From: Polyangium fumosum
GTDB taxonomy: Bacteria > Myxococcota_A > Polyangia > Polyangiales > Polyangiaceae
Direction: 5' to 3'
Assembly (NCBI RefSeq): GCF_005144585.1
Contig: NZ_SSMQ01000002.1
Location: 124,001 to 188,000 of the forward strand
Length of the DNA: 64,000 nucleotides
A program made the translations under genes and the position numbers. Under the pieces are notes generated by a model. It searched no databases and had not been told where the DNA came from. It was given only the letters and a program-made list of their open reading frames with translations. Positions 1-64,000 of this stretch are shown here, one piece after another; positions within the stretch are counted from its first letter, which is position 1; every line of letters begins with the position of its first letter.

Positions 1-5
1 GCGGT

Positions 6-857
6 TCACTCCGGAATGACACAATCGTAACCGTACCAATCGTAATTCTTCACGCGCACACCAATGTGCTTGTTCCCCGACGAGCCGCATTGCGTGTAGC
101 CGGCGAGGGCATTGTAGAAACACGCGGAGTTACAGTTCCCCACGATGTTGAGACTGCAATAGGGACTCGTGTCGCAGATGCGCTCATCGAGCAGTTGCTC
201 CACGAGACACGATGTCGCCATGTTCGTGTAATAACAAACGTTGGCGACGAAGCCCGCCGCGAAGAGGTTTCCCCACGCGCGCGACTCCGGTACGGGGAAC
301 TCCGCGATCTGCGCCGACGTCGCGGTGAGCTCCGTGCGGGCTCCCTGGAGCAAAATGGGGACCTCGATTCCGTATCCATTGAGGTGCTCGAGCAGGCACG
401 ACGTGACCCACCACTGGTTGTCGCTGCTCAAGACCTGCGTCTTCCACTGGTCTGCGAGGCCGAGCCAGCCGTTGTACGTGGTGTTGGTAACCGGATCCGT
501 CATCGAGGAGCCCTCGGGCAATGCGCACCGGGCGAGGTATTTGAGGGCCTGATCCCTGCACGTGCTCGAGACCAGGGACAGATGCGAATTTTCGGGGAGG
601 GTGCTCTCCACCTGGTAGAGCGGCTTTTGCGCGTAGAGCCTGTAGGCCGCCTGGACGTTGGGGTTCCAGAAGCATCCGGGGCCGAAATTGTTGCTGCTTC
701 CCGGCGGCCTGGGGTCGGGGTCGCCGGGGTCTTGCGTTTCCAGGCCGACGTCGAGATCATCGACGTTGAAGGGATTCTCCGCCTCGGGCGCCGCACAACC
801 CGAAAAAACGACGCTGGCAGCAACCACGAACGAGAACAAGCAATACGATTTCAGCAT
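6..857 (-). CDS. Secreted lipoprotein of unknown function
   Basis: A 283-residue protein starting at MLKSYCLF. The frame is open 20 codons further upstream, but this ATG is preceded by a GGAGAT ribosome-binding site and is followed directly by a lipoprotein signal peptide ending in VFSGC, so the mature protein should be lipidated on that Cys and exported. After the lipobox comes an acidic, Pro-rich linker (GDPDPRPP), then a globular region with about ten Cys residues, including a CNSACFY stretch near the C-terminus, suggesting disulfide bonds outside the cytoplasm. No enzymatic motif is recognisable. Base composition looks somewhat less GC-rich than the kinase gene next to it. The family is unknown to me; the lipoprotein call is firm, the function is not. 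Confidence 0.75.
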   Translation of the reverse strand: MLKSYCLFSFVVAASVVFSGCAAPEAENPFNVDDLDVGLETQDPGDPDPRPPGSSNNFGPGCFWNPNVQAAYRLYAQKPLYQVESTLPENSHLSLVSSTCRDQALKYLARCALPEGSSMTDPVTNTTYNGWLGLADQWKTQVLSSDNQWWVTSCLLEHLNGYGIEVPILLQGARTELTATSAQIAEFPVPESRAWGNLFAAGFVANVCYYTNMATSCLVEQLLDERICDTSPYCSLNIVGNCNSACFYNALAGYTQCGSSGNKHIGVRVKNYDWYGYDCVIPE

Positions 858-1020
858 GGGTATCTCCTCGCCAAGAAACGACGGGGAGAACGGATAGCAC
901 GACGCGTGCCACGTCACCCAGTCCGGCAGGAGCCCGGCTTTTTGTGGGTCCTCAGGCCCACGGCGGAGGCGTCTGCGGGGAGGTGCCTGCAGGCAGTGCA
1001 GGCCACGCCATGCAGTTTGT

Positions 1021-1041
1021 CCCTTGAACGATGTTCAAGGG
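1021..1041 (-). terminator. Hairpin overlapping the stop codon of the kinase gene
   Basis: CCCTTGAAC and GTTCAAGGG form a perfect 9-bp stem around a 3-nt loop. The stop codon of the minus-strand kinase (1035-1037) lies inside the stem. No run of T follows on the minus strand, so if it terminates transcription it is not a classical intrinsic terminator. It may instead protect the 3' end of the mRNA. Confidence 0.45.
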
Positions 1042-4000
1042 AGGAGCGCGGCGCTCTCCTTCAGCTCCTCCTCGTACTTCCGCGCGAGGAGCGCGTTCTC
1101 CCGGAGCGCCGCGTCGAAGGCTTCCTTCGCGCGGCGCGCGGCCGCCACCCGTTCGCTCTCGACCTGCGACGCGCGCGCCTCCACGAGGTGGAGCTGCCCC
1201 ATCGCTGCAAACGCAGTTGCCATGTGTGGATTCTTGGCGAGCGCCTTCTCCGCCATGCGGAGCCCCTCGGCGAGATCCTCCTGGAACCTCCGACCGGCCC
1301 TCGCCGACCATTGCGCGCGCAAACCATGCACCTCGCTCATGACCTGGTACGGCGTGGCTTGCTCCTTGGCCTCCTCCAGGACCGGGGCCATGATCATGAA
1401 AGCGGTATCGAAGCTCGCGGCGGCCGCGCTACCCCGTCGCAGCTCCGCGCGAAGGGTCACGATCTGGATGCGCGCGTCGAGGATGCGCAACGCCACGTTC
1501 GTTCCACCATTGATGGCCGCCGCGTCCCCCACCCACCGCCGTGCCTCCGCGAGGAGAGAGCTCGGATCAAGGCCCTCGCGCAGCCCGTGCTCCGCCTCCA
1601 ACTGCCGGCACCTCGCCCCCTCGATCAGGAAAAACATATCCCGCGGGGAATCCCCCGCGAATCCACGAATGGCATCGATGGCGGCCTTCGTGAACCGCCG
1701 AGGGTCGCGGCCGAGGGCCAGCTCGTGTCCGCCGAGGATCCGATACGTGCGCGCCTTCCAGTAAGCCGTGCGCCACGGATCGACGGCGCTTCGTTTGTCG
1801 AAGGCAGCCAGGGCGTCGAGCGCGTCCTTCACGTGCGCGTCGGCGGCCTCCCCCCGTTCGAGGCTGGTGTCCACGAGCATCGCGAGCACCTCCACGATCA
1901 TGAATGCCGGGAGCGAGAACCCGGGGTCCAGCGCGAGCGCACGCTCGAACTGTCGCCGCGCGTTCTCCAGCGCGCGTCTCGCATCCCGTCCTTTTCGCCG
2001 ATCGATATCGGAGGCGAGGATGTATACCTGCCCGAGCTCGTTGTACGACCAGGTGAACAACGGATCCAGCTCCTGGACACGCAGGTAGGCCTGGATGACG
2101 TCCTCGATGGGGAGGTCCTGACCGCGGGTGTCCAAGAGCTTCGCGCGCTCGTGCAGCGCCGTTGCGAGCGCATATCGCGCCATCACATCCTGCGGGCGCG
2201 CGCGCAGAGCCTCCTTGGCAGCATCGACCGCGGCCTCGACGATGGCCTGCGCCGAATCCTTGGCGTTGCTGCTCGATACGGCATTGGCGCGCGCGATGAG
2301 GAACAACGCGCGTTGCACGAGTGATCTCCCGTCTCGGCGGCTCGCCTGCACGGCCCGATCACAAGCCTCGACGCCCGCCTCGAACGGGACCCGCCTGTCC
2401 GCATTGCTATTCAGCGCCGCCCACGCCGTCTTCTCCCACAACTCGCACGCTGCCCGGTGCACCTCCGGATCGCTCCGACCCATGTTCGCCGCGGCCGCGT
2501 AGGCCCGCGCTGCCGGCTCGAAATACGATTTCATCTTCTCGTGATCGAACGCCGCGTCGTGCCGATACTTGCTCCCCTCCGCGAAGAGCGCGTCCGCTTC
2601 GAGCTTCTTCGCCTCGTGCATCCAGGGCGCCTTCTCGAACGCCTCCCGCGCCTTCGCGGCGGCCTCCTCGTTTTTCCCCTCGTAGAGCGCGATGAGCCCC
2701 TCCGCATAGGCCGGCACCTCGATCCGCGCCCCCATCGCCGCCCGCAAATGCCCGAGCGCCGGGTCCCTGAGCTCCCGCGAAAGCTCCGCGACCTTCTTCT
2801 TCCGCTCCTCTTCGTTCGTGATCCGCCGCGTCTCGGCGAGCGCCCGCTGATAGATCTCGCCGATCGCCCGCCCGAGCGCATACCGCAGATCCGGCGACGA
2901 ATACCCCGCCGCGATCGCCTCCTCCAGGTGCTCCCGCGCCCCCTCCGGATCCCCGAGCGCGAGGTGCCCCCGCCCGATCGCGTAATGCCCCGGCCCCTGC
3001 CCCACCTTCCCCGCGTCCGCCATTTGCTGCTCGATCTCCGCGAGCCGCACGCGCACCACGTCCCTCTCCCGCTCCACGTCGTGCAGCGGATACGCGTACG
3101 CCGCCCGCAGGAAAAGCTCCATTTCCTTCACGCCCTCGCCGAGCTCCCGCGCGAGCTCCGCCTGCTCCGCCGCCTGCCGTTGCGCCCGCACCCACACGCC
3201 CCCGAAGACCAGCGACGACACGGCCCCGAGCGTCAAGACCGACGCCAGAAGCTTGTGCTTGCGCGCTTTTTTCCAGAGCACGTATCCGATCGAGGCCCGC
3301 TTCGCCAGGATCGGCTCGCCGTCGAGGTAACGCTGCAAATCCTCCGCGAGTGCCCGCGCCGAATCGTATCGCCTCGAAGGATCCCGTTCGAGGCATTTCA
3401 TCACGATCGTCGCGAGCTCCGACGGCACCCCCTTCTGCACCTTGCCAATCGTCGGCGCGTCCTCGTACGCCACCATCATCAAGAGCTTCCACGGGTGCTC
3501 CGCGACGAACGGCGGATGCCCCACGATCACGTCGTAGAGCGTCGCCCCCAGCGAATACACGTCCGAGCGACGATCCATCGCCCGCACGTCGCCCTTCGCC
3601 TGCTCCGGCGGCATGTACGCCGGCGTCCCGACCACCGCGCCCGTGCGGGTTTGTCCGCGGTCCGAGACCTCCCGCGCCAATCCGAAATCCATGATGTACG
3701 GCTTCAGCGAGCCGTCCTCGCGGCGCTCCACGAGGATGTTCCCCGGCTTGATGTCCCGATGAATGAGCCCGAGCCGGTGCGCCTCGTGCACCGCGGCCGT
3801 GATTTCAAGCATCAGCTTGACCCGCTGCTCCAGCGTCAGCCGATCCCGAAAGCGCGACAGCGGCTCGCCGTCGATGAATTGCATCGCGATGTACGGCTCG
3901 CCGTCCGCCTGTCCGGCCTCGTACACGCGGCATACGTGGTCGTGCTGGATACGCGCCTGCGCCCGCGCCTCGCCGAGGAATCGACGCCACAGATCCGGAT

Positions 4001-4223
4001 CGTCGCCCTTCAAGAGCTTCAGCGCCACGGTCCGCCCGAGGCGCGGATCCATGGCGCGGTACACCGTGCCCATCCCGCCTTCGCCGACGAACGTGATGTC
4101 CTGGTATCGCTCCGAGAGCGAAGGCGGCACGCCCCGCCGCTCGGCCGGCGGCCCCGGCAAGACGAGCGGCACCGTCGACTCGTGCCCGATCTCCGCCTCT
4201 CGTCCGTCATCCGCCGCCGACAT
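1035..4223 (-). CDS. Membrane-anchored Ser/Thr protein kinase with TPR-like C-terminal region
   Basis: A 1062-residue Hanks-type kinase. The start chosen is MSAADDGREA; an upstream in-frame extension is Arg-rich and has no ribosome-binding site. The kinase domain spans about residues 40-300: glycine loop GEGGMG, catalytic Lys69, HRD at 155-157 with Asn162, DFG at 179-181, and GTPAYMPPEQ in the activation segment, so all catalytic residues are present. One hydrophobic segment (about 325-345) follows a basic stretch and should anchor the protein in the inner membrane. The remaining 700 residues are alpha-helical, Ala/Glu/Arg-rich and repetitive, as in TPR sensor domains of myxobacterial kinases, probably lying outside the membrane. 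It is divergently transcribed from the Smr gene. Substrates cannot be read from the sequence. Confidence 0.93.
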   Translation of the reverse strand: MSAADDGREAEIGHESTVPLVLPGPPAERRGVPPSLSERYQDITFVGEGGMGTVYRAMDPRLGRTVALKLLKGDDPDLWRRFLGEARAQARIQHDHVCRVYEAGQADGEPYIAMQFIDGEPLSRFRDRLTLEQRVKLMLEITAAVHEAHRLGLIHRDIKPGNILVERREDGSLKPYIMDFGLAREVSDRGQTRTGAVVGTPAYMPPEQAKGDVRAMDRRSDVYSLGATLYDVIVGHPPFVAEHPWKLLMMVAYEDAPTIGKVQKGVPSELATIVMKCLERDPSRRYDSARALAEDLQRYLDGEPILAKRASIGYVLWKKARKHKLLASVLTLGAVSSLVFGGVWVRAQRQAAEQAELARELGEGVKEMELFLRAAYAYPLHDVERERDVVRVRLAEIEQQMADAGKVGQGPGHYAIGRGHLALGDPEGAREHLEEAIAAGYSSPDLRYALGRAIGEIYQRALAETRRITNEEERKKKVAELSRELRDPALGHLRAAMGARIEVPAYAEGLIALYEGKNEEAAAKAREAFEKAPWMHEAKKLEADALFAEGSKYRHDAAFDHEKMKSYFEPAARAYAAAANMGRSDPEVHRAACELWEKTAWAALNSNADRRVPFEAGVEACDRAVQASRRDGRSLVQRALFLIARANAVSSSNAKDSAQAIVEAAVDAAKEALRARPQDVMARYALATALHERAKLLDTRGQDLPIEDVIQAYLRVQELDPLFTWSYNELGQVYILASDIDRRKGRDARRALENARRQFERALALDPGFSLPAFMIVEVLAMLVDTSLERGEAADAHVKDALDALAAFDKRSAVDPWRTAYWKARTYRILGGHELALGRDPRRFTKAAIDAIRGFAGDSPRDMFFLIEGARCRQLEAEHGLREGLDPSSLLAEARRWVGDAAAINGGTNVALRILDARIQIVTLRAELRRGSAAAASFDTAFMIMAPVLEEAKEQATPYQVMSEVHGLRAQWSARAGRRFQEDLAEGLRMAEKALAKNPHMATAFAAMGQLHLVEARASQVESERVAAARRAKEAFDAALRENALLARKYEEELKESAALLP

Positions 4224-4294
4224 ATCCCGGAAAGATACACGCGCGAAGCAAAGGCGGCCACGCCGGGTCCGCGGTGGTACTTTGCTCTCCGGCC

Positions 4295-4678
4295 ATGCTC
4301 CGCGCCCTCCTCGAACACCTCGCGCGCCTCTTCGCCCCGGCAAAACCGAAAGAGCCGCCTGCGACCGAAGCGGCCGACGACGGCGAACCGTTGCCCGACC
4401 CCGACGCCATCGCCGTCCTTCCGATCGAAGACGCGATCGACCTGCACGGCTTTGCGCCCCGCGACATCCCCTCGGTCGTCGAGGAATACCTGCACGAGGC
4501 CCACGCGCGCGGTTTCCCCGAGGTGCGGCTCATCCACGGCCGCGGCAAAGGCGTGCAGCGGCGCGTCGTGCAATCGCTCCTCGCGCGCCACCCGCTCGTC
4601 GAATCGTTCCGGGACGCGCCGGCCACGCGCGGCGGCTGGGGCGCGACGATCGCGCGGCTCCGAATCAATCGATCTTGA
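4295..4678 (+). CDS. Smr-domain protein
   Basis: A 127-residue protein starting at MLRALLEHL; a GTG seven codons upstream is an alternative start. After an N-terminal helix and an acidic Pro-rich linker, residues about 45-125 form a stand-alone Smr (small MutS-related) domain, with the DLHGF motif at its start and the HGRGKGVQR loop typical of the fold. Stand-alone Smr proteins are nucleases or nucleic-acid-binding proteins acting on branched or ribosome-associated nucleic acids; which applies here cannot be told. The gene diverges from the kinase gene across a 71-bp gap and its 3' end overlaps the convergent EEP gene by 14 bp. Confidence 0.88.
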   Translation: MLRALLEHLARLFAPAKPKEPPATEAADDGEPLPDPDAIAVLPIEDAIDLHGFAPRDIPSVVEEYLHEAHARGFPEVRLIHGRGKGVQRRVVQSLLARHPLVESFRDAPATRGGWGATIARLRINRS

Positions 4679-5549
4679 TCGTCACGCCCACGCCGAAATG
4701 GTCCGAGGCAAACGCCCGGCCTGCATACTGTGGCGGGCAGCCTGAAAGCTCGCCGAGCGGCGCGACGAGCTCCGTCACGATCTGCTCCGGCGTGGCGCGC
4801 CGCGACGTCCACACATAATCGATCAGCGCCCGCTCCGGGCCGCCCTCGTGAAACGCCCGCGCTACGTCGTTCTGCTCCGTGTCGTACGTCAAAAGGCCCG
4901 CGCGCGCCGTGTGATCCGTCAAGCTCTCGCCGAACCTCCGCGCGAGCCCCTCGTATTCGGTCGTCCCGCAAGGCACATTGAGATCCCCGCAGAGGACCGT
5001 GGGCACGCCGCTCGACACCGGCTCCCGCAACGCGTCGCAGAGCACCTCGACCTGGTTTTTTCGCACATGGAGGCATTCCTCCGGCGAGACCCGCCCGTCG
5101 TCCGCCTGCAAATGCGTGTTCACCAGGTAAAGCTCGCGCCCCCCGGGCAAACGTACCTCCGCGAGCGCGGCGCCCTTCCGCGCGAATCCATCCGCGCCCA
5201 CGCCGCGCGGCAATCGCAAAAACCGCGCCTTCAGGGGAAACCGCGAGAGGATCACGAGGCCCGCGCCGACGAACGTCTTGTCGACTCCGTCGGGCCCCGG
5301 CGGATCGTGCCAGAGCTCGGAAAACCCCCCGGCCACGCGCAACGCTTCCAACCGCTCGTGCACCCCGCCCACGAAGTTCTCCTGGATGCACACGATGTCG
5401 AAGCGAGAGAGCGCCTCGACCACCGCCGGCGCCCCGAGGCGCTCGGGCCAGAAAGGCCGCCCCTCCAGAAAGTCTTCGAGGCTCTGCGGCGCGCCGAAGC
5501 AGTTCCAGGTCGCGAGGCGAACGGACAGGGGCCTTTGATCATCCACCAT
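4665..5549 (-). CDS. Endonuclease/exonuclease/phosphatase (EEP) family hydrolase
   Basis: A 294-residue protein that is all EEP fold. Recognisable family motifs are the N-terminal TWN, the metal-ligand Glu in CIQENF, NTHLQ in the middle, GDLN, and the C-terminal SDHFGV containing the catalytic Asp-His. The layout and the IDYVW segment resemble the sphingomyelinase C/DNase I-like branch, which hydrolyses phosphodiester bonds in lipids or nucleic acids with a divalent metal. There is no signal peptide, so it is probably cytoplasmic and a sphingomyelinase role is doubtful. The start is the first ATG, preceded by a short intergenic region. It stands alone on this strand between convergent Smr and the next regulator. 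Confidence 0.88.
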   Translation of the reverse strand: MVDDQRPLSVRLATWNCFGAPQSLEDFLEGRPFWPERLGAPAVVEALSRFDIVCIQENFVGGVHERLEALRVAGGFSELWHDPPGPDGVDKTFVGAGLVILSRFPLKARFLRLPRGVGADGFARKGAALAEVRLPGGRELYLVNTHLQADDGRVSPEECLHVRKNQVEVLCDALREPVSSGVPTVLCGDLNVPCGTTEYEGLARRFGESLTDHTARAGLLTYDTEQNDVARAFHEGGPERALIDYVWTSRRATPEQIVTELVAPLGELSGCPPQYAGRAFASDHFGVGVTIKID

Positions 5550-5592
5550 CGAGCCCGGATCCTAAATCAACACGCGCGCCCCGGCTGCCCCT

Positions 5593-7218
5593 TCATTTCC
5601 TGGAATGGACGTTTTTCCCGCGCTTTCGCTCGGAGAGCGCCCAGCGGATGCCCATCTCCAGCGTCGAGCGGGTCACGAGCGTGCCGAGATCGAGCCCGAG
5701 CCCGACGATCGTGTGCGCGACGTCCGGGCGCAGGCCCGTGAGCAGCACCTCCGCCCCGAGCAGCCGCGCCGCCTGCGTCGCCGCCACGAGCGCGCTCGCC
5801 ACCTGCGCGTCCACGACGCCGACACCCGTCACGTCGAGGATCACCACCTCCGCCGCGTGCCGCACGATCCCTTCGAGCAGCGTCTCCAAGACCTGCCGCG
5901 CCCGCGCCGAATCGAGCACGCCCACGATGGGCATCGCGAGCACGCCGTGGCCAATCGGCACGAGCGGCGTCGAGAGCTCCCGCAGCGCCTCCGCCTGCCG
6001 CCGGATGAGCTCCGACGCCGCCCGCAGCTCGGTGATATCGCTCGCGAGCCCCACGACGCGCACGACCTGCCCCGACGCATCCTTCACTGGATACGCCCGA
6101 TCCCGCACCCAGCGAATCGTGCCGTCCGGCCGCACCACGCGATAATCGATGTCGTATCGCCCGAGCTCCTGCAGCGGCATGGCTTCCACGACGACCGCGC
6201 GATCGTCGGGGTGAATTGCGTCGAGGAACTGGAACCGTCTTTCGTAGAGCTCCGACCTCTGCCGGCCCCATACGGTTTCATAAGCCGGGCTCACGTAGAC
6301 GAGCGTGTTTCCATTCGCGTCCGTCATCCAGAAGACGTCGCTGATCGACTCGGCGAGGAGGCGGAACGTCTCTTCCCGCTCGGCGAGCGCGCGCGTGGCT
6401 TTTTGGGCCTCGGTGACGTCGCTGAGCGTCGCCACGTACTGCTCGACCACGTCGGCCTGGTCCCGCTGCACCATCACGCTGACCAGGAGCCACACGCGAT
6501 CGCCGATCTTCGGCCGATCCACGCCGATGATCATGGGCGAGACGGCCTCCCCCTTTCCGAGGGCGCGCGCCATGGGGGATTGGTCGGGGGGCAGGGGTTT
6601 GCCGTCCTCGCTCAGCATCGCCCAGCCCGGATCGTTCGGGGCGCGGCCGTGCATCTGCGCCTCGGTCATGCCGAGCATTTCGAGCGCGCGGCGGTTGACG
6701 AAGCGCATGTCTCCCCGCGGCCCCCGGATGACGAGGCCGATCTGAAGGTTCCGGAGCAGCACGTCGAAGCGCGACTCCATGGCCGTGAGATCCCGCGTCC
6801 TGCGGGCCACGGTGTCCTCGAGCTCGCGCCAGCGCGCCGACGTGTCGGTCATGTCGCGGCCGAGCGACACGACGAACGACACGCTGCCATCCGCGCCGCG
6901 CACCGGCGTGTAGCTCGTGTCGATGTAGGCGACTGCCCCCGCGCTGCCGCGGATCTTGTGCACCACCTGCACGATCTCGCCGCTCGAAAACGCGCGCTCC
7001 ACGCACTGCTCGATGCTCGCCGCCCGGTCCCCATAAAGATCCCGCGGCGACTTGCCCACGAGCCCCTCCGCATCCCACCCGAGCAGCCCACACGCCGCCG
7101 GGTTCGCATAGACGAACCGACGCGCCGTGTCGTAGACCACGCAGACATCCCTCGACTGCGCGAAATAAGAAGGCGCATCGAACGGGAGCGAGGCGGAAAC
7201 GATTGGAGGGGTGACCAT
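5593..7218 (-). CDS. PAS-PAS-PAS-STAS signalling protein (RsbR-like)
   Basis: A 541-residue soluble protein starting at MVTPPIVS. Three PAS domains follow one another (about residues 15-125, 145-265 and 285-400); the third ends with the PAC signature VKDASGQVVRVVGLASDIT. A short helix leads to a C-terminal STAS domain (about 425-535), beginning with the RsbR-type sequence LSTPLVPIGHGVLAMPIVG and carrying the ILDVTGVGVVD strand-turn. There is no kinase or output enzyme. Proteins of this layout act as sensory components of stressosome-like partner-switching modules, where PAS ligands alter a STAS domain that is phosphorylated by a partner kinase. No partner kinase or RsbT/RsbS gene is adjacent, so the partner is elsewhere. 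Confidence 0.9.
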   Translation of the reverse strand: MVTPPIVSASLPFDAPSYFAQSRDVCVVYDTARRFVYANPAACGLLGWDAEGLVGKSPRDLYGDRAASIEQCVERAFSSGEIVQVVHKIRGSAGAVAYIDTSYTPVRGADGSVSFVVSLGRDMTDTSARWRELEDTVARRTRDLTAMESRFDVLLRNLQIGLVIRGPRGDMRFVNRRALEMLGMTEAQMHGRAPNDPGWAMLSEDGKPLPPDQSPMARALGKGEAVSPMIIGVDRPKIGDRVWLLVSVMVQRDQADVVEQYVATLSDVTEAQKATRALAEREETFRLLAESISDVFWMTDANGNTLVYVSPAYETVWGRQRSELYERRFQFLDAIHPDDRAVVVEAMPLQELGRYDIDYRVVRPDGTIRWVRDRAYPVKDASGQVVRVVGLASDITELRAASELIRRQAEALRELSTPLVPIGHGVLAMPIVGVLDSARARQVLETLLEGIVRHAAEVVILDVTGVGVVDAQVASALVAATQAARLLGAEVLLTGLRPDVAHTIVGLGLDLGTLVTRSTLEMGIRWALSERKRGKNVHSRK

Positions 7219-7459
7219 GGGCCTGATCTTCGCAGGATCGCGCAACCCACGTGCGCAACGCAACAAGGATCCGAAGTCCTCGACAGGACACGGGATCTCG
7301 CCGCTCCGCCTGGGGCATCACGTTCTAGCGCGGAGGGCAGGCTGGCGCACCTCGACCGGGGCGTTCGTCGGGCAAGCAAAAACCAGCGCGTGACAAACGT
7401 GGGGATCCGTTGAAAATGGTGGGTGAGCGCGGCAAGCTCCGCGCTGCCCTCGAGGCACG

Positions 7460-8410
7460 ATGAGCAAGGCGCGCGCAGGATCCAAGCCGATGCGGACGAA
7501 AAAGGCCGCCGCAAAGCCGACGAAGGTCGCCCCGAAGACGACCTCGAAGGCCGTCGCGAAAAGGCCCAAGGAGGGGCCCGCCCTCGCGCCGCCCGCGCCC
7601 CCGATGCCCGAGGTCCGACCCGCGCGCACCGAGCGTCCGCCCGCCGCGGACCCGCCGCTCGTCACGAAGTGGGCCGAGCGCGGGGCCGCGCTCCTCCGGG
7701 AGCTCGCGGCGCACGGCGCCGAGGATCACGAGTATCGCGTGGACCTGAAAGACGGACGTTTCGTGTGGCTCGACCCGCGCGGACGCGTCTCGGCCGAGGC
7801 CCGCGCGCGCGCGCTCCTGAGCTACGCGCCCACGACGTCCTCGCTGACGATGGCCTGGGCCGATCCGCTCCTGCGCGCGGCTTCCGTGCGCCCGATCGAG
7901 CGGATGCCCACGGAGCAGGACGACGTCGACGAAGAAGGGGCCTGGCACGTGGCGATCGCCGCGGCTGAGGCCTCGGGCGCCGAATGGCTGTATCGCGTGG
8001 CCGCGCCGCACACGTGGTACTTCCTCGCGCTCACGGACCTCTCGTTCCAGCCGATCAGCCCCTCGTTCACGCCGGGCTCGCCCGCGGGCCTCGTGCTCCT
8101 GGAGATCGAAGCGAGCCGCAAGGCGATCCGCTCGGGCGCCGAGCCCGCCGTCGTCGTGCGCGAGCGCCTCGCCCGCGTGGGCAGCGCGCTCCTGCACGAG
8201 GCCGAATACGCCTACCGCAGCACCGACTGGGTTTCGCGGCTGGCGCGGACGGGCAAACGGCTGGAGAAGCTCGCGGGCAAGGTGCCTGTGCCCTCGTTCG
8301 AGGCGGTCGCGAAGAGCGCCTCGTCGTCGGAATGGCTGGCGCCGGACCTCGCAGGCAGCCTGGATGAGGCGTTAGGGCTGCTCGAAGACGAGTGGCGGTT
8401 GTTCGTGTAG
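7460..8410 (+). CDS. Hypothetical protein with basic Ala/Lys/Pro N-terminal tail
   Basis: A 316-residue cytoplasmic protein. The first 60 residues are a low-complexity, strongly basic tail (AAAKPTKVAPKTTSK) that could bind nucleic acid or be a flexible linker. The remainder is globular, with a Trp/Tyr-rich core: HEYRVDLKDGRFVWLDPRGR near residue 90, then SYAPTTSSLTMAWADP, and WLYRVAAPHTWYFLALTDLSF. This pattern, a folded repeat around a DP-x-GR turn followed by a TxxWAWA-like motif, reminds me of the uncharacterised DUF6882 family, but I cannot confirm that without a profile search. It has its own divergent upstream region shared with the PAS-STAS gene. Confidence 0.75.
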   Translation: MSKARAGSKPMRTKKAAAKPTKVAPKTTSKAVAKRPKEGPALAPPAPPMPEVRPARTERPPAADPPLVTKWAERGAALLRELAAHGAEDHEYRVDLKDGRFVWLDPRGRVSAEARARALLSYAPTTSSLTMAWADPLLRAASVRPIERMPTEQDDVDEEGAWHVAIAAAEASGAEWLYRVAAPHTWYFLALTDLSFQPISPSFTPGSPAGLVLLEIEASRKAIRSGAEPAVVVRERLARVGSALLHEAEYAYRSTDWVSRLARTGKRLEKLAGKVPVPSFEAVAKSASSSEWLAPDLAGSLDEALGLLEDEWRLFV

Positions 8411-8562
8411 GAGAACGGGAACTCGCTGATGGCCGAGAACGAGCTGAGTGGATCACTCGGATCGACGTCGACCGTCCCGTGAACACCTCGCTCGACGCGC
8501 GTCGAGGCATCACGAAAGAGGGAGTGAAAACGCCAAGCGATACGAGGCGGCAGGGAACTCTT

Positions 8563-8907
8563 TCATTTCGTCGAAGCGGACGGGGGCGCGGGCGCGTGGG
8601 TGGGACCGGCGTCGGCAGGAGAGGCCGGGGCCGGGTCGATCAACTCACACGCGGCGAAGTCGTATTTTTCATTGACGTCGCAGGATATCGTATTGTCATG
8701 ACAGCATTCGGCGCAGCTATAACGCGCCTCGCGCCGGAAGCAGCTATAGAAGCACTCGTGTGATGGCTTCTTGCAATGTTCCTGGACCTTCAGCGGCTTC
8801 TTCGCCTCATCTTCACTTCGGTCGCGCTCCGGCCTGTACGGGCCGCAGCCTGGGCGCGTACTTCCGAGAGAAGCCAGGAACACGAGCGCGAGCAAGACCT
8901 TCTTCAT
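8563..8907 (-). CDS. Small secreted Cys-rich protein
   Basis: A 114-residue protein with a clean start: GGAGG lies 5 bases before the ATG. An N-terminal signal peptide (KKVLLALVFLASLGS) is followed by ten Cys in the central 55 residues, including CFYSCFRR and CAECCHDN, and a Pro/Ala/Ser-rich C-terminal tail. A Cys near the end of the signal (TRPGC) could be a degenerate lipobox, so either a periplasmic or a lipidated location is possible. The Cys spacing suggests a disulfide-stabilised domain. I do not recognise the family. Confidence 0.75.
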   Translation of the reverse strand: MKKVLLALVFLASLGSTRPGCGPYRPERDRSEDEAKKPLKVQEHCKKPSHECFYSCFRREARYSCAECCHDNTISCDVNEKYDFAACELIDPAPASPADAGPTHAPAPPSASTK

Positions 8908-9070
8908 GAAGACCTCCAGGCTCGAATGTAGGAGGGTTGCATGCGTCCGCTCCTCCTTACCGGGGCACCAGAAGAAGCTGTAATGTTCGCCTGCCGTGCA
9001 CGCTTTCTCGGCATCGTTGCAGCAAGTGGTGCATGCTTCACGGTCCGCGGCGGCCGGCGACGCGTCTCCT

Positions 9071-10123
9071 TCAGCCGGGCGCCACGATTTGCGTACGTGC
9101 CGCGACTTCGAAGGCGCCCTTCAGCGCCGCAAAATCCTGATCCTGAAGGGTGTGGCTTTGCTGGATGAAACCATGAAACCAGTTTGGGCGGGCCCCTGCA
9201 CGCAGCGGTGCCAAGACTTGCTTCGTCGTCAGCCCCCCGGTCAGGACAGCGAAGGGATGAATCTTGACCCGCCATGGGAAAACGCCCCGCGGATCCGATG
9301 ACCAGAGCGGCGTATCGTCGTGGTAAGGTTCCTCGACGAACATCCCAAAGGCCGCGAGCCCTCGCCCTCCGGTCACGTGCATGAAGAAGACATCACCACG
9401 CGAGTATGCGCGGATCTCCTGCTCGCGCATACGCCCCCATACGCCGTGCTGCATACACGTGGCGAAGTTCTCCGGGGAGACGACGAGCAGCCACCGCTGA
9501 TTGGACTTCTGGGCGCGATACGCGCCGACCAGCAGCGACTCGGCAACGACCATCTGCTGGGCGTTCTCGACGACCGTAGGGTACCGCTGCACCGCCCGCA
9601 AGTTGCGCTGTAGCTCTTGATAACGCTGCTCGAAATCATCGGAAAGCGCCGTGGCGAACTCCGAATCGAAGAGGGCTCGAAAAAGGTCCGTTGCGTCACG
9701 GATCTCGGGGGCGTCTGCAGGGCCCTCCAGGCGCACGTTGGCCTCGATGTTCCCAGCGAGCCCGCCGAAGGTAAAATTCGACGACCCCACATAAACGACG
9801 CGTGAAGCATCCTTGTCGAGAACGTACAACTTGGGATGAAACACTCGATTTCTGCCAATCGAGTGATAAACGCGGCAATCCGCTCGCTCGGTCCGGCCAA
9901 GCCGTCTGAGGAGCGTGAGCTCCGTCAATGCAAAATCCGTCCCTGCGAGGAGCTTCAGCGAACGACCGGTTCTGCAAAACCCTTCGACGTCGACCGCTTC
10001 GAGCGCGGATTCCTTCGCGAATGCCACAGCGACGGACATGGAGCGCGCGGCCTTGAGATCCTCGATGAGCGATTTCCCGAACTCCTTGGCATCACCCAGC
10101 ACACGTGCCGCGGCCGCACCCAT
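9071..10123 (-). CDS. PLD-family nuclease fused to an EVE-like modified-base reader
   Basis: A 350-residue protein starting at MGAAAARVLG, chosen over an ATG 14 codons upstream because AAGGTGAT lies at the right distance. Residues about 10-165 are a phospholipase D-type nuclease domain with one complete HxKx4D motif (His96, Lys98, Asp103) and the downstream GSSN (113-116). Single-motif PLD nucleases work as dimers. After a helical linker, residues about 208-345 match an EVE/YTH-like PUA fold: RWLLVVSPENF, HGVWG, GDVFFMHVTG, FVEEPYHDDTPLW and PWRVKIHP. EVE domains read modified bases, so a DNA-cleaving, modification-dependent restriction enzyme is the best inference. It stands alone, codirectional with hisZ, behind a 21-bp repeat array, and looks less GC-rich than its neighbours, suggesting transfer. 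Confidence 0.82.
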   Translation of the reverse strand: MGAAAARVLGDAKEFGKSLIEDLKAARSMSVAVAFAKESALEAVDVEGFCRTGRSLKLLAGTDFALTELTLLRRLGRTERADCRVYHSIGRNRVFHPKLYVLDKDASRVVYVGSSNFTFGGLAGNIEANVRLEGPADAPEIRDATDLFRALFDSEFATALSDDFEQRYQELQRNLRAVQRYPTVVENAQQMVVAESLLVGAYRAQKSNQRWLLVVSPENFATCMQHGVWGRMREQEIRAYSRGDVFFMHVTGGRGLAAFGMFVEEPYHDDTPLWSSDPRGVFPWRVKIHPFAVLTGGLTTKQVLAPLRAGARPNWFHGFIQQSHTLQDQDFAALKGAFEVAARTQIVAPG

Positions 10124-10278
10124 GAGATCACCTTCCTTTCGGGAAGGACACCAGCGGGTGTCCATGCCGGCTCGAGAGCGGGGCGACGATCGGGCGAGGG
10201 CTGGGCGAGGTTTTCATTGGACGAACGCCCGCAACCTAACACGACCTCCACCCCACGCGTCATGAAGATGTGGACATG

Positions 10279-10657
10279 GCGTCCGCGAGGTCCGGGAAGG
10301 CGTCCGCGAGGTCCGGGAAGGCGTCCGCGAGGTCCGGGAAGGCGTCCGCGAGGTCCGGGAAGGCGTCCACGCGGTTGGAGAAGGCGTCCGCGAGGTCCGG
10401 GAAGGCGTCCACGCGGTTGGAGAGGGCGTCCACGAGGTCCGGGAAGGCGTCCACGCGGTTGGAGAGGGCGTCCGCGAGGTTCCGGGAAGGCGTCCACGCG
10501 GTTGGAGAGGGCGTCCGCGAGGTCCGGGAAGGCGTCCACGAGGTTCGGGAAGGCGTCCACGAGGTTCGGGAAGGCGTCCACGAGGTTCGAGAGGGCGTCC
10601 ACGAGGTTCGGGAAGGCGCCCACGAGGTCCGGGAAGGCGTCGACACGGTGAGCGAAC
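10279..10657. repeat. Minisatellite: 18 units of 21 bp
   Basis: Eighteen head-to-tail units fill almost the whole gap between the hisZ stop and the PLD-EVE gene. One unit type reads GCGTCCGCGAGGTCCGGGAA plus G; the other begins GCGTCCACGCGGTTGGAGA. The two types alternate in the middle of the array, and near the 3' side a third variant with CACGAGGTTCGGG takes over. One unit (10468-10489) has an extra base and is 22 bp; the last unit is degenerate. All reading frames across it are open, which follows from the lack of T-rich triplets and is not evidence of coding. The array ends 155 bp before the PLD-EVE start codon. Confidence 0.95.
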
Positions 10658-10660
10658 ACG

Positions 10661-11992
10661 TCAAGCGATGCCTGCCCCTTCGCAGATCCCCCGCACGATC
10701 GCCGCGTCACCCGCGCCGGGCGCGATCTCCACTGCCGCCTCGGGGTTGTCCGTCCTGAGGATTCGCAGCCCCCCCTCGCTCCCCGCGACCACCACGTGCG
10801 AAAACCGGTGCGCCGCTGCATATCGCAGGACGTCCGCCCCCGGCGCGCGCCACGCCGTCGCGATGCCTCGGGCCCGGAGCGCCGACGCCAGCGCTTCGCC
10901 CGGCGGATCCGCGGACACGAGCACCCGGAGGGGCCGCTCCTCCCGCACGCCCGCGGCTTCCCGCGCCCGCGCAATCGCGTCGAGGTGCAAGCCAAAGCCC
11001 ACCGCCTGCATGGGCAAACCAAAACGTTCGAGCAAATCGTCGTATCGACCGCCCGCCCCCACGGGCTCACCCGGCCCCGGCGCGAGCACGTGGAAAATCG
11101 GCCCCGTGTAATATGCGAAGCCCCGCACCTCGCCGAGATCGAGCCGCAAGACATCGCCGAGCCCGGCTGCGGACGTGCTCGGCCCGCGCGCCGTCTCCCA
11201 TAACGCCCGAAGCTCGCGCAGCGGCCCCTCCGCCCCCGTCCCCACGAAGAGTTTTTCCGCGCGGGAGAGAATCTCCTCGCCCGGCCGATCCTCCGCCCCG
11301 CCCGCGAGCTCCGGCAGCGCCACGAGCGCCTCCGCCACGCGCTTCGGCACCCCGGCCGCTTCCCGGCCCGAAAGCAGCGCGAGCAGCCGCGACGCGTCCT
11401 TTTGCGCCAGCGCGTCCGTCACCTCCACGTCGAGCGGCGACGGCACCACGTCGACCAGGGCGCGCGCGATGAGCGCGTGACCGAGGTCGATCACGAACGA
11501 CCCGAGGCCCACGGCCTGCGTCACCGACGCAAGGAGCCGCAGCGCTTCGAGGTCGCCCTCGGGCGAAGGCGCGCCGTAGAGCTCCACCCCGGCCTGCGGG
11601 ATTTGCCGGTGTTTTTTGGCCCGACCTTGGCGGCGCCGGACGATCGTCCCTTCGTAGCAGAGCCGGATCGGCGCGGGCTCCGCGGCGAGGCGCGTGGCCA
11701 CCATCCGCGCGATCTGCGGCGTCATGTCGGGACGGAGCGCGCACACCTCGCCGCTCTCCGGCTCCACGAAGCGAAGCACGTCGCCGGGATCGAGGGCCCC
11801 GAGGCCCTTTTCCAGCACCTCGGCCAGCTCGAACGCCGGCGGCGTCACGAGGTCGTAACCGTGCAGGGCGAAATGGTCGAGGAGGGTCCGGGCGAGCGCG
11901 CGCCGTCTCCTCGTCTCGTCCGGTAAGAGATCGCGCATCCCGGCGGGCAGCGGATGCGAGAGCGCCTTGGGCGGAGTGCCAGAACGGTCCAC
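10661..11992 (-). CDS. hisZ: ATP phosphoribosyltransferase regulatory subunit HisZ
   Basis: A 443-residue class II aminoacyl-tRNA-synthetase-like protein. The N-terminal LPAGMRDLLP, the RPDMTPQIAR motif 2 region and the GGRYDDLLERFG motif assign it to HisZ: true histidyl-tRNA synthetases have RPEGT and a C-terminal anticodon-binding domain, which here is replaced by a short Rossmann-like segment. HisZ binds the short form of HisG and makes it active and histidine-sensitive in the first step of histidine synthesis. The start is taken as GTG at 11992, since the conserved motif lies close to the N-terminus; the ATG at 11938 (MRDLLPDE) is a possible later start. No hisG or other his gene is adjacent. 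Its stop lies 3 bp from the 21-bp repeat array. Confidence 0.88.
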   Translation of the reverse strand: MDRSGTPPKALSHPLPAGMRDLLPDETRRRRALARTLLDHFALHGYDLVTPPAFELAEVLEKGLGALDPGDVLRFVEPESGEVCALRPDMTPQIARMVATRLAAEPAPIRLCYEGTIVRRRQGRAKKHRQIPQAGVELYGAPSPEGDLEALRLLASVTQAVGLGSFVIDLGHALIARALVDVVPSPLDVEVTDALAQKDASRLLALLSGREAAGVPKRVAEALVALPELAGGAEDRPGEEILSRAEKLFVGTGAEGPLRELRALWETARGPSTSAAGLGDVLRLDLGEVRGFAYYTGPIFHVLAPGPGEPVGAGGRYDDLLERFGLPMQAVGFGLHLDAIARAREAAGVREERPLRVLVSADPPGEALASALRARGIATAWRAPGADVLRYAAAHRFSHVVVAGSEGGLRILRTDNPEAAVEIAPGAGDAAIVRGICEGAGIA

Positions 11993-12134
11993 GCCGGGCT
12001 TATACCGCGGCTGGGCAATCCGTGCGCATCGTTTCTGCCCTCGCTGCGATGGCTCACGCGCCCCGCGAGGCGCGGAGGCACATCCCTCACGCCCCGACGT
12101 GCCAGCGGCGCCAGCCATTCGCGCGGATCCCGAC

Positions 12135-12150
12135 CTGCCATGCCTGGCAG
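12135..12150. promoter_or_regulatory. CTGCCA/TGGCAG inverted repeat upstream of the ECF sigma gene
   Basis: CTGCCA-TGCC-TGGCAG is a perfect 6-4-6 inverted repeat 75 bp before the sigma factor start codon. Further copies of the half site lie nearby (TGCCAG near 12100 and CTGCCAGG at 12173-12180). Position and symmetry fit an operator for a dimeric regulator controlling the sigma gene, hisZ (divergent), or both. No regulator binding this site can be named. Confidence 0.4.
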
Positions 12151-12224
12151 ATGACTTGCTAACTCCGACCACCTGCCAGGCGCGCCCACGAAGTGCCGGG
12201 AAAGCGCTGGTGATGGAGGCTCTC

Positions 12225-12908
12225 ATGGCCGTCCAGGCCGTCACGACGACGCGTACCTCCGCGGCACCGCCCGCGCCTGCCGGGGCAGAGGCCCGGCTCA
12301 GCGAGCTCATCGAGCGCGTCAAGAATGGCGACACCGTGGCGCTCGACGCGCTCACGCGTGCCATCCGGCCGCACGTGGAGCGGCAGCTCGCTCGGTATCC
12401 CGTCTCGGACGAAGACAGGCTCGATCTCGTTCAATCGACGCTCCTCCAGGTCATCCGACGAATTCGCTCCTTCCGCGGCGATTCGAGCTTCACGACGTGG
12501 CTCTTCCGGGTCACGGCGAACGAAGCTCTGATGCTGATGCGCTCCCAAAGGCGTCAGCGGGCGCGGTTCGTCGGCGGCCTCGACCTCGAGGACCTCAGCG
12601 TTCTGCCCACGATGCGCGCCCCGGCGCTCGAAGACGACGCGGCGAGCGTGGCTGAGCGCGAGCGTTTCGTCCGGCTCGCCCTGGGCGAGTTGCCAAACGA
12701 CTATCGGGACGTGGTGATGGCGCATTACCACGAGGATCTCGGGCTCCAAGAAATCGCCCAGAAGCTCATGGTCAGCGAGAGCGCCGTCCGTTCGCGCCTG
12801 CACCGCGCACGCCTGCGCCTGCGCGCCATTTTGAACGCGACGCCATACGGCCGTGAGCTTCAAGCGGGATTCGGCCCGGTCGAGCGCCGGGGAACGACGG
12901 CCGGGTGA
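12225..12908 (+). CDS. ECF-family RNA polymerase sigma factor
   Basis: A 227-residue sigma-70-family factor. The start chosen has GGAGG 5 bases upstream; an ATG four codons earlier lacks this. Region 2 (about residues 30-105) contains DRLDLVQSTLLQVIRRI and the FTTWLFRVTANEAL core-binding/-10 segment. Region 4 (about 150-205) contains the helix-turn-helix LGLQEIAQKLMVSESAVRSR followed by LHRARLRLRAIL. Regions 1 and 3 are absent, as in extracytoplasmic-function factors that redirect RNA polymerase to stress or developmental promoters. No anti-sigma gene follows; the next gene is a lipoprotein, so control by a distant partner or at transcription is likely. The C-terminal 15 residues are unstructured. 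Confidence 0.93.
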   Translation: MAVQAVTTTRTSAAPPAPAGAEARLSELIERVKNGDTVALDALTRAIRPHVERQLARYPVSDEDRLDLVQSTLLQVIRRIRSFRGDSSFTTWLFRVTANEALMLMRSQRRQRARFVGGLDLEDLSVLPTMRAPALEDDAASVAERERFVRLALGELPNDYRDVVMAHYHEDLGLQEIAQKLMVSESAVRSRLHRARLRLRAILNATPYGRELQAGFGPVERRGTTAG

Positions 12909-13010
12909 CGCCGCACCCACCCCCCGTGCGGCCTCCCGTACGCAGCGCGTGACACGGTTTTGCCATCGACGAACCCTGTTCGGCGTGGAAAACGGTGGTA
13001 AGGTCCGACC

Positions 13011-14309
13011 ATGCGCCCTTGCGTCTTGCTTTCGCTCCTCGCCTCGACCGCCGCCACCATGGTCATTGCATGTGCCACCTCGAACGGGGGCAGCTCCTCG
13101 TGGGACCCTCCGGGGCAAGGGGGAACCGGCGGCACCGGCGGCGCCGGCGGGACCGCGGGCACGGGCGCGGGAGGCTCGGCGGGCGAGGGCGGGCTCTTCC
13201 AGGACGACGGGGGGACGGGCACGGACGCGCCGCCCCTCTCGGATGACGCCGCGTGCGCGTCGACGGCGTCCGAGGCGACCGTCGAGAAGCTCCCCGTCGA
13301 CATCATCTGGGTCGTCGACAATTCGTCGAGCATGCAGCCCGCGATCACCGAGATCAAGAAGGGCCTCAATGCGTTCGCCTCGCTGATCGCCGCGAAGAAC
13401 CTGGACTACAAGGTCATCATGCTCTCGCTCCGGAACAAGACGAGTCCGGTGCAGGTCGGCGGCAGCACGCGGTATCCGATCTGCATTCCCGCGCCGCTCG
13501 CCGGCAACGACAGTTGCGGCAATGGTCCGCGCTTCTTCCATTCGAGCGTGGACATCCGCAGCGTGCAGCCGCTCGAACAGTTCCTCGGAACGCTCGGACA
13601 AACGGACGGCTACAAGCTCGGCGACGAGCGGGGCGGCGAGCCCTGGAAGCAGGAGCTCCGGCCGCAGGCGACGAAGACGATCGTCATCGTGTCGGACGAC
13701 AACTCGCGCCTTTCGGCGACGAATTTCGAGTCGTTCGCGGGCGGGAAGAACCCGGCGAACTCGCTGACGCTCCCGCCGGGGATCCTGAGCCCGTCCTGGA
13801 ACGGGCTCTTCACCGATTACGTGTTCAGCGGCATCTACGGCTGGGGCTCGACCTCGAATCCGAATACGATTTGCGAGTATTCGGACGGCAGCGCGCCGCC
13901 GAGCTCGGGCCCGACGTACACGACGCTCGTGCAAAAGACGGGCGGCGTGCGGGCGCAGCTCTGCGACGGCAGCGCCGCCTGGCAGCCGTTCTTCGACGCG
14001 GTGGCCCAGGCCGTGGACCAGACCGCGAAGCTCTCGTGCGAGCTCACGATCCCGAAGCCGCCCACGGGCGAGGACCTCGATCCGGAGCTCGTGAACGTGG
14101 CGCTTTCGAGCGGCGGCGCGCCGACGTACCTGCCGCGGGTGAACGGCGCGGCGGCCTGCAGCGGCGGCGGCTGGTATTACGACGACCCCGCGGCGCCGCA
14201 GAAGGTCATCCTCTGCGAGACCTCGTGCGACCAGGCCCAGGCCTTGGTCGGCGAGGACAAGACCGGGAAGATCGAGGTCTTCTTCGGCTGCCAGTCGATC
14301 ATCAAATGA
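13011..14309 (+). CDS. Lipoprotein with von Willebrand A (MIDAS) domain
   Basis: A 432-residue exported lipoprotein. The signal peptide ends in the lipobox VIAC, followed by a Gly/Thr-rich linker (GGTGGTGGAGGTAG) of about 35 residues that should lift the domain off the membrane. The vWA domain starts near residue 98 with VDIIWVVDNSSSM, containing the intact DxSxS metal-ion-dependent adhesion motif; the rest of the fold continues through KTIVIVSDDNSR. Paired Cys residues (PICIPAP, DSCGNG, LCETSC) suggest disulfides. Such myxobacterial surface lipoproteins probably bind proteins or polysaccharides; the ligand is unknown. AAGG precedes the ATG. The 3' end overlaps the convergent pseudouridine synthase gene by 8 bp. 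Confidence 0.88.
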   Translation: MRPCVLLSLLASTAATMVIACATSNGGSSSWDPPGQGGTGGTGGAGGTAGTGAGGSAGEGGLFQDDGGTGTDAPPLSDDAACASTASEATVEKLPVDIIWVVDNSSSMQPAITEIKKGLNAFASLIAAKNLDYKVIMLSLRNKTSPVQVGGSTRYPICIPAPLAGNDSCGNGPRFFHSSVDIRSVQPLEQFLGTLGQTDGYKLGDERGGEPWKQELRPQATKTIVIVSDDNSRLSATNFESFAGGKNPANSLTLPPGILSPSWNGLFTDYVFSGIYGWGSTSNPNTICEYSDGSAPPSSGPTYTTLVQKTGGVRAQLCDGSAAWQPFFDAVAQAVDQTAKLSCELTIPKPPTGEDLDPELVNVALSSGGAPTYLPRVNGAAACSGGGWYYDDPAAPQKVILCETSCDQAQALVGEDKTGKIEVFFGCQSIIK

Positions 14310-14943
14310 CCACGCCGATCCGCTCGAACGGCGCCCGGAGATCCTCCGGCAGCGCCGCTTCGAACGTGATCGGCTTGCCCTCCCACGGGTGCACGAAGCC
14401 GAGCGACCGCGCATGCAGCGCGAGCCGCGCGAGGCCAAAGCGCTCCCGATACTCGCGGTTCAGCGCGCCCTTGCCATAATTCGCGTCCCCGATCAGCGGG
14501 TGGCTGATGTGCTTCATGTGCCGCCGCACCTGGTGCAGCCGCCCCGAATGCGGCTCCGCGTCGACGAGCGAGAGGTGATCGCCCCGCCAAACCCTGCGGA
14601 ACGAGGTCGAGGCGGGCACGCGTGGCCCGCCCTCGCGTCGGGGGATGGGGTGGTCGATGGTGCCGGCCTCGGGGGCGACGCCGCGGACGAGCGCGAGGTA
14701 ATGCTTTTCGACGCGGCCCTCCTCGAACATCTCGCAAAAGACGCGGGCGCTCTCGGGGGCGAGCGCGAAGACGAGGACGCCGCTCGTGGCGCGGTCGAGG
14801 CGGTGGACCGGAAAGACCTTCTGCCCGAGGAGATCGCGCACCTCGTGCATCGCGGTCCGCTCATCGTCGGCCCAGCCGGGGTGGACGGCGAGGCCGGAGG
14901 GTTTGTCGACGACGACGAATCGTTCGTCCCGATGCAGGATCAC
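14302..14943 (-). CDS. RluA/TruC-family pseudouridine synthase
   Basis: A 213-residue protein if it starts at the GTG giving MILHRDERF; a TTG two codons upstream is the alternative. The catalytic signature HRLDRATSG is intact with the nucleophilic Asp at position 50, and GRLHQVRRHMKHISHPLIGD is the conserved RluA-family C-terminal motif. There is no N-terminal S4 domain, and the short compact architecture fits TruC, which converts U65 of certain tRNAs to pseudouridine. Sequence alone does not exclude an rRNA target. It follows the phosphatase gene by about 10 bp on the same strand, so the two are probably cotranscribed. Confidence 0.87.
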   Translation of the reverse strand: MILHRDERFVVVDKPSGLAVHPGWADDERTAMHEVRDLLGQKVFPVHRLDRATSGVLVFALAPESARVFCEMFEEGRVEKHYLALVRGVAPEAGTIDHPIPRREGGPRVPASTSFRRVWRGDHLSLVDAEPHSGRLHQVRRHMKHISHPLIGDANYGKGALNREYRERFGLARLALHARSLGFVHPWEGKPITFEAALPEDLRAPFERIGVVI

Positions 14944-14953
14944 GAGCAAGGAC

Positions 14954-15655
14954 TTAGCGCAGCTTGATCCTCGTCGTCGGCTCGCGCCAGCGCTGCACGA
15001 TGCCGGGCAGCATCGAGAGATCCCGCACGGTCACGTCCGGCCCCGCCTGGATCAACGCCTCGGCCGTGGAGAAGCCGGACTCGACGCCCACGGCCCAGGT
15101 GCCTGCGTTTCGTGCACAAAGGATGTCCTGGATGCCGTCGCCGACCATCACCACCGCCGCCGGCATCGAGCCGAGCTGCTTCGCCGCAAGCAGGAGCGGC
15201 GCCGCGTCGGGCTTGCGCTCCTTCGTGTCACCGCCGGCCACGACCGCGCCGAACCGATCCTCGATGCCGAGCGCGCGCAGCACGACGTCGGTCGTCGCGC
15301 GGTGCTTGTTCGTGCAGATGCCGAGCGACATGTTCTCCATCGCGGAGAGGGCCTCGATCGTCTCGAGCGCGCCTTTCGCCCAGCGCGTGAAGTCGAGCGG
15401 GTGCTCCCTGTAGTAGTCGAGGAAGAGACGGATGAGCTCGTCGGTCTCCGGCGCGTCTTCCGGGATCTTCGCGGCCCTCGCGCAGAGCGCGCGCGGGCCG
15501 TCGCCGACCAGCCGCACGATCACCTGCGCAGGCTGCGGGTTGCGCCCCGTCGTGAGCAGCGCGTGGTTCAGCGCGGCCACGATGTCGCCACGGCTGTCGA
15601 GCAGCGTCCCGTCGAGATCGAATACGACCGCTGTGGGGGGAAGCACGGGGTTCAT
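14954..15655 (-). CDS. gph: HAD-superfamily phosphatase, phosphoglycolate phosphatase-like
   Basis: A 233-residue HAD hydrolase with all core motifs: FDLDGTLLDS (nucleophile Asp and general acid) at residues about 11-20, ICTNKH (motif II Thr), the conserved Lys in GGDTKERKPDA and MVGDGIQDI (motif IV). The helical C1 cap between motifs I and II and the overall length fit Gph, which removes 2-phosphoglycolate arising from DNA repair or oxygenase side reactions. Other small phosphomonoesters are possible substrates, so the symbol is tentative. It begins at a clear ATG and heads a two-gene unit with the pseudouridine synthase. Confidence 0.82.
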   Translation of the reverse strand: MNPVLPPTAVVFDLDGTLLDSRGDIVAALNHALLTTGRNPQPAQVIVRLVGDGPRALCARAAKIPEDAPETDELIRLFLDYYREHPLDFTRWAKGALETIEALSAMENMSLGICTNKHRATTDVVLRALGIEDRFGAVVAGGDTKERKPDAAPLLLAAKQLGSMPAAVVMVGDGIQDILCARNAGTWAVGVESGFSTAEALIQAGPDVTVRDLSMLPGIVQRWREPTTRIKLR

Positions 15656-15700
15656 CCTAGGCGATCGTCGGCCGGAACTGGAAGGGCTTGAACGACGAAC

Positions 15701-17983
15701 TCACTTCCGCGGGCCCGTCACGCGGATCTCCCGGAGGCGCGCGCGCAGGGCCGCGTAGCGCTCCTCCATGCCCTGGCGCGTGTCGGGCGAACGCCAGAGG
15801 TCTTTCTTTTCCTCGGGATCCTGGCCGAGATCGTAGAGCTCGTAGCCCGCGTTGTTCGAGACGATCAGCTTGAGGTCGCCGTGGATCAACGCACGGCGCG
15901 CGTCGTTGTAGGGGCCGGCTGGCATGTCGATGACGACGTCACGCGCGGCCGGCGTCTGCCCCTCGGGCAAGAACACGTCGGACAGGAGCGAGGTGCCCGA
16001 GAGGAAGTCCGGGCCCTCGGCGCCGGGCTTCGGAGGCTCGATGCGGAAGAGATCGAGCACCGTGGGCGTGACGTCGATGGTGCTCCGGCGCGCCTCGATC
16101 CGCGCAGGCTTCGCGCCCGGGACGTGCACGACGAGCGGGACGCGCACGAGCGGCTCCCACAACTCGAAGCCGTGGCGGAACATCTTGTGCTCGCCGAACG
16201 CCTCGCCGTGATCACTCGTCACGACGATCGCCGTGCGCTTGCCCCAGGGCGCCGCGCGGATCCCGTCGAGGAGGCGGCCGATGTGTTTGTCCGTGAACGC
16301 GACCTCGCCGTCGTAGAGCGCGCGCTGGCCCGCGCCGAAGTTCGGCACGTCGTCGTGGCGCAGGTAGTCGGCGTGCGGGTCGAGGTAGTGCACCCACAGG
16401 AAGAAGCGTCCCTGCGTGTTCTCCGGCTTCGCGAGCTGCGCGAGCGCCGCGTCCGTGAGCGCGTCGCTCGACTTCATGTCGGCCACGTCCCAGGGCGCGT
16501 TCTCGGGCGGCGCGGCCGAGAGATCGACCACGTCGAACCCGGCGTCGAGGCCGCCGAACTTGCCGAAGTAGCGGTGCGCATGCACGCCCATCGTGCGGAC
16601 GCCCGCGCGCGAGAGGCGCTCGGCGAGGAAGGTCTCGGTGTCCTCGAACTTGTTGAAGTGCCCCCAGTTGCGCTGCGTCTCGCTGCCGTACTTGCCGAGG
16701 AGCATCGGGCCGACGCTCTTGCCCGTGTACGAGGCGAGCGAGTAGGCCCGGAGAAACACCGCGCTCTCGGCGGCGAGTTTGTCGAGGTTCGGCGAGACGG
16801 GCTGCGGATACCCGGCGTACCCGAGGTCGGCGCGCAGCGTGTCCACCGTGATGAGCACGACGTTGAGGTCGGCGGGGACGTCGGCGCTCTTCGGCGCGGG
16901 CGCTTGCGCCGAAGCGGCAGGCGCGAGCGCGGCGAGCACCTCGGCGCGCAGGTCCGAGCCCGAGCAATCCTCGTCGACGCCGTTGTCGGGGATCTCCACG
17001 CCGAGCGGCCCGACCGACGCGTCTCCCTCGCGGCAATCCCCGCCGCCGAAGAGCGCGCTCGCGCCGTCGTGATCCCGATCCGCGAGCTTGCGCATCACCG
17101 CGAGCGAGAGCTTGCCGAGCGGCGCATCCCGCTCGATCGCCTGCGCCACCGGCGCGCCCTCGCCCCCGAGCGAGACCGCCGTCCGCGGCGTGAAGAGGAC
17201 CGGCGCGACCGCGAAGAGCGCCGCGACGAGCGCCCTGCGCGGCGAGGCGAGCGCCGACGAGAGAAACGCGGCGAACGCGATGAGCGCGAGCATCCCGACC
17301 GCACGCAGATCGAGCTCGGGGCGCTTGAGCACGCCGTAGATCCCGAAGAGCCCGCCCTCGCCGCTCGGCCCGCCGGTCGCGACGCCGAGGCCGAGGAGCA
17401 GGCCCACGACCACGAGCGCGGCGAAGGCCGTCTTCGCGGGATCGACGAACGCGGGCCGGCCCTCGCTCGCCGTCGCCAGCGCTTGCCGCAGCGCCGGCGT
17501 GAGCGCGAGCGAGAGCAGCGCCGCGAGCAGGCCGACGACGAGCGTGCCCGTCGCGATGGCGAGCCCCGCGAGCGGCGCCGCGACGTCGAGCGCGAGCAGC
17601 GCCCGTGCGAGCTGCGCGGAGAGCGTCATCCACAGGAACGCGGCCACGATCGCGAGCGGCACGAACGCGGCCACGTCCGCGGGCCGGCCTTTCGCGCGCG
17701 CGCGGAGCGACGCCACGGCCGACGCGGGCGTCGGCGCCGCGTCCGGGAAGAGGAGCACGAGCGACGTCGCCACGACGAGCCCCACGAGGAGCGCGATGGG
17801 CGCGACGAGCCCCGCGTCCGCGACGAAGATCGCGAACGCCTTGGCGGCGTCGACGCGCTCCTCCTCGCCGCCGCGCGTATACGCGGCGTCGAGCGCGGCG
17901 GCGGCGAGCCCCGCGATGGATGCGCCCATCGCCCCGCGGGCGATCCGGCTCGCCCAAGCTCGAACGTAGAGCGCGGTCTTCAT
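15701..17983 (-). CDS. Membrane sulfatase-like hydrolase with MopE-type metal-binding motif
   Basis: A 760-residue protein in three parts. The first about 330 residues contain around nine hydrophobic segments, so this is a polytopic membrane domain. Next comes DRDHDGASALFGGGDC followed after a gap by PDNGVDEDCSG, which matches the Asp-rich putative metal-binding motif of MopE-type proteins. Last is an alkaline-phosphatase-superfamily domain starting at NVVLITVDTLRAD; SDHGEAFGEHKMFRHG carries conserved metal ligands. The canonical sulfatase Cys/Ser-x-Pro-x-Arg is replaced by SYTGKSVGP, so a Thr or Ser nucleophile as in LtaS-like or phosphoethanolamine transferases is more likely than a formylglycine sulfatase. 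The start ATG overlaps the upstream recombinase stop (ATGA), indicating translational coupling. Confidence 0.85.
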   Translation of the reverse strand: MKTALYVRAWASRIARGAMGASIAGLAAAALDAAYTRGGEEERVDAAKAFAIFVADAGLVAPIALLVGLVVATSLVLLFPDAAPTPASAVASLRARAKGRPADVAAFVPLAIVAAFLWMTLSAQLARALLALDVAAPLAGLAIATGTLVVGLLAALLSLALTPALRQALATASEGRPAFVDPAKTAFAALVVVGLLLGLGVATGGPSGEGGLFGIYGVLKRPELDLRAVGMLALIAFAAFLSSALASPRRALVAALFAVAPVLFTPRTAVSLGGEGAPVAQAIERDAPLGKLSLAVMRKLADRDHDGASALFGGGDCREGDASVGPLGVEIPDNGVDEDCSGSDLRAEVLAALAPAASAQAPAPKSADVPADLNVVLITVDTLRADLGYAGYPQPVSPNLDKLAAESAVFLRAYSLASYTGKSVGPMLLGKYGSETQRNWGHFNKFEDTETFLAERLSRAGVRTMGVHAHRYFGKFGGLDAGFDVVDLSAAPPENAPWDVADMKSSDALTDAALAQLAKPENTQGRFFLWVHYLDPHADYLRHDDVPNFGAGQRALYDGEVAFTDKHIGRLLDGIRAAPWGKRTAIVVTSDHGEAFGEHKMFRHGFELWEPLVRVPLVVHVPGAKPARIEARRSTIDVTPTVLDLFRIEPPKPGAEGPDFLSGTSLLSDVFLPEGQTPAARDVVIDMPAGPYNDARRALIHGDLKLIVSNNAGYELYDLGQDPEEKKDLWRSPDTRQGMEERYAALRARLREIRVTGPRK

Positions 17984-18999
17984 CCCTTGGTTCGCGCGCG
18001 CGGCGCGCGGGGCGGCGCGACCTCCGGGCCGGCCGTCTTCGTGGGGCTCCTCCGCGCGAGCGGGTGCGCCGCGTCGTACACCTTCGTCAGGTGATCGATC
18101 GAGACGTGCGCGTACCTCTGCGTCGTCGACAGGCTCGCGTGCCCGAGCATCTTCTGGATCGCGCGCAGATCCGCGCCGCCGTCGAGCAGATGCGTCGCGA
18201 ACGTGTGCCGGAGCGCGTGCGGGTGCAGGTCCGCGCGGCCCGCGCCGAGCGCGCCGTACCGATGCACGAGGTGCTGCACCTGCCGCACGCTGATGCGCCG
18301 ACCGAGCCTCGACACGAAGAGCGCTCGCTCGTCGAGCGCGCCCGTCTTCGGGTTCCGAAGCTCCTCCCGCCGCCCGAGCCATCGCGTGATCGCGCCGCAC
18401 GCGAGCGAGCCCACCGGCACGATCCGCTCCTTGCTCCCCTTGCCGAGCACACGCGCGCGTCCACCGTCCGCCGTGATCTCCACGTCGCCGACGTCGAGCC
18501 CCACGAGCTCCGACACGCGGAGCCCCGACGCGTACAGCACCTCCAAGATCGCCCGATCCCGCTGCCCTTCCGCCGTCGCCTCGTCGGGCGCCTCGACGAC
18601 CTCCGCTGCGGCGTCCGCGTTGACGAACGTGGGCATCGGCCGCCGCACCTTCGGCAGCTCGAGCTCGGCTGCGGGGTTCTTCTCGATCTCCCCGCGCCGT
18701 TCGAGCCACCGCAGGAAGGCCCGCACGGCGGCGATCTTCCTGCCGATCGACGGCGGCGCGTGCGTTCGGGCGAGCTGCCCGAGGAACCCTCGCAACACGA
18801 ACACGTCGAGATCCCCGGGCCCCCGCACGCGCCCGCGCCGCTCCTGCACGTGGGCGATGAGCTGGGCAAGGTCTCGACGGTACGCGGCGACGGTATGGGG
18901 CGATGCTCGGCGTTCCTCGCCGAGATGGCGTACGAACCGCGCCACGGCCTCTTCGAGGCCCGCGCCCTTCGCGGCGTTCTCCGGGACCGCGCTCTTCAC
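17980..18999 (-). CDS. xerC: XerC/XerD-type tyrosine recombinase
   Basis: A 339-residue site-specific recombinase with a GTG start. Residues about 15-110 are the SAM-like core-binding domain (SPHTVAAYRRDLAQLIAHV); residues about 125-315 are the catalytic domain with all residues in place: Arg161 (GLRVSELVGL), Lys187, His261 and Arg264 in HALRHTFATHLL, His287 in LGHASLSTTQ, and the Tyr296 nucleophile. Length and the LGHASLSTTQRYAHVS signature are those of chromosomal Xer proteins that resolve replicon dimers. A 25-residue basic Pro-rich tail is extra. XerC versus XerD cannot be settled without the genome's second copy. Its stop overlaps the sulfatase-like start by 4 bp. Confidence 0.87.
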   Translation of the reverse strand: MKSAVPENAAKGAGLEEAVARFVRHLGEERRASPHTVAAYRRDLAQLIAHVQERRGRVRGPGDLDVFVLRGFLGQLARTHAPPSIGRKIAAVRAFLRWLERRGEIEKNPAAELELPKVRRPMPTFVNADAAAEVVEAPDEATAEGQRDRAILEVLYASGLRVSELVGLDVGDVEITADGGRARVLGKGSKERIVPVGSLACGAITRWLGRREELRNPKTGALDERALFVSRLGRRISVRQVQHLVHRYGALGAGRADLHPHALRHTFATHLLDGGADLRAIQKMLGHASLSTTQRYAHVSIDHLTKVYDAAHPLARRSPTKTAGPEVAPPRAPRARTKG

Positions 19000-19147
19000 G
19001 GCCCTTCCCGTAGCATCGCCCCCCGCCCCCGGGCAAAGAGAGCGTCGACCGAGGGCGCCCGCGTCGATCGACCGGACCGGACCGGGGGCCTCTGCGAAAA
19101 GATGCCTTCCGTGGGAGGGACCAGGTAGATTGCTCCCCGGGGAACCT

Positions 19148-20041
19148 ATGGAAGGCGAGACGCTCGAGGGCCGCTACCAGCTCGGGGAGGAGCTCGGACG
19201 CGGGCGTCATGGCGTCGTGTACAGGGCGAACGACCTGCAAACCGGCACCGAGGTCGCCGTCAAACGGCTGCGCACGCAGGCCCAGGACGACCCGCAGCTC
19301 CCCGCGCGCCTCTTCCGCGAAGCCCAATCCCTCGCGTCGCTCTGGGGCACGAGCGTCGTGCGCGTCCACGCCTTCGGCACCGACCCCGACGGCGCCTTGT
19401 TCCTGGTCACGGAGCTGCTCGAAGGCGAGAGCTTCGAGGCGCACCTCGCGGACCTGGAGCTCTTCGGCGATCGTTTGAGCTCCTATAACCTGCTCACGCT
19501 CCTCGACCCGATCGCGCGCGCGCTCCACACCGCGCACGCACAAGGCATCATCCACCGCGACGTCAAACCCGCGAACCTCTTCCTCATCTCGCCCGAGCAG
19601 GGCGGCGGCGTGCGCATCCTGGACTTCGGCCTCGCCCAGGTCCTCGGCTTCGAGGCGCTCATGGCCGAGAACACCCCAGGCGGCTCGCCGAGCTACGTCG
19701 CGCCCGAGGCCTTTCGCGGCGAGCCGCTCGATCATCGCGCCGACGTCTATGCCTTCGGCGCCGTCGTCTTCCGCGCGCTCGCCGGCCGGACGCCGTTCCA
19801 GGGCGACACCCTCGCGGATCTCGCCCTCGCCGTGACGACCGCGCCGCGCCCCGAGCTCTCCCCGCTACGGCCCGACCTCGCCCCCGAGATCGACGCGTGG
19901 GCCGCGCGCGCGCTCGCGGCCGATCCCAACCAGCGGTACGCGTACATCCCCACGTTGTGGAACGACCTCATCCGCGTGATGATGAACGGCAAAGGCCCGA
20001 GCGCCGATCGGGTGCGACAAACCTTCCGCCTACCCGGCTAG
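19148..20041 (+). CDS. Soluble Ser/Thr protein kinase
   Basis: A 297-residue protein that is a kinase domain and nothing else: glycine loop LGRGRHGVV, catalytic Lys39, HRD at 136-138 with Asn143, DFG at 159-161, and GSPSYVAPEAF. The start at MEGETLEGRY is preceded by GGGGAACCT; the frame is open far upstream only because it runs antisense through the recombinase gene. With no transmembrane segment or sensory domain it is cytoplasmic. It is separated by only 6 bp from the second kinase on the same strand, so the two are surely cotranscribed and may act as a cascade or heterodimer. Confidence 0.92.
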   Translation: MEGETLEGRYQLGEELGRGRHGVVYRANDLQTGTEVAVKRLRTQAQDDPQLPARLFREAQSLASLWGTSVVRVHAFGTDPDGALFLVTELLEGESFEAHLADLELFGDRLSSYNLLTLLDPIARALHTAHAQGIIHRDVKPANLFLISPEQGGGVRILDFGLAQVLGFEALMAENTPGGSPSYVAPEAFRGEPLDHRADVYAFGAVVFRALAGRTPFQGDTLADLALAVTTAPRPELSPLRPDLAPEIDAWAARALAADPNQRYAYIPTLWNDLIRVMMNGKGPSADRVRQTFRLPG

Positions 20042-20047
20042 CCCTGC

Positions 20048-21316
20048 ATGTCGCCTACCCACGAGAGCGCGCAGTCCATCGAGATCGACGACGAGGCCGA
20101 GGCCGAACAACCGGCCGACGTCGACCAGGCCAACGAGGAGGCCCACCAAAAAGCGCTCGAACGCGCGCGGGACCTGATTGGCCAGACGATCTCGGAGCGC
20201 TACCGGATCATCGACCTCCTGGCGATGGGCGGCATGGGCGCTGTCTACCTCGGCGAGCACGTGCTCATGCACAAGCGCATCGCCGTGAAGATCCTGCACC
20301 CCGAGAGCGACGACAACCCCGAGATCGTGGCGCGCTTCGAGCGTGAAGCCCTCGTCGGCGCGCACATCGACAACCCGAACATCGCCCACGCGACGGACTT
20401 CGGGAAGCTCGACGACGGCTCGTACTTCCTGATCCTCGAGTACGTCGAGGGGAAGAACCTCGCCGAGGTGATCCGCGAGGGACCGATGAAGCCGCGCACC
20501 GTCGTGCACGTCGCGCGGCAGATCCTGCTCGGCCTGCAAGCCGCGCACGAGCTCGGCATCGTGCACCGCGACCTGAAGCCGCGAAACGTGATGCTCGAAT
20601 CTGGCTTCGTGGCGAAGCTCATCGATTTCGGCTTCGCGAAGGTCTCCGTCGGCAAGCTCCCGCTCACGGTGCCCAAGGAGGGCCGGCCGCCGTCACGCCT
20701 CACCGGCGTCGGCGTGATCTTCGGGACGATCAACTACCTCGCGCCCGAGGCGGCGCACGGCATGGACGCGGTCGACGAGCGCGCGGACCTCTATGCGCTC
20801 GGCGTGATGATGTACGAGATGCTGACGGGCAAACACCCGTTCGATTCGACCGATCCGGTCGAGATGTTTTCGCATCACCGCACGACCCCGCCGCCGCGTT
20901 TTTCCGTGCGCGCGCCGGACGTGACGATTCCCGCCGAACTCGAGCCGCTCGTGGGCAGGCTGCTCGAAAAGGACCCGTACGAGCGATTCCAGAATGCGGC
21001 CGCGGCGATCGAGGCGCTGGACGCGCTTTCGATTTCGAGCGAGCCCGTCGAAGAAGCGGCCGTTCGTTCGAGGAAGATCACGCCGCCGCCGCCCTCGGTC
21101 TCGACGCGCCCCCCGGAGCAATCGAGCGCCAATACAGAGCCGGCGAAGGTGGCTGAAGCAGCGCCTGCGAGCGCGGTGCGCAAGAAGAAGAAAAAGGCGC
21201 GGGCCGACGAGCTCGCGCGGCGCGCCGCCGAAAAGAAGCCGAGCGCCATCAATTACACGCTCGCCGTCATTGCGATCGTGGCCGTGGCCGCGGCGGCGTT
21301 TTTCGCGTCGCGCTGA
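20048..21316 (+). CDS. Ser/Thr protein kinase with C-terminal membrane anchor
   Basis: A 422-residue kinase. An acidic N-terminal extension of about 45 residues precedes the domain (about 50-320): LLAMGGMG replaces the first glycine of the loop by Ala, while Lys81, HRD 173-175, Asn180 and DFG 193-195 are intact, so it should be active. FGTINYLAPEA is the activation segment. A Pro/Glu/Ser-rich linker and a basic KKKKKAR cluster lead to a hydrophobic C-terminal segment (INYTLAVIAIVAVAAAAFF), giving a tail-anchored topology with the kinase in the cytoplasm and almost nothing outside. Cotranscribed with the soluble kinase 6 bp upstream. Confidence 0.92.
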   Translation: MSPTHESAQSIEIDDEAEAEQPADVDQANEEAHQKALERARDLIGQTISERYRIIDLLAMGGMGAVYLGEHVLMHKRIAVKILHPESDDNPEIVARFEREALVGAHIDNPNIAHATDFGKLDDGSYFLILEYVEGKNLAEVIREGPMKPRTVVHVARQILLGLQAAHELGIVHRDLKPRNVMLESGFVAKLIDFGFAKVSVGKLPLTVPKEGRPPSRLTGVGVIFGTINYLAPEAAHGMDAVDERADLYALGVMMYEMLTGKHPFDSTDPVEMFSHHRTTPPPRFSVRAPDVTIPAELEPLVGRLLEKDPYERFQNAAAAIEALDALSISSEPVEEAAVRSRKITPPPPSVSTRPPEQSSANTEPAKVAEAAPASAVRKKKKKARADELARRAAEKKPSAINYTLAVIAIVAVAAAAFFASR

Positions 21317-21470
21317 GCGGTCTACCCCGCGAATTCAACTCGAAGCGACGTCCCGCCGCTGCACGAGTGGATCCGGGTCACCCGCAGGGGCAGCGTCCTC
21401 CCACGAAGCCCTGCCCCCTGTCGCCCGCAACACCTCCCACCCACCCCTCGCTGGTGACCCGCATCAGCGA

Positions 21471-21493
21471 CAAGGGGGCGAGGCGACCCCTTG
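21471..21493. terminator. Hairpin in the 400-bp gap between convergent kinase and gor genes
   Basis: CAAGGGG and CCCCTTG form a 7-bp stem with a 9-nt loop. It lies in the otherwise featureless region 21317-21716, between two convergent genes, where a bidirectional terminator would be expected. There is no T-run on either side. The short open frames in this gap show no ribosome-binding sites or recognisable products; I see no gene there. Confidence 0.35.
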
Positions 21494-21716
21494 CGGCTGA
21501 CCCGTGGCAGCCCGAACGCAGTCGCCTCCGGGTCGTAGCCCCTCCCGGTCTTCCTCAAGAACCGCCGTCCTATGCCCCGAGGCAGTCCTCATCAGGCGCA
21601 GCACGTGGCCCCTGCCCCTCTCGCCTGCGCCTCGTCATCCGCTCGCGGAGACCGCCCCCGTTGCATGCGAATACGCCTCGACCGAAGCCATCCGACGGAT
21701 CCCAACAGGGGTAGGC

Positions 21717-23093
21717 TCAATCGCCCGACATCGGCCCCGGATCCGGGATCGGGTCGCGCATCGTGACGAACTCCTCCGCGGCCGTCGGGTGAATGCCGAC
21801 CGTCGCGTCGAATTGCGCCTTCGTCGCGCCGCATTGGATCGCAATGGCCACGCCTTGGATGATCTCCGGCGCGTCCGCGCCGACCATGTGCGCGCCCACC
21901 ACCTTCTGCGTCGCCCGGTCCACGATGAGCTTCATCATCGTGCGCTCATCCCGCCCCGAGAGCGTGTGCTTCATCGGCCGGAAGCGCGCGCGGTAGACGT
22001 CGACCTTGCCATACCGCCGCCGCGCCTCGTGCTCCGGCAGGCCCACCGTGGCCGCCGGCGGCTGCGAGAATACCGCGCTCGGCACGTCCTCGTGGTTCAT
22101 GGCGGTCGGGCGGTCCCGGAAAAGCGTCTCCGCCACGGCGCGCGCCTCCGCGATGGCCACCGGCGTGAGGTTGATCCGATCCGTCACGTCCCCGACCGCG
22201 AAGATGTTCTGCACGCTCGTCCGCGAGTATCCGTCGACCTTGATCGCCCGCACCTCGTCGAGGGCCACGCCGACCTCCTCCAGCCCGAGCCCGTCCGTGT
22301 TCGGCGCGCGCCCCGTCGCGAACAGGACCACGTCCGTCTCCAGGATCTCGCCGCCTGCGAGGCGCACGGACAGGCTGTCGCCGTCCTTCGCCACGCTCCG
22401 GAGGATCGTCTCGCGCAGGATCCGGATGCCGCGCTTCTGCATGCCTTCGGCCACGGACTCGCGCACGTCTTGATCGAAGCCGCGCAGCACGTTGTCGCCG
22501 CGCAGGGCGAGCGTCACCTCCGCGCCCGCGGCGCGCCAGATGCCGGCGAACTCCACGCCGATGTAGCCGCCGCCCACGACGAGCGCGCGGCGCGGCACGT
22601 ACGGCAGATCGAGCGCCTCGTCCGAGGAGATGCCGAGCTCCTTGCCCGGGATGTCGGGCCGCACGGGCCGGCTGCCCGTCGCGAGGAGCAGGTGCCGCGC
22701 CGTGTAGCGCTTGCCCGCGACCTCGACCGTGTGGGGATCCACGACCCGCGCATGCCCCTCGATCGTCGTAACGCCCGCGTCGCGCAGCATGCGCACGTAG
22801 ATGCCGTTCAGCCGATCGAGCTCGCGCTCCTTCGCCTCGACGAGCTTCGCCCAGTCGAGCTTCGCCTCGCCGAACGTCCAGCCGAAGCCACGCGCGTCTT
22901 CGAGCTCCTCGGCCACGTGCGCGCCGTAGACGAGCAGCTTCTTCGGCACGCAGCCGCGCAGGACGCAGGTGCCGCCCACGCGGCGCGCCTCGCAGATCGC
23001 CACGCGTGCGCCGTACGACGCCGATCTGCGGCTCCCCGCCACGCCGCCCGAGCCTGCGCCGATGGTGAAGAGATCGAAGTCGAACGTGGTCAT
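21717..23093 (-). CDS. gor: Glutathione-disulfide reductase
   Basis: A 458-residue flavoprotein disulfide reductase. GAGSGG (12-17) binds FAD; the redox-active pair is in GGTCVLRGCVPKK (Cys43, Cys48), the glutathione-reductase spacing and context rather than lipoamide dehydrogenase. The NADPH site GGGYIGVEFA is followed by Arg residues (LALRGDNVLRGFD) typical of NADPH preference. GDVTDRINLTPVA is the second FAD motif and GIHPTAAEEF near the C-terminus carries the catalytic His-Glu pair. The enzyme keeps glutathione reduced in the cytoplasm. The start has GGAGG 9 bases upstream; the longer open frame upstream crosses the next gene. Confidence 0.94.
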   Translation of the reverse strand: MTTFDFDLFTIGAGSGGVAGSRRSASYGARVAICEARRVGGTCVLRGCVPKKLLVYGAHVAEELEDARGFGWTFGEAKLDWAKLVEAKERELDRLNGIYVRMLRDAGVTTIEGHARVVDPHTVEVAGKRYTARHLLLATGSRPVRPDIPGKELGISSDEALDLPYVPRRALVVGGGYIGVEFAGIWRAAGAEVTLALRGDNVLRGFDQDVRESVAEGMQKRGIRILRETILRSVAKDGDSLSVRLAGGEILETDVVLFATGRAPNTDGLGLEEVGVALDEVRAIKVDGYSRTSVQNIFAVGDVTDRINLTPVAIAEARAVAETLFRDRPTAMNHEDVPSAVFSQPPAATVGLPEHEARRRYGKVDVYRARFRPMKHTLSGRDERTMMKLIVDRATQKVVGAHMVGADAPEIIQGVAIAIQCGATKAQFDATVGIHPTAAEEFVTMRDPIPDPGPMSGD

Positions 23094-23143
23094 CGCGGGG
23101 CCTCCTCGGCGGGAGTATGCGGGAGGATGGGCGAACGCGCGAT

Positions 23144-23214
23144 GGGGTTTGGGGCGTAGCTCGGCTCGTCCGAGCGTAGCCCCAACGTCGGCAGGGGGTT
23201 TGGGGCGTAGCTCG
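23144..23214. repeat. Two 20-bp direct repeats between the STAS gene and gor
   Basis: GGGGTTTGGGGCGTAGCTCG occurs at 23144-23163 and again, unchanged, at 23195-23214. Between them GCTCGG and CCGAGC form a small hairpin around 23160-23174. The block sits upstream of gor and just downstream of the STAS gene stop, so it could carry gor promoter elements or be a residue of duplication. Confidence 0.6.
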
Positions 23215-23224
23215 ACGCGGGCCC

Positions 23225-24289
23225 TTACTTGCGGCCCCTCTCGGTCGAACGCATGCAGCGCCGGAGCGCCTCGCGCAGCGTCGCGAGCGTGATGATTTTC
23301 GTGAGATCGATCCCGATCTGCACCATCGTCTGCGCGACCGCGGGGCGAATGCCCGTGATGATGCACTTCGCGCCGAGCAGCTCGGTCGCGCGCACGAGCT
23401 TGCCGATGTGGTCGGCCGTCGCGGTATCCACGATGTCGACGCCCGTGAGGTCGATGATCGCGTACGTCGCGCCCTTTTGCGTGATCGTGTGGAGCAGCCG
23501 CTCCATCATCTCGGCGGCGCGCTGGCTGTCGACCACGCCCATGAGCGGGAGCGAAAGCACGCCGTCCCATACCTCGATGATCGGCGTCGAGAGCGCCCGG
23601 ATCGCCTCTTCTTGCCGCGCGATGAGCTCGAGTTTTTCGCGCAGCTCGCGCTCGGCCGCGGCGCGCTCGTCGACCTCCTTGCGCACGCGTTCGAGCGCCA
23701 CCGCGAGGTCCGCCTTCGTGGCCTGGTCCGATTCAAAGAGCGCGTCGAGCCGATCTTCGAGGCTCCTTTCCGAAGGTCGCACGACGAACTCGTCGTACGC
23801 GTCGCCCCGGGCCGCAAAAGCCGTCTGCTCGGCCCAGCACGACGGCACGCTGAAATAGCGCTGAAATATCCCGGCGAACTTGCCTCCCACGTAGGCGGAG
23901 CCCCAATGGGCCTCGATCGCGCGCTGCGCCATGGATTCCCAGCTATTGTGGACCCGGACATGTGCCTCGTGGGCTTTCGCGTCGACGGAGACGAGCTCCC
24001 AGCGCCCCCAGCCCGCCGCCGCCGCGACCGCCGCGAGCGCCGCAAAGCCCTCCTCGAATGTGGGCTGCGAACAAATGAGGGCCCAATCTCCGTCCGTGCT
24101 GTCGCGCCCGCCGCCGTGGAGCGCGAGCCGGAATCGCTCGGTGCCGACCATCCGGTGAAAACCGGACAAAAGGCCTGCGACGGACGACTCGGTCCACATC
24201 GTCACAGCGGGAGAGCCGCCCCAGGTGCACACACCTTTCTCGGCGTCCCACTCGACGTCGATCCCCCCGATACGCACCTTGTCGCCCAT
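23225..24289 (-). CDS. V4R-like sensor / coiled coil / STAS protein (copy 1)
   Basis: A 354-residue soluble protein; the start MGDKVRIGG follows GAGGTGGGG. The N-terminal 200 residues form a sensor-like domain whose second half (GWGRWELVSVD, then AGIFQRYFSVPSCWAEQTAFAARGD) resembles V4R/4-vinyl-reductase small-molecule-binding domains with a conserved Cys. A heptad-rich coiled coil (about 215-255) joins it to a C-terminal STAS domain (about 262-350) with the RsbR-like LSTPIIEVWDGVLSLPLMG and IIDLTGVDIVD. This is the layout of stressosome sensor proteins. A close paralogue lies immediately upstream on the same strand, and the PAS-STAS protein at 5.6 kb has the same C-terminal type. Confidence 0.85.
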   Translation of the reverse strand: MGDKVRIGGIDVEWDAEKGVCTWGGSPAVTMWTESSVAGLLSGFHRMVGTERFRLALHGGGRDSTDGDWALICSQPTFEEGFAALAAVAAAAGWGRWELVSVDAKAHEAHVRVHNSWESMAQRAIEAHWGSAYVGGKFAGIFQRYFSVPSCWAEQTAFAARGDAYDEFVVRPSERSLEDRLDALFESDQATKADLAVALERVRKEVDERAAAERELREKLELIARQEEAIRALSTPIIEVWDGVLSLPLMGVVDSQRAAEMMERLLHTITQKGATYAIIDLTGVDIVDTATADHIGKLVRATELLGAKCIITGIRPAVAQTMVQIGIDLTKIITLATLREALRRCMRSTERGRK

Positions 24290-24511
24290 CGTTCGGCCCC
24301 ACCTCGCAATGACGAGGGAGCGTATCGCCGGCGCCGCGATCAAGCCAGCGAAATAAAGGGTGCAGCCATAGCGTAGCGCCCTGCCGCGCACCCCATGAGC
24401 GACAACAGCCTGACGCCGTTTCCACGCGCAATCATGACCGTGTACCTGGAAAACGGCGCGCCCGCGTCGTCGCTAGAGCGAGGCGCGGGCGCTCACGCGG
24501 ATTCCGCGTGG

Positions 24512-25585
24512 TCAGGAGTTCTTCTGCGTTCGAAGATCCGACGGGCGCATGCAACGGCGCAATGCCTCCCGCAACGTGGACAGGGTGGCGATTTTCGTGA
24601 GATCGATCCCGATTTCGACCATCGTCTGCGCGACCGCGGGGCGAATGCCCGTGATGGTGCACTTCGCGCCGACGAGCTCCGCCGCGCGCACGAGTTTTCC
24701 GATGTGATCGGCCGTCTCCGCGTCGATCGCGTCGACGCCGGTCAAATCGATGATCGCGACCCGCGCGCCTTTGTGGGTGATCGCGTCGAGCAGCCGCTCC
24801 ATCATCTCGGCCGCGCGCCTCGTATCGACCGCGCCGAAGAGCGGGAGCGTGAGCACGCCGTCCCATACCTCGATGATCGGGGTCGAGAGCGCCCGGATCG
24901 CCTCCTCCTGCTGCGCGATGAGGTCGAGCTTTTCGCGCAGCGCGTGCTCGGCCTGGGTGCGCTCCTCGACCTCCCGGCGCACGCGCTCGAGCGCCACCGC
25001 GAGGTCCGCCTTCGTGACCTGATCCGATTGAAAGAGCGCGTCGAGCCGCGCTTCGAGGCTCCGGTCCGAGGGTCGAATGACGAATTCATCGAAGGCGTCG
25101 CCCTCCGCCGCGAACAACGTCTGCTCGGCCCAGCAGGTCGGGACCCCGAAATGGCGCTGAAAAATCCCCGAGAGCTTGCCCGCGACGAACGACGCCCCCC
25201 AGGAGACCCCGAGCGCGCGCTGCGCGACCGATTCCCAGTTGTTGTAGACCCGCACCCGCGCCTCGCGCGCGACGAGGTCGACCGAGACGAGCTGCCAGCG
25301 CCCCCAGCCCGCCGCCGCCGCGACGCGGATGAGCCTTTCGAATCCCTCCTCGAACGTCGACGCCGAGGCAATCATGCGCCAATCCCCGTCGATGCTGTCG
25401 CGCCCCCCCTGCTGCATCGCGAGCTCGAACCGCTCGGCCCCGACCATTCTCTGCACCGTCGTGAGCAGCCCCGCCATGGTGCTCTCGATCCACGCCGTCA
25501 TCACCGGCGCGCCCGCCCATAAGCAAAGCCCGTCCTCCTCACGCCACTCGATGTCGATGCCGCCCACCTCAAGCTTCGGATTCAT
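24512..25585 (-). CDS. V4R-like sensor / coiled coil / STAS protein (copy 2)
   Basis: A 357-residue paralogue of the preceding protein, with the same domain order and long stretches of near identity: RDSIDGDW, AAAGWGRWQLVSVD, GIFQRHFGVPTCWAEQ, the coiled coil and LSTPIIEVWDGVLTLPLFG. Divergence is concentrated in the first 90 residues, where a ligand would be sensed. The start MNPKLEVGG is chosen because it aligns with copy 1; an ATG 12 codons upstream is possible. It lies about 220 bp upstream of copy 1 with no gene between, consistent with tandem duplication. Both copies keep the STAS Thr (DLTGVD) that is phosphorylated in RsbR relatives. Confidence 0.85.
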   Translation of the reverse strand: MNPKLEVGGIDIEWREEDGLCLWAGAPVMTAWIESTMAGLLTTVQRMVGAERFELAMQQGGRDSIDGDWRMIASASTFEEGFERLIRVAAAAGWGRWQLVSVDLVAREARVRVYNNWESVAQRALGVSWGASFVAGKLSGIFQRHFGVPTCWAEQTLFAAEGDAFDEFVIRPSDRSLEARLDALFQSDQVTKADLAVALERVRREVEERTQAEHALREKLDLIAQQEEAIRALSTPIIEVWDGVLTLPLFGAVDTRRAAEMMERLLDAITHKGARVAIIDLTGVDAIDAETADHIGKLVRAAELVGAKCTITGIRPAVAQTMVEIGIDLTKIATLSTLREALRRCMRPSDLRTQKNS

Positions 25586-25645
25586 GCGGCCGAACATAAA
25601 CCGGGGACGGAAAAACCGCATCCAGAATTCGGAAAAAGCAGGCTG

Positions 25646-26377
25646 CTACATGGTGCTACGTTCCACGACACGGTCGAGATGCTCCTGGAAGAACGCGAGG
25701 ACGCGATCCTTGGCGTCGAGCGCGGAGGGCTCGTGGTAGCCGGCGTGCATCGGCAGGAGCGGGCCGATCTTCTGGAGAATTGCACCCTCGGTGCGCGTGA
25801 AAAACGAATGCCCCGCGTCCTCGTAGACCTTGATGTCCGAAGGGACGCCGAGCCGCGCGAGGTTCCGCCGCAAGCGCTCGGGCGCGTCTCGCAAAGGCTT
25901 GTCGAGGCCGCCGAAGCTCGCCACCGTCGGGCAGGCGCTCGGCAGATCCTCGGGGATCTCGCCATAAAAAGGTGCAGCGACCTTGTAATGGCCGCGCATC
26001 GCGAGCACGACCGCGAAGCCGCCGCCCATGCAAAAGCCGACCACGCCGAGCCGGTTCCCGTCGACCTCGGGACGCGACGCGAGATACCGCCTCGCCGCGT
26101 CGAGGTCGTCGATCGGCCGGCCGCGTTGCTTGATGATCGAGCGAATCGCGCCCGCCACGCATAAGAGCTTCGGGCCGCGGTGAAAGAGGTCCGGGATGAG
26201 CACGACATACCCCGCCTCGGCGAACTCCCGCGCGACGCGCTTCATCTCCTCGTTGAGGCCGAAAACCTCATAGATGAGCAAAAGCCCAGGCCGCGGCTCC
26301 GGCCGGTCCGGCAGCGTGAGGATGCCCCGCATCGAGAAACCGTCGTCGCAAGGAAACCTGATCTCGCGCTGATCCAT
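25646..26377 (-). CDS. Dienelactone hydrolase family alpha/beta hydrolase
   Basis: A 243-residue cytoplasmic hydrolase starting at MDQREIRFP behind a GGGGGG sequence. Features of dienelactone hydrolase are present: IYEVFGL with the active-site Glu near residue 38, the nucleophile elbow GFCMGGGFAV with Cys in place of Ser, and GHSFF supplying the catalytic His near the C-terminus; a catalytic Asp lies in FGGLDKP. DLH enzymes open lactone rings in chlorocatechol breakdown, but many members act on other esters, and no aromatic-degradation genes are nearby, so the substrate is unknown. The gene runs with the hypothetical protein upstream of it. Confidence 0.9.
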   Translation of the reverse strand: MDQREIRFPCDDGFSMRGILTLPDRPEPRPGLLLIYEVFGLNEEMKRVAREFAEAGYVVLIPDLFHRGPKLLCVAGAIRSIIKQRGRPIDDLDAARRYLASRPEVDGNRLGVVGFCMGGGFAVVLAMRGHYKVAAPFYGEIPEDLPSACPTVASFGGLDKPLRDAPERLRRNLARLGVPSDIKVYEDAGHSFFTRTEGAILQKIGPLLPMHAGYHEPSALDAKDRVLAFFQEHLDRVVERSTM

Positions 26378-26411
26378 CGAGCCCCCCTTGTACCATGGGG
26401 GAGGCCGCTCC

Positions 26412-27161
26412 TCAGCCGAGGTTGCGCTTCTTGTCGGCCGGCGCGCCCTGCCCCGCGGCCGCCGGCATGCGCACCGAAGGCTTGCGCGCAGGCCTGCCCT
26501 CGGCGCGCGCAGGCGCGAGGCTGCGCAGCGTGGCCTGCACCTCGTCGCGCACGTGCGGGCCGAGGAGCCGCTCGGCCTGCGCCACGATGCGGCCCGCGAA
26601 CGCGGCGAGGATCGCCTGGCCTTCGAGGTCGTCCTGCTCGGGCGCCCCCAGCTTGCGTCGGTGCTCCTCGTAATCCCGGGCGCAGGCCCCGACCGGACCC
26701 GGCGCGGAGAGGGCGCGACGCACGACCAGGCGCGCGCCCCGCTCGCCCGTGACCGCGGGCAGCTCCGCGGCGATCCGCAGCGCACCCTCGACATTGCCGG
26801 CCGCGGCGAGCATGGGCGCGAAGTACTTGCGGGCGAGCTCGACGAGGCGCGGGGCGAGCGCCTGCTCGTCGAGCACGGTCACGTCCGGCGGGAGCAGCCC
26901 CGCCACGCCAGCCTCGTGCAGAAAGGCGTTGAGGACCCGCGAGCGCGTCGGGACGGGGCGCAGGTAGGTCCCGGAGCCCCGCTCGGTCGGACGCACGGCG
27001 GGCATGGCCTTGACGGACCGAGGCTTCCGCGCGCGCGCGAGGTGCCGGTCGGCGAGCGCCTTCTGCGCCTCCGGGTCGCCGCCCGAGACGAGCTCGGACA
27101 CACGTTTGGCGGGGCCAAAGGCTGGATCCGAAGGAGGCGTGTGACGCTTGCCGCTGGACAT
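26412..27161 (-). CDS. Hypothetical helical protein
   Basis: A 249-residue protein starting at MSSGKRHTPP. The N-terminal 70 residues and the C-terminal 35 are basic and low in order (ARARKPRSVKAMPAV; APADKKRNLG); the centre is alpha-helical and Ala/Leu/Arg-rich, with ALRIAAELPAVTGERGARLV and IVAQAERLLGPHVRDEVQ. No signal peptide, membrane segment or catalytic motif is visible, and I recognise no family. It lies 34 bp upstream of the dienelactone hydrolase on the same strand, so they probably share a transcript. The larger open frame that runs into the histidine kinase gene is a shadow. Confidence 0.6.
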   Translation of the reverse strand: MSSGKRHTPPSDPAFGPAKRVSELVSGGDPEAQKALADRHLARARKPRSVKAMPAVRPTERGSGTYLRPVPTRSRVLNAFLHEAGVAGLLPPDVTVLDEQALAPRLVELARKYFAPMLAAAGNVEGALRIAAELPAVTGERGARLVVRRALSAPGPVGACARDYEEHRRKLGAPEQDDLEGQAILAAFAGRIVAQAERLLGPHVRDEVQATLRSLAPARAEGRPARKPSVRMPAAAGQGAPADKKRNLG

Positions 27162-27291
27162 GCGAGGGGTGGCTCGCGCAAAGGAGCCTGCTCGTCCGTC
27201 TACCACGCGGAAAGCGTTCAGGTGTGGAGAACTTGGACTGGCTCGGACGAATATTGTCCGAGGCTGGATCCAGGCTGATTTCCGCGAGGGC

Positions 27292-29928
27292 TCAGGCGGC
27301 GCGGAGCACGGCCTGGATGGCGTCGAAGCTCGCGGGCTTGACGAGGTGTGCGTCGAAGCCGGCCTCGAGGGCGCGGTCGCGGTCCTCGGCCTGGCCGTAG
27401 CCGGTGACGGCCACGATGAACGGGCGCAGGGTCCCGTCGTCGCGCAGGCGCTTGCAGACCTCATAACCGTCCATGCGCGGCAGGCCAATGTCGAGGAGCA
27501 CGATCTCGGGGTGGCCATTCGACACGGCTTCGAGGGCCGCCTCGCCGTCGTGCGCGACGGAGACCTCGTGACCGAGCGTTTCGAGCAGCGCGGCCATCGT
27601 CTCGGCCGCGTCGATGTTGTCGTCCACGACGAGGACACGGCGGCTCTGCCCCATCGCGGGGATTTCGGGGGGTTGCGGGGCCGTCATGGGAGCTTCCTCC
27701 AGCGCGAGACGGACGACGAACTCGCTGCCTTTTCCGAGCCCGTCGCTATGGGCTTCGACCCTCCCGCCGTGCAGCTCGACGAGGCGGCGAACGAGAGAGA
27801 GTCCGATTCCGAGCCCCCCCTCCGAGCGGTCGAGGGTGCGCGTCGATTGGTAAAATGTGTCGAATACATGCGGCAAGTCCTTCGGATCGATCCCACGGCC
27901 GTTGTCCTTGATCCGGATGAGCGCTTCGTTTCGAGGTCCCCTTTCGATGCCGAGGTGAATGCGGCCTCCGTCGTCGGTGTACTTGGCCGCGTTGTTCAGC
28001 AAATTGGCCACGACCTGCGTGAGCCGCGCCGCGTCGACATTCACGTGAAGCGGCTCGGGGCAAGGCGCGAGGTCGAGATGGTGCTTGCGGGCGTCGATGA
28101 GCGGCCGCGTCGATTCGATCGCCTGGTCGATGATCTCGCCGAGCTCGTGCGTCTCTTTTCGCAAGGTGATCCGTCCGCGCGAAATGCGCGAGACATCGAG
28201 CAAATCGTCGAGGAGGCGCACGAGGTGGCCGACCTGCCGCTCGATGACGTCGCGGGACCGCAAAAGCCGCGGCTCGGCGAGCTCGACCCGCTTCTGGATC
28301 TCCACGGCCGTCTTGATGGGCGCGAGCGGATTGCGGAGCTCGTGCGCCAGCATGGCCAAAAATTCGTCCTTGCGGCGATCGGCCTCGCGCAGGGCCTCCT
28401 CGGCGCGGTCTTGATCGGTGACGTCCTGGACGACGATGCCGATGCCCACGATCTCGCCCGCCCGTCGGTCGCGCACCGGATAATAGTTGCAGAGCCAGTG
28501 GCGGACCTCGCCCGGACACGCGCGCGTCTCGCCGATGAGGGGCACGTTGAGGAGCCGTTCGCCCACGAGCACGCGGCGATACGCATCCTCGAGCAGCGGC
28601 CACAGGTCGGGGACGAGATCCGCGACGCGGCGACCGAGGTGCTCGGCGACCGAAGCACCGTTCATCGACGCCAGGCTCTCGTTGACACGCACGAACCTGC
28701 ATTGCGTGTCGACCAGCGCAATGCCGAGGGGCGCATACGCGAAGAGGTTGTCGAGCAGGCCGAGCGCCTCCTCGGTCGAGCGTTGCGTCTCGCGGAGCAC
28801 CTCCTCGCTACGCTTCCTTTGCGTGATGTCCTCGATCACCGCAGTCGACGTGGAGATCTCCCCACGAACGTCCCGCAAGAAGAAGGCGTGCACGCGCACC
28901 CAGGCGATGCTGCCGTCCTTGCGGAGGTACCGCTTTTCGGTGCGATACACCCGCCCGTCCCGCGCGGCCTCCCGATACCCGGCCACGTCCTTTTCACGAT
29001 CGTCGGGGTGCGTGAGCTCGCTGAACCTCTTGCTGAGGAGCTCGGCCGCCGAATACCCGGTGATCTCGCAATAACAGGCGTTGACCCGGAGCAAGCGCCC
29101 GTCCTTGGCGTCCGCCTGCGCCATCCCGAGGGGGATCCAATCGTAGAGCTGCCGGAACAGCTCGTCGGTCCAGCGCGCCACGCTCTCGGCGGCGCGGCGC
29201 GGCGTGAGGTCGCGAATGACCGTCGCGCGCGCCGGGCGGCCTTTGACATGAACATTGCCGCCGCGAAGCTCGGCCACGAATCGGCTGCCGTCCTTGCGCT
29301 GGAGCACAGCCTCGTAGCTGGTCTCGGCGCCGCTCCTCAGCCGCTCCGCGAGCAAAGGCTGAAAATCCTCCGGCGCGAGCAGCTCTTTCCGCGTCCCAAG
29401 GACCTCCTCGCGGCCATACCCGAAGGTCTCGGTGAAGGCCTGGTTGACGTCGAGGATCACGCCCTCGCTGTGGAGGACCAGCGGATCGAACGAGGCCTGC
29501 GCGAGGACGCGGAATCGCCCCTCGCTTTCGCGCAGGACCTCCACCTCCGCGGTCACGCGCGCTTCGAGGGCGCGCAGCCGATCGAGCCGCGAGGTGCAAT
29601 CCCCGAAGCGGCGATCGAAGCGGCGCATGCGCTCGCCAATCCAGCTCATGGCGAGGCCGAACGCAAAAAAGAGGGCAACGAGCGCTCCGTCGCGCGCGGC
29701 CGCCGAACGCAGGAACACGGCCAACCCACAAAGACCCGTGGCGAGCAGGCCAGGCCCGAGACCACCGAGCACAGCCGGAAGCACAACCGCGAGGGAAAAG
29801 AGGGACCATGGGGGCCACGCGCCGAGCCATCGTTCGAGCGACGCGTGCACGACCATCACCGTGGCCGTCGACAGGACGGCCACGACGAAGCCGAGCGACG
29901 TGGACCGTTGTGTTCGCTGCGTCTGCAT
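27292..29928 (-). CDS. Hybrid sensor histidine kinase with PAS domains and C-terminal receiver
   Basis: About 878 residues from ATG 29928 (a GTG six codons upstream is possible). Three or four hydrophobic segments in the first 100 residues form a membrane anchor. Three PAS domains follow (each ending in PAC-like sequence, e.g. VIRDLTPRR and VVQDVTDQD). The kinase core has the phospho-acceptor His in LAMLAHELRNPLAP, the N box NLLNNAAKYTDDGG, and G boxes DNGRGIDPKDLPHVF and GGLGIGLSLVRR. The C-terminal receiver carries the acidic pair in VLVVDDN, the phosphorylatable Asp in VLLDIGLPRMDGYE, and the Lys in LVKPA. Autophosphorylation with internal phosphotransfer is expected; no dedicated output regulator is adjacent. 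Confidence 0.93.
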   Translation of the reverse strand: MQTQRTQRSTSLGFVVAVLSTATVMVVHASLERWLGAWPPWSLFSLAVVLPAVLGGLGPGLLATGLCGLAVFLRSAAARDGALVALFFAFGLAMSWIGERMRRFDRRFGDCTSRLDRLRALEARVTAEVEVLRESEGRFRVLAQASFDPLVLHSEGVILDVNQAFTETFGYGREEVLGTRKELLAPEDFQPLLAERLRSGAETSYEAVLQRKDGSRFVAELRGGNVHVKGRPARATVIRDLTPRRAAESVARWTDELFRQLYDWIPLGMAQADAKDGRLLRVNACYCEITGYSAAELLSKRFSELTHPDDREKDVAGYREAARDGRVYRTEKRYLRKDGSIAWVRVHAFFLRDVRGEISTSTAVIEDITQRKRSEEVLRETQRSTEEALGLLDNLFAYAPLGIALVDTQCRFVRVNESLASMNGASVAEHLGRRVADLVPDLWPLLEDAYRRVLVGERLLNVPLIGETRACPGEVRHWLCNYYPVRDRRAGEIVGIGIVVQDVTDQDRAEEALREADRRKDEFLAMLAHELRNPLAPIKTAVEIQKRVELAEPRLLRSRDVIERQVGHLVRLLDDLLDVSRISRGRITLRKETHELGEIIDQAIESTRPLIDARKHHLDLAPCPEPLHVNVDAARLTQVVANLLNNAAKYTDDGGRIHLGIERGPRNEALIRIKDNGRGIDPKDLPHVFDTFYQSTRTLDRSEGGLGIGLSLVRRLVELHGGRVEAHSDGLGKGSEFVVRLALEEAPMTAPQPPEIPAMGQSRRVLVVDDNIDAAETMAALLETLGHEVSVAHDGEAALEAVSNGHPEIVLLDIGLPRMDGYEVCKRLRDDGTLRPFIVAVTGYGQAEDRDRALEAGFDAHLVKPASFDAIQAVLRAA

Positions 29929-30052
29929 TCGGTTCCGTGACGTCACGGAGCGTTCGTACAGACCCCTACTATGCGCCGCGCACGTCGCACGTCACGGCGA
30001 ATGCATTTGCTCGAAGCTGTCCGGAAAAACCAGCCTCGGGGGCCACGCGGGC

Positions 30053-31177
30053 TCAGCAGCCAGGGCCGTTCGGGCAGCTTCCTTCGCGGGGCGTGGCGCT
30101 CGCAGCGCCGACGTCGCACCAGGTGGGGAAGGTGTCGGGCAAACCCTTGGCATAAGGCGATTCGCCGGCGCCGATCCAGTAGGGGTGGTCGAGGACGAAC
30201 TGCCACATCGACGCGTAGCTCGTGAGCCCGTTCATGGCGTCGATGGGCGGCTCGGCGTGGCCGCAATTGTGGACGCACTCGAGGAAAAAATGCCCGCGGG
30301 AGGCGAGGTTCTGCTCGAGGTCCTTCGACGCGGTCTCGAAGTTCATGACGCCGAAGCAATTGTCGGTGGGCCCGCCCCAGAGGACGATCGCCGGCATGCG
30401 GTGCTCGGGGTTCGGGAACGGCTTGATGAGGCCGCCCGTGCCACCGGAGAACGAAAGGATCGAGGAGAGGTATTGCCCACGGCCGCCCGCGAGCTGGCTC
30501 GTCCAGAGCGCGCCCGCGCTGACGCCGGCGCTGGCGACGCACTCCTTGTTGACGCTGAACTGCGCGGACACGCAGGCGAGCATGTCGTCGAAGAAGACGA
30601 ATTCCTCCTCCATGCGCGCCGTGGTCTGCGTGGCGTCGAAGGGCCATTTGAAGGTGATGTCGTCCTTCGATTCGGGGATGACGGCGATGAAGCGCTGCTG
30701 ATCGACGGCGGTCTGGATCTGGCCCTTTTCGTAAAAGTCATCGGCACTCCCGCCGAGCCAGTGCCAGAGGAAGATCACGGGGAGGCGCTCGTCGGGCATG
30801 ATCTCCGCGGGGACGACGAGGCGGAAGTCCCGATCGGCGTTGCCGCTCTTGAGGAGGTTGTGCCCGGAGACGAGCGCGGGACACGCGCCGCCCGAATACT
30901 TGGGTGGCTCGGGCGCGAGGGCCGCGCCGGGTGGAGGCGCGTCGCCGCACTTCAAAAAGACGCTCGCGCCGCCCCCGCCGCCTTGCCCTCCGCCCGCGCC
31001 GCCCGCGCCGCCCAATCCCCCGTCGCCGCCCGCGCCGCCGGTGCCGCCCGCGCCCCCGGCCGCGCCAGCGCCCGATCCCGCGTTGCCGCCGGTATTGGCC
31101 GACCCGCCGTCGTCGCCGCAGCCCTCGGCCATTGCGACGAGCCCGAGAAGTGCAAGAAAAATCGCGCCATACTTCAT
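30053..31177 (-). CDS. Secreted lipoprotein esterase, PHB-depolymerase-like
   Basis: A 374-residue protein with GGGAGG before the ATG. The signal peptide ends in MAEGC, a probable lipobox, followed by about 50 residues of nearly pure Gly/Ala (GGAGGTGGAGGDGGLGG) as a spacer. The catalytic part is an alpha/beta hydrolase: LPVIFLWHWLGG (oxyanion region), the nucleophile elbow GVSAGALW with Ser, and CGHAEPP supplying the His. The order and the HWLGG segment resemble polyhydroxybutyrate depolymerase/feruloyl-esterase-type secreted esterases (LpqC family). Paired Cys residues near the C-terminus suggest disulfides. Likely substrates are external polyesters or plant esters; not certain. Confidence 0.85.
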   Translation of the reverse strand: MKYGAIFLALLGLVAMAEGCGDDGGSANTGGNAGSGAGAAGGAGGTGGAGGDGGLGGAGGAGGGQGGGGGASVFLKCGDAPPPGAALAPEPPKYSGGACPALVSGHNLLKSGNADRDFRLVVPAEIMPDERLPVIFLWHWLGGSADDFYEKGQIQTAVDQQRFIAVIPESKDDITFKWPFDATQTTARMEEEFVFFDDMLACVSAQFSVNKECVASAGVSAGALWTSQLAGGRGQYLSSILSFSGGTGGLIKPFPNPEHRMPAIVLWGGPTDNCFGVMNFETASKDLEQNLASRGHFFLECVHNCGHAEPPIDAMNGLTSYASMWQFVLDHPYWIGAGESPYAKGLPDTFPTWCDVGAASATPREGSCPNGPGC

Positions 31178-31249
31178 GACGAAGACCTCCCGGAATGGTC
31201 TTACACCCGGGGCGGCGCGGCGAAAAGGGAATTGGGGGAGGTTCGTTTT

Positions 31250-33358
31250 TCAGAACCGCGGGCGCGCACGCGGGATCATCGGCAGCTCGCCCGGCGGCAG
31301 CGCCTGCAGCGCCGCCAGGAGGTTCGCGGCGCCGGCCTTCGTCTTCTCGATGCCCGGCGCGATCGGCGCCGTCTCCTCGCGCTCCTCGTAGAGCTCCTTC
31401 GGAAGCTCCAGCAAGAATCGGCTCGGCGTGCGCGGCACGAGCTTGCCGCGCTGCCCGCGCGCCATGCAGCGCGACAGGTGGAGTTTTTCCCGGGCGCGCG
31501 TCACGCCCACGTAGAAAAGGCGCCGCTCCTCTTCCAGGCTCACCGCCCCGTCCTGGTCGCCGGGCACGAAATCGGTCGCGCGCTCGGTCGTCGTGCGAGA
31601 ATGCGGGCAAAAGCCCTCCTCGACGCCGATCAAGAAGACGTACGGGAACTCCAAACCCTTCGAGCCGTGCATCGTGGTGAGCGTGACGCGGTCCGTCGCC
31701 TCTTCGTCCTGCTCATCCATGCGCAGCGCGAGCAGGCGCAAAAACTCGGCGAAGTGCTCCCGATCGCCCTTGCCCGCCTCGTCACGCCGCGCGAAGACCT
31801 TGAGCAGGCCCTCGACGTTGCCCCAGCGACGCGCCGCGACCTGCGGGTTCGCCGAGGCCGCCATGATGTCGGCCTTGAGGCCGATCGCCTCGCAGAGCTT
31901 CGCCGCGATCTCCGCGCTCGGCAGCTTTTGCTCGAACGCGAGACGCCCGCCCTCGACGATCCGCACGAACTGCCGGCACCCCTCGAGCGCCCCCGGCGGC
32001 AGCTCCCGCACGGCGTGCGCGCGCTGCACCACGGCCCACAGGCTCATGTCCTGCGCGGTCGCATGCGCCGTGATCTTGTGGAATGCGACTTCGCCAATGC
32101 CTCGCGCCGGATAGTTCACGACGCGCCGCAGGGACATCTCGTCGTCGGGCGAGAGCACGACCTTGAGGTACGCGATGAGGTCCTTGACCTCTTTGCGCTC
32201 GAAGAACTGCTGGCCGCCGATCATGCGGAGCGGAATGCCCCGCTCCTTCAAGGCCTGCTCGATCGGCTGCGCCTGGAGGTTCGAGCGGTAGAGCACCGCG
32301 ATGTCCTTGGGGCGCACGCCGTGCTTCTCGATGAGCTGTTGCGACTCGCTCGCGACGAAGCTCGCCTCGACCTCGGGATCGGCGCAGACGACGACCTGCA
32401 CGATGGGCCCGTCGCCCTGCGTGGGCACGAGGACCTTGCGGTGCCTTTTGCCCCCCTGCCGCGCGAGGATCGCGTTCGCCACGTCGAGGATCGGCTTCTT
32501 CGAGCGATAGTTGTGCTCGAGCTTGACGACCTTCGCGCCCGGAAAATGGTCCTCGAACGAGAGGATGTTCTTCACGTCGGCGCCGCGCCACGCGTAGATC
32601 GACTGATCGTCGTCGCCGACGACCACCACGTTGCGGTGCGCGCCCGCGAGCTGGAGCACGAGCTCGAGCTGCGCGTGGTTCGTGTCCTGGTACTCGTCGA
32701 CGATCAGGTACCGGTAGCGCATCTGGTACTTCTGGAGCACGTCGGCGCGCTTCCTCCAGAGGCGGACGAGCTCGCAGATGAGATCGTCGAAGTCGAACGC
32801 CTGGAAGGTCCGCAGCGCGGCGAGGTACTTCGGGTAGACGAGCATGCTGATCTCGTCGTACTCGTCCACGCCGCGGCTCTTGCGTTGCTTCTCCAGCCAC
32901 TCCTCGGGCGTGATGAAGTCGTTCTTCGCGGCCGAGATGCGCGCAAGGATCGCGCCGATGTCGTAGTTCTTCGTGGTGCGCAGCTCGCGCAGGATCTCGC
33001 GGATCGCGCTCGTCTGGTCCGCCTGATCGAGGATGGCGAACTTCGAGCCGCGGAAGCCGAGCGCGCGCGTCTCCTGGCCGAGCGTGTCGAGGCCGAAGCG
33101 GTGGAAGGTGCAGACCTTGAGGTCCTTCGCGACCTTCGGGCCGACGAGCTTCGCGACGCGCTCGTGCATCTCGGCGGCGGCCTTGTTCGTGAAGGTCATC
33201 GCGAGGATGCTGGTCGCGGGGACGCCCTTGCCGAGCAGCCGCCCGATACGCTCGGTGACGACGCGCGTCTTGCCCGAGCCTGCCCCGGCGAGTACGAGCA
33301 TCGGCCCGAGATCGTGCTCGACCGCCTGCTTCTGAGAGGGGTTGAGATCGATCGCCAC
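31250..33358 (-). CDS. UvrD/Rep-family DNA helicase
   Basis: A 702-residue superfamily 1A helicase with a GTG start (MAIDLNPSQKQAV). All motifs are visible: Q motif NPSQKQAV, Walker A GAGSGKT, motif Ia TFTNKAAAEM, Walker B DEYQDTN, motif III GDDDQSIYAWRGA, motif IV EHNYRS, motif V TTMHGSKGLEF and motif VI VGVTRAREKL. Length and the absence of a long C-terminal tail fit Rep or a short PcrA. These 3'-5' translocases displace proteins from DNA and assist replication restart and repair. The gene is flanked by secreted-protein genes and probably has its own promoter. I leave the symbol blank because Rep and UvrD/PcrA cannot be separated by eye. Confidence 0.93.
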   Translation of the reverse strand: MAIDLNPSQKQAVEHDLGPMLVLAGAGSGKTRVVTERIGRLLGKGVPATSILAMTFTNKAAAEMHERVAKLVGPKVAKDLKVCTFHRFGLDTLGQETRALGFRGSKFAILDQADQTSAIREILRELRTTKNYDIGAILARISAAKNDFITPEEWLEKQRKSRGVDEYDEISMLVYPKYLAALRTFQAFDFDDLICELVRLWRKRADVLQKYQMRYRYLIVDEYQDTNHAQLELVLQLAGAHRNVVVVGDDDQSIYAWRGADVKNILSFEDHFPGAKVVKLEHNYRSKKPILDVANAILARQGGKRHRKVLVPTQGDGPIVQVVVCADPEVEASFVASESQQLIEKHGVRPKDIAVLYRSNLQAQPIEQALKERGIPLRMIGGQQFFERKEVKDLIAYLKVVLSPDDEMSLRRVVNYPARGIGEVAFHKITAHATAQDMSLWAVVQRAHAVRELPPGALEGCRQFVRIVEGGRLAFEQKLPSAEIAAKLCEAIGLKADIMAASANPQVAARRWGNVEGLLKVFARRDEAGKGDREHFAEFLRLLALRMDEQDEEATDRVTLTTMHGSKGLEFPYVFLIGVEEGFCPHSRTTTERATDFVPGDQDGAVSLEEERRLFYVGVTRAREKLHLSRCMARGQRGKLVPRTPSRFLLELPKELYEEREETAPIAPGIEKTKAGAANLLAALQALPPGELPMIPRARPRF

Positions 33359-33458
33359 GGCCGGGGGGTAGCGCGGCCGCGGCGGGTTGGGTAGTCGGAA
33401 ATTCTCGCGGTGCGTCAGGGCCCAGGATCAGGCCGGATTCCAGATCAGGGTGTCCAGA

Positions 33459-34430
33459 TCACGGCGGTGTGGCGAACTGGCCGGGGAAGGGATTGGCGTC
33501 GTGGCGTTTGTTGACCTCGTCGTTCGTCCAGGGGAACGGATTCGTCCCGCGCTCGTGGAAGAAGGCGAAGCCGATGACGCCGACGTTGCGCGAGTCGCCG
33601 CCGGACTTCTTGGTCGCGTACGCGCCGCGCACCGAGCCGAAGCGGAAGGCGGCGACGGCGTCGACGCTCTGGCGGAAGCCGTCGATCTCGAGTTCGCCGT
33701 GCGGCTGCACGAGGTAGCCGCGCTTCGAGAAGCCCGCGGCGCGGCCGTCGATGACGTCGAGGCCATCGACGGACACGACGCACTCGATCCGGTTCGGCGT
33801 GCGGTTGCGGATGACGATCGTGTAGCGGCGGCTCGCCTCGCCGACGATGTAGTTCTTGTCGCTCGCGACGAACCCGTTCAGGAATGCGCCGTTCTCGTCG
33901 CGCAGGCCGACGAGCAGCGCGCCGCCCGCGACGGGGGTGACGCCGCCCGAGGTGCGACGGAAGCCGGCGGCGTTCGCCATGGCGCGTGCGCCTTCCTCGT
34001 CGTTGTAGAACAGGCTCGCCATCGAGAACGGGCTCGTGGGTTCGGCGCGCTGGAACGCCACGGTCGTGATCGACGACGAGCGCGTCTCGCCCCACTCGGT
34101 GCCGAGGCCGGGCCGGTTCGTGGGCTCGGGCTGCAAGACCTCGGCCTTCTTCTCGGCCTCGAACACGCCGCCGGGGCGCGTCGCGGTGCCTTGCACGGCC
34201 GGGAGCGGAGGCGCGGCGGGCGCGGCCTCGTCCGCGGCGGGGAAGCCGGCCGAATCATTGCCGAACTGCCCGGGAGCCTCCCTCGCGGCCGTCGTCTGGA
34301 CCTCGACGCCCCCCGCCTCTGCCGGCGGCTTTGCGCCACCGCCCGTGTAGGAGCCCCCGCCGCAGCCGATGGCGGAGGAAAACAACGTCGCTAACGAAAC
34401 AGCCAAAAACCCACGTCGAATGAGGTCCAT
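33459..34430 (-). CDS. Lipoprotein of unknown function
   Basis: A 323-residue lipoprotein. The start MDLIRRGFLAV has GGGGAG 8 bases upstream, and its signal peptide ends in SAIGC. A 110-residue Ala/Pro/Glu-rich linker follows. The C-terminal 190 residues are globular and beta-rich, with RRYTIVIRNRTPNRIECVVSVDG and GYLVQPHGELEIDGFR; this resembles the immunoglobulin-like domain of proteins that carry a fixed-orientation charged edge, and I recall similar sequences annotated only as hypothetical in myxobacteria. No catalytic motif is visible. The neighbouring gene is a kinase on the same strand ending about 60 bp away, but a shared promoter is uncertain. Confidence 0.75.
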   Translation of the reverse strand: MDLIRRGFLAVSLATLFSSAIGCGGGSYTGGGAKPPAEAGGVEVQTTAAREAPGQFGNDSAGFPAADEAAPAAPPLPAVQGTATRPGGVFEAEKKAEVLQPEPTNRPGLGTEWGETRSSSITTVAFQRAEPTSPFSMASLFYNDEEGARAMANAAGFRRTSGGVTPVAGGALLVGLRDENGAFLNGFVASDKNYIVGEASRRYTIVIRNRTPNRIECVVSVDGLDVIDGRAAGFSKRGYLVQPHGELEIDGFRQSVDAVAAFRFGSVRGAYATKKSGGDSRNVGVIGFAFFHERGTNPFPWTNDEVNKRHDANPFPGQFATPP

Positions 34431-34491
34431 CGTCGTTACTCCCCACGGCTCGCGCCGTTCGCCGGTGGAAACGGAGGCGTGCACGAAGACC

Positions 34492-35697
34492 TTACACCGA
34501 TCGCGACGCGATCGGATCGTTCACGGCACCGCCGAAGGAAGAGGGGGCTCCGAGGAGCCTGCCCGCGGCGAGCCCGGCGGCGAGCGAAGCGATGGCCAGG
34601 GCGGACACGACCATGCAACGCGTGGCTTCCCCGCCCCTCGGATCCCGCGGCGGCGCGGCGGCGCTCGGGGACGCGGGGCGGGAGACGTCCACGTGGACGA
34701 CCGACGGCGTGGTGACGTCGGCGGCGCGCGCGGCGGGGTCGTAGAGGGGCGCGACGAGCGCGGGGATCTCGGCGGCCATGGCCTCGGCCGAGGCGAAGCG
34801 GTCGTCGGGGTCTTTTTCGAGGGCGCGGAGGATCCAGGCGTCGAGCGCCGCGGGGATCGGCTGCGGGGCGAATCGCGACGGCGGCGCGGGGGTCCGGTCG
34901 AGGTGTGCGAATCGGAGCGCGTCGATGCCTTTGATGTCGTCGAAGGGGCCACGACCGGCAACGAGCGCGTAAAGGACGAGGCCGAGGGCATACAGATCGG
35001 CGCGCCCGTCGACGGGTCTTCCCGCGAATTGCTCGGGCGCCATCGTGCGCGGCGTCCCGAGCGAGGCGCCCCGCGCGCCCGGTCCCTCACCGCCCGCGGC
35101 GGGCTGGGCGGCGCCGAGGTCGAGGATCTTGGCGCTGCCGTCGTCGCAAAGGAAAAGGTTTTCGAGCTTGATATCGCGGTGCACGAAGCCCGCGCGGTGG
35201 AGCGCGCCGAGGCCGCGGAGGATTTGCGACGCAATGGCGAGGGTGGTCGGCACGGAGAGGACACCGATGCGGCCGAGCTCGGCCCGGAGATCACGGCCTT
35301 CGAGGAGCTCGAGGACGAGGTAGGGGCGGCCATCGTCCGAGAGCAGGCCGAGGTCGAGGACCTCGACGAGGTTGTCATGACGTACGCGTGCGAGGATCCG
35401 CCCCTCGTCGGCGATCCGCTCGGCGAGCCCGTGGCGCTCGGCGTTCGCGGGGAGGAGGACTTTCAAGGCGGCGCGGCGCCCGAGCAGGACGTGCTCGACC
35501 TCGAAGACCTCGCCGACGCCGCCCTTTCCGAGGGGGCGAACGACAATCCACGGGGTGCCGGGCGCGCGCTCGCCGCGGCGGAGAGGCTCCGCGCGCGCGG
35601 GGGATCTGGTGGAGGGGACGCGAAGGCCCTCGACGGTGTCATCACCGGGTACGGTGGCCCGCGCATGAACGTCCGTGCAAAGCGCAACGTTTGTCAC
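34492..35697 (-). CDS. Ser/Thr protein kinase with DLG variant and C-terminal membrane anchor
   Basis: A 401-residue kinase. The GTG start overlaps the stop of the upstream kinase (GTGA) and has GGAGG 7 bases before it, inside the upstream gene: strong evidence for translational coupling. The domain spans about residues 50-310: GKGGVGEV loop, Lys79, HRD 173-175, Asn180. The metal-binding DFG is replaced by Asp193-Leu194-Gly195, a conservative change seen in some active kinases, so activity is probably kept. APEQ is present in the activation segment (GTPRTMAPEQ). A hydrophobic segment near residues 365-388 anchors the C-terminus. The two kinases of this operon probably act together. Confidence 0.9.
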   Translation of the reverse strand: MTNVALCTDVHARATVPGDDTVEGLRVPSTRSPARAEPLRRGERAPGTPWIVVRPLGKGGVGEVFEVEHVLLGRRAALKVLLPANAERHGLAERIADEGRILARVRHDNLVEVLDLGLLSDDGRPYLVLELLEGRDLRAELGRIGVLSVPTTLAIASQILRGLGALHRAGFVHRDIKLENLFLCDDGSAKILDLGAAQPAAGGEGPGARGASLGTPRTMAPEQFAGRPVDGRADLYALGLVLYALVAGRGPFDDIKGIDALRFAHLDRTPAPPSRFAPQPIPAALDAWILRALEKDPDDRFASAEAMAAEIPALVAPLYDPAARAADVTTPSVVHVDVSRPASPSAAAPPRDPRGGEATRCMVVSALAIASLAAGLAAGRLLGAPSSFGGAVNDPIASRSV

Positions 35698-36593
35698 GAC
35701 GCCCTCCGCTCGGCCCCGGAGAACGCCTCGGGCGCGACGGCGCCGCGGATCGCAGCGGCGAAGGCGGCCGCCGTGGGATACCGGCGCGCGGGTTTCTTTT
35801 CGAGGGCGCGCGCGACGACGCAGGCGAAGGCGCGCGGGACGTTCGCGACGTCGTCGAGGCGACGCGGGGCGAGGCCGAGGTGGGCGCGCATGACGGTGAG
35901 GAGATCGGATCCGGCGAGGAGGTCGAACGGGCCACGCGCGGCGATGCATTCGAAAAGGACGATGCCCATGGAATACACGTCGGTGCGGGCGTCGACGCGC
36001 CCGTCGAGGATCTGCTCGGGGGCGATGTAGCGAGGCGTGCCGAGGATGAATTGGGGGTCCGTGGTGTGGCGGGCCGCGGCGCCGGAGACCTTGGCAATGC
36101 CGAAATCGAGCATCGCGGGGCGCGGGGGCCCGGCATTCGCGGCGACGAGGAAGATGTTCCCCGGTTTGACGTCGCGATGCACGACGCCGTGCCGATGGGC
36201 GGCGTGCAATCCATCGAGCGCGCCGGCGACGAGGGAGGCGGCGAATGCAGGCGCGAGGGCGCCCTGGCGGAGCCGGGTCTCGCGGAGCGTCTCGCCGGGG
36301 AGGAGGGGCATGGCGAGGAAAGGACGGCCGTCCCGGGTCATTCCCATCTCGCGCAGGGGGACGAGGTTCGGGTGGCGGAGCGAGGCGAGCAGGCGCCCCT
36401 CCTGGAGGAGGCGCGCGGCGGCCTCCTGCGAGTCCCGCATCTCGTGGCGGAGCACCTTGATGGCATGAAGCTCGCCGGAAGGGCCGGTGGCCTCGTACAC
36501 GTCGGCGGACAAACCGCCGCCGATCAAACGAACGACACGATAACGGGTCCCCACGAGCGGATCAGTCGAGAGCGCTGCGACGTCGGTGAGCAT
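35694..36593 (-). CDS. Soluble Ser/Thr protein kinase
   Basis: A 299-residue kinase starting at MLTDVAALST, chosen because GGGAGGAC lies 7 bases upstream; an ATG 14 codons earlier lacks this. The domain fills the protein: glycine loop IGGGLSADV, Lys46 in HAIKVL, HRD 139-141 with KPGN, DFG 163-165 and GTPRYIAPEQ. There is no membrane segment. It is the first gene of a two-kinase operon with a 4-bp overlap, the same soluble-then-anchored arrangement as the pair at 19-21 kb. The upstream 280 bp to the next gene contain no other reading frame I trust. Confidence 0.92.
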   Translation of the reverse strand: MLTDVAALSTDPLVGTRYRVVRLIGGGLSADVYEATGPSGELHAIKVLRHEMRDSQEAAARLLQEGRLLASLRHPNLVPLREMGMTRDGRPFLAMPLLPGETLRETRLRQGALAPAFAASLVAGALDGLHAAHRHGVVHRDVKPGNIFLVAANAGPPRPAMLDFGIAKVSGAAARHTTDPQFILGTPRYIAPEQILDGRVDARTDVYSMGIVLFECIAARGPFDLLAGSDLLTVMRAHLGLAPRRLDDVANVPRAFACVVARALEKKPARRYPTAAAFAAAIRGAVAPEAFSGAERRAS

Positions 36594-36875
36594 GAGTTCG
36601 TCCTCCCGGGGGGTTCGTCCGAGCATGACCCCCACGCGATCATGTCGACAGGAAGGGGTCGACAGTTGCGTAGAAAGGACGAAAAATCGTAATGGGCTGA
36701 CGGATGTTCAGGTCTGCGGGGGGGCGCGCTGGACGGAGATCCAGGGGAGGGGGTCGCGAGTTCGGGCCAACGTCGAGCGGCGGAAGAGGGTCCCTGTCTG
36801 GGCGGACGGGATCAGGTCTGGTCCTGGTCGTGTAGCTCCCGCGCCGAGGCTTCGTTGGAGCTCGCCAATGCGCCG

Positions 36876-37814
36876 TCAGGGTCTGGACATGAGCAGGTCG
36901 AACTGGTCCCAGGCCTTCGCCTGGCGGATGGAGAGCCGCCAGTCGAGCGTGCTGCCGGTCGCGCCATTCCAGTACCACGCATGCTCGGTGGCCGTGTTGA
37001 GCGGGAATGCGTAGGAGTCCCCGCCCGCGAGGTGTGCTTCCTCCCAGGTCTCCCCCGCGGTCTTGTACAGGAAAGAGACCTTCGGCAGGATCGTGTAGCT
37101 CGTACCACCGATGGTGATTGTGTGCGTCTCTTCCCCGACCCGATTGAAGGGGTAACCGCACGCCTTGCCACGCCACTTATTGATTCCGGGCCAGGTGGCT
37201 GCGTACTGCCGATTGTCGAAGTAGCAACTACTACCGGCCTCATAGCAATCGCTCCCCCACAAGCTCGGATCCTCTTCGTCGTTCGTATCGAGGCGTGTGA
37301 ACACGTCGGCGAGCAGACCTCCGGGGGTCGACGCCACGAACGAGGTGTTGTCGCAGGCGAAGGTGACCAGCGATTGCGTTGTGTTCTTCACGATCGAACG
37401 CGCCCAGCCCTGCTCGAAATCGAGCCGCGGCGCACGCCCCCTGCCGTCGAGGGCCGTGGGCAGCTCGACGCCGGGCTCCGCCAGCGCCCTCCAGATATCG
37501 CGCGCGCCGAGCTCGACGCCATCCGCGAGCTTGGTGAGTTGCTCCAGGACGAGTGTCCCTGGGTCGCCGGACTCGACCACGAGCACGCTGTGCTCCTCTC
37601 CGATGTCGACGGGGAGGAAGCGAACCTCGCTCCCGCTCGGCGTGCGCAGGGTCACGAGGTCGGTGGGCGCCTCTTCCACGGACGGGGCGGCAAGCGCCTC
37701 GTCGCGCGGGAGGTCGACGCCCTCCTCCACGCCGCTCGGCTCGGAAACGCAACCAGCACCCGCGAACGCGACGGCGAGACCCAGAAACAGGCTATGGACG
37801 GGAAAACCCTTCAT
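36876..37814 (-). CDS. Lipoprotein of unknown function, possible extracellular binding protein
   Basis: A 312-residue lipoprotein, GGAG before the ATG, signal peptide ending in FAGAGC. About 50 residues of acidic linker are followed by an alpha/beta region (PSGSEVRFLPVDIGEEHSVLVV) and a C-terminal Trp/Tyr/Gly-rich region with two Cys close together (DCYEAGSSC) and a third in KACGYPF. The C-terminal half contains YAATWPGINKW and ITIGGTSYTILPKVSF. No known enzymatic motif is present. Aromatic-rich beta structure outside the cell often binds sugars or peptides, but that is only a guess. The gene is transcribed alone, divergent from the small secreted protein at 38.1 kb. Confidence 0.7.
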   Translation of the reverse strand: MKGFPVHSLFLGLAVAFAGAGCVSEPSGVEEGVDLPRDEALAAPSVEEAPTDLVTLRTPSGSEVRFLPVDIGEEHSVLVVESGDPGTLVLEQLTKLADGVELGARDIWRALAEPGVELPTALDGRGRAPRLDFEQGWARSIVKNTTQSLVTFACDNTSFVASTPGGLLADVFTRLDTNDEEDPSLWGSDCYEAGSSCYFDNRQYAATWPGINKWRGKACGYPFNRVGEETHTITIGGTSYTILPKVSFLYKTAGETWEEAHLAGGDSYAFPLNTATEHAWYWNGATGSTLDWRLSIRQAKAWDQFDLLMSRP

Positions 37815-38132
37815 GGCAAGACTCCATCTTTCAAGGGGAAGTGCGAGGTGCGCTCACGCGCCTCTTTGCGCGTCCGGCCACCCTCGCATCGTGATGGACG
37901 TCGAATGCAAAACCTTTGCCAGCACCCGGGCCCCCGCGAGAATCAGCCCCCTCGCCCCCCGCTCGGCTGCACGCGCGCACCGACTGAAACGGCGCCGTTA
38001 CACCGTAATGCGCTCGTGACGCCGCCTGTCACCGCCGCATGACAGTCGCCTTGTTACCGCGGGGGAAAACCTCGATTCGCGAAGCTGGATTCAATTGACA
38101 GGGCGCCGGCGCCCCACCACGCTCCTCCGTTC
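37815..38132. other. Divergent intergenic region
   Basis: About 320 bp between two divergently transcribed secreted-protein genes. It holds a long C-rich stretch and a palindrome GGGCGCCGGCGCCC at about 38100-38114, just before the rightward gene. Short open frames here lack ribosome-binding sites and look like noise. Promoters for both genes should be here, but I cannot place -35/-10 boxes with confidence. Confidence 0.4.
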
Positions 38133-38645
38133 ATGCGCCGCAGGATCTCGTCGCTCGCCGTCGCACTCGCCCTGCTCGTCTCCACGACCCCGAGCCACGC
38201 CGATGGCTGGAACGTCTTCACGGTCGGGCCGATGGGCGGCATCGTGTTCGGCCCCGAGCAGCCCGTGCTGGGGCTCCTCGGCGGCGAGGCCACGTTCGTG
38301 CATTACGCGAGCCCGTCCGGCAAGGGGCTCGGGTACGGGGGCTTCGTTCAGGCGAGCACGGTGGGCTTCGAGCGCTTGCGGGTCTCGTTCGGCCCGCAGA
38401 TCAATACGACGATCTTCGGCGCCGAGGTCGGAACCACGTTCGAGAGCGCGACGAAGGACCGGGCCGCATTCGTCGGCGCGCACCTCGCGCCTTTCGTGTC
38501 GGTCGGGTTCGCTTCGCTCATGTTCCAGGTCGATCTCCCGTTCGCGCGCCTCTCGGACGGCCCGCTCCCCCCCGTCGAGCTGGTCGTCGCCGGCACCCTC
38601 AAGCTGCCCATCGACCTCGAACACGGGGTGCTGCTGCAACCATAA
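38133..38645 (+). CDS. Small secreted beta-rich protein
   Basis: A 170-residue protein with a typical cleavable signal peptide (MRRRISSLAVALALLV, cleavage near SHA-DGW). The mature part is Gly-rich with alternating hydrophobic residues (GPMGGIVFGPEQPVLGLLGG, FVSVGFASLMFQVDLPF) and contains no Cys, which fits a small outer-membrane beta-barrel or periplasmic beta-sandwich. The C-terminus ends HGVLLQP without the terminal Phe/Trp of classical porins. No family is recognised. It precedes the lipoprotein gene by 47 bp on the same strand. Confidence 0.7.
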   Translation: MRRRISSLAVALALLVSTTPSHADGWNVFTVGPMGGIVFGPEQPVLGLLGGEATFVHYASPSGKGLGYGGFVQASTVGFERLRVSFGPQINTTIFGAEVGTTFESATKDRAAFVGAHLAPFVSVGFASLMFQVDLPFARLSDGPLPPVELVVAGTLKLPIDLEHGVLLQP

Positions 38646-38692
38646 ACCTCCCCCTTGCGAACCCGTCGGCCGCGACGGTAGATAGAAAAGGC

Positions 38693-39202
38693 ATGCCCCT
38701 CCCCCCTCGCCGCGCCACGGCGCTCGCCGCGCTGATCTCCCTGGCCTGCGGCTGTCGCGACGCCAAGCCCCCAACCGAGCGCGCGCCGTCCGCCGTGCTG
38801 ACCCAATCGGTTTCGGCCGCGCCGACATCGACATCGAACGAAGCTCCCCGCAAAGCCGAGCCGCTCGGGCCGGCCTCGCCGCTCGTCGAATTCGAGGGAC
38901 TCGCCAAGCTCGACCCCAAGCCGCTGGTGGTGCTGCGCGAGAGGAATCCATGGCTCATGGTCCTCGGCTCGGACGTGCCCACGATCGTCGTGTACGAGGA
39001 TGGGCTCGTCGTGTACCACAAACTCGTGGGAAACAAGGCTGAAGCGCTCACCGCGAACGTGGGCGCGGAGGCGGCGAAGAAACTCGGCGAGGAGCTCGCG
39101 ACGGCCGATTTCATGGCCCTGCCAGCGCAGGCTTCGGTCACGGCAGCGACGGATCAGCCGACGGTAGGGATCGCGCTTCGCCAGGGCTCGCAATGGAAAT
39201 GA
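38693..39202 (+). CDS. Lipoprotein of unknown function, possibly frameshifted
   Basis: A 169-residue lipoprotein: signal peptide with lipobox SLACGC, Ser/Thr/Ala/Pro linker, then a globular domain with LVVLRERNPWLMVLGSDVPTIVVYEDGLVVYHK, a pattern I associate with hypothetical myxobacterial lipoproteins. The frame stops at 39200-39202, in the middle of what looks like a beta strand (VGIALRQGSQWK), and a second open frame begins 10 bp before this stop and runs to a terminator. A shift of one frame would fuse the two to about 245 residues. Whether this is a real frameshift, a sequencing error or two coupled genes is undecided. Confidence 0.65.
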   Translation: MPLPPRRATALAALISLACGCRDAKPPTERAPSAVLTQSVSAAPTSTSNEAPRKAEPLGPASPLVEFEGLAKLDPKPLVVLRERNPWLMVLGSDVPTIVVYEDGLVVYHKLVGNKAEALTANVGAEAAKKLGEELATADFMALPAQASVTAATDQPTVGIALRQGSQWK

Positions 39203-39432
39203 AGCCGCCCAAGGAAGGCGTCTACCACCATCACGTCCCCGGCCGCCACGAGGCCGCGACGCGCGCGTTCCTCGCCTCGCTGGAGCAGAGCCAGGGCGTC
39301 TCCGTCGGCGGCGCGTCCGCGTCGATCGGCGTCCGACGCGTGATTCCGAGCGACGATGACATCCGTTCGATGATCCTCTGCGCCTGGACGAAGAGCATCC
39401 CTGGCGCGAAGCCTCCGACAGGCTGCCGCTAG
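39193..39432 (+). CDS. Short ORF overlapping the lipoprotein, likely its missing C-terminal part
   Basis: 79 codons starting at an ATG in ATGGAAATGA, overlapping the lipoprotein stop. Codons are strongly G/C at the third position like genuine genes here, and the TAG stop sits in the base of the 19-bp terminator, so this frame looks translated. There is no separate ribosome-binding site. The protein (HHHVPGRHEAATRAFLASLE, then SDDDIRSMILCAWTKSIPG) shows no domain. The simplest reading is the displaced C-terminus of the lipoprotein; translational coupling of a small second protein is the alternative. Confidence 0.45.
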   Translation: MEMKPPKEGVYHHHVPGRHEAATRAFLASLEQSQGVSVGGASASIGVRRVIPSDDDIRSMILCAWTKSIPGAKPPTGCR

Positions 39433-39469
39433 AACATCGAGCGGTTCGACAACCGCTCGATGTTCTAGC
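39428..39469 (+). terminator. Strong intrinsic terminator
   Basis: A perfect 19-bp inverted repeat (GCTAGAACATCGAGCGGTT and its complement) around a CGAC loop, followed by TCTTTTG. It is the best transcription terminator in the window. The TAG stop of the preceding frame lies in the first arm. Confidence 0.9.
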
Positions 39470-39597
39470 TCTTTTGTCCCGAGGGGGACGCCTCGCGTCC
39501 CCCTCTCGCCCAGGCAAAGCCCGGGCGATTCACCCCCCGAGGCGAGCTCGCTGCGCGATCTCGCAGAGCGCCGAACGGGTCGGCGCTCTAGCGCTCG

Positions 39598-40809
39598 TCA
39601 GTGCACGAGGAACCACCGCACGCCGGGCTTGATCTCCATGTGGAAATGGTCGGCGTGGTCGGTGTTGTAATTCGGCGAGAGCACATACGTAAAGAGGCCC
39701 GCGTCCTGGGATTCGCACACAATCGCGCGAAGCTCCTGCGCGACGGGCTGCTCGGGCTTACGCGCGCCCTCGCCGCAGGTCTTTTCACCGATCTTGCCGT
39801 GGAAATGGTCGAGGACGCTGATCCAGGTCCCGTCCTTCTTGCGCAATCGGCCGACGTCGATCGCGAGCCCCGCGGGATGACGCGTGCCCGGCGGGGCCCA
39901 GCGCGGGTGCGGCACGGTCTTCGCCGGCGCCGCGTGCGCCTCGGTCTTCGCCGGTGTTGCCTGCACGTCCGCCTTCCCCGGCGCCGCCTTCGCCTCGGCT
40001 TTTGCCTCGGCCTTCACCGGCGCGTGGTGCGGAGCGGCCTTCGGGGCGTGCCGCGGCGCGGATTTCGGCTTGTCGCTCGCCGTCACCACCTCGCGCGGCT
40101 TGGCCTGGACCGCGGCCGGCGCCTTGTGTTTCGTGCCCTTCGCCGCGCCCTCGTGGGCAGGCTTGGTCCCGAGCGCGCCCTTGCCGAGGTCCGGCGCCTT
40201 CGCCGCATTCCCCGCAGGCAACTTCGCGTTCGTCTTCGGCGCCTCCGCTTTCGGCGCCTCCGCTTTCGGCGTTTCCTTCTTGGGCGCCTCTTTCTTCGCC
40301 GTTTCCTTCTTGGGCGCTTCCTTCTTCGCCGTTTCCTTCTTCACCGCCACGGGCGCTGGGATCTCGCGCGGCACGTTCGGCCGGTACATCGTGTAGTGGA
40401 CGAGCTCGTCGATCTCGTGACGTTCGAGCACCGCCGTGAAATCGTCGAGCGAGAGGGCCAGACGCGCGTCGAGGATCTCGAACACCGACATCGGCCGCTG
40501 CTCCTCCGGCAGCGCCGAATGAATCGATACCCCGTGCAGCCGGCCCGTGAGCCGGATCGGCGCGCGAACGCCGGGCACGGGTTCGACGCGTACGTACGGC
40601 AGGCTGCGGCGATCGAGCTCGGCGAACGCCTCGTCGTCCGTCATGTTCGCGTATCGATACGCCGGGCTCGCCTCGACCACCGAGGCATCGGGCGTCACCA
40701 GGAACGGGGAGAGCGCGCTCGCCGGGCGGGCGCAGAGCATGCCCGCGCCGAACGTGAGCGCCGCGAGGCAGGACGGGGCCAGGGAGCGGAGAAGCGAACC
40801 GAGCACCAC
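39598..40809 (-). CDS. Extensin-like/M15-type peptidase interrupted by a Lys/Ala/Pro-rich insert
   Basis: A 403-residue exported protein (GTG start, signal peptide to about residue 32). Residues about 35-150 contain the first half of an extensin-like_C (LAS/M15-related) domain: IRLTGRLHGVSIHSALP and HEIDELVHYTMYRPNVP. Residues about 310-403 contain the second half with the zinc-binding pattern: RHPAGLAIDVG and DHADHFHMEI. Between them lie about 160 residues of low complexity (KKETAKKEAPKKETAKKEAP, KAEAKAEAKAAPG). Members of this fold are probably peptidoglycan-trimming carboxypeptidases; this one belongs in the periplasm. The insert should be a flexible loop that could bind the anionic cell wall or DNA. 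The metal ligands are intact, so activity is likely retained. Confidence 0.82.
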   Translation of the reverse strand: MVLGSLLRSLAPSCLAALTFGAGMLCARPASALSPFLVTPDASVVEASPAYRYANMTDDEAFAELDRRSLPYVRVEPVPGVRAPIRLTGRLHGVSIHSALPEEQRPMSVFEILDARLALSLDDFTAVLERHEIDELVHYTMYRPNVPREIPAPVAVKKETAKKEAPKKETAKKEAPKKETPKAEAPKAEAPKTNAKLPAGNAAKAPDLGKGALGTKPAHEGAAKGTKHKAPAAVQAKPREVVTASDKPKSAPRHAPKAAPHHAPVKAEAKAEAKAAPGKADVQATPAKTEAHAAPAKTVPHPRWAPPGTRHPAGLAIDVGRLRKKDGTWISVLDHFHGKIGEKTCGEGARKPEQPVAQELRAIVCESQDAGLFTYVLSPNYNTDHADHFHMEIKPGVRWFLVH

Positions 40810-40922
40810 GAACCGACTCTACCCGCCGTCCCCGGGAAGGCCAGAAAATCGAAGATCTTCCCGGACCACCCCACGACCACGGGCTCGCGCCGCCGGCCAG
40901 ACGAGGCTATCCTCGCCCGCGC

Positions 40923-41723
40923 GTGCTCCCGGATCCTCCCGCCCCCTTCGAAACGCCCGAGCCGCCGCCCGCACCGGGCCTCGGCGCCGAGAGCCCCGCG
41001 CCCGCCGCGCCCCTCACGCCCGCCCCCGAAGCGCCAAACGCGCGCCGCCCGCTGCTCGTCGCGCTCGCCACGACGATCCTCGTGACCGCGCTCTCCTACC
41101 TCGCGCCCAAAGATCACGCGGGGACGGCCGTCGGGCTCGCGTTCCTCGCGGTCACGTGGTGGCTCGTCCTCCGCGCGGACGAGCACGTGATCCGCGCGCA
41201 CGGCCTCTCGCTCGGCGGCCTGCTCGAACCGCTGCCGCTCGATCGGCGCCGCCTGCTGCGCGACGCGGCCGTGGCCTCGCTCTGGGTGCTGCTCCTCGCG
41301 GCGATCATCTTTCCGCCGTTCTGGATCGGCTTCAAACTCTTCTGGCGCGTGAAGATGCCCTTCGTGCTCCGGGGCATCGTGTCGCCGTGGAACGAAATCT
41401 CCGGGCATTTCCTGGCCGTGGCGCTCCCCGAGGAGGCCTTTTTCCGGGGATACCTCCAGACCCGGCTCGACGCCGCGTGGACGCCCCGGTGGCGTGTGTT
41501 CGGCGCCGATCTCGGCCCGGGCGTGCTGGTCTCGTCGGCCATCTTCGCGATTGGGCATTTCTTGACCGTGCCGAGCGTGGATCGGCTCGCGGTGTTTTTC
41601 CCGTCGCTCGTCTTCGGCTGGCTGCGCGCGCGGACGGGCGGCGTCGGCGCGGGCGTCGTGTTCCACGCGCTCTGCAACATCTTCTCCGCGACGCTCCAGC
41701 GCGGCTACGGGTTCTCGCGATGA
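40923..41723 (+). CDS. CPBP-family intramembrane glutamic protease
   Basis: A 266-residue polytopic membrane protein starting at GTG. A Pro/Ala-rich cytoplasmic N-terminus (about 40 residues) leads to about six hydrophobic segments. The CPBP (Abi/Rce1) signature is intact: LPEEAFFRGYLQ with Glu170, Glu171 and Arg175, the His in AIFAIGHFLTVPS, and the C-terminal FHALCN. These enzymes cleave proteins within the membrane. In myxobacteria one branch (myxosortases, MrtX/MrtC) removes MYXO-CTERM sorting tails; LPEEAFFRGYLQ and the GAGVVFHALCN end fit that branch, but I cannot prove it. It is the first gene of a close-packed operon and its stop overlaps the HAD gene start. Confidence 0.88.
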   Translation: MLPDPPAPFETPEPPPAPGLGAESPAPAAPLTPAPEAPNARRPLLVALATTILVTALSYLAPKDHAGTAVGLAFLAVTWWLVLRADEHVIRAHGLSLGGLLEPLPLDRRRLLRDAAVASLWVLLLAAIIFPPFWIGFKLFWRVKMPFVLRGIVSPWNEISGHFLAVALPEEAFFRGYLQTRLDAAWTPRWRVFGADLGPGVLVSSAIFAIGHFLTVPSVDRLAVFFPSLVFGWLRARTGGVGAGVVFHALCNIFSATLQRGYGFSR

Positions 41724-42385
41724 GCGCGTCGAAGCCCCGCGCGGCGCTCTTCGACATGGACCGCACGCTCGTGCGCAAGGAGACCGCGAGCCTGTACGTG
41801 CGGTATCTGCGGGACATCGGCGAGGCGTCGACGTTCGACCTTTTGAAGACGTTTTACTGGGTCGGACAATACACGCTCGGGCTGCTCGACGCGGAGGGCA
41901 TCGCGGAGAAGGCGCTCGCGCCGCTCTCCGGCACGCCCGAGAGCACGCTCGTCACGCGTTGCGAGGACTGGTTCGGCAAATACGTGGAGCGCCACGTCGC
42001 CGACGCGGGGCGGCGCGCGGTGAAGCGGCACAAGGAGGCGGGCGACGTCTGCGCGATCGTGACGGGCGCGACGAAGTACGCGGCGCGGCCGCTGGCCGAG
42101 CGGTTGGAGATCGAGCACGTCGTGGGGACGGAGCTCGAAATCGACGCGCGTGGCCATTTCACGGGTCGGGCGGAGCGGCCGCTTTGCCTCGGCGTGGGAA
42201 AGGTCCGGCGCGCGGAGGCGCTCGCTGCGAGGCTCGGGTTCGCCCTCGAAGAATCGACGTTTTATTCGGACAGCGTCACCGACGTACCTTTGCTCGAACG
42301 GGTGGCCGCGCCGATCGCCGTGAACCCCGATCCGAGGCTCGAGCGCCTCGCCCGGCAGCGCGGGTGGCGCATCGAAAGGTGGTGA
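41720..42385 (+). CDS. HAD-IB family phosphatase, SerB-like
   Basis: A 221-residue HAD hydrolase whose ATG overlaps the protease stop (ATGA). Motif I is FDMDRTLV, motif II VTGATK, motif III Lys within GVGKVRRAEALAARLG, and motif IV DSVTDVPLL. The helical cap containing YVRYLRDIGEASTF marks the HAD-IB (SerB/phosphoserine phosphatase-like) subgroup, whose members also include 1-acyl-sn-glycerol-phosphate-linked phosphatases. With a membrane protease upstream and a sugar-nucleotide-type epimerase downstream, a role in lipid or envelope metabolism is possible, but the substrate is not evident. Confidence 0.88.
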   Translation: MSASKPRAALFDMDRTLVRKETASLYVRYLRDIGEASTFDLLKTFYWVGQYTLGLLDAEGIAEKALAPLSGTPESTLVTRCEDWFGKYVERHVADAGRRAVKRHKEAGDVCAIVTGATKYAARPLAERLEIEHVVGTELEIDARGHFTGRAERPLCLGVGKVRRAEALAARLGFALEESTFYSDSVTDVPLLERVAAPIAVNPDPRLERLARQRGWRIERW

Positions 42386-42394
42386 GGGCGTCCC

Positions 42395-42808
42395 ATGGAT
42401 TCACCCCAAAACCCCGCGCATCTCGACCTGACCTACGAGGAGGACCTGCTCGTCGTGCGGCTCGCCGGCCATTACGACCTGGAGGTCGAGCTGTGCGTCC
42501 AGCGCGCGCGCGACGCGATCGAAGCCACCTACGGCTACCGGCTCATTCTCCTGGATGCGCGCAAGATCGGTACGGTCACCCCCGAAGCCCGGAAGACCAT
42601 GGTCACGTGGAGCCGCGGCCGGAAGGCGCCCAGCGCGATCGCCATGTTCGGCGCGAACTTCTCGGGGATGACGCTGGCGAAGATGGTGCTGAGCGCGGTC
42701 CGCGTGCTCTCGAAGCGGCCCATGCGCTTCGAGTTCTTCGAAACGGAGGCGGCGGCGCGGGCGTGGCTCGGCGAGCGGCGCGAGGACCTGCGCAAGCTCG
42801 TCCCGTGA
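42395..42808 (+). CDS. SpoIIAA/STAS-like small protein (copy 1)
   Basis: A 137-residue cytoplasmic protein 9 bp after the HAD gene, with GGTGAGG near the start. The fold prediction by eye is alternating strands and helices as in SpoIIAA-like (STAS-related) proteins: LTYEEDLLVVRLAGHYDLE, LILLDARKIGTVTPEARK and FEFFETEAAARAWLGER. The last segment is the typical C-terminal phrase of the lipid-binding SpoIIAA-like family. There is no Ser/Thr phospho-site in the usual position. A paralogue of similar length follows directly, so the two may form a heterodimer. Confidence 0.7.
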   Translation: MDSPQNPAHLDLTYEEDLLVVRLAGHYDLEVELCVQRARDAIEATYGYRLILLDARKIGTVTPEARKTMVTWSRGRKAPSAIAMFGANFSGMTLAKMVLSAVRVLSKRPMRFEFFETEAAARAWLGERREDLRKLVP

Positions 42809-42821
42809 GGCGCAGAGGGGA

Positions 42822-43259
42822 ATGACGATGGCTGGGCCGACGCCGGGGCAGCGGCGACAGTTCGGGGAGCAAGTCGCGTGGACCGAGGCGCCGAACCTCT
42901 TCGGCATGCGCCTCTCGGGGAAGGTCGACGGTCCTTCGCTCGGCGAGCTCGTCGCCTATCAAGTGTCGTTTTCCGCCGGGAAAGACCATATCTTCGTGCT
43001 CTGCGACCTCTCCGCGGTCACCGGGGCGACGATCGAGGCGCGGCGGGTGCTCCAGGAGACGCGCCACACGACCGCGATCACCCACGTCTGTTTCGGCGCA
43101 AAATTCACGACCCGGATCTTCGCCGAAATGGTCGTGCGGGCGGCGCGGATCCTCGGGTCGTCGCAGCCCGACATGCAAATCCTGTTTTTCTCGACCGAAG
43201 CGGAGGCGCGCGCCTACATCGCCCATGCGCGGCCGCCCCGGCGAGCGAGGCGCCCATGA
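42822..43259 (+). CDS. SpoIIAA/STAS-like small protein (copy 2)
   Basis: A 145-residue paralogue of the previous protein, 13 bp downstream, start behind AGAGGGGA. Matching parts are MRLSGKVDGPSLGELV, HIFVLCDLSAVTGATIEARRVL, the ICGAKFTTRIFAEM-like centre (here VCFGAKFTTRIFAEM) and ILFFSTEAEARAYIAH. Identity to copy 1 is low but the pattern of hydrophobic blocks is the same. A basic tail (RPPRRARRP) is extra. Its stop overlaps the epimerase ATG (ATGA), so it is translationally coupled. The function is unknown; protein-protein interaction or lipid binding is usual for this fold. Confidence 0.7.
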   Translation: MTMAGPTPGQRRQFGEQVAWTEAPNLFGMRLSGKVDGPSLGELVAYQVSFSAGKDHIFVLCDLSAVTGATIEARRVLQETRHTTAITHVCFGAKFTTRIFAEMVVRAARILGSSQPDMQILFFSTEAEARAYIAHARPPRRARRP

Positions 43260-44269
43260 ACGGAATCCCGCGGCGAAAAACCGCATTCGTGACGGGCGGA
43301 ACGGGCTTCCTCGGCTGGGAAATCACACGGCAGCTCCTCGCCTCCGGCCACCACGTGGTCGCGCTCTCCCGGAGCGGCGATTTGCCCGGCGACCTGCCGC
43401 GCAACGAGCTCGACATCGTGCGCGGGGACCTCGACGACGTGGAGACGCTGACCGAGGCCATGCGCGGCGTATCGGTCGTCTACCACGTCGCGGCCGACGT
43501 GCGGATGTGGCGCGCGCAATGGGCGGAGATCGAGCGGACGAACGTCACGGGTACGCGGAACATGCTCGCGGCGGCGCGGCGCGCGGGCGCCCCGCGATTC
43601 GTGTTCACGTCGACGGGCTCGACGATCGGAAAGCCGTATCCCTCGACCGAGGCGATCGTCACGGTCGACGAGTCGAGCGTGTACAATTTCGCGGCGCTCC
43701 GGATGGTCTATCCACACACGAAATGGCTGGCGGAGCAGGAAGTGGAGCGGGCGGGGCGCGAGGGGCTCTTCGTGGTCATCACGCACCCCGTGGCGGTGTT
43801 CGGTCCGGGGGACTGGAAACGGAACGTGCTGCCACTCTTTTTGGCGACACGGAAGGGCACGACGATCGCCGCGCCGAGCGGGATCCGGACGACGTGCGAC
43901 GTGCGCGACGTGGCGACGGCGCACCTCGCGGCCGCCGAGCGGGGCAGCGCGGGACGGCATTACATCCTCGGCGGCGAGGCGCTCTCCGTGGGGGCGCTGC
44001 TCACGCGGATCGCGGCGGCGGCTGGCGGAAAGGCGCCGCGCTTCACGATGCCGGATCGGGTGGTGATGGGACTCTCGTTCTTGATGGAAAGCGCGGCGCG
44101 CATCACGGGACGGCCACCCCTGCTGAGCCACGAAATGGCCCTACAGAGCACGCTCCGGGTGCGGATGTCGTCGGAGCGGGCGGCGCGGGAGCTCGGATAC
44201 ACGTCGCGGCCGCTCGACGTGTCACTCGCGGATGCGGTGCGGTTTTATCGGGAACAGGGGTGGTTGTGA
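43256..44269 (+). CDS. NAD(P)-dependent epimerase/dehydratase (extended SDR)
   Basis: A 337-residue extended short-chain dehydrogenase. The coenzyme motif TGGTGFLG is at residues about 13-20, followed by an acidic residue of strand 2, the DLDD substrate of the second conserved position, and TNVTGTRNMLAAAR. The catalytic Ser/Tyr/Lys set is in STGSTIG and YPHTKWLAE. The middle (VITHPVAVFGPGDWKRN) and C-terminal part resemble dihydroflavonol-4-reductase/3-beta-HSD-like members rather than sugar epimerases, so a hydroxy-ketone or lipid-like substrate is plausible. Last gene of the CPBP-HAD-SpoIIAA-SpoIIAA-SDR operon. Confidence 0.9.
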   Translation: MNGIPRRKTAFVTGGTGFLGWEITRQLLASGHHVVALSRSGDLPGDLPRNELDIVRGDLDDVETLTEAMRGVSVVYHVAADVRMWRAQWAEIERTNVTGTRNMLAAARRAGAPRFVFTSTGSTIGKPYPSTEAIVTVDESSVYNFAALRMVYPHTKWLAEQEVERAGREGLFVVITHPVAVFGPGDWKRNVLPLFLATRKGTTIAAPSGIRTTCDVRDVATAHLAAAERGSAGRHYILGGEALSVGALLTRIAAAAGGKAPRFTMPDRVVMGLSFLMESAARITGRPPLLSHEMALQSTLRVRMSSERAARELGYTSRPLDVSLADAVRFYREQGWL

Positions 44270-44329
44270 CGCTCCAGAGGCGACGCCCGCACCCCTTGTG
44301 CGCGCACGCATGGACCGTCCGCGCAAGCC

Positions 44330-45436
44330 TCAGGGCACGGGCGGGTTCTCCGGCGGAGGCACGCTCTTCGGCGGCGGAGTCGCGCTCGCGTCCACGGGCG
44401 GCGTGGTGGCCTCGCGGCGCGACGCGTGGTGTAGCTTCGCGTAGGTGTCGACGGTCCAGACGGCCATGGCCGCGATGACGGGGCCGAGGAAGACGCCGAC
44501 CGGGCCGAAGAGATCGAGGCCGCCGAAGATGCCGAGCAGCGCGATGAGCGGGTGCATGCGGGTCGACGAGCTCTGCACCCACGGACGCACGACGTTGTCG
44601 GAGAGGCCGATCAGCACGGCCGAGATGCCCATTCCAATCGCGCCGCCGACGTGGTTCGTGACGAAGAGGTAGATCGTCGCGCCCACCGTGACCGGCGTGG
44701 TGCCGACGAGCGGGATGAACGAGAGCAGCGCCGCGAGGACGCCGAGCAAAAACGCGTTTGGCACGCCGAACAAGTGGAGGGCGAGCAGCGTCAGGCTGCC
44801 CTGCACCACGGCGGTCGCGAGGATGCCGAGGATCGCGCCGTTGACCGTCTCGCGGACGGAGGCAAAGAGCTCGCGCGTCTGGCTCGGCGGGAACGGCGAG
44901 AGGCGGAACATCCAGCGGACGAGCTTGCCGCCGTCGCGCAGGAAGTAATACAGCGACACGCCGAACAGGAAGAGGCTCAGGATGAACGCCGGCAGCGCCG
45001 TGGCCATGCCGCCGACGAACGAGGCCGCAAACGACGCCGCGCGCTGGCCGATGTTCTGGATGGCCAACTGGAGCTGAGGGCCGCCGATGTGGATGCTCCG
45101 GCCGCGAATGTCGATGCCTTCCGTCAAGAACGACTGGAAGCGCTGGATCGTCGGCGTCCAATCGCGGGCCAGGAAGTCGTTGATCGACTGGATGGCCTCG
45201 ACCGTGATGAAGGCGAACGGGATCACGACGAGGATGATCGTGCCGAACGTAAAGAGGAGCGGCGTCAAGGGCTCGGCGCGGCCGAGCCGCGGCTTCACCT
45301 TTTCGGCGAGGGGGCTCAGGAGGAGCGCGAAGAGTCCGCCCAGGGCAATCGGGACGAGGATCGTCCGGATCATCCAGAAAAAGAGGACGAGCAGCGCCGT
45401 CCTCAGCACAACGGAGAGCCAGCGGTCTCGTTCCAT
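44330..45436 (-). CDS. AI-2E family transporter (PerM/TqsA-like)
   Basis: A 368-residue integral membrane protein starting at MERDRWLS; the open frame extends 46 codons upstream without a ribosome-binding site. Seven to eight hydrophobic segments are arranged as in the family: two at the N-terminus, a cytoplasmic helical section (IQSINDFLARDWTPTIQ), then LLAALLSFIPLVGTTPVTVGA, the conserved P-G-rich core, and LIALLGIFGGLDLFGPVGVFLGP. Members export autoinducer-2 or small metabolites or exchange ions; the substrate is unresolved. A 35-residue Pro/Ser/Thr-rich cytoplasmic tail ends the protein. The gene is convergent with the SDR operon. Confidence 0.9.
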   Translation of the reverse strand: MERDRWLSVVLRTALLVLFFWMIRTILVPIALGGLFALLLSPLAEKVKPRLGRAEPLTPLLFTFGTIILVVIPFAFITVEAIQSINDFLARDWTPTIQRFQSFLTEGIDIRGRSIHIGGPQLQLAIQNIGQRAASFAASFVGGMATALPAFILSLFLFGVSLYYFLRDGGKLVRWMFRLSPFPPSQTRELFASVRETVNGAILGILATAVVQGSLTLLALHLFGVPNAFLLGVLAALLSFIPLVGTTPVTVGATIYLFVTNHVGGAIGMGISAVLIGLSDNVVRPWVQSSSTRMHPLIALLGIFGGLDLFGPVGVFLGPVIAAMAVWTVDTYAKLHHASRREATTPPVDASATPPPKSVPPPENPPVP

Positions 45437-45531
45437 GGGCAGCACGCCTCGCTGAAGGGGAGACGTGAGATAAAAGAGGCCCGGCGTCAACCGAAACGGC
45501 AGGCCCGGCCGGGGACCGGGCCCCCGTCCGG

Positions 45532-46506
45532 TCAGAGGCCGTCGCAGACAGGAGCGCCGGTGCTCGGGCTGCACGCGCCGGCGTCACAGAAGCCGCTCGC
45601 GCATTCGGCAGCGACCATACACGTCGCGCCGTCCGGCTTCGTGGGCGCACAAGCGCCCATGTCCGCCGCGTCGCTGCAGAAGCCGCTCGCGCATTCGACG
45701 CTCGTCACGCACGCCGCGCCGTCGGCCTTTTTCTCGGCGCACGTGCTGGCCGCGACGTCACAATACCCGCTCGCGCAGCCCGCGTTCACGGCACACGCGC
45801 CTCCGACGGGCGCGGGCGCGGCGCACACGCCGGTCTGAAAATCGCAATAGCCGCTCTGGCAATCGATGTCGAGGTCGCACGCGGCGCCGTCGGCCGTGGG
45901 GGCGACGCATTTCAGCATGCCCTCATCGAGCCTGCACGTGAGGCCCGGACCGCAGAGGCCGTCCTGGCAAGGCTCGCCCGCGCCGGGCGGGGCCTTGCAG
46001 GTGCCGAGCTCCGTGCCCGAGGCGCCCGCGCACGAGGCGCCCGGGTCCTTGCATTCGTCGTCGCCGAGGCAGGCGCCGCCGAGCGCGACGGTGCCCTGGA
46101 ACATCGCCTCGCAATCGGGGTCCTCGTCGAGGAAGTTCGAGCCGAAGAAATCGGCGCAGGTCGCGGCTTCGGCCTTCGTGAAGCACGTATCGGCGCGGGC
46201 ATCGTCGTACACGATGCGGCCGGCCTCGATGCCCTTGCGGAGGTCGACGGCGACGGCGCCGAAGAAGCTCTCGTACCGGGCCTCGCATTCGGCCTGCGTC
46301 GCGGGGGCCGGGTCGAAGAGGAGCACGTCGTCCCGCTCGGCGGCGTCACAGCAGGCGAAGACGCGGCCGCACTCGACGCGGGCATAGGCCTTGGGGAGGC
46401 CGGCGAGCGGATCGTCCGTCGTCGTTGGCTGGGAATCGTCGCTGCAGCCGGCCCAGACGAAGCCCCACGCGAGCAGGGCTCCGACAATCTTCGCAATCGT
46501 TCGCAC
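45532..46506 (-). CDS. Cys-rich surface lipoprotein with repeated C-x-SGxC modules
   Basis: A 324-residue lipoprotein (GTG start, signal ending in FVWAGC). The N-terminal 120 residues are a helical domain with five Cys. The rest is a series of short, nearly identical Cys modules, e.g. DCQSGYCDFQTGVC, GCASGYCDVAASTC, ECASGFCSDAADMG and ECASGFCDAGACS. This resembles Dickkopf/EGF-like and toxin-like repeats common in myxobacterial exported proteins. Each module probably holds two disulfides. A role in surface binding is likely but unproven. The next gene upstream (46672) is on the same strand. Confidence 0.85.
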   Translation of the reverse strand: MRTIAKIVGALLAWGFVWAGCSDDSQPTTTDDPLAGLPKAYARVECGRVFACCDAAERDDVLLFDPAPATQAECEARYESFFGAVAVDLRKGIEAGRIVYDDARADTCFTKAEAATCADFFGSNFLDEDPDCEAMFQGTVALGGACLGDDECKDPGASCAGASGTELGTCKAPPGAGEPCQDGLCGPGLTCRLDEGMLKCVAPTADGAACDLDIDCQSGYCDFQTGVCAAPAPVGGACAVNAGCASGYCDVAASTCAEKKADGAACVTSVECASGFCSDAADMGACAPTKPDGATCMVAAECASGFCDAGACSPSTGAPVCDGL

Positions 46507-46563
46507 GGCCCCTTTTAGGGGAGCTTTGGCGGAGAAGCAATACCGCCGTTCGTCCCGCCCGGG

Positions 46564-46671
46564 TCAGGGCTTCACGAAGCCCGGGTGCTTGGCGATGAGG
46601 TCGGCGATTTCGTCGAGCTCCGGATCGGCGGCGCCGGCCTTCGCCTCCTGGGTGACCTTCACCTCGCCAGG
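46564..46671 (-). other. Conserved-looking open frame directly after a stop codon
   Basis: In the same frame as the secreted Cys-rich protein, 35 further sense codons follow its TGA and end in a second TGA at 46564-46566. The peptide (VTQEAKAGAADPELDEIADL, then IAKHPGFVKP) is a plausible amphipathic helix with normal GC-rich codons, not random. It could be a C-terminal extension cut off by a nonsense change, a readthrough product, or chance. Confidence 0.35.
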
Positions 46672-47145
46672 TCATTTCCTGCGGTCAGGCGGCAAGTACC
46701 ACTGCGGCTTCTCTTTGAGCGCCGGGCACGTCCGCTCCACCTCCGCGATGTAACAACGGCTGTATTCGTTCAGCCTGGCGAGCGAGCCGAAGGGCGGTGG
46801 ACCACCACAATGTCCATCCGCCTCGTCGAGGATGCGCCAATAGAGCGCCCCCTGCTCCTCCTCGCACGGCTTGCACCAAATGGAATCGAGCTCCGTGCAG
46901 GCCACGTGGTTCGGGCACCGGGCCATCACGCAGCCAGCCTGGCAGGCTTCCTCTTGCCCCTCGGGTGGCTTCTGGCAGATCTCGCCCCCCGCCTCGCACA
47001 ACTCGAACACCGCCGCGAGATCCTTGTCGCAGGCGTCGGCGCTCAGCGTGTCGGATGCCGCGCGACGTACCTTGAGGCCCACGCCCACGGCGGCGGCGAC
47101 CGGCAGGGCGATGGCAGCGGCGAAGAGCTTCTTCCGGCGGGTCAT
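46672..47145 (-). CDS. Secreted Cys-rich protein of unknown function
   Basis: A 157-residue protein with GGAGG 8 bases before the ATG. Positively charged start (MTRRKK) and a single hydrophobic segment (LFAAAIALPVAAAVGVGL) act as a signal peptide or anchor. The mature part has twelve Cys, with patterns CDKDLAAVFELCEAGGEIC, CQAGCVMARC and WCKPCEEEQ, resembling a disulfide-rich helical bundle. No family is recognised. Sense codons continue in frame for 35 residues after the stop. It is divergent from the lipoprotein gene at 47.3 kb. Confidence 0.72.
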   Translation of the reverse strand: MTRRKKLFAAAIALPVAAAVGVGLKVRRAASDTLSADACDKDLAAVFELCEAGGEICQKPPEGQEEACQAGCVMARCPNHVACTELDSIWCKPCEEEQGALYWRILDEADGHCGGPPPFGSLARLNEYSRCYIAEVERTCPALKEKPQWYLPPDRRK

Positions 47146-47309
47146 CTCACGTCCTCCGTACTCGTCGCGGCCACTCTACATGATCCGCGCCGATGACGCG
47201 AGTCCTTGCCGCGTGGGCCAGGGGCGCGGGTGTACTTGCTCGGGAACCGCTCCTATATTGCGGTTGCCAACCGCGGTCCTCTACAATGATTCCAACGCGG
47301 AGGCTCGGG

Positions 47310-47804
47310 ATGAGGTCGCTCGTCGTTGGCTTGCTTTTCGTGTGGTTCGTCGTGCTCGGACCGGCCTGCTGGGAGCCCACGTGCAAGAACCCGAAGAGGG
47401 GCCCGCCGAACGGCGAGGCGGGCGCGAGGGAGGGGGTTCTCGTCCAGTGTAACGCTGTCTTGCAGTGCGCCAGCGCCAAGACGGGTGCCTTCGAGGACCG
47501 CTTGGAGGGCCTGAACGACCCGCAGATCATCGACAGCGGAAGCGACTACATAAACGAGGACAGGTGCATCCAGAAGGTGAAGGAGCGGGGCCTCCCGGGG
47601 ATCTGCGATTCGGTCGTCGTTGCACCCAAGGTCATTTGCCTCGACCCACCGGGCTCGAACGGCTGCGGCTCGAGTCCGGGGGACGGCACCGTCATCATCG
47701 TCGGGAGCGCGGCCAGCGGCGATTTCAAGAGTGACCCGCAGGGCACGGGGGGACCGGATGACGGCAATGGCGGAGACGGTGCAGGAGGCCAGGGAGGTCG
47801 CTGA
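47310..47804 (+). CDS. Lipoprotein of unknown function
   Basis: A 164-residue lipoprotein. The start MRSLVVGLLF is chosen because GGAGG lies 6 bases before it; the ATG eight codons upstream and the ORF extension before that have none. The signal peptide ends in LGPAC. The centre has spaced Cys pairs (LVQCNAVLQC, RCIQKV, ICDSVV, VICLDPP) and the C-terminus is an acidic Gly-rich tail (TGGPDDGNGGDGAGGQGGR). The protein is small, exported and probably disulfide-bonded. No family is recognised. Confidence 0.7.
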   Translation: MRSLVVGLLFVWFVVLGPACWEPTCKNPKRGPPNGEAGAREGVLVQCNAVLQCASAKTGAFEDRLEGLNDPQIIDSGSDYINEDRCIQKVKERGLPGICDSVVVAPKVICLDPPGSNGCGSSPGDGTVIIVGSAASGDFKSDPQGTGGPDDGNGGDGAGGQGGR

Positions 47805-47842
47805 GACGGCCTCGCGTCATTCCCGGGCGAGACGCGCACTCC

Positions 47843-49933
47843 TCACCGCAATGCCAGCATCCGCACCGTGCGCGGCTTCATGCGCACTTCGAGCGTGCCC
47901 GCGCGCGCCTCGAAGGTGGAATCGTCGATGAGGTCGCTCGCCTTCGTGCCCACCGCGCCCGCGCTCACGCGCGCGACGATGTCCCGATCGGAAGGATTGA
48001 CGACGAAGAGCACGCGCGGCGCCCCCGCGGCGTCCTCGTGCACGGTGACGTAGATGCCGCCGGGGTCGCAGGCGTACGCCGGGAGGTCGAGCGACCCGAT
48101 CGCATTCGAGACGGCCGCGTCGGCCGCGGCGGGCACGTCGCCGGTGAGCGGGCCGTCCTCGCCGAGGCGGCCGAGGTCGAAGGGGACGGAAAGGGGCCGG
48201 AAGGCGCCGTCGAAGCGCGGCTCGTGCGGGCCGATCGTGACGCGGGCGCCGCGCGCGCGGGCCTCGGCGAGGCGGTCGAAGAGCTCGGGCTTCAAGGCGC
48301 CGGAGGTCGCGCAGATGAGCCATCGCGCGTCGCCGAGCGCGATGTCGCGGTCCTCGCCGCCGACGACGGCGAAGGGCACGCCGCGCGCTTCGAGGGCCTG
48401 CTCGAAGGCGCGGGCGAAGTTGTCGGCCTCGATGGCGAGCGGATAGCCGAGGCCGAGATCGTCCTCGACACACCGCTCGCGCGCGCCGGCCCCGACGATC
48501 GAGAAAAACGCGCCGGAGAGCGGGCCAAACGCATGCATGACCCGCGCGAGCCTGCGCTCGGTGCGAGGGATGAGGATCCGGACGGGCGTCTTTCGGCGCA
48601 GCTCGTGGAAGCCCGTCTGTTCGAGGGCGGCCGAGAGCTTCCGCCAGAAGACGGCGTACGGGCGCGCGCGGCCGTGCCGATCGATGGGCGCGCCGATCCA
48701 GCGGTCGCGCTCGACGGCCATGTACACGTTGAAGCCACGCAGGCCATACGCGAGGGCGCAGAGCACGGTGAAGGCGCCGTCGCGCTCGTCGAGGGGCGGG
48801 AAGAAGGGCGGAAAGCCCGCGCCCATCTCGCACGCGAACGCGGGGACGGAGAGGGCCTCCGAGCGCGTGGCGAGCTCGCTCGTGCGGCGCGCGATGATGG
48901 CGCGGCTCGTGGGATCGGCCATGTGGTAGTAGTCGAGCCCGACGAGGTCGACGACCTTCGTGACACGCGCGGCGTTGAGGGGCGTCGCGTCCTGGCCCGG
49001 CGGGAGGTTGTGCGTCGTGGGCAGCCCGTCCATGCCGGCGGCGACGAGCGCGCGGCCGAGGCGCTGAAACGCCGTGGCGAGCAGGTGCTCGTGGAACTCC
49101 GACCAGTCGAGGTGGCGCGCGAGGTCCCGCGGGCGCTCGGCGTCGAGCTTGCGCGGAGGGTCGATGGCGGAGAAGCGCGTGACCTCGCCGCGGCGGCTCG
49201 ACGGGACCTCGCCCTCGTCCGGCGTGGGCGTGCCGTAGGAGGCGCGCAGGGCGTCGATGGTGCCGTATTTCTCCCGGAGAAACTCGCGGTAGAGGCGGAT
49301 CGCGTCGGGGTGGTAGTCCTGGTCGTAGGCGCCGTCGCGGAAGTAGAGGGCGCCCTCGTTGTCGATCTGGAAGAGGACGATCGGCCCGTTCGGGTAGAGC
49401 AGCGGCGTGAGGACGGGGCCGAGCGCCTGGAAATACCGCGCGGCCTCGTCGTGGAAGGCGTCGCTCGCGTAACTCGGGACCGGGAACGCGAACGGGAGCA
49501 TGGGGAGCATCACCGGGTTCTGGTCGGGCGAACGCGCCTGGCAGGCCGGGTCCCAGACGATGCGCTCGGGCAAGCCGAAGTAGGTGAGCTCGGCGTTGAT
49601 GTGCGGGCCGGGGCGGGCGATGACGTAGAGGCCGAGCTCCTCGGCGATGCGGCAGAAGCGGGTGATGTCGCGCTGCGGGTCGGAGGCGCCGAGCTCGAGT
49701 TTGCCGGGGGCGACCTCGTGGACGGCCCAGGGGATGTAGGTGTCGACGAGGCGCAGGCCCATGGCCTTCACGGCTTCGAGGCACGCGCGCCACTCGTTCG
49801 GGTCGAGGCGCCAGTAGTGGACGGAGCCCGCGAGGAGCGGGACGACGTCGCCGGCGATCTCGATGCCCCCGGGGACGAGACGCACCCTACGCCCGAAGCC
49901 CTCGCCCCCTGCCCTGTCTTCACGTGCGGTCAT
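47843..49933 (-). CDS. GH35-like beta-galactosidase/glycoside hydrolase
   Basis: A 696-residue protein starting at MTAREDRAGG. Residues about 30-380 form a TIM-barrel of the GH35 type: LLAGSVHYWRLDPNEWRACL, TYIPWAVHE, ARPGPHINAE, and QIDNEG with the acid/base Glu193. Glu369 in FACEMGAGF is the likely nucleophile. C-terminal domains (to 696) include a flavodoxin-like part and beta-sandwich ending TVRMLALR. The family releases galactose or related sugars from polysaccharide side chains. There is no signal peptide, so it probably acts inside the cell on imported oligosaccharides. It is a single gene; the next rightward gene diverges 86 bp away. Confidence 0.88.
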   Translation of the reverse strand: MTAREDRAGGEGFGRRVRLVPGGIEIAGDVVPLLAGSVHYWRLDPNEWRACLEAVKAMGLRLVDTYIPWAVHEVAPGKLELGASDPQRDITRFCRIAEELGLYVIARPGPHINAELTYFGLPERIVWDPACQARSPDQNPVMLPMLPFAFPVPSYASDAFHDEAARYFQALGPVLTPLLYPNGPIVLFQIDNEGALYFRDGAYDQDYHPDAIRLYREFLREKYGTIDALRASYGTPTPDEGEVPSSRRGEVTRFSAIDPPRKLDAERPRDLARHLDWSEFHEHLLATAFQRLGRALVAAGMDGLPTTHNLPPGQDATPLNAARVTKVVDLVGLDYYHMADPTSRAIIARRTSELATRSEALSVPAFACEMGAGFPPFFPPLDERDGAFTVLCALAYGLRGFNVYMAVERDRWIGAPIDRHGRARPYAVFWRKLSAALEQTGFHELRRKTPVRILIPRTERRLARVMHAFGPLSGAFFSIVGAGARERCVEDDLGLGYPLAIEADNFARAFEQALEARGVPFAVVGGEDRDIALGDARWLICATSGALKPELFDRLAEARARGARVTIGPHEPRFDGAFRPLSVPFDLGRLGEDGPLTGDVPAAADAAVSNAIGSLDLPAYACDPGGIYVTVHEDAAGAPRVLFVVNPSDRDIVARVSAGAVGTKASDLIDDSTFEARAGTLEVRMKPRTVRMLALR

Positions 49934-50019
49934 GACGCCGGGCGCAGGGTAGCAAAGAAGGGACGAACCCGTGAGCTTCGAAAGGCGGAAGAGCCGCCGA
50001 GCTCTGGTACTGTACGCCC

Positions 50020-50544
50020 ATGGCGAGCAAGACCCACGTCGACGGCAACAAGGTGACGATCGACGACAGCATCTACCACGTGAGCTCCGCGGGCGGTCAG
50101 TACGCCGTGACCGACGAGTTCGGCCTGCGGACCGGCTACTTCTCGGTGCGCGGCCGCGTGGTGACGCCGGAGGACTACGGCGTGGAGGGGGCGCACCCCA
50201 TTCTCCAGATCGGCAAGCTGTGGGCGGCGGCGAACCTGTGGAAGGCGAACGAGAAGTCGGCGTCGTCGGTGCCCACGAAAGGCCTCTGCCGGGTGGTGAC
50301 GCACGAGAAGGCGGGCGAGGCGGACCTGGAGAAGGCGCGGGCCCACCGGGCCTGGATGCGCAAGCAGCCCGGATGCAAAGCAAGTTATTTCGTGACGGAT
50401 CCGGCGACCGGGAAGGGAATGACCATCAGCATCTGGGAGACGCGTGATCAGCTCAATGCATTCAAAGAGGCGAGGCCGCCGGAAGGCGCCGTCGCGCTCA
50501 AGTCGCTGAGCGTGGAAGTGTTCCCCATGGTGGAAGAGCCTTGA
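50020..50544 (+). CDS. Hypothetical protein with an antibiotic-biosynthesis-monooxygenase-like domain
   Basis: A 174-residue soluble protein. The N-terminal 65 residues are beta-rich with no clear family (DDSIYHVSSAGGQYAVTDEF). The C-terminal part, about residues 85-170, has the ABM ferredoxin-like pattern: CRVVTHEKAGEADLEKAR, GCKASYFVTD, and the SIWETRDQLNAFKEA segment typical of the family. ABM domains are often monooxygenases or heme-binding, but many have lost activity; no other biosynthetic gene is adjacent. The gene is followed at 9 bp by the hairpin controlling the next gene. Confidence 0.7.
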   Translation: MASKTHVDGNKVTIDDSIYHVSSAGGQYAVTDEFGLRTGYFSVRGRVVTPEDYGVEGAHPILQIGKLWAAANLWKANEKSASSVPTKGLCRVVTHEKAGEADLEKARAHRAWMRKQPGCKASYFVTDPATGKGMTISIWETRDQLNAFKEARPPEGAVALKSLSVEVFPMVEEP

Positions 50545-50552
50545 ACGTGGGA

Positions 50553-50580
50553 ATGTGACCTCCTTCGCGGAGGTCACATG
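50553..50580 (+). promoter_or_regulatory. Hairpin burying the ribosome-binding site and start codon
   Basis: ATGTGACCTCC (50553-50563) is the perfect complement of GGAGGTCACAT (50569-50579), giving an 11-bp stem with a TTCGC loop. The right arm contains the Shine-Dalgarno GGAGG and the first two bases of the ATG at 50578. Translation of the delta-60 lipoprotein should be blocked until this stem opens. Confidence 0.85.
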
Positions 50581-53163
50581 CGTCGACATTTCTTTCTTCT
50601 TTCGTTGGTCCTCGGCGGCTTCTGCCTGCATTGCGGCGGCGGAGACGGCTCCTCTTCTTCAAGCTCCGATTCGTCGAACGTGGGCGGCTCGGGAGGCGTG
50701 GGCGCCTCCGGCGGCGGCGGCGCGGGCGCGTCGGGTGGCGGCGGCGCGGGCGGCGTGGGCGGTTCCGGGGGTTCGGGCGCCTCCGGCGGCGCGGGCGGCG
50801 GCGGCGAGGCCTTCGTCGCGCTCGACCCGAGCTTCGGCACCGACGGCCTCGCCACGGCCGCCGGGACCAAGCCGAACCCGGACTTCATCCACGCCTCCGC
50901 GCGCCAGGCGGACGGCAAGGTCCTCATCGCCGGCGGCACGTCGGACGGGTATTACGGCGAGGGGCTCCTCTTCCGCGCCAACACCGACGGCACGCTCGAC
51001 ACCTCGTTCGGCGAGGGCGGCAAGGTGCTCGCGACGACCCGGAGCCGCGCCTCGTTCCACGGCGTGATCGTCGCGCCGAACGGCGACATCCTCGCCGCGG
51101 GCATGGCGACGCCGCAGATCGGCATGAACCGCATGCTCGTCGCGCGCTTCGACGCGACCGGCAAGCCTGTCGCCTCCTTCGGCGAGGGAGGCCTCGCGCT
51201 CGGCGCCCAGGGGACAGCCTTCGCGATCGCGCTCCAGCCCGACGGCAAGATCGTCGTCGCCGGCCAGGGCGGGTGGTATTCGCCGTACAAACACCTCGTG
51301 CAGCGCTTCCTCGCCGACGGGAGCGTGGACACGACGTTCGGGGAGGCGGGCGCCGTCGAGACCCCGTTCGACAACGGATCGTTCGCCTCGGCCGTGGCCC
51401 TCACGAGCGAGGGCAAGATCGTCCTCTGCGGGAGGAACGGCAACAGCTCCGGGACGACCCTCGTGCGGCTCCTGCCGAATGGAGCGCTCGATCCGAGCTT
51501 CGACGAGGACGGCATCCTCGTGACGTCGCTCGTCGGTCCGTATCATTATGCCACCTGGACGACCGCCTCTGCCGGCTCGATCTGCGCCGTCGCGCCCGAC
51601 GGCAAGATCCTCGTGGCCGGCGGGAACGTGGACTCCACCGCGGTGCTGCGCCTCGACACGAGCGGCGCGGCCGACACGACCTACGGCGAAGGGGATGGCC
51701 TGGCGACGGTCAGCGACGCCGCCGGCGGCTCGGCCTCCGCGGAGTCGCTGCAGCTCCAGCCGGATGGCTCGGCGTTCGTCGTCTTCCGTTCGAAAAGCTC
51801 CTACGCCGTGGCGCATTTCGCCGCCGACGGGACCCTCGACGCGAATTACGGCACGGGGGGCCTCGCGCAGCTCCCCAAGCAGGGCGCGGTCCGGGATATC
51901 ACCGTGGCCCCGGATGGGAGCGTCGTGGCCGCCGGCCGCCAGACCTTCTCGACCGTCGGCGCCACGCTCACGCGGCTCGCGCCGCTCGGCGTGCCGGACA
52001 CCACGTATGGCGGCCCGGGCGGGGTCGGCACGCTGCAATCGGGCGCGACGTGGGATCTCGCCATTTCCGTGAAGCTCGGCGCGGACGGCAAGATCGTCTC
52101 GGCCGGCGCGACGGGCAACTTCACGGACCTCACGAACGCGATGATCACGCGGCACCTGCCGGACGGCACGCCGGACGCGGGCTTCGGCGCGGGCGGCGTC
52201 GTCGTGCTCGACACCCTGGTGAAAGCCGTGGACGTCGTGCTGCAACCAGACGGCAAGACGGTCGTCGCGGGCATGCCCCTCGGCTCGAGCACCCGCCGGG
52301 TCGTGCGGCTCGACGCGGCGGGCCTGCCCGATGCGAGCTTCGGCGCGAATGGCGTGGTCAACCTGCCGGATGCGACGCATGGCCAGCCGACCGCGCTCGG
52401 CCTCGACGGCGACGGGCGCGTGGTGATTGGCGGGATCGGAAACGGCCCGGGGGCGTACGGGGTCGCCTATTTCGCGAGGCTGCTCGCGACGGGCGCGCTC
52501 GATACGACGTTCGACGGCGACGGGGTGGCGATGTTTCCCCAGGTTGTGGGGCAGCTCTACGACCTCGTGGTGCTCGAAGACGGCTCGATCGTCGCCACGG
52601 GCTACAAAGACTACACCGAGGCGTTCGTGCTCCGCGTGCTCCCGACCGGCGTGCTCGACACGTCCTTCGGCGATGCGGGCGTTTCGACGGTGCCGAACAG
52701 CTACTTGTATTTGAACCGCCTTGCGCGAGAAGCGAACGGAGGGTTTCTCGCGGCGGGTGCGTTCTTCTCGCCGGGGAACATCGACAACTTCGAGGTCGGC
52801 ATCGCGCGCTTCGACGACAAGGGCGTGCGTGACATGACGTTCGGCGAGAATGGTTTCGTCAGGCAGAACGTGGCGAGCGTCCTCACCTCCGACCCCCCCG
52901 CGGTCGTGCCGCTGCCGGACGGCTCGTTCTACCTCGCGACCACGCAAGTGCTCGACCGCGAGACGATGGTGGTCTTCAAGTATTTGCCGAATGGCAAACC
53001 CGACCTGAGCTTCGGCCATGCGGGACGCGCGCTCGTCGCGGCCCCGGGGCCGTGGGGCGCGTATGACGGGCTGCTCCAGCCGGACGGCAAGCTCGTCCTC
53101 GCCGGCCGCGGATTCTCGCCGAAGGGCGGGACGGATTTCGGGCTCGTGCGAATCACGCCGTAG
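50578..53163 (+). CDS. Giant delta-60 repeat lipoprotein
   Basis: An 861-residue exported lipoprotein. The signal peptide ends in LHC (GFCLHCGGG), then about 55 residues of Ser then Gly/Ala/Ser linker (SSSSDSSNVGGSGG). The remainder is made of delta-60 repeats, roughly 50-55 residues each: a turn such as LDTSFGEGGKV or LDTTFDGDGVA followed by QPDGKIVVAG and RLLPNG. I count about 14 copies, some degenerate. Delta-60 repeats fold as beta-propeller blades, so this is probably one or two propellers on the cell surface, binding proteins or polysaccharides. Aspartates in the turns may bind calcium. Expression is likely limited by the start-codon hairpin. Confidence 0.92.
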   Translation: MRRHFFLLSLVLGGFCLHCGGGDGSSSSSSDSSNVGGSGGVGASGGGGAGASGGGGAGGVGGSGGSGASGGAGGGGEAFVALDPSFGTDGLATAAGTKPNPDFIHASARQADGKVLIAGGTSDGYYGEGLLFRANTDGTLDTSFGEGGKVLATTRSRASFHGVIVAPNGDILAAGMATPQIGMNRMLVARFDATGKPVASFGEGGLALGAQGTAFAIALQPDGKIVVAGQGGWYSPYKHLVQRFLADGSVDTTFGEAGAVETPFDNGSFASAVALTSEGKIVLCGRNGNSSGTTLVRLLPNGALDPSFDEDGILVTSLVGPYHYATWTTASAGSICAVAPDGKILVAGGNVDSTAVLRLDTSGAADTTYGEGDGLATVSDAAGGSASAESLQLQPDGSAFVVFRSKSSYAVAHFAADGTLDANYGTGGLAQLPKQGAVRDITVAPDGSVVAAGRQTFSTVGATLTRLAPLGVPDTTYGGPGGVGTLQSGATWDLAISVKLGADGKIVSAGATGNFTDLTNAMITRHLPDGTPDAGFGAGGVVVLDTLVKAVDVVLQPDGKTVVAGMPLGSSTRRVVRLDAAGLPDASFGANGVVNLPDATHGQPTALGLDGDGRVVIGGIGNGPGAYGVAYFARLLATGALDTTFDGDGVAMFPQVVGQLYDLVVLEDGSIVATGYKDYTEAFVLRVLPTGVLDTSFGDAGVSTVPNSYLYLNRLAREANGGFLAAGAFFSPGNIDNFEVGIARFDDKGVRDMTFGENGFVRQNVASVLTSDPPAVVPLPDGSFYLATTQVLDRETMVVFKYLPNGKPDLSFGHAGRALVAAPGPWGAYDGLLQPDGKLVLAGRGFSPKGGTDFGLVRITP

Positions 53164-53179
53164 GGCGGGTGGAACGCGG

Positions 53180-53206
53180 CGCCGGGCGCGGGGGGCGCGC
53201 CCGGCG
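53180..53206. terminator. GC-rich hairpin between convergent genes
   Basis: CGCCGGGCGCG and its perfect complement form an 11-bp stem around GGGGG, between the delta-60 gene and the convergent small membrane-protein gene. No T-run follows, but position and strength suit a bidirectional transcription stop. Confidence 0.55.
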
Positions 53207-53232
53207 GCGTGGCATCTCGGTCCACGCGACGA

Positions 53233-53646
53233 CTATTCGACCTTCTCCACCACGAACCGCATGACGCCGCCCGACCCGCGCTCCTGCACTTCCCGTCCGG
53301 TCACCTTCACGGTCGTGCGGCCGCCCAGATCGAGCTTCTGGGGATCGAAATAGACCGAGCGCGAGCCCGAAGGGTCCGTCAGCACCACCTCGTCGAGCTC
53401 GACGGAGCCGAGCTGCTTGGCGTTGAGGTCCTTGTTCACCTGGTCGATCGCCTTCACGCTTCCGGTCACGATGCAGATGTTGCCGTTGTTGAAGGTCTCC
53501 TTCACCGTGCACGGCATCCTCGACGGGCGCAGAAGCCATACCACGCCCCCCGCGATGGCGAGCATCACCACGAGGATCACGTACTGAACCGGCTTCGGGA
53601 GCGGTTTCACGGCGGGCAGCGTACCTTCGGGCGGGGGCGTCGACAT
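53233..53646 (-). CDS. Single-pass membrane protein of unknown function
   Basis: A 137-residue protein. A short cytoplasmic Pro-rich N-terminus (MSTPPPEGTLPAVKPLP) precedes one transmembrane segment (about residues 20-41: VQYVILVVMLAIAGGVVWLL). The outer part (about 95 residues) is beta-rich with a Cys pair (MPCTVKETFNNGNIC). It contains SVKAIDQVNKDLNAKQLGS and ends VMRFVVEKVE. No conserved family comes to mind. It is transcribed towards the delta-60 gene. Confidence 0.7.
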   Translation of the reverse strand: MSTPPPEGTLPAVKPLPKPVQYVILVVMLAIAGGVVWLLRPSRMPCTVKETFNNGNICIVTGSVKAIDQVNKDLNAKQLGSVELDEVVLTDPSGSRSVYFDPQKLDLGGRTTVKVTGREVQERGSGGVMRFVVEKVE

Positions 53647-53770
53647 CGGCCCAGGTTTGGATCGGAATTTCCTGACGCACCAGCCCCATTTGCGCGCTCA
53701 CCGAGCAGGCCGGCGAGGTTCAGAGCGGATTTCGGGCGCGTGTGATTCGCGCCGTAGTACCCTCCGGGGC

Positions 53771-54859
53771 GTGCTCTCGCCCCACGAAGCCAGGCTCGGC
53801 GCGGCGCCGGCCATCTTCGACATGGATATCGGCACGGATCCGGACGATACGTGCGTTGCGGCGATGCTCGCCGCTCGGCCCGCACGCTTCCAGCCTGCCC
53901 TGCTCGTCACGAGCGACGAGACCCACGAACAAGGCCGCGCGCGTTTCCTCGCGGGGCTGCTGCGCGCCGCGGGGGTCGATCTTCCCGTCGCCGCGGGGCT
54001 ACCGAGCCTACGCCGTCGCGCCTCGTGCCTCGTGGAGGAGGCGGGGCTCGCGCGCGACGACGTGCCTTTCTCGCGCGACGCGGTCGGGGAGATCGTCCGT
54101 GTGCTCGATACGCATCCGCGGGTCGATTACGTGGGGCTCGGGCCGCTGACGAACCTCGACGCGGCGCTCTTGCGGAGGCCGGATCTCGCGGCGCGGGTGC
54201 GGCTCTTTCAAATGGGCCCGGCGCTCGCGGGGGCGTACCGGCGGGAAGCCGCGCAATACAATGCCCGCCTCGACCCTGGGGCGTTTGCGCGTGTGCTTGG
54301 GCAGGTGGAGGCGCCGCGGCTCTTGTTCAGCCATTCGAGCTGGGGGAGCTTCGGTGAGGGGATGCGGCAAAAGCTCGGGGTGTATCCGGACGATCCGCTC
54401 GCGGGTGCTTTGAGGAAAGCGCATCCGGCAGCGAGGATGTTCGTGCGGCATCTGGAGGCGTGGGTCGAGACGGGGAAGGATTGTTCGATCATGCACGACC
54501 CGCTCACGGTGCTGTCGGCGGCGCTGCCGGGGCTCGTGGATTTCGAGGAGGTCTCGCTCGTGCTGCGCGAGGACGGCTGGGTGGCGCTCACGGAAGCGGC
54601 GCATGGGGCGCTCGGGGCGAGGGCGCCGGCGCGCGGGAAGGTGATTGCGGGGGTTTTGGCGGGGCCATGGGCGCCCGTCGAGGGTCGGACGATCGAGGCG
54701 CGGATGTCGCTCGATACGGACGACGAGGCGGCCCGGCGAGCGATCGCGGAGGCGTTGCTCGGGGAGGAAGGGGCGCGGGTCGCGGAGGCTTGGGGGACGT
54801 GGAATCGGGGAGGTGGGACGTCGATGACGGGGGAGCGGGGTTCGATCTCGAAGGCGTGA
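53771..54859 (+). CDS. Inosine/uridine-preferring nucleoside hydrolase family protein
   Basis: A 362-residue protein with a GTG start giving MLSPHEARLG; the frame is open farther upstream over a divergent gene. The family hallmark is FDMDIGTDPDD near the N-terminus (residues about 15-25), where the Asp cluster binds the catalytic calcium. YVGLGPLTNLDAAL and CSIMHDPLTVLSA (second Asp-Pro motif) complete the site. Nucleoside hydrolases split nucleosides into base plus ribose for salvage. The substrate residues are not all conserved, so the exact nucleoside, or another N-glycosyl compound, is unclear. The last 15 residues look unstructured. Confidence 0.88.
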   Translation: MLSPHEARLGAAPAIFDMDIGTDPDDTCVAAMLAARPARFQPALLVTSDETHEQGRARFLAGLLRAAGVDLPVAAGLPSLRRRASCLVEEAGLARDDVPFSRDAVGEIVRVLDTHPRVDYVGLGPLTNLDAALLRRPDLAARVRLFQMGPALAGAYRREAAQYNARLDPGAFARVLGQVEAPRLLFSHSSWGSFGEGMRQKLGVYPDDPLAGALRKAHPAARMFVRHLEAWVETGKDCSIMHDPLTVLSAALPGLVDFEEVSLVLREDGWVALTEAAHGALGARAPARGKVIAGVLAGPWAPVEGRTIEARMSLDTDDEAARRAIAEALLGEEGARVAEAWGTWNRGGGTSMTGERGSISKA

Positions 54860-55042
54860 GCCTTCGATCACAGGTAATCCCGTAATTACGCCAGTCACGG
54901 TTCACGACGGCAGTCTGATCGGCCCGCCGAGCCCCGGTCGACGTCGCTCCCCATCTCCCTCTGAACACGCGTGCTCGGACCACTTTCGTCCTACCTCACG
55001 ATGGCACGCTTCATTTCACCGATCTCGTCGACAGCCGACCAT

Positions 55043-57286
55043 TTAACGCGATGTCCGAACCTGGATACGCGTCTGCGGCTGGATCGGTACCAGGACGTTG
55101 GCATAGGTACGCACGACGCGATCGTAGAGGTCGGTCACCTTGGGAGCCTTGAGCCCGACGACGAATGCGTACGGGATAGGCTGGGGGGCGGTGGCTTTCA
55201 TGCCGCTCTCGCGGTGATGGTAGTAGATGTCGAACAGCGGCGCCGACAATGAGCGTGCACGGAACGTCGCCTGGCTACGTAAACAGGGCTCCCACTTGTG
55301 CCCATCCTCGCGGAGTACCAGCTCAGGCTCACCGTAAAGCAGCGACTCAGAGAAAAACGCGCGCGTCTTCGCGTGCGTCGTCATCGTTCCGTCCGACCGC
55401 TTGCTGTACTTGCCGCTATGAGGCCGGAACGTGACCTCGAGCCCGCTCCGTGTGTACGCGCTTGGGTGCTCCGGGTCGACTTCGGGCGCAATGACGAGGG
55501 TGGCGGAGACGGTGACCTCGCCGGTGAGGGGAGTTTGGGGCATTGGGATCGGGGCCCGCAGATGCTCTCCGACGGGCAATTGGCCTTGGAACACCACAAG
55601 CGCCTCATCGTCGTCGCACGTGATCAGGCGCAGTGGATCCGACTCGATTCTGCCCCAACCAACCTCCTTCCAATCGTGCCCGTCCTCGATCTCTGCACGA
55701 TGAATCAATAGCGCGCGGATAGCGAGGGGAGAGAGGCGTTGCCCAAGTTGGGCCCGCACTGCTGCGGCAGAACGAAGCGCATACGGGGCAGCGTAGCTCG
55801 TACCCGATTCCTGGCCGCCCACCAACGTTGGCGTGAGCACGCCGAAATGCTCGAACGGCGAACCACCGAAAGCAATGCCATCCGGCTTCACGACCCCTGG
55901 GCAGCGCCCCGGACCGACGCAGCTATAGGACGCTCGCTGCCAGCCCGATGCACTACGGTCAGCCGCGCCCACGGACAACACGTTTACACCATCGGCGGGC
56001 GGCTGAATTCGATTCAGCTTTGCAGCGGGGTCGCGCTCGCCATCGTTACCGGCGGCGACAGTGGCCACGCAGCGACCGTGCGCAAAGCGCTTGTCAAGAG
56101 CTGCGGTCCAAAGCGTCACTTCGTCATCATCGACCGCGAGCGCGGGCCCGAGGCTCACGTTCACCAAGGTGTAGAGTCCGAGATTTCTATCGAGATGATC
56201 AACAATGCGATCGAGAACATCGAAGTAGTCGGTGTCATTCCCCGCGCCGGTCTTCTCGTCCAAAACGCGCACATGGTCGACCGTACACAGAGGGACGGCC
56301 GGCGTCTGACCTGAGCGAAGTGGGCCAAAGAGGAATGCAGTCGTAACGCCGAGCCCGTGCTCCTCGAAGGCTGGCGCTGCCTTTCCGATCCCGGGCGGAA
56401 CGATTAGATTAACCCAGGGCTTCAATGCTGCCTGGGCCTGGGCGGGAAGGCCGCCGTCGAAGATCACGGCGCGCATCTTCGCGTCGACAGGTCCTTCGGT
56501 CGGAAGCGTCACAGCGAACCCTGACACCCCCCGCAACACCGAGGGCCGAAAAGGCCGAAGCGATGGCATTCCGCGCGCGACGCGAACGAACGAAAAGCGG
56601 GCGATCTCCTCAGCCTTCTTGGGATCGACGCGTACAGGCATGAACGTTAGACCCCGCACGTCTCGCCGTCGAGCAATCAAGGGCTCCGCCCCATGAGCCT
56701 GCGCATACTGGATGAAGGCCAGTACCACGTCTTCGGCACCCGAGTTGTGGAGGACTACCTCAAGCACCGTACGGTCGTCGTCGGGAATGGAGCGAAGCTT
56801 CGTCTTGGCTTCAAACGCGGTGAGATCCTCGATGTGGCTCAGGTCGTCCGCGCCGCGAGTATCTGGCCGCCATCGCCTCACGGTGTTGGCCCAGCGCTCG
56901 AATGCGGTCTTCGCTCCGGCAACGAAGATGTCCTCCGTCACGCCAAATTCGCCGTGCTTTTGAACGCCCCACTGCTCAGGCTTCACGGTACGCGACCGAC
57001 TTCCTACGGCGCGAAGGCCCACGGCCGAGAACAGTTCGGACGGGAAGTCACTCTTTGATAGGTACCGCGGATGCAGAGTTACGACGGCGACCGCCTCGCC
57101 GCGCGGACATGCGTCTTCCGGAAGTTTCGCGATCTCCGCCTCGGCCGTCTGGAGTCGATCGGCGATGCGCGCCTTAGCAGTTGGGAAGTCGTAGGGAGGA
57201 TTCTTTGTTCCGCCAGCCTTCTTGATCGTCACCTTCTGTGCGAGCCGCTCGCCCTGGCCAAGAAGGAAGTTGTGTTCGCGTGCCAT
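55043..57286 (-). CDS. ietS: Subtilisin-like (S8) protease of an IetAS-type anti-phage/anti-plasmid system
   Basis: A 747-residue S8 protease without signal peptide, so cytoplasmic. The N-terminal 260 residues are a non-peptidase region that probably serves recognition or inhibition. The protease core has the complete triad: Asp277 (VIFDGGL), His310 (EEHGLG), Ser497 (SGTSYAAP), and the oxyanion Asn414 (AAGNDG). A C-terminal beta-rich region follows. The ATG overlaps the ATPase stop by one base (TAATG) and its Shine-Dalgarno AAGGAGG lies in the ATPase coding sequence, so translation is coupled. The pairing with the next gene matches IetAS, known from Agrobacterium as a plasmid-blocking pair and listed among tested anti-phage systems. 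Confidence 0.85.
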   Translation of the reverse strand: MAREHNFLLGQGERLAQKVTIKKAGGTKNPPYDFPTAKARIADRLQTAEAEIAKLPEDACPRGEAVAVVTLHPRYLSKSDFPSELFSAVGLRAVGSRSRTVKPEQWGVQKHGEFGVTEDIFVAGAKTAFERWANTVRRWRPDTRGADDLSHIEDLTAFEAKTKLRSIPDDDRTVLEVVLHNSGAEDVVLAFIQYAQAHGAEPLIARRRDVRGLTFMPVRVDPKKAEEIARFSFVRVARGMPSLRPFRPSVLRGVSGFAVTLPTEGPVDAKMRAVIFDGGLPAQAQAALKPWVNLIVPPGIGKAAPAFEEHGLGVTTAFLFGPLRSGQTPAVPLCTVDHVRVLDEKTGAGNDTDYFDVLDRIVDHLDRNLGLYTLVNVSLGPALAVDDDEVTLWTAALDKRFAHGRCVATVAAGNDGERDPAAKLNRIQPPADGVNVLSVGAADRSASGWQRASYSCVGPGRCPGVVKPDGIAFGGSPFEHFGVLTPTLVGGQESGTSYAAPYALRSAAAVRAQLGQRLSPLAIRALLIHRAEIEDGHDWKEVGWGRIESDPLRLITCDDDEALVVFQGQLPVGEHLRAPIPMPQTPLTGEVTVSATLVIAPEVDPEHPSAYTRSGLEVTFRPHSGKYSKRSDGTMTTHAKTRAFFSESLLYGEPELVLREDGHKWEPCLRSQATFRARSLSAPLFDIYYHHRESGMKATAPQPIPYAFVVGLKAPKVTDLYDRVVRTYANVLVPIQPQTRIQVRTSR

Positions 57287-58410
57287 TACTCTTGAGCCTC
57301 CTTGTGATTACCTACTGGCCGTCGCGTCTTCGAGCCGCCGAGGTGCTTTCGAATCGTGTCGCGCGAAAGCCCGGTGAGCGCCGAAATCTCGCGCTGCGAG
57401 CGACCGGCGGTCGTAAGCTCAGAGGCGACCCGCAGCTTGACCTCCAGATCGGCACTCTGCGCGAGCTCGCCGAGGACCTCTGCGATCGTTTCAGAAAACT
57501 GAACTTGGCGCACTATAGCTGCGCGCTTGGCGGAAGTTACGACCCGAACGACATTGTCGAAGGAACGACCGTGGAGAAGCGCGGCCAGAATGTCTAGGTT
57601 CGGTTTCGAGATCCCTTTGTCACCCACGAGACGGACGACCAGATCGCGGATGCCCTGAACCGACGGCGGAGGGAAATCGACAATGCGATCGAATCGTCGC
57701 CACACCGCTGGATCGAGAAGCTCTGGATGGTTCGTCGCTGCGATGAGCACGCCGGCTTCTGGCCAATCATCAACCGCCTGCAGAAGGACAGTGACCAGCC
57801 GCTTGAGTTCGCCCACCTCAGTGGCGTCGTCCCTCCGCTTCGCAATGGCGTCGAATTCGTCGAGCAACAACACCGCAGGCGCTCTGCGCGCGAAGTCCAG
57901 CACGACGCGGATGTTGTTCCCGGTGCGCCCGAGGAAGCTGCTCATCACCGCCGCGAGATCGAGCGTCAGGAGCGGGCGGCGTAGTTGGACGGCGAGCCAG
58001 CGCGCGGCAAGCGTCTTGCCAACACCAGGTGGCCCGACGAACAGGAGTGACCGGGTCGGCGCTATGCCAGCATCAACGAGCCGGTCGATTCGTTCACGCT
58101 CGTGGAGGACTGCTTCTAACTCCTTGCGTACGGCGGGAGGCCAGATCGGCTCGATCGGCAGGTGCGGCGTTGGTTCACGTCGAAGGAGTTCCAGCCGGCT
58201 ATCGAGGTCCACGGGCAGGGGCTGCGGCTCAAGTGCGCGAGCGGGACTGGCCGAGGCGGTGCGAAGGATCGTCTGGGCAGCCTCGGCAAGATCGGGGCGA
58301 CGATCAGCGATGACGCGGAGCAGGCGTCGTGCCAAGGCGGCGACGTCGTCCACCTTTCCACCCAGGCTCAACCGAACGAGGTGGACTACATCTCTTTCGA
58401 AATCACTCAT
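57286..58410 (-). CDS. ietA: AAA ATPase of an IetAS-type system, with C-terminal helix-turn-helix
   Basis: A 374-residue AAA protein starting at MSDFERD. An N-terminal helical part (about 1-85) is followed by the AAA module: Walker A GPPGVGKT (126-133), Walker B LLLDEFDAI (181-189), sensor Asn227, and the arginine-finger region RRF at 238-240. The C-terminal 50 residues contain a helix-turn-helix-like unit (AGRSQREISALTGLSRDTIR, about 335-354), suggesting DNA binding or autoregulation. IetA-type ATPases regulate or deliver substrates to the partner protease. The start is preceded by GGTGGG. The open frame continues upstream only because of the repeat array. Confidence 0.85.
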   Translation of the reverse strand: MSDFERDVVHLVRLSLGGKVDDVAALARRLLRVIADRRPDLAEAAQTILRTASASPARALEPQPLPVDLDSRLELLRREPTPHLPIEPIWPPAVRKELEAVLHERERIDRLVDAGIAPTRSLLFVGPPGVGKTLAARWLAVQLRRPLLTLDLAAVMSSFLGRTGNNIRVVLDFARRAPAVLLLDEFDAIAKRRDDATEVGELKRLVTVLLQAVDDWPEAGVLIAATNHPELLDPAVWRRFDRIVDFPPPSVQGIRDLVVRLVGDKGISKPNLDILAALLHGRSFDNVVRVVTSAKRAAIVRQVQFSETIAEVLGELAQSADLEVKLRVASELTTAGRSQREISALTGLSRDTIRKHLGGSKTRRPVGNHKEAQE

Positions 58411-58615
58411 TTGGCCCACCGATGAGTCTTCATCATCTCCGGGGCTTGTAGCACGAGTGGACCAGACATGGCAAGACGGTCGTAACATCGGCCATGCTGA
58501 ACGTTCGACCTGTCTGCATGCTGATGCGAGCCGTGGACGACAACTGTCACGGGTCGGCCCGACTAGTCCACTCCCTCCGGCGATGAGATGGGAAATGGCG
58601 GACGCCGCAAGAGCG

Positions 58616-59024
58616 CCTCGATCTCGACCTCTCCGACTTCGATCTCGACCTCCTGGACTTCGATCTCGGAGTCCGAGGACTTCGATCACGAGCTCGCCGA
58701 CTTCGATCACAGAGTCCTTGGTCTTCGATCACGGGCTCGCCGACTTCGATCACGGAGTCCTTGGTCTTCGATCACGAACTCGCCGGCTTCGATCACGGAC
58801 TCCTCGGTCTTCGATCACGGAGTCCTTGGTCTTCGATCACGAACTCGCCGGCTTCGATCACGGACTCCTTGGTCTTCGATCACGAACTCGCCGGCTTCGA
58901 TCACGGACTCCTCGGTCTTCGATCACGAACTCGCCGGCTTCGATCACGGACTCCTCGGTCTTCGATCACGAACTCGCCGGCTTCGATCACGGACTCCTCG
59001 GTCTTCGATCACGAGGTCGTGGCC
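58616..59024. repeat. Minisatellite: about 19 units alternating 21 and 22 bp
   Basis: Nineteen head-to-tail units. A 21-bp type beginning CTTCGATCACGAACTCGCC alternates with a 22-bp type beginning CTTCGATCACGGACTCCT, so the true period is 43 bp. Alternation breaks once, at 58787-58830, where two 22-bp units are adjacent. The leftmost units (58616-58679) are degenerate (GATCTC instead of GATCAC). Each 21-bp unit contains the dyad TTCG-ATCA-CGAA. Because 43 is not a multiple of 3, three frames are translated in turn without stops; this is not evidence of coding. The array ends 205 bp before the ietA start codon and 43 bp before the rightward lipoprotein start. Confidence 0.95.
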
Positions 59025-59066
59025 CTTCGTCGACGAGCTCCCGGGCATCGGGCGTATGATTTGGGC

Positions 59067-59520
59067 ATGAATCATTTGGCTCCTTTCTGGAAGAGCCTCG
59101 CGCATCGCATCGCGGCCAGCGTGGGGGTCACGTTCGTCATCACAGCGGCGCTCGCGGGTTGCGGGCGCCAAGGTCGTCGTCGATCCGGAAGGCACGGGCG
59201 GCACGGGCACGGGTGGACCCACGTCGTCGAATGGGACGACGGGGCCCGGACCCACGTCATCGTCGTCGGGCACGATGACGTGCGGGGGAACGGGGCAGAT
59301 CCAGCCGTTCCTCGCGTGCTTCGAGCCAGGGGCGAGCGGTTGTCCCAGCAAGGAGGACGCGGCAGGACCGATCGCGGTGGCTTACGACTTCGGGTGCACG
59401 TGCCAACTCACGGACATGTGCTTTTGCCTCGGCTCGGTGAACGACGGGCCGAAGCCGGATCCGAGCGGCAACGGCCTCTGCTGTTACGACACGATGATCA
59501 AGCTCACGTGCGTCGTCTGA
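59067..59520 (+). pseudogene. Lipoprotein gene split by a one-base frameshift
   Basis: The first frame starts at ATG 59067 and encodes a signal peptide ending in the lipobox ALAGCG. Just after, near 59158-59172, the reading frame must move forward by one base (one extra C in TGCGGGCGCC) to continue as GAKVVVDPEGTGGTGTGG, a typical linker, and the Cys-rich domain (CFEPGASGCPSKEDA, CTCQLTDMCFCLG, CCYDTM) to the stop at 59520. Without the shift the first frame turns into an Arg-rich nonsense stretch. The intact protein would be about 150 residues with eleven Cys. A sequencing error, a recent mutation or programmed shifting are all possible. Confidence 0.7.
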
Positions 59521-59589
59521 AGGGCCCTGCCGTCCAGCCCGTCCTCGTCGAGGTTGAGCTTGTCCCAAGTGACGACTAGCTTCCGCGGC

Positions 59590-61398
59590 ATGTCCGACGC
59601 CTGGCTCGACCTCGCCCTCGTCCGCGCCCGCCTGAACGGCCCCGACGAGGACGCTCTCCGCAGCTCCTTCAAGCACGACAACGAGGCCCACGCAGCGACC
59701 CTCCTCGCCCTCGATGACGCCGAGCGCGTCGGCCTCCTCACGCGCTCGAAAGGGGGGTACGCGGGCGGCGCCTTCCAGCGCGCCTTGAACCAGCTCTCGG
59801 TCGCGTGGCTGAAGACCCGGCCGCGCGACGCGATCGTGCTCTTCGATGCGCTCCTCCAGGTGAAGAACTCCGACCTCGCCACGTACTGCAATGCGCTGTG
59901 GGCCGTGCAGGACGACAACACGCACCTCGGCAAGGATCCCGCGCGCGCCCGCACGTACTTCGCCGCCTGCCTCCCCCACGGCCCGGAGAACCCCGCAATC
60001 TTCTTCAATGCCGCGTGTGTCGCCCTCGAGCTCGACGACCTCGACGCCGCGCTCGGCTTCGTCAAGGACGCGGTGCGCTTCGGGTACGACGGGCGCGAGA
60101 AGATGCGGACGGCCTTCCGCACCGAGGCGTTTTTCGCGAAGATCCGCGACGACCGCCGCTTCTTCGACGCGCTCGACGACCGCGGCCCGCAAGGCGTCGC
60201 GCTGGTCGAGCGCGTGATTGCGAAGGTCCAGGAGAAAGGCTGGCCGGCGGTCGGCATCGAGGTCGCGAAGAAAAAGAAGAAGGACGCCTGGCCGAAGCAC
60301 GACAAGGACTTCCGCCCGCTCTCGCCGGAGGTCCTCGGCGCGCTCACGCTCCCGAACGGCGCGCCGCTGCCGCAAAGCCTCCGGACGTGGCTCGCGTTCG
60401 ACGCGCAATGGCTCGCGGCGCTCGGCTGGTTCGAGCTCACGCCGGCCTTCCGGTGGACGTCGCGATCGCTCGAAGCCATCGCGAAGGACGAATTCGGCGA
60501 TATGGGCGAGCCGTCCTCCGATCCCGAGCCGGACGCGGAGGCCACGAAGTCCTGGGCGGACTTTTTCGCCGTGCCGGCGATGGAGCACGGGTTCCTCGTG
60601 CCCGGCGGGAGCGAGCATCGCCGCGTGTGGATGCTCTCGAAGGAGCCGGATTGCGAAGGCGACTATCCGGTCCTCTACATCGACATCGACGACGTGCCCT
60701 CGCTCGGGCCGATGTACCCGGGCTTCGACGTGTGGCTCGCGCAGGAGGCGAACGTCATCGGCATCCGGTACGAGACGTATTCGAGCGGATTCGATGATTT
60801 CCGCTTCGCCTCCCGCCTCCGGCACCATGCGCGGACGATGTGCGACGGCGCAATGTACGTGCAATGCCCGGGGATGGTGCTGGGCGTCTCGACCCCGGAC
60901 GACGGTGTCGCGGTTTTGCTCGACCGGGACGACTGGTTCGAGCGTCTCCTCGCGCTGCGAACGTCGCTCCTTCCGGACGACGACGCGCCGATCCGCGGCG
61001 CGTCGGCGGAGGACCTCGCCTGGCTACAAGCGCACCTCGGCGCTCCCCTGCCCCCCGCCGTCGTGCGTTTCTACGAGCGGGTGAATGGGCTGTCGTGGGG
61101 GATGTTCCGTTTCCTCTCGATCGACGAGATCCGCGACCGCGCGGCGCAGGAGAGCTTGTTCGGAGAGACGAGCCCGCCGTCCGCTCCGTTCGCCGTTCTC
61201 ATCACGCAGCCCAAAGGGGCCGACCGATTCGTTCTTCTGTCGGAGGAGGGGATCGTCGATGGATACCGCTTCGCGTACGACGATCTCTCCCTCGCGTCGC
61301 CGAAGTTGAGCATCGAAGGCACGATCGAGATCCTGCGGCATGCGGCGTTGTTCGCCGGGGTGGAGGAGGACGACGAGGACGAGGGCGACGAGGACTGA
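59590..61398 (+). CDS. SUKH (SMI1/KNR4) domain protein with TPR-like N-terminal part
   Basis: A 602-residue cytoplasmic protein. The ATG at 59590 is used; a TTG 12 codons upstream is unlikely. The N-terminal 190 residues are helical and TPR-like (NPAIFFNAACVALELDDLDA). A linker with a KKKKK cluster leads to a central alpha/beta domain rich in aromatic residues (DVWLAQEANVIGIRYETY). The C-terminal domain (about 470-585) is SUKH: EEDLAWLQAHLGAPLPPAVV, FYERVNGLSWGMFRFLSIDE. SUKH proteins often act as immunity proteins to polymorphic toxins, but long multidomain versions like this are also common in myxobacteria. No toxin gene is adjacent. The acidic C-terminus (EEDDEDEGDED) is notable. Confidence 0.8.
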   Translation: MSDAWLDLALVRARLNGPDEDALRSSFKHDNEAHAATLLALDDAERVGLLTRSKGGYAGGAFQRALNQLSVAWLKTRPRDAIVLFDALLQVKNSDLATYCNALWAVQDDNTHLGKDPARARTYFAACLPHGPENPAIFFNAACVALELDDLDAALGFVKDAVRFGYDGREKMRTAFRTEAFFAKIRDDRRFFDALDDRGPQGVALVERVIAKVQEKGWPAVGIEVAKKKKKDAWPKHDKDFRPLSPEVLGALTLPNGAPLPQSLRTWLAFDAQWLAALGWFELTPAFRWTSRSLEAIAKDEFGDMGEPSSDPEPDAEATKSWADFFAVPAMEHGFLVPGGSEHRRVWMLSKEPDCEGDYPVLYIDIDDVPSLGPMYPGFDVWLAQEANVIGIRYETYSSGFDDFRFASRLRHHARTMCDGAMYVQCPGMVLGVSTPDDGVAVLLDRDDWFERLLALRTSLLPDDDAPIRGASAEDLAWLQAHLGAPLPPAVVRFYERVNGLSWGMFRFLSIDEIRDRAAQESLFGETSPPSAPFAVLITQPKGADRFVLLSEEGIVDGYRFAYDDLSLASPKLSIEGTIEILRHAALFAGVEEDDEDEGDED

Positions 61399-61428
61399 GG
61401 GCGTCTTTGCTGCTATCTGTAGGGAGTC

Positions 61429-61584
61429 ATGCGCCGTGGCACCCTACGGAAGGCCGCATGTTTGAACCCCGGCGGGCTCTTGCGCCTCGCGCGCTTCCTG
61501 CGCCTGCGCGTCGAGGGGATGAGCCCGCGGCAGGTGGCGAGTCTCGTGTATTGGCGGATCACGCGGGACCGGTATCGAAGGTAA
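61429..61584 (+). CDS. Small basic protein (51 aa)
   Basis: A 51-residue ORF with AGGGAG just before the ATG (short spacing). It is strongly basic (14 Arg, one Lys), with a hydrophobic middle: GGLLRLARFLRL, then EGMSPRQVASLVYWRITRDRY. The MSPRQVASLVYW part looks like a defined helix motif, not random, and the whole is spaced normally from the SUKH gene 31 bp upstream. It may be a small membrane-associated or nucleic-acid-binding protein cotranscribed with that gene. Confirmation would need homologues of the same length. Confidence 0.55.
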   Translation: MRRGTLRKAACLNPGGLLRLARFLRLRVEGMSPRQVASLVYWRITRDRYRR

Positions 61585-61603
61585 GCGACGCGGCGTATAC
61601 GCT

Positions 61604-62416
61604 TCACCACCCCGGCCCCTGCCCTCCAATCACGATATGCAACCCCGCATCGTGACGGAGATCGTCGCCCCAGCTCCCCAGCGCTCGCTCCTCTCCGTAC
61701 GAATGGAGCACCAGGTGCGGCACGAGGCCCACGGTGAACGCCCCCTGCTTGCCTTCCTCCTTGCCAACGGCAATCGCGACTCCCAGCGCCGCGCTCAGCC
61801 GCGTCTCGTTCGAGAGGACGCCTTGGAGCCGACCGCAGGGCTGCCACGGCGCCTCCTCGGGGCAATCGTCATCGCCCGGCAAATCGAGGTAGGCGCTGTT
61901 GTACGTGGCCCCATGGCTCACGTAGAGGTTGAAGAGCGGCGCCACGCGGCCGAGGCGAATGCTCAGGTCGAAGCCGGCGCGGCCCCAGGGGCCATGGCCG
62001 ATCGCCGAGTAATATCCGCCGGCGCCAAAGGCGAGGGAGACAGGGTCGTGGTTGTCCTCGTCGAGCAAGGCGAAACGCGCTTCGCCGCCCATGCGCTGGA
62101 AGCCGAGCGAGGCGCCGAGCTCGAACCAGCGATTGACGCCATAACGAAGGCCGACGTCGTACACGCTGAAGCCCGCGCTCATGAACCAGGGGAACGTCTC
62201 GGTCTCGGGGTAGATGTCCGCGCCGCCGGTGGAGACGGAGTCGCCCTCGGCGCCGCCGCGCTCGAAGTGGCCCGTGCCGAAGTTCCAGAGCGCGCCGTGC
62301 ACGGACCAGCCGAATTGGCCGGCCGGCGTGGTGTCGCCCGTGCGCGGCGCGATGGCAGGGCTGCACGCGGGGACGGTGACGAGGAGGGCAAGCAAGAAAA
62401 GAAGGTGCTGCATCAT
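61604..62416 (-). CDS. Outer-surface lipoprotein, probable beta-barrel-like
   Basis: A 270-residue lipoprotein starting at MMQHLLFLL; signal peptide with lipobox VPAC. The mature part alternates hydrophobic and polar residues with many Gly and aromatic residues (GWSVHGALWNFGTGHFERGG, VYDVGLRYGVNRWFELGASL, GFDLSIRLGRVAPLFNLYVS), the pattern of an outer-membrane beta-barrel or sandwich. Two Cys (DDCPEEAPWQPC) form a likely disulfide loop. There is no enzymatic motif. It lies 34 bp downstream of hsdS on the same strand, so it may be read from the restriction operon's promoter, although the functions seem unrelated. Confidence 0.75.
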   Translation of the reverse strand: MMQHLLFLLALLVTVPACSPAIAPRTGDTTPAGQFGWSVHGALWNFGTGHFERGGAEGDSVSTGGADIYPETETFPWFMSAGFSVYDVGLRYGVNRWFELGASLGFQRMGGEARFALLDEDNHDPVSLAFGAGGYYSAIGHGPWGRAGFDLSIRLGRVAPLFNLYVSHGATYNSAYLDLPGDDDCPEEAPWQPCGRLQGVLSNETRLSAALGVAIAVGKEEGKQGAFTVGLVPHLVLHSYGEERALGSWGDDLRHDAGLHIVIGGQGPGW

Positions 62417-62449
62417 GGCCTCAGGATAAGGCCATGGGACGCGCGATCG

Positions 62450-63128
62450 TCACAGCTTCTTCGATACGTCGAGCGCGCCCGAGAGGAGCTGCGGGAGGAG
62501 CGCGTCGCGGATGCTCGAAAGGCGTCGGTTTTGCGCCTGGAGCGCGACCATCGCCTCGGGGCGCGTGACGGATTGTTCGAGCGGGAGGCCGAGGAGCGCG
62601 GCGAATTGGAGGGCGCTCAGGACTTCAATGATACGATCCTGGACATCCAGCGGGGGCACGGCGAGCTCGAATTCGAAGAGGTCGCTCTGGTAAAGCTCCG
62701 GGTACGTCGAGCCGTTCGCCACCTTGTCGAGGTAAGGCCGGTTCGCGCGCAGCCAATATGCGAGGTAGAGCGGGCGCAAGGCCGGGCCGCAGCGGAAGTT
62801 CAAAAAACCCTGGTTCGTCGCCATCGGGACGGCATTCACGGCGACGGCCCCGACCGGCGCGCGTTTGCTCAGCATGACGGTCCCGGGGGGCAGGAGCTTC
62901 GCCGAGGAGTGTTCCAGGCCGAGCTGCGTGATCGAGCGCTCCGTGCGTGAGACGAAGAGGCCGTCCTGCAGGCTCGTGATTTCTTTTGGCGTGAGCCAGG
63001 GGAGGTCGCCGTCCCAGTAGGCGTCAACGGACGTGCTCGGCGTGCCGCCGCTGTCGACGCGCGTGATCAAGTCTCCGTCCGGCTCCAGCGTGCTCCGGCG
63101 CCAGCTCTTCGGGCAGATCAAATACGGC

Positions 63129-63136
<8 letters not shown>
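62450..63136 (-). CDS. hsdS: Type I restriction-modification specificity subunit, half-length (single TRD)
   Basis: A 228-residue HsdS beginning at GTG inside the hsdM stop (8-bp overlap). It contains only one target recognition domain, opened by the classical [21 protein letters not shown] motif, followed by one conserved helical spacer and the normal C-terminal phrase [14 protein letters not shown]. Full HsdS proteins are about 400 residues with two recognition domains; this one would have to dimerise to contact both halves of a bipartite site, giving a symmetric target. Because start and end are both canonical, it is probably a natural half-HsdS rather than a truncation. It is coupled to hsdM by overlap. 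Confidence 0.88.

Positions 63137-64000
<864 letters not shown>

Follow-up and report, generated by a model that had tools for sequence, protein, structure and literature searches.

Non-coding bacterial satellites of constant unit size and variable sequence are the closest described relatives of the array considered here. A 2020 survey by Subirana and Messeguer in the Journal of Bacteriology reportedly included satellites of 22/44 and 52 nt. Work by these authors describes such satellites in Bacillus, with units of 20–21 nt and 52 nt (PMC8161180), suggests a part for nucleoid proteins or small RNAs, and points to two helical turns (PMC8161180, PMC8625621). Set beside those satellites, the arrays of Polyangium are likewise non-coding, fixed in unit size and divided into several unrelated families per genome, and also resemble them in having a short conserved core, positions partly kept between relatives, and a unit near two helical turns. 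They differ from those satellites in the working period of the family studied here, which is 43 bp built from alternating 21 and 22, in the further steps of the Polyangium ladder (64/65, 85/86 and 127), and in their occurrence in Polyangium, where one array has probably been split by a defence cassette. Constant-size satellites are non-coding tandem arrays of at least four units; this one has 19 units at a period of 43, which three does not divide, and within one genome unrelated families have the same unit size. With a satellite size of 20–23 (or 44, 52) nt its half-units of 21 and 22 agree, but the period that repeats is 43 and the ladder includes other steps. The array represents a variant of these satellites, distinguished by a unit composed of 21+22 and by a ladder of periods.

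Two better-known classes of direct repeat invite comparison. Plasmid iterons are direct repeats of about 21–22 bp that lie on one helical face, a length that the array shares, but the Polyangium arrays are chromosomal and dispersed across many loci, and no replication initiator was found among the six neighbouring proteins scanned. CRISPR arrays are also direct repeats at regular spacing; here, in contrast, the alternating 22-bp unit is alike throughout, and a CRISPR assignment was rejected because none of the arrays read carries unique spacers. Literature searches on tandem repeats, minisatellites or satellites in Polyangium, Sorangium or the myxobacteria turned up nothing on such arrays.

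The window, meaning the whole 64-kb stretch of DNA that was analysed, holds the features listed in Table 1. TRF reports the main array at period 43 with 9.2 copies and 88% matches, and a unit-by-unit walk places the unit starts at 58617, 58638, 58659, 58681 and onward to 59004, with the spacings 21, 21, 22, 21, 22, 21, 22, 21, 22, 22, 21, 22 and so on. These results bear out the original prediction of nineteen units alternating between 21 and 22 bp at a 43-bp, four-turn spacing. They also reproduce the predicted break in alternation, two consecutive 22-bp spacings at 58788–58831, to which the walk adds a 21-21 opening. The window contains the word CTTCGATCAC 17 times, with 16 of the copies inside the main array, against an expectation of 0.25. 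From the start of IetA (58410) to the next ATG (59067) is a gap of 656 bp, of which the array takes up 409. Its G+C content is 59.4%, compared with 68.5% for the window. The TTCG-N4-CGAA dyad that had been described in every 21-bp unit as a plausible protein-binding core does exist, but in only five of nine such units, and in the majority of the family's other arrays CGATCACGGG stands in its place; the dyad is therefore not a conserved core. A 21-bp array at the left of the window is possibly a remote relative belonging to the class of the main array.

Table 1. Features of the window discussed in the text (window coordinates)
Feature	Position	Strand	Basis or context
21-bp array, 17.3 copies, unit GGCGTCCACGAGGTCCGGGAA	10278..10641	+	Gap before gene at 10661
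Nucleoside hydrolase gene, 3' end running into array remnant	53657..54859	+	Protein family scan, G284 comparison
Whole segment absent from G284	54818..59540	.	G284 junction at L125 3543/3545
Left-hand array remnant, three unit starts, spacings 21 and 22, orientation of main array	54820..54875	+	Strict two-unit pattern, looser unit scan
Segment between array pieces, carrying ietS and ietA; probable insertion into array	54876..58616	.	Locus comparison, remnant
ietS, subtilase	55043..57286	-	PADLOC model 9e-43
ietA, AAA+ ATPase	57286..58410	-	PADLOC model 4e-81
Main array, 43-bp period, 19 units of alternately 22 and 21 bp	58617..59025	+	TRF, unit-by-unit spacing walk
Putative lipoprotein gene, one-base length difference from G285 relative	59067..59520	+	Locus comparison
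SMI1/KNR4-domain gene, right-hand anchor of locus	59554..61398	+	Protein family scan, locus comparison

The sequence of the main array belongs to a dispersed family. BLASTN returned 18 matches in its own genome (12.98 Mb in 201 contigs), and a tandem pattern that tolerated two mismatches at most found 59 matches over nine contigs, with none for the reversed control pattern. The family arrays that were read have a 43-bp period made of two unlike halves, and the family has a short common core, CGATCACG. In those walked unit by unit (15 entered, with only two units readable in L108), alternation holds for 197 of 205 pairs of consecutive spacings and the exceptions are single-unit steps, which supports stepwise change by whole units. 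The family is essentially limited to its genus: among 317 genomes of the class, the pattern matched four of the six Polyangium genomes and one of another genus, the latter through one single hit with two mismatches, and BLASTN with the locus found family arrays in five of the six Polyangium genomes, all except G286. A Pseudonocardia contig and a Microvirga contig gave one pattern hit each. A Myxococcales metagenome contig (L075) carries two 43-bp arrays of unrelated sequence, at 6276–6636, found through the pattern, and at 1–103, which the pattern did not find. Two further array families searched across the genus are dispersed as well, one in four and the other in all six genomes.

Lying upstream of ietA and made of phased direct repeats, the array could be taken for an operator used by IetA, or by some other regulator, to control ietAS. 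The identity of the ietA-ietS pair, as originally named, is upheld by PADLOC, and a C-terminal helix-turn-helix in IetA, also claimed, has only a sub-threshold Pfam match (19.6 bits against a cut-off of 25), a weakness that counts against the operator reading. The proposed link between array and ietA fails on distribution. IetS relatives are absent from the other five Polyangium genomes, leaving IetS in one of six, whereas the array family occurs in genomes without IetS; G282 carries an array in the same slot without ietAS; and remnant units stand past the 3' end of ietS. The operator reading is thus extremely improbable, rejected on array distribution and locus history, and the window array is very probably not an ietA operator. 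A protein may bind its units. The search for IetA relatives returned matches in all 14 control genomes, as its shared AAA domain would lead one to expect, and in the own genome only two matches span most of the model. Another gene resembling ietA, containing a single in-frame stop, lies at G000:C182:27932-28912 of that genome, which holds no second IetS.

Comparison of the locus between genomes indicates how the array and ietAS came together. In G284, the nucleoside hydrolase gene (window 53726–54817) directly abuts the SMI1/KNR4 gene (59541–61417), with no ietAS, array or lipoprotein gene between them. G282 has another gene in this slot, together with a 21-bp array of the window's family, and it too lacks ietAS. 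In the window, the unit starts of the left-hand remnant, at 54820–54872, follow directly behind the conserved part of the hydrolase gene. The strict two-unit pattern matches exactly at 54841–54871, its sole match outside the main array in 64 kb (0.00 expected). A high-threshold scan for isolated units had missed the remnant; a looser scan, with a background of 49 pairs in 3.2 million strand-bases, found three consecutive unit starts. Since three units survive on the far side of ietAS, the segment carrying it was most likely inserted into an array that already stood behind the hydrolase gene. The alternative, that two arrays of a single family arose independently 3.7 kb from each other, is unlikely given a total of roughly nine in 13 Mb. 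The lipoprotein gene to the right, described earlier as frameshifted, does carry one extra G early in its frame from 59067 relative to the 89% identical G285 relative; a real frameshift and an assembly error would both explain it. Type I restriction specificity and methyltransferase genes at 62450–63998, near ietAS, give the region the look of a small defence neighbourhood. Further 21-bp arrays lie near the locus beside other variable segments (G284 L125 7071–7380 and G285 L131 9760–10024).

The feature that unites these arrays is their period. It was examined in 80 stretches of 20 kb across the near-complete G282 genome (1.6 Mb, 7,500 bases masked), counting as strong the arrays with score and length of at least 100 and a fundamental period indivisible by three, a condition that leaves out simple peptide repeats. 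All 20 strong arrays in this sample have periods of 43, 64, 65, 85, 86 or 127, and many of them are unrelated in sequence. The ladder is stable over five looser and stricter thresholds, with a single exception at period 41. G286, despite lacking the window's family, has all four of its arrays on the ladder (43 or 86). None of three arrays is on it in 200 kb sampled from G297, a 14.78-Mb genome of another genus of the family, a contrast between genera that is thin with three comparison arrays. In a wider set of the sample, the window and 26 loci that had been picked for arrays or flanks, 43 arrays fall on the ladder and three off it (50, 52 and 88), and clustering on shared 9-mers divides the 43 into 17 sequence families. 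At a density of some 21 ladder arrays per 1.6 Mb, G282 as a whole would hold about 170, a figure obtained by arithmetic and not by counting. The period is fixed near 21.4 bp or a multiple of it, mostly 43, regardless of sequence, and the window array can be assigned with high confidence to this genome-wide class of non-coding Polyangium satellites. Ladder arrays measure 128 to 469 bp and none is longer; other arrays in the same loci reach 1389 bp.

Because periods near 21.4 bp or its multiples recur in differing sequences, DNA shape or a DNA-bound protein, and not a neighbouring gene, is suggested as the setter of the spacing. The period would be set on double-stranded DNA every two to four turns, by a putative bound, nucleoid-associated protein or by helical phase, either while units are amplified or while arrays are retained; arrays would afterwards lengthen and shorten by whole units and seed copies elsewhere. 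A fixed-period satellite class with its period set at the DNA level is the best overall explanation, held at about even confidence, and the protein or helix mechanism itself is put forward tentatively, slightly below that. Ten 43-bp families other than the window's show excess purine/pyrimidine power at 10.75 bp (2.31 versus 1.03, p 0.0017). The other nine harmonics show no such excess, and arrays of other periods give no 10.75-bp signal (0.80 versus 0.80); the spectral test took in three ways of grouping the bases and as many as ten harmonics, which makes the purine result exploratory. The window unit has no 10.75-bp purine signal (1.3) and peaks instead at 7.17 bp (5.6), which counts against a phased protein, as does the fact that no candidate protein has been named. 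Amplification starting at 43 predicts an excess of two-copy 43-bp duplications outside arrays; none was seen once masked stretches, which gave false counts, were left out, and this also weighs against the best explanation.

The same data bear on the possibility that the arrays are neutral minisatellites, functionless products of slippage or unequal exchange at a step size favoured by the replication or repair machinery. The ratio of indels to substitutions is equal in arrays (26/1011) and in aligned non-coding DNA (18/663, a low estimate, as the control comes from local alignments). The period thus looks set when an array forms and not guarded later, bearing in mind the downward bias of the control, and selection keeping the spacing after array birth was dismissed on this ground; the equal ratio also counts against a phased protein as the setter of the period. 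A neutral origin would fit this ratio, as well as gain and loss of arrays between species, steps of whole units, and the start of many arrays just past a stop codon, the least harmful place (gene calls are approximate). Simple slippage, however, is not expected to produce a sequence-independent ladder, two-copy stages are few, and array lengths are confined to 128–469 bp. Neutral minisatellites are a doubtful reading, though a credible one.

A role at the RNA level has been proposed for the 52-nt satellites of Bacillus coagulans (PMC8161180, PMC8625621), and the Polyangium arrays, too, might be transcribed and act as repeat RNAs, sponging a protein or mRNA. Many arrays lie directly downstream of genes, which makes read-through likely; they are commoner in tandem or convergent gaps, not clearly above background, according to a crude gene caller that mislabelled the window's own left neighbour. 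When 17 families were folded, no signal emerged (mean z -0.6 and -0.4, the window family scoring +0.5/+0.3), and the arrays have no Rfam match. These results favour DNA over RNA and make repeat RNAs very unlikely. An RNA hairpin or terminator repeat was rejected, as no stable hairpin per unit appeared in these 17 families.

Arrays of this class keep their places in part and turn over in part. All six alignable array slots of the window's genome hold an array in G282 too. Four other species lack both the array of the C11 locus and the genes that follow it. From G285 the L111 array and its short flanks (429 bp) are absent, leaving an empty site that lies after a stop codon and before the following gene. 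Arrays might also serve as landing pads for accessory cassettes, through recombination between or within them. Units flank ietAS on both sides, and a multi-kb insert in one genome occurs in three of six array gaps between the window's genome and G282, compared with six of 46 other gaps (p 0.057), where the six non-array gaps with inserts were identified by eye; the share of array gaps rises to four of six when a synteny end is included (p 0.009). The numbers are small, variable slots have other explanations, and the loci scanned held no second clearly split array, so that landing pads are quite improbable. A broader proposal is also unlikely: that one putative DNA-wrapping protein, reading helical purine/pyrimidine phase and not sequence, quantises well over a hundred satellites at about 21.4 bp, and that the arrays double as recombination landing pads for cassettes such as ietAS.

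The locus illustrates that a repeat adjoining a defence pair is not necessarily its regulator. For the question of why some bacteria retain non-coding satellites whose size is fixed while their sequence is free, Polyangium offers a sharp case, with a period ladder, six species for comparison and empty sites. Dozens of unrelated Polyangium arrays could be used in parallel as baits for a common protein.
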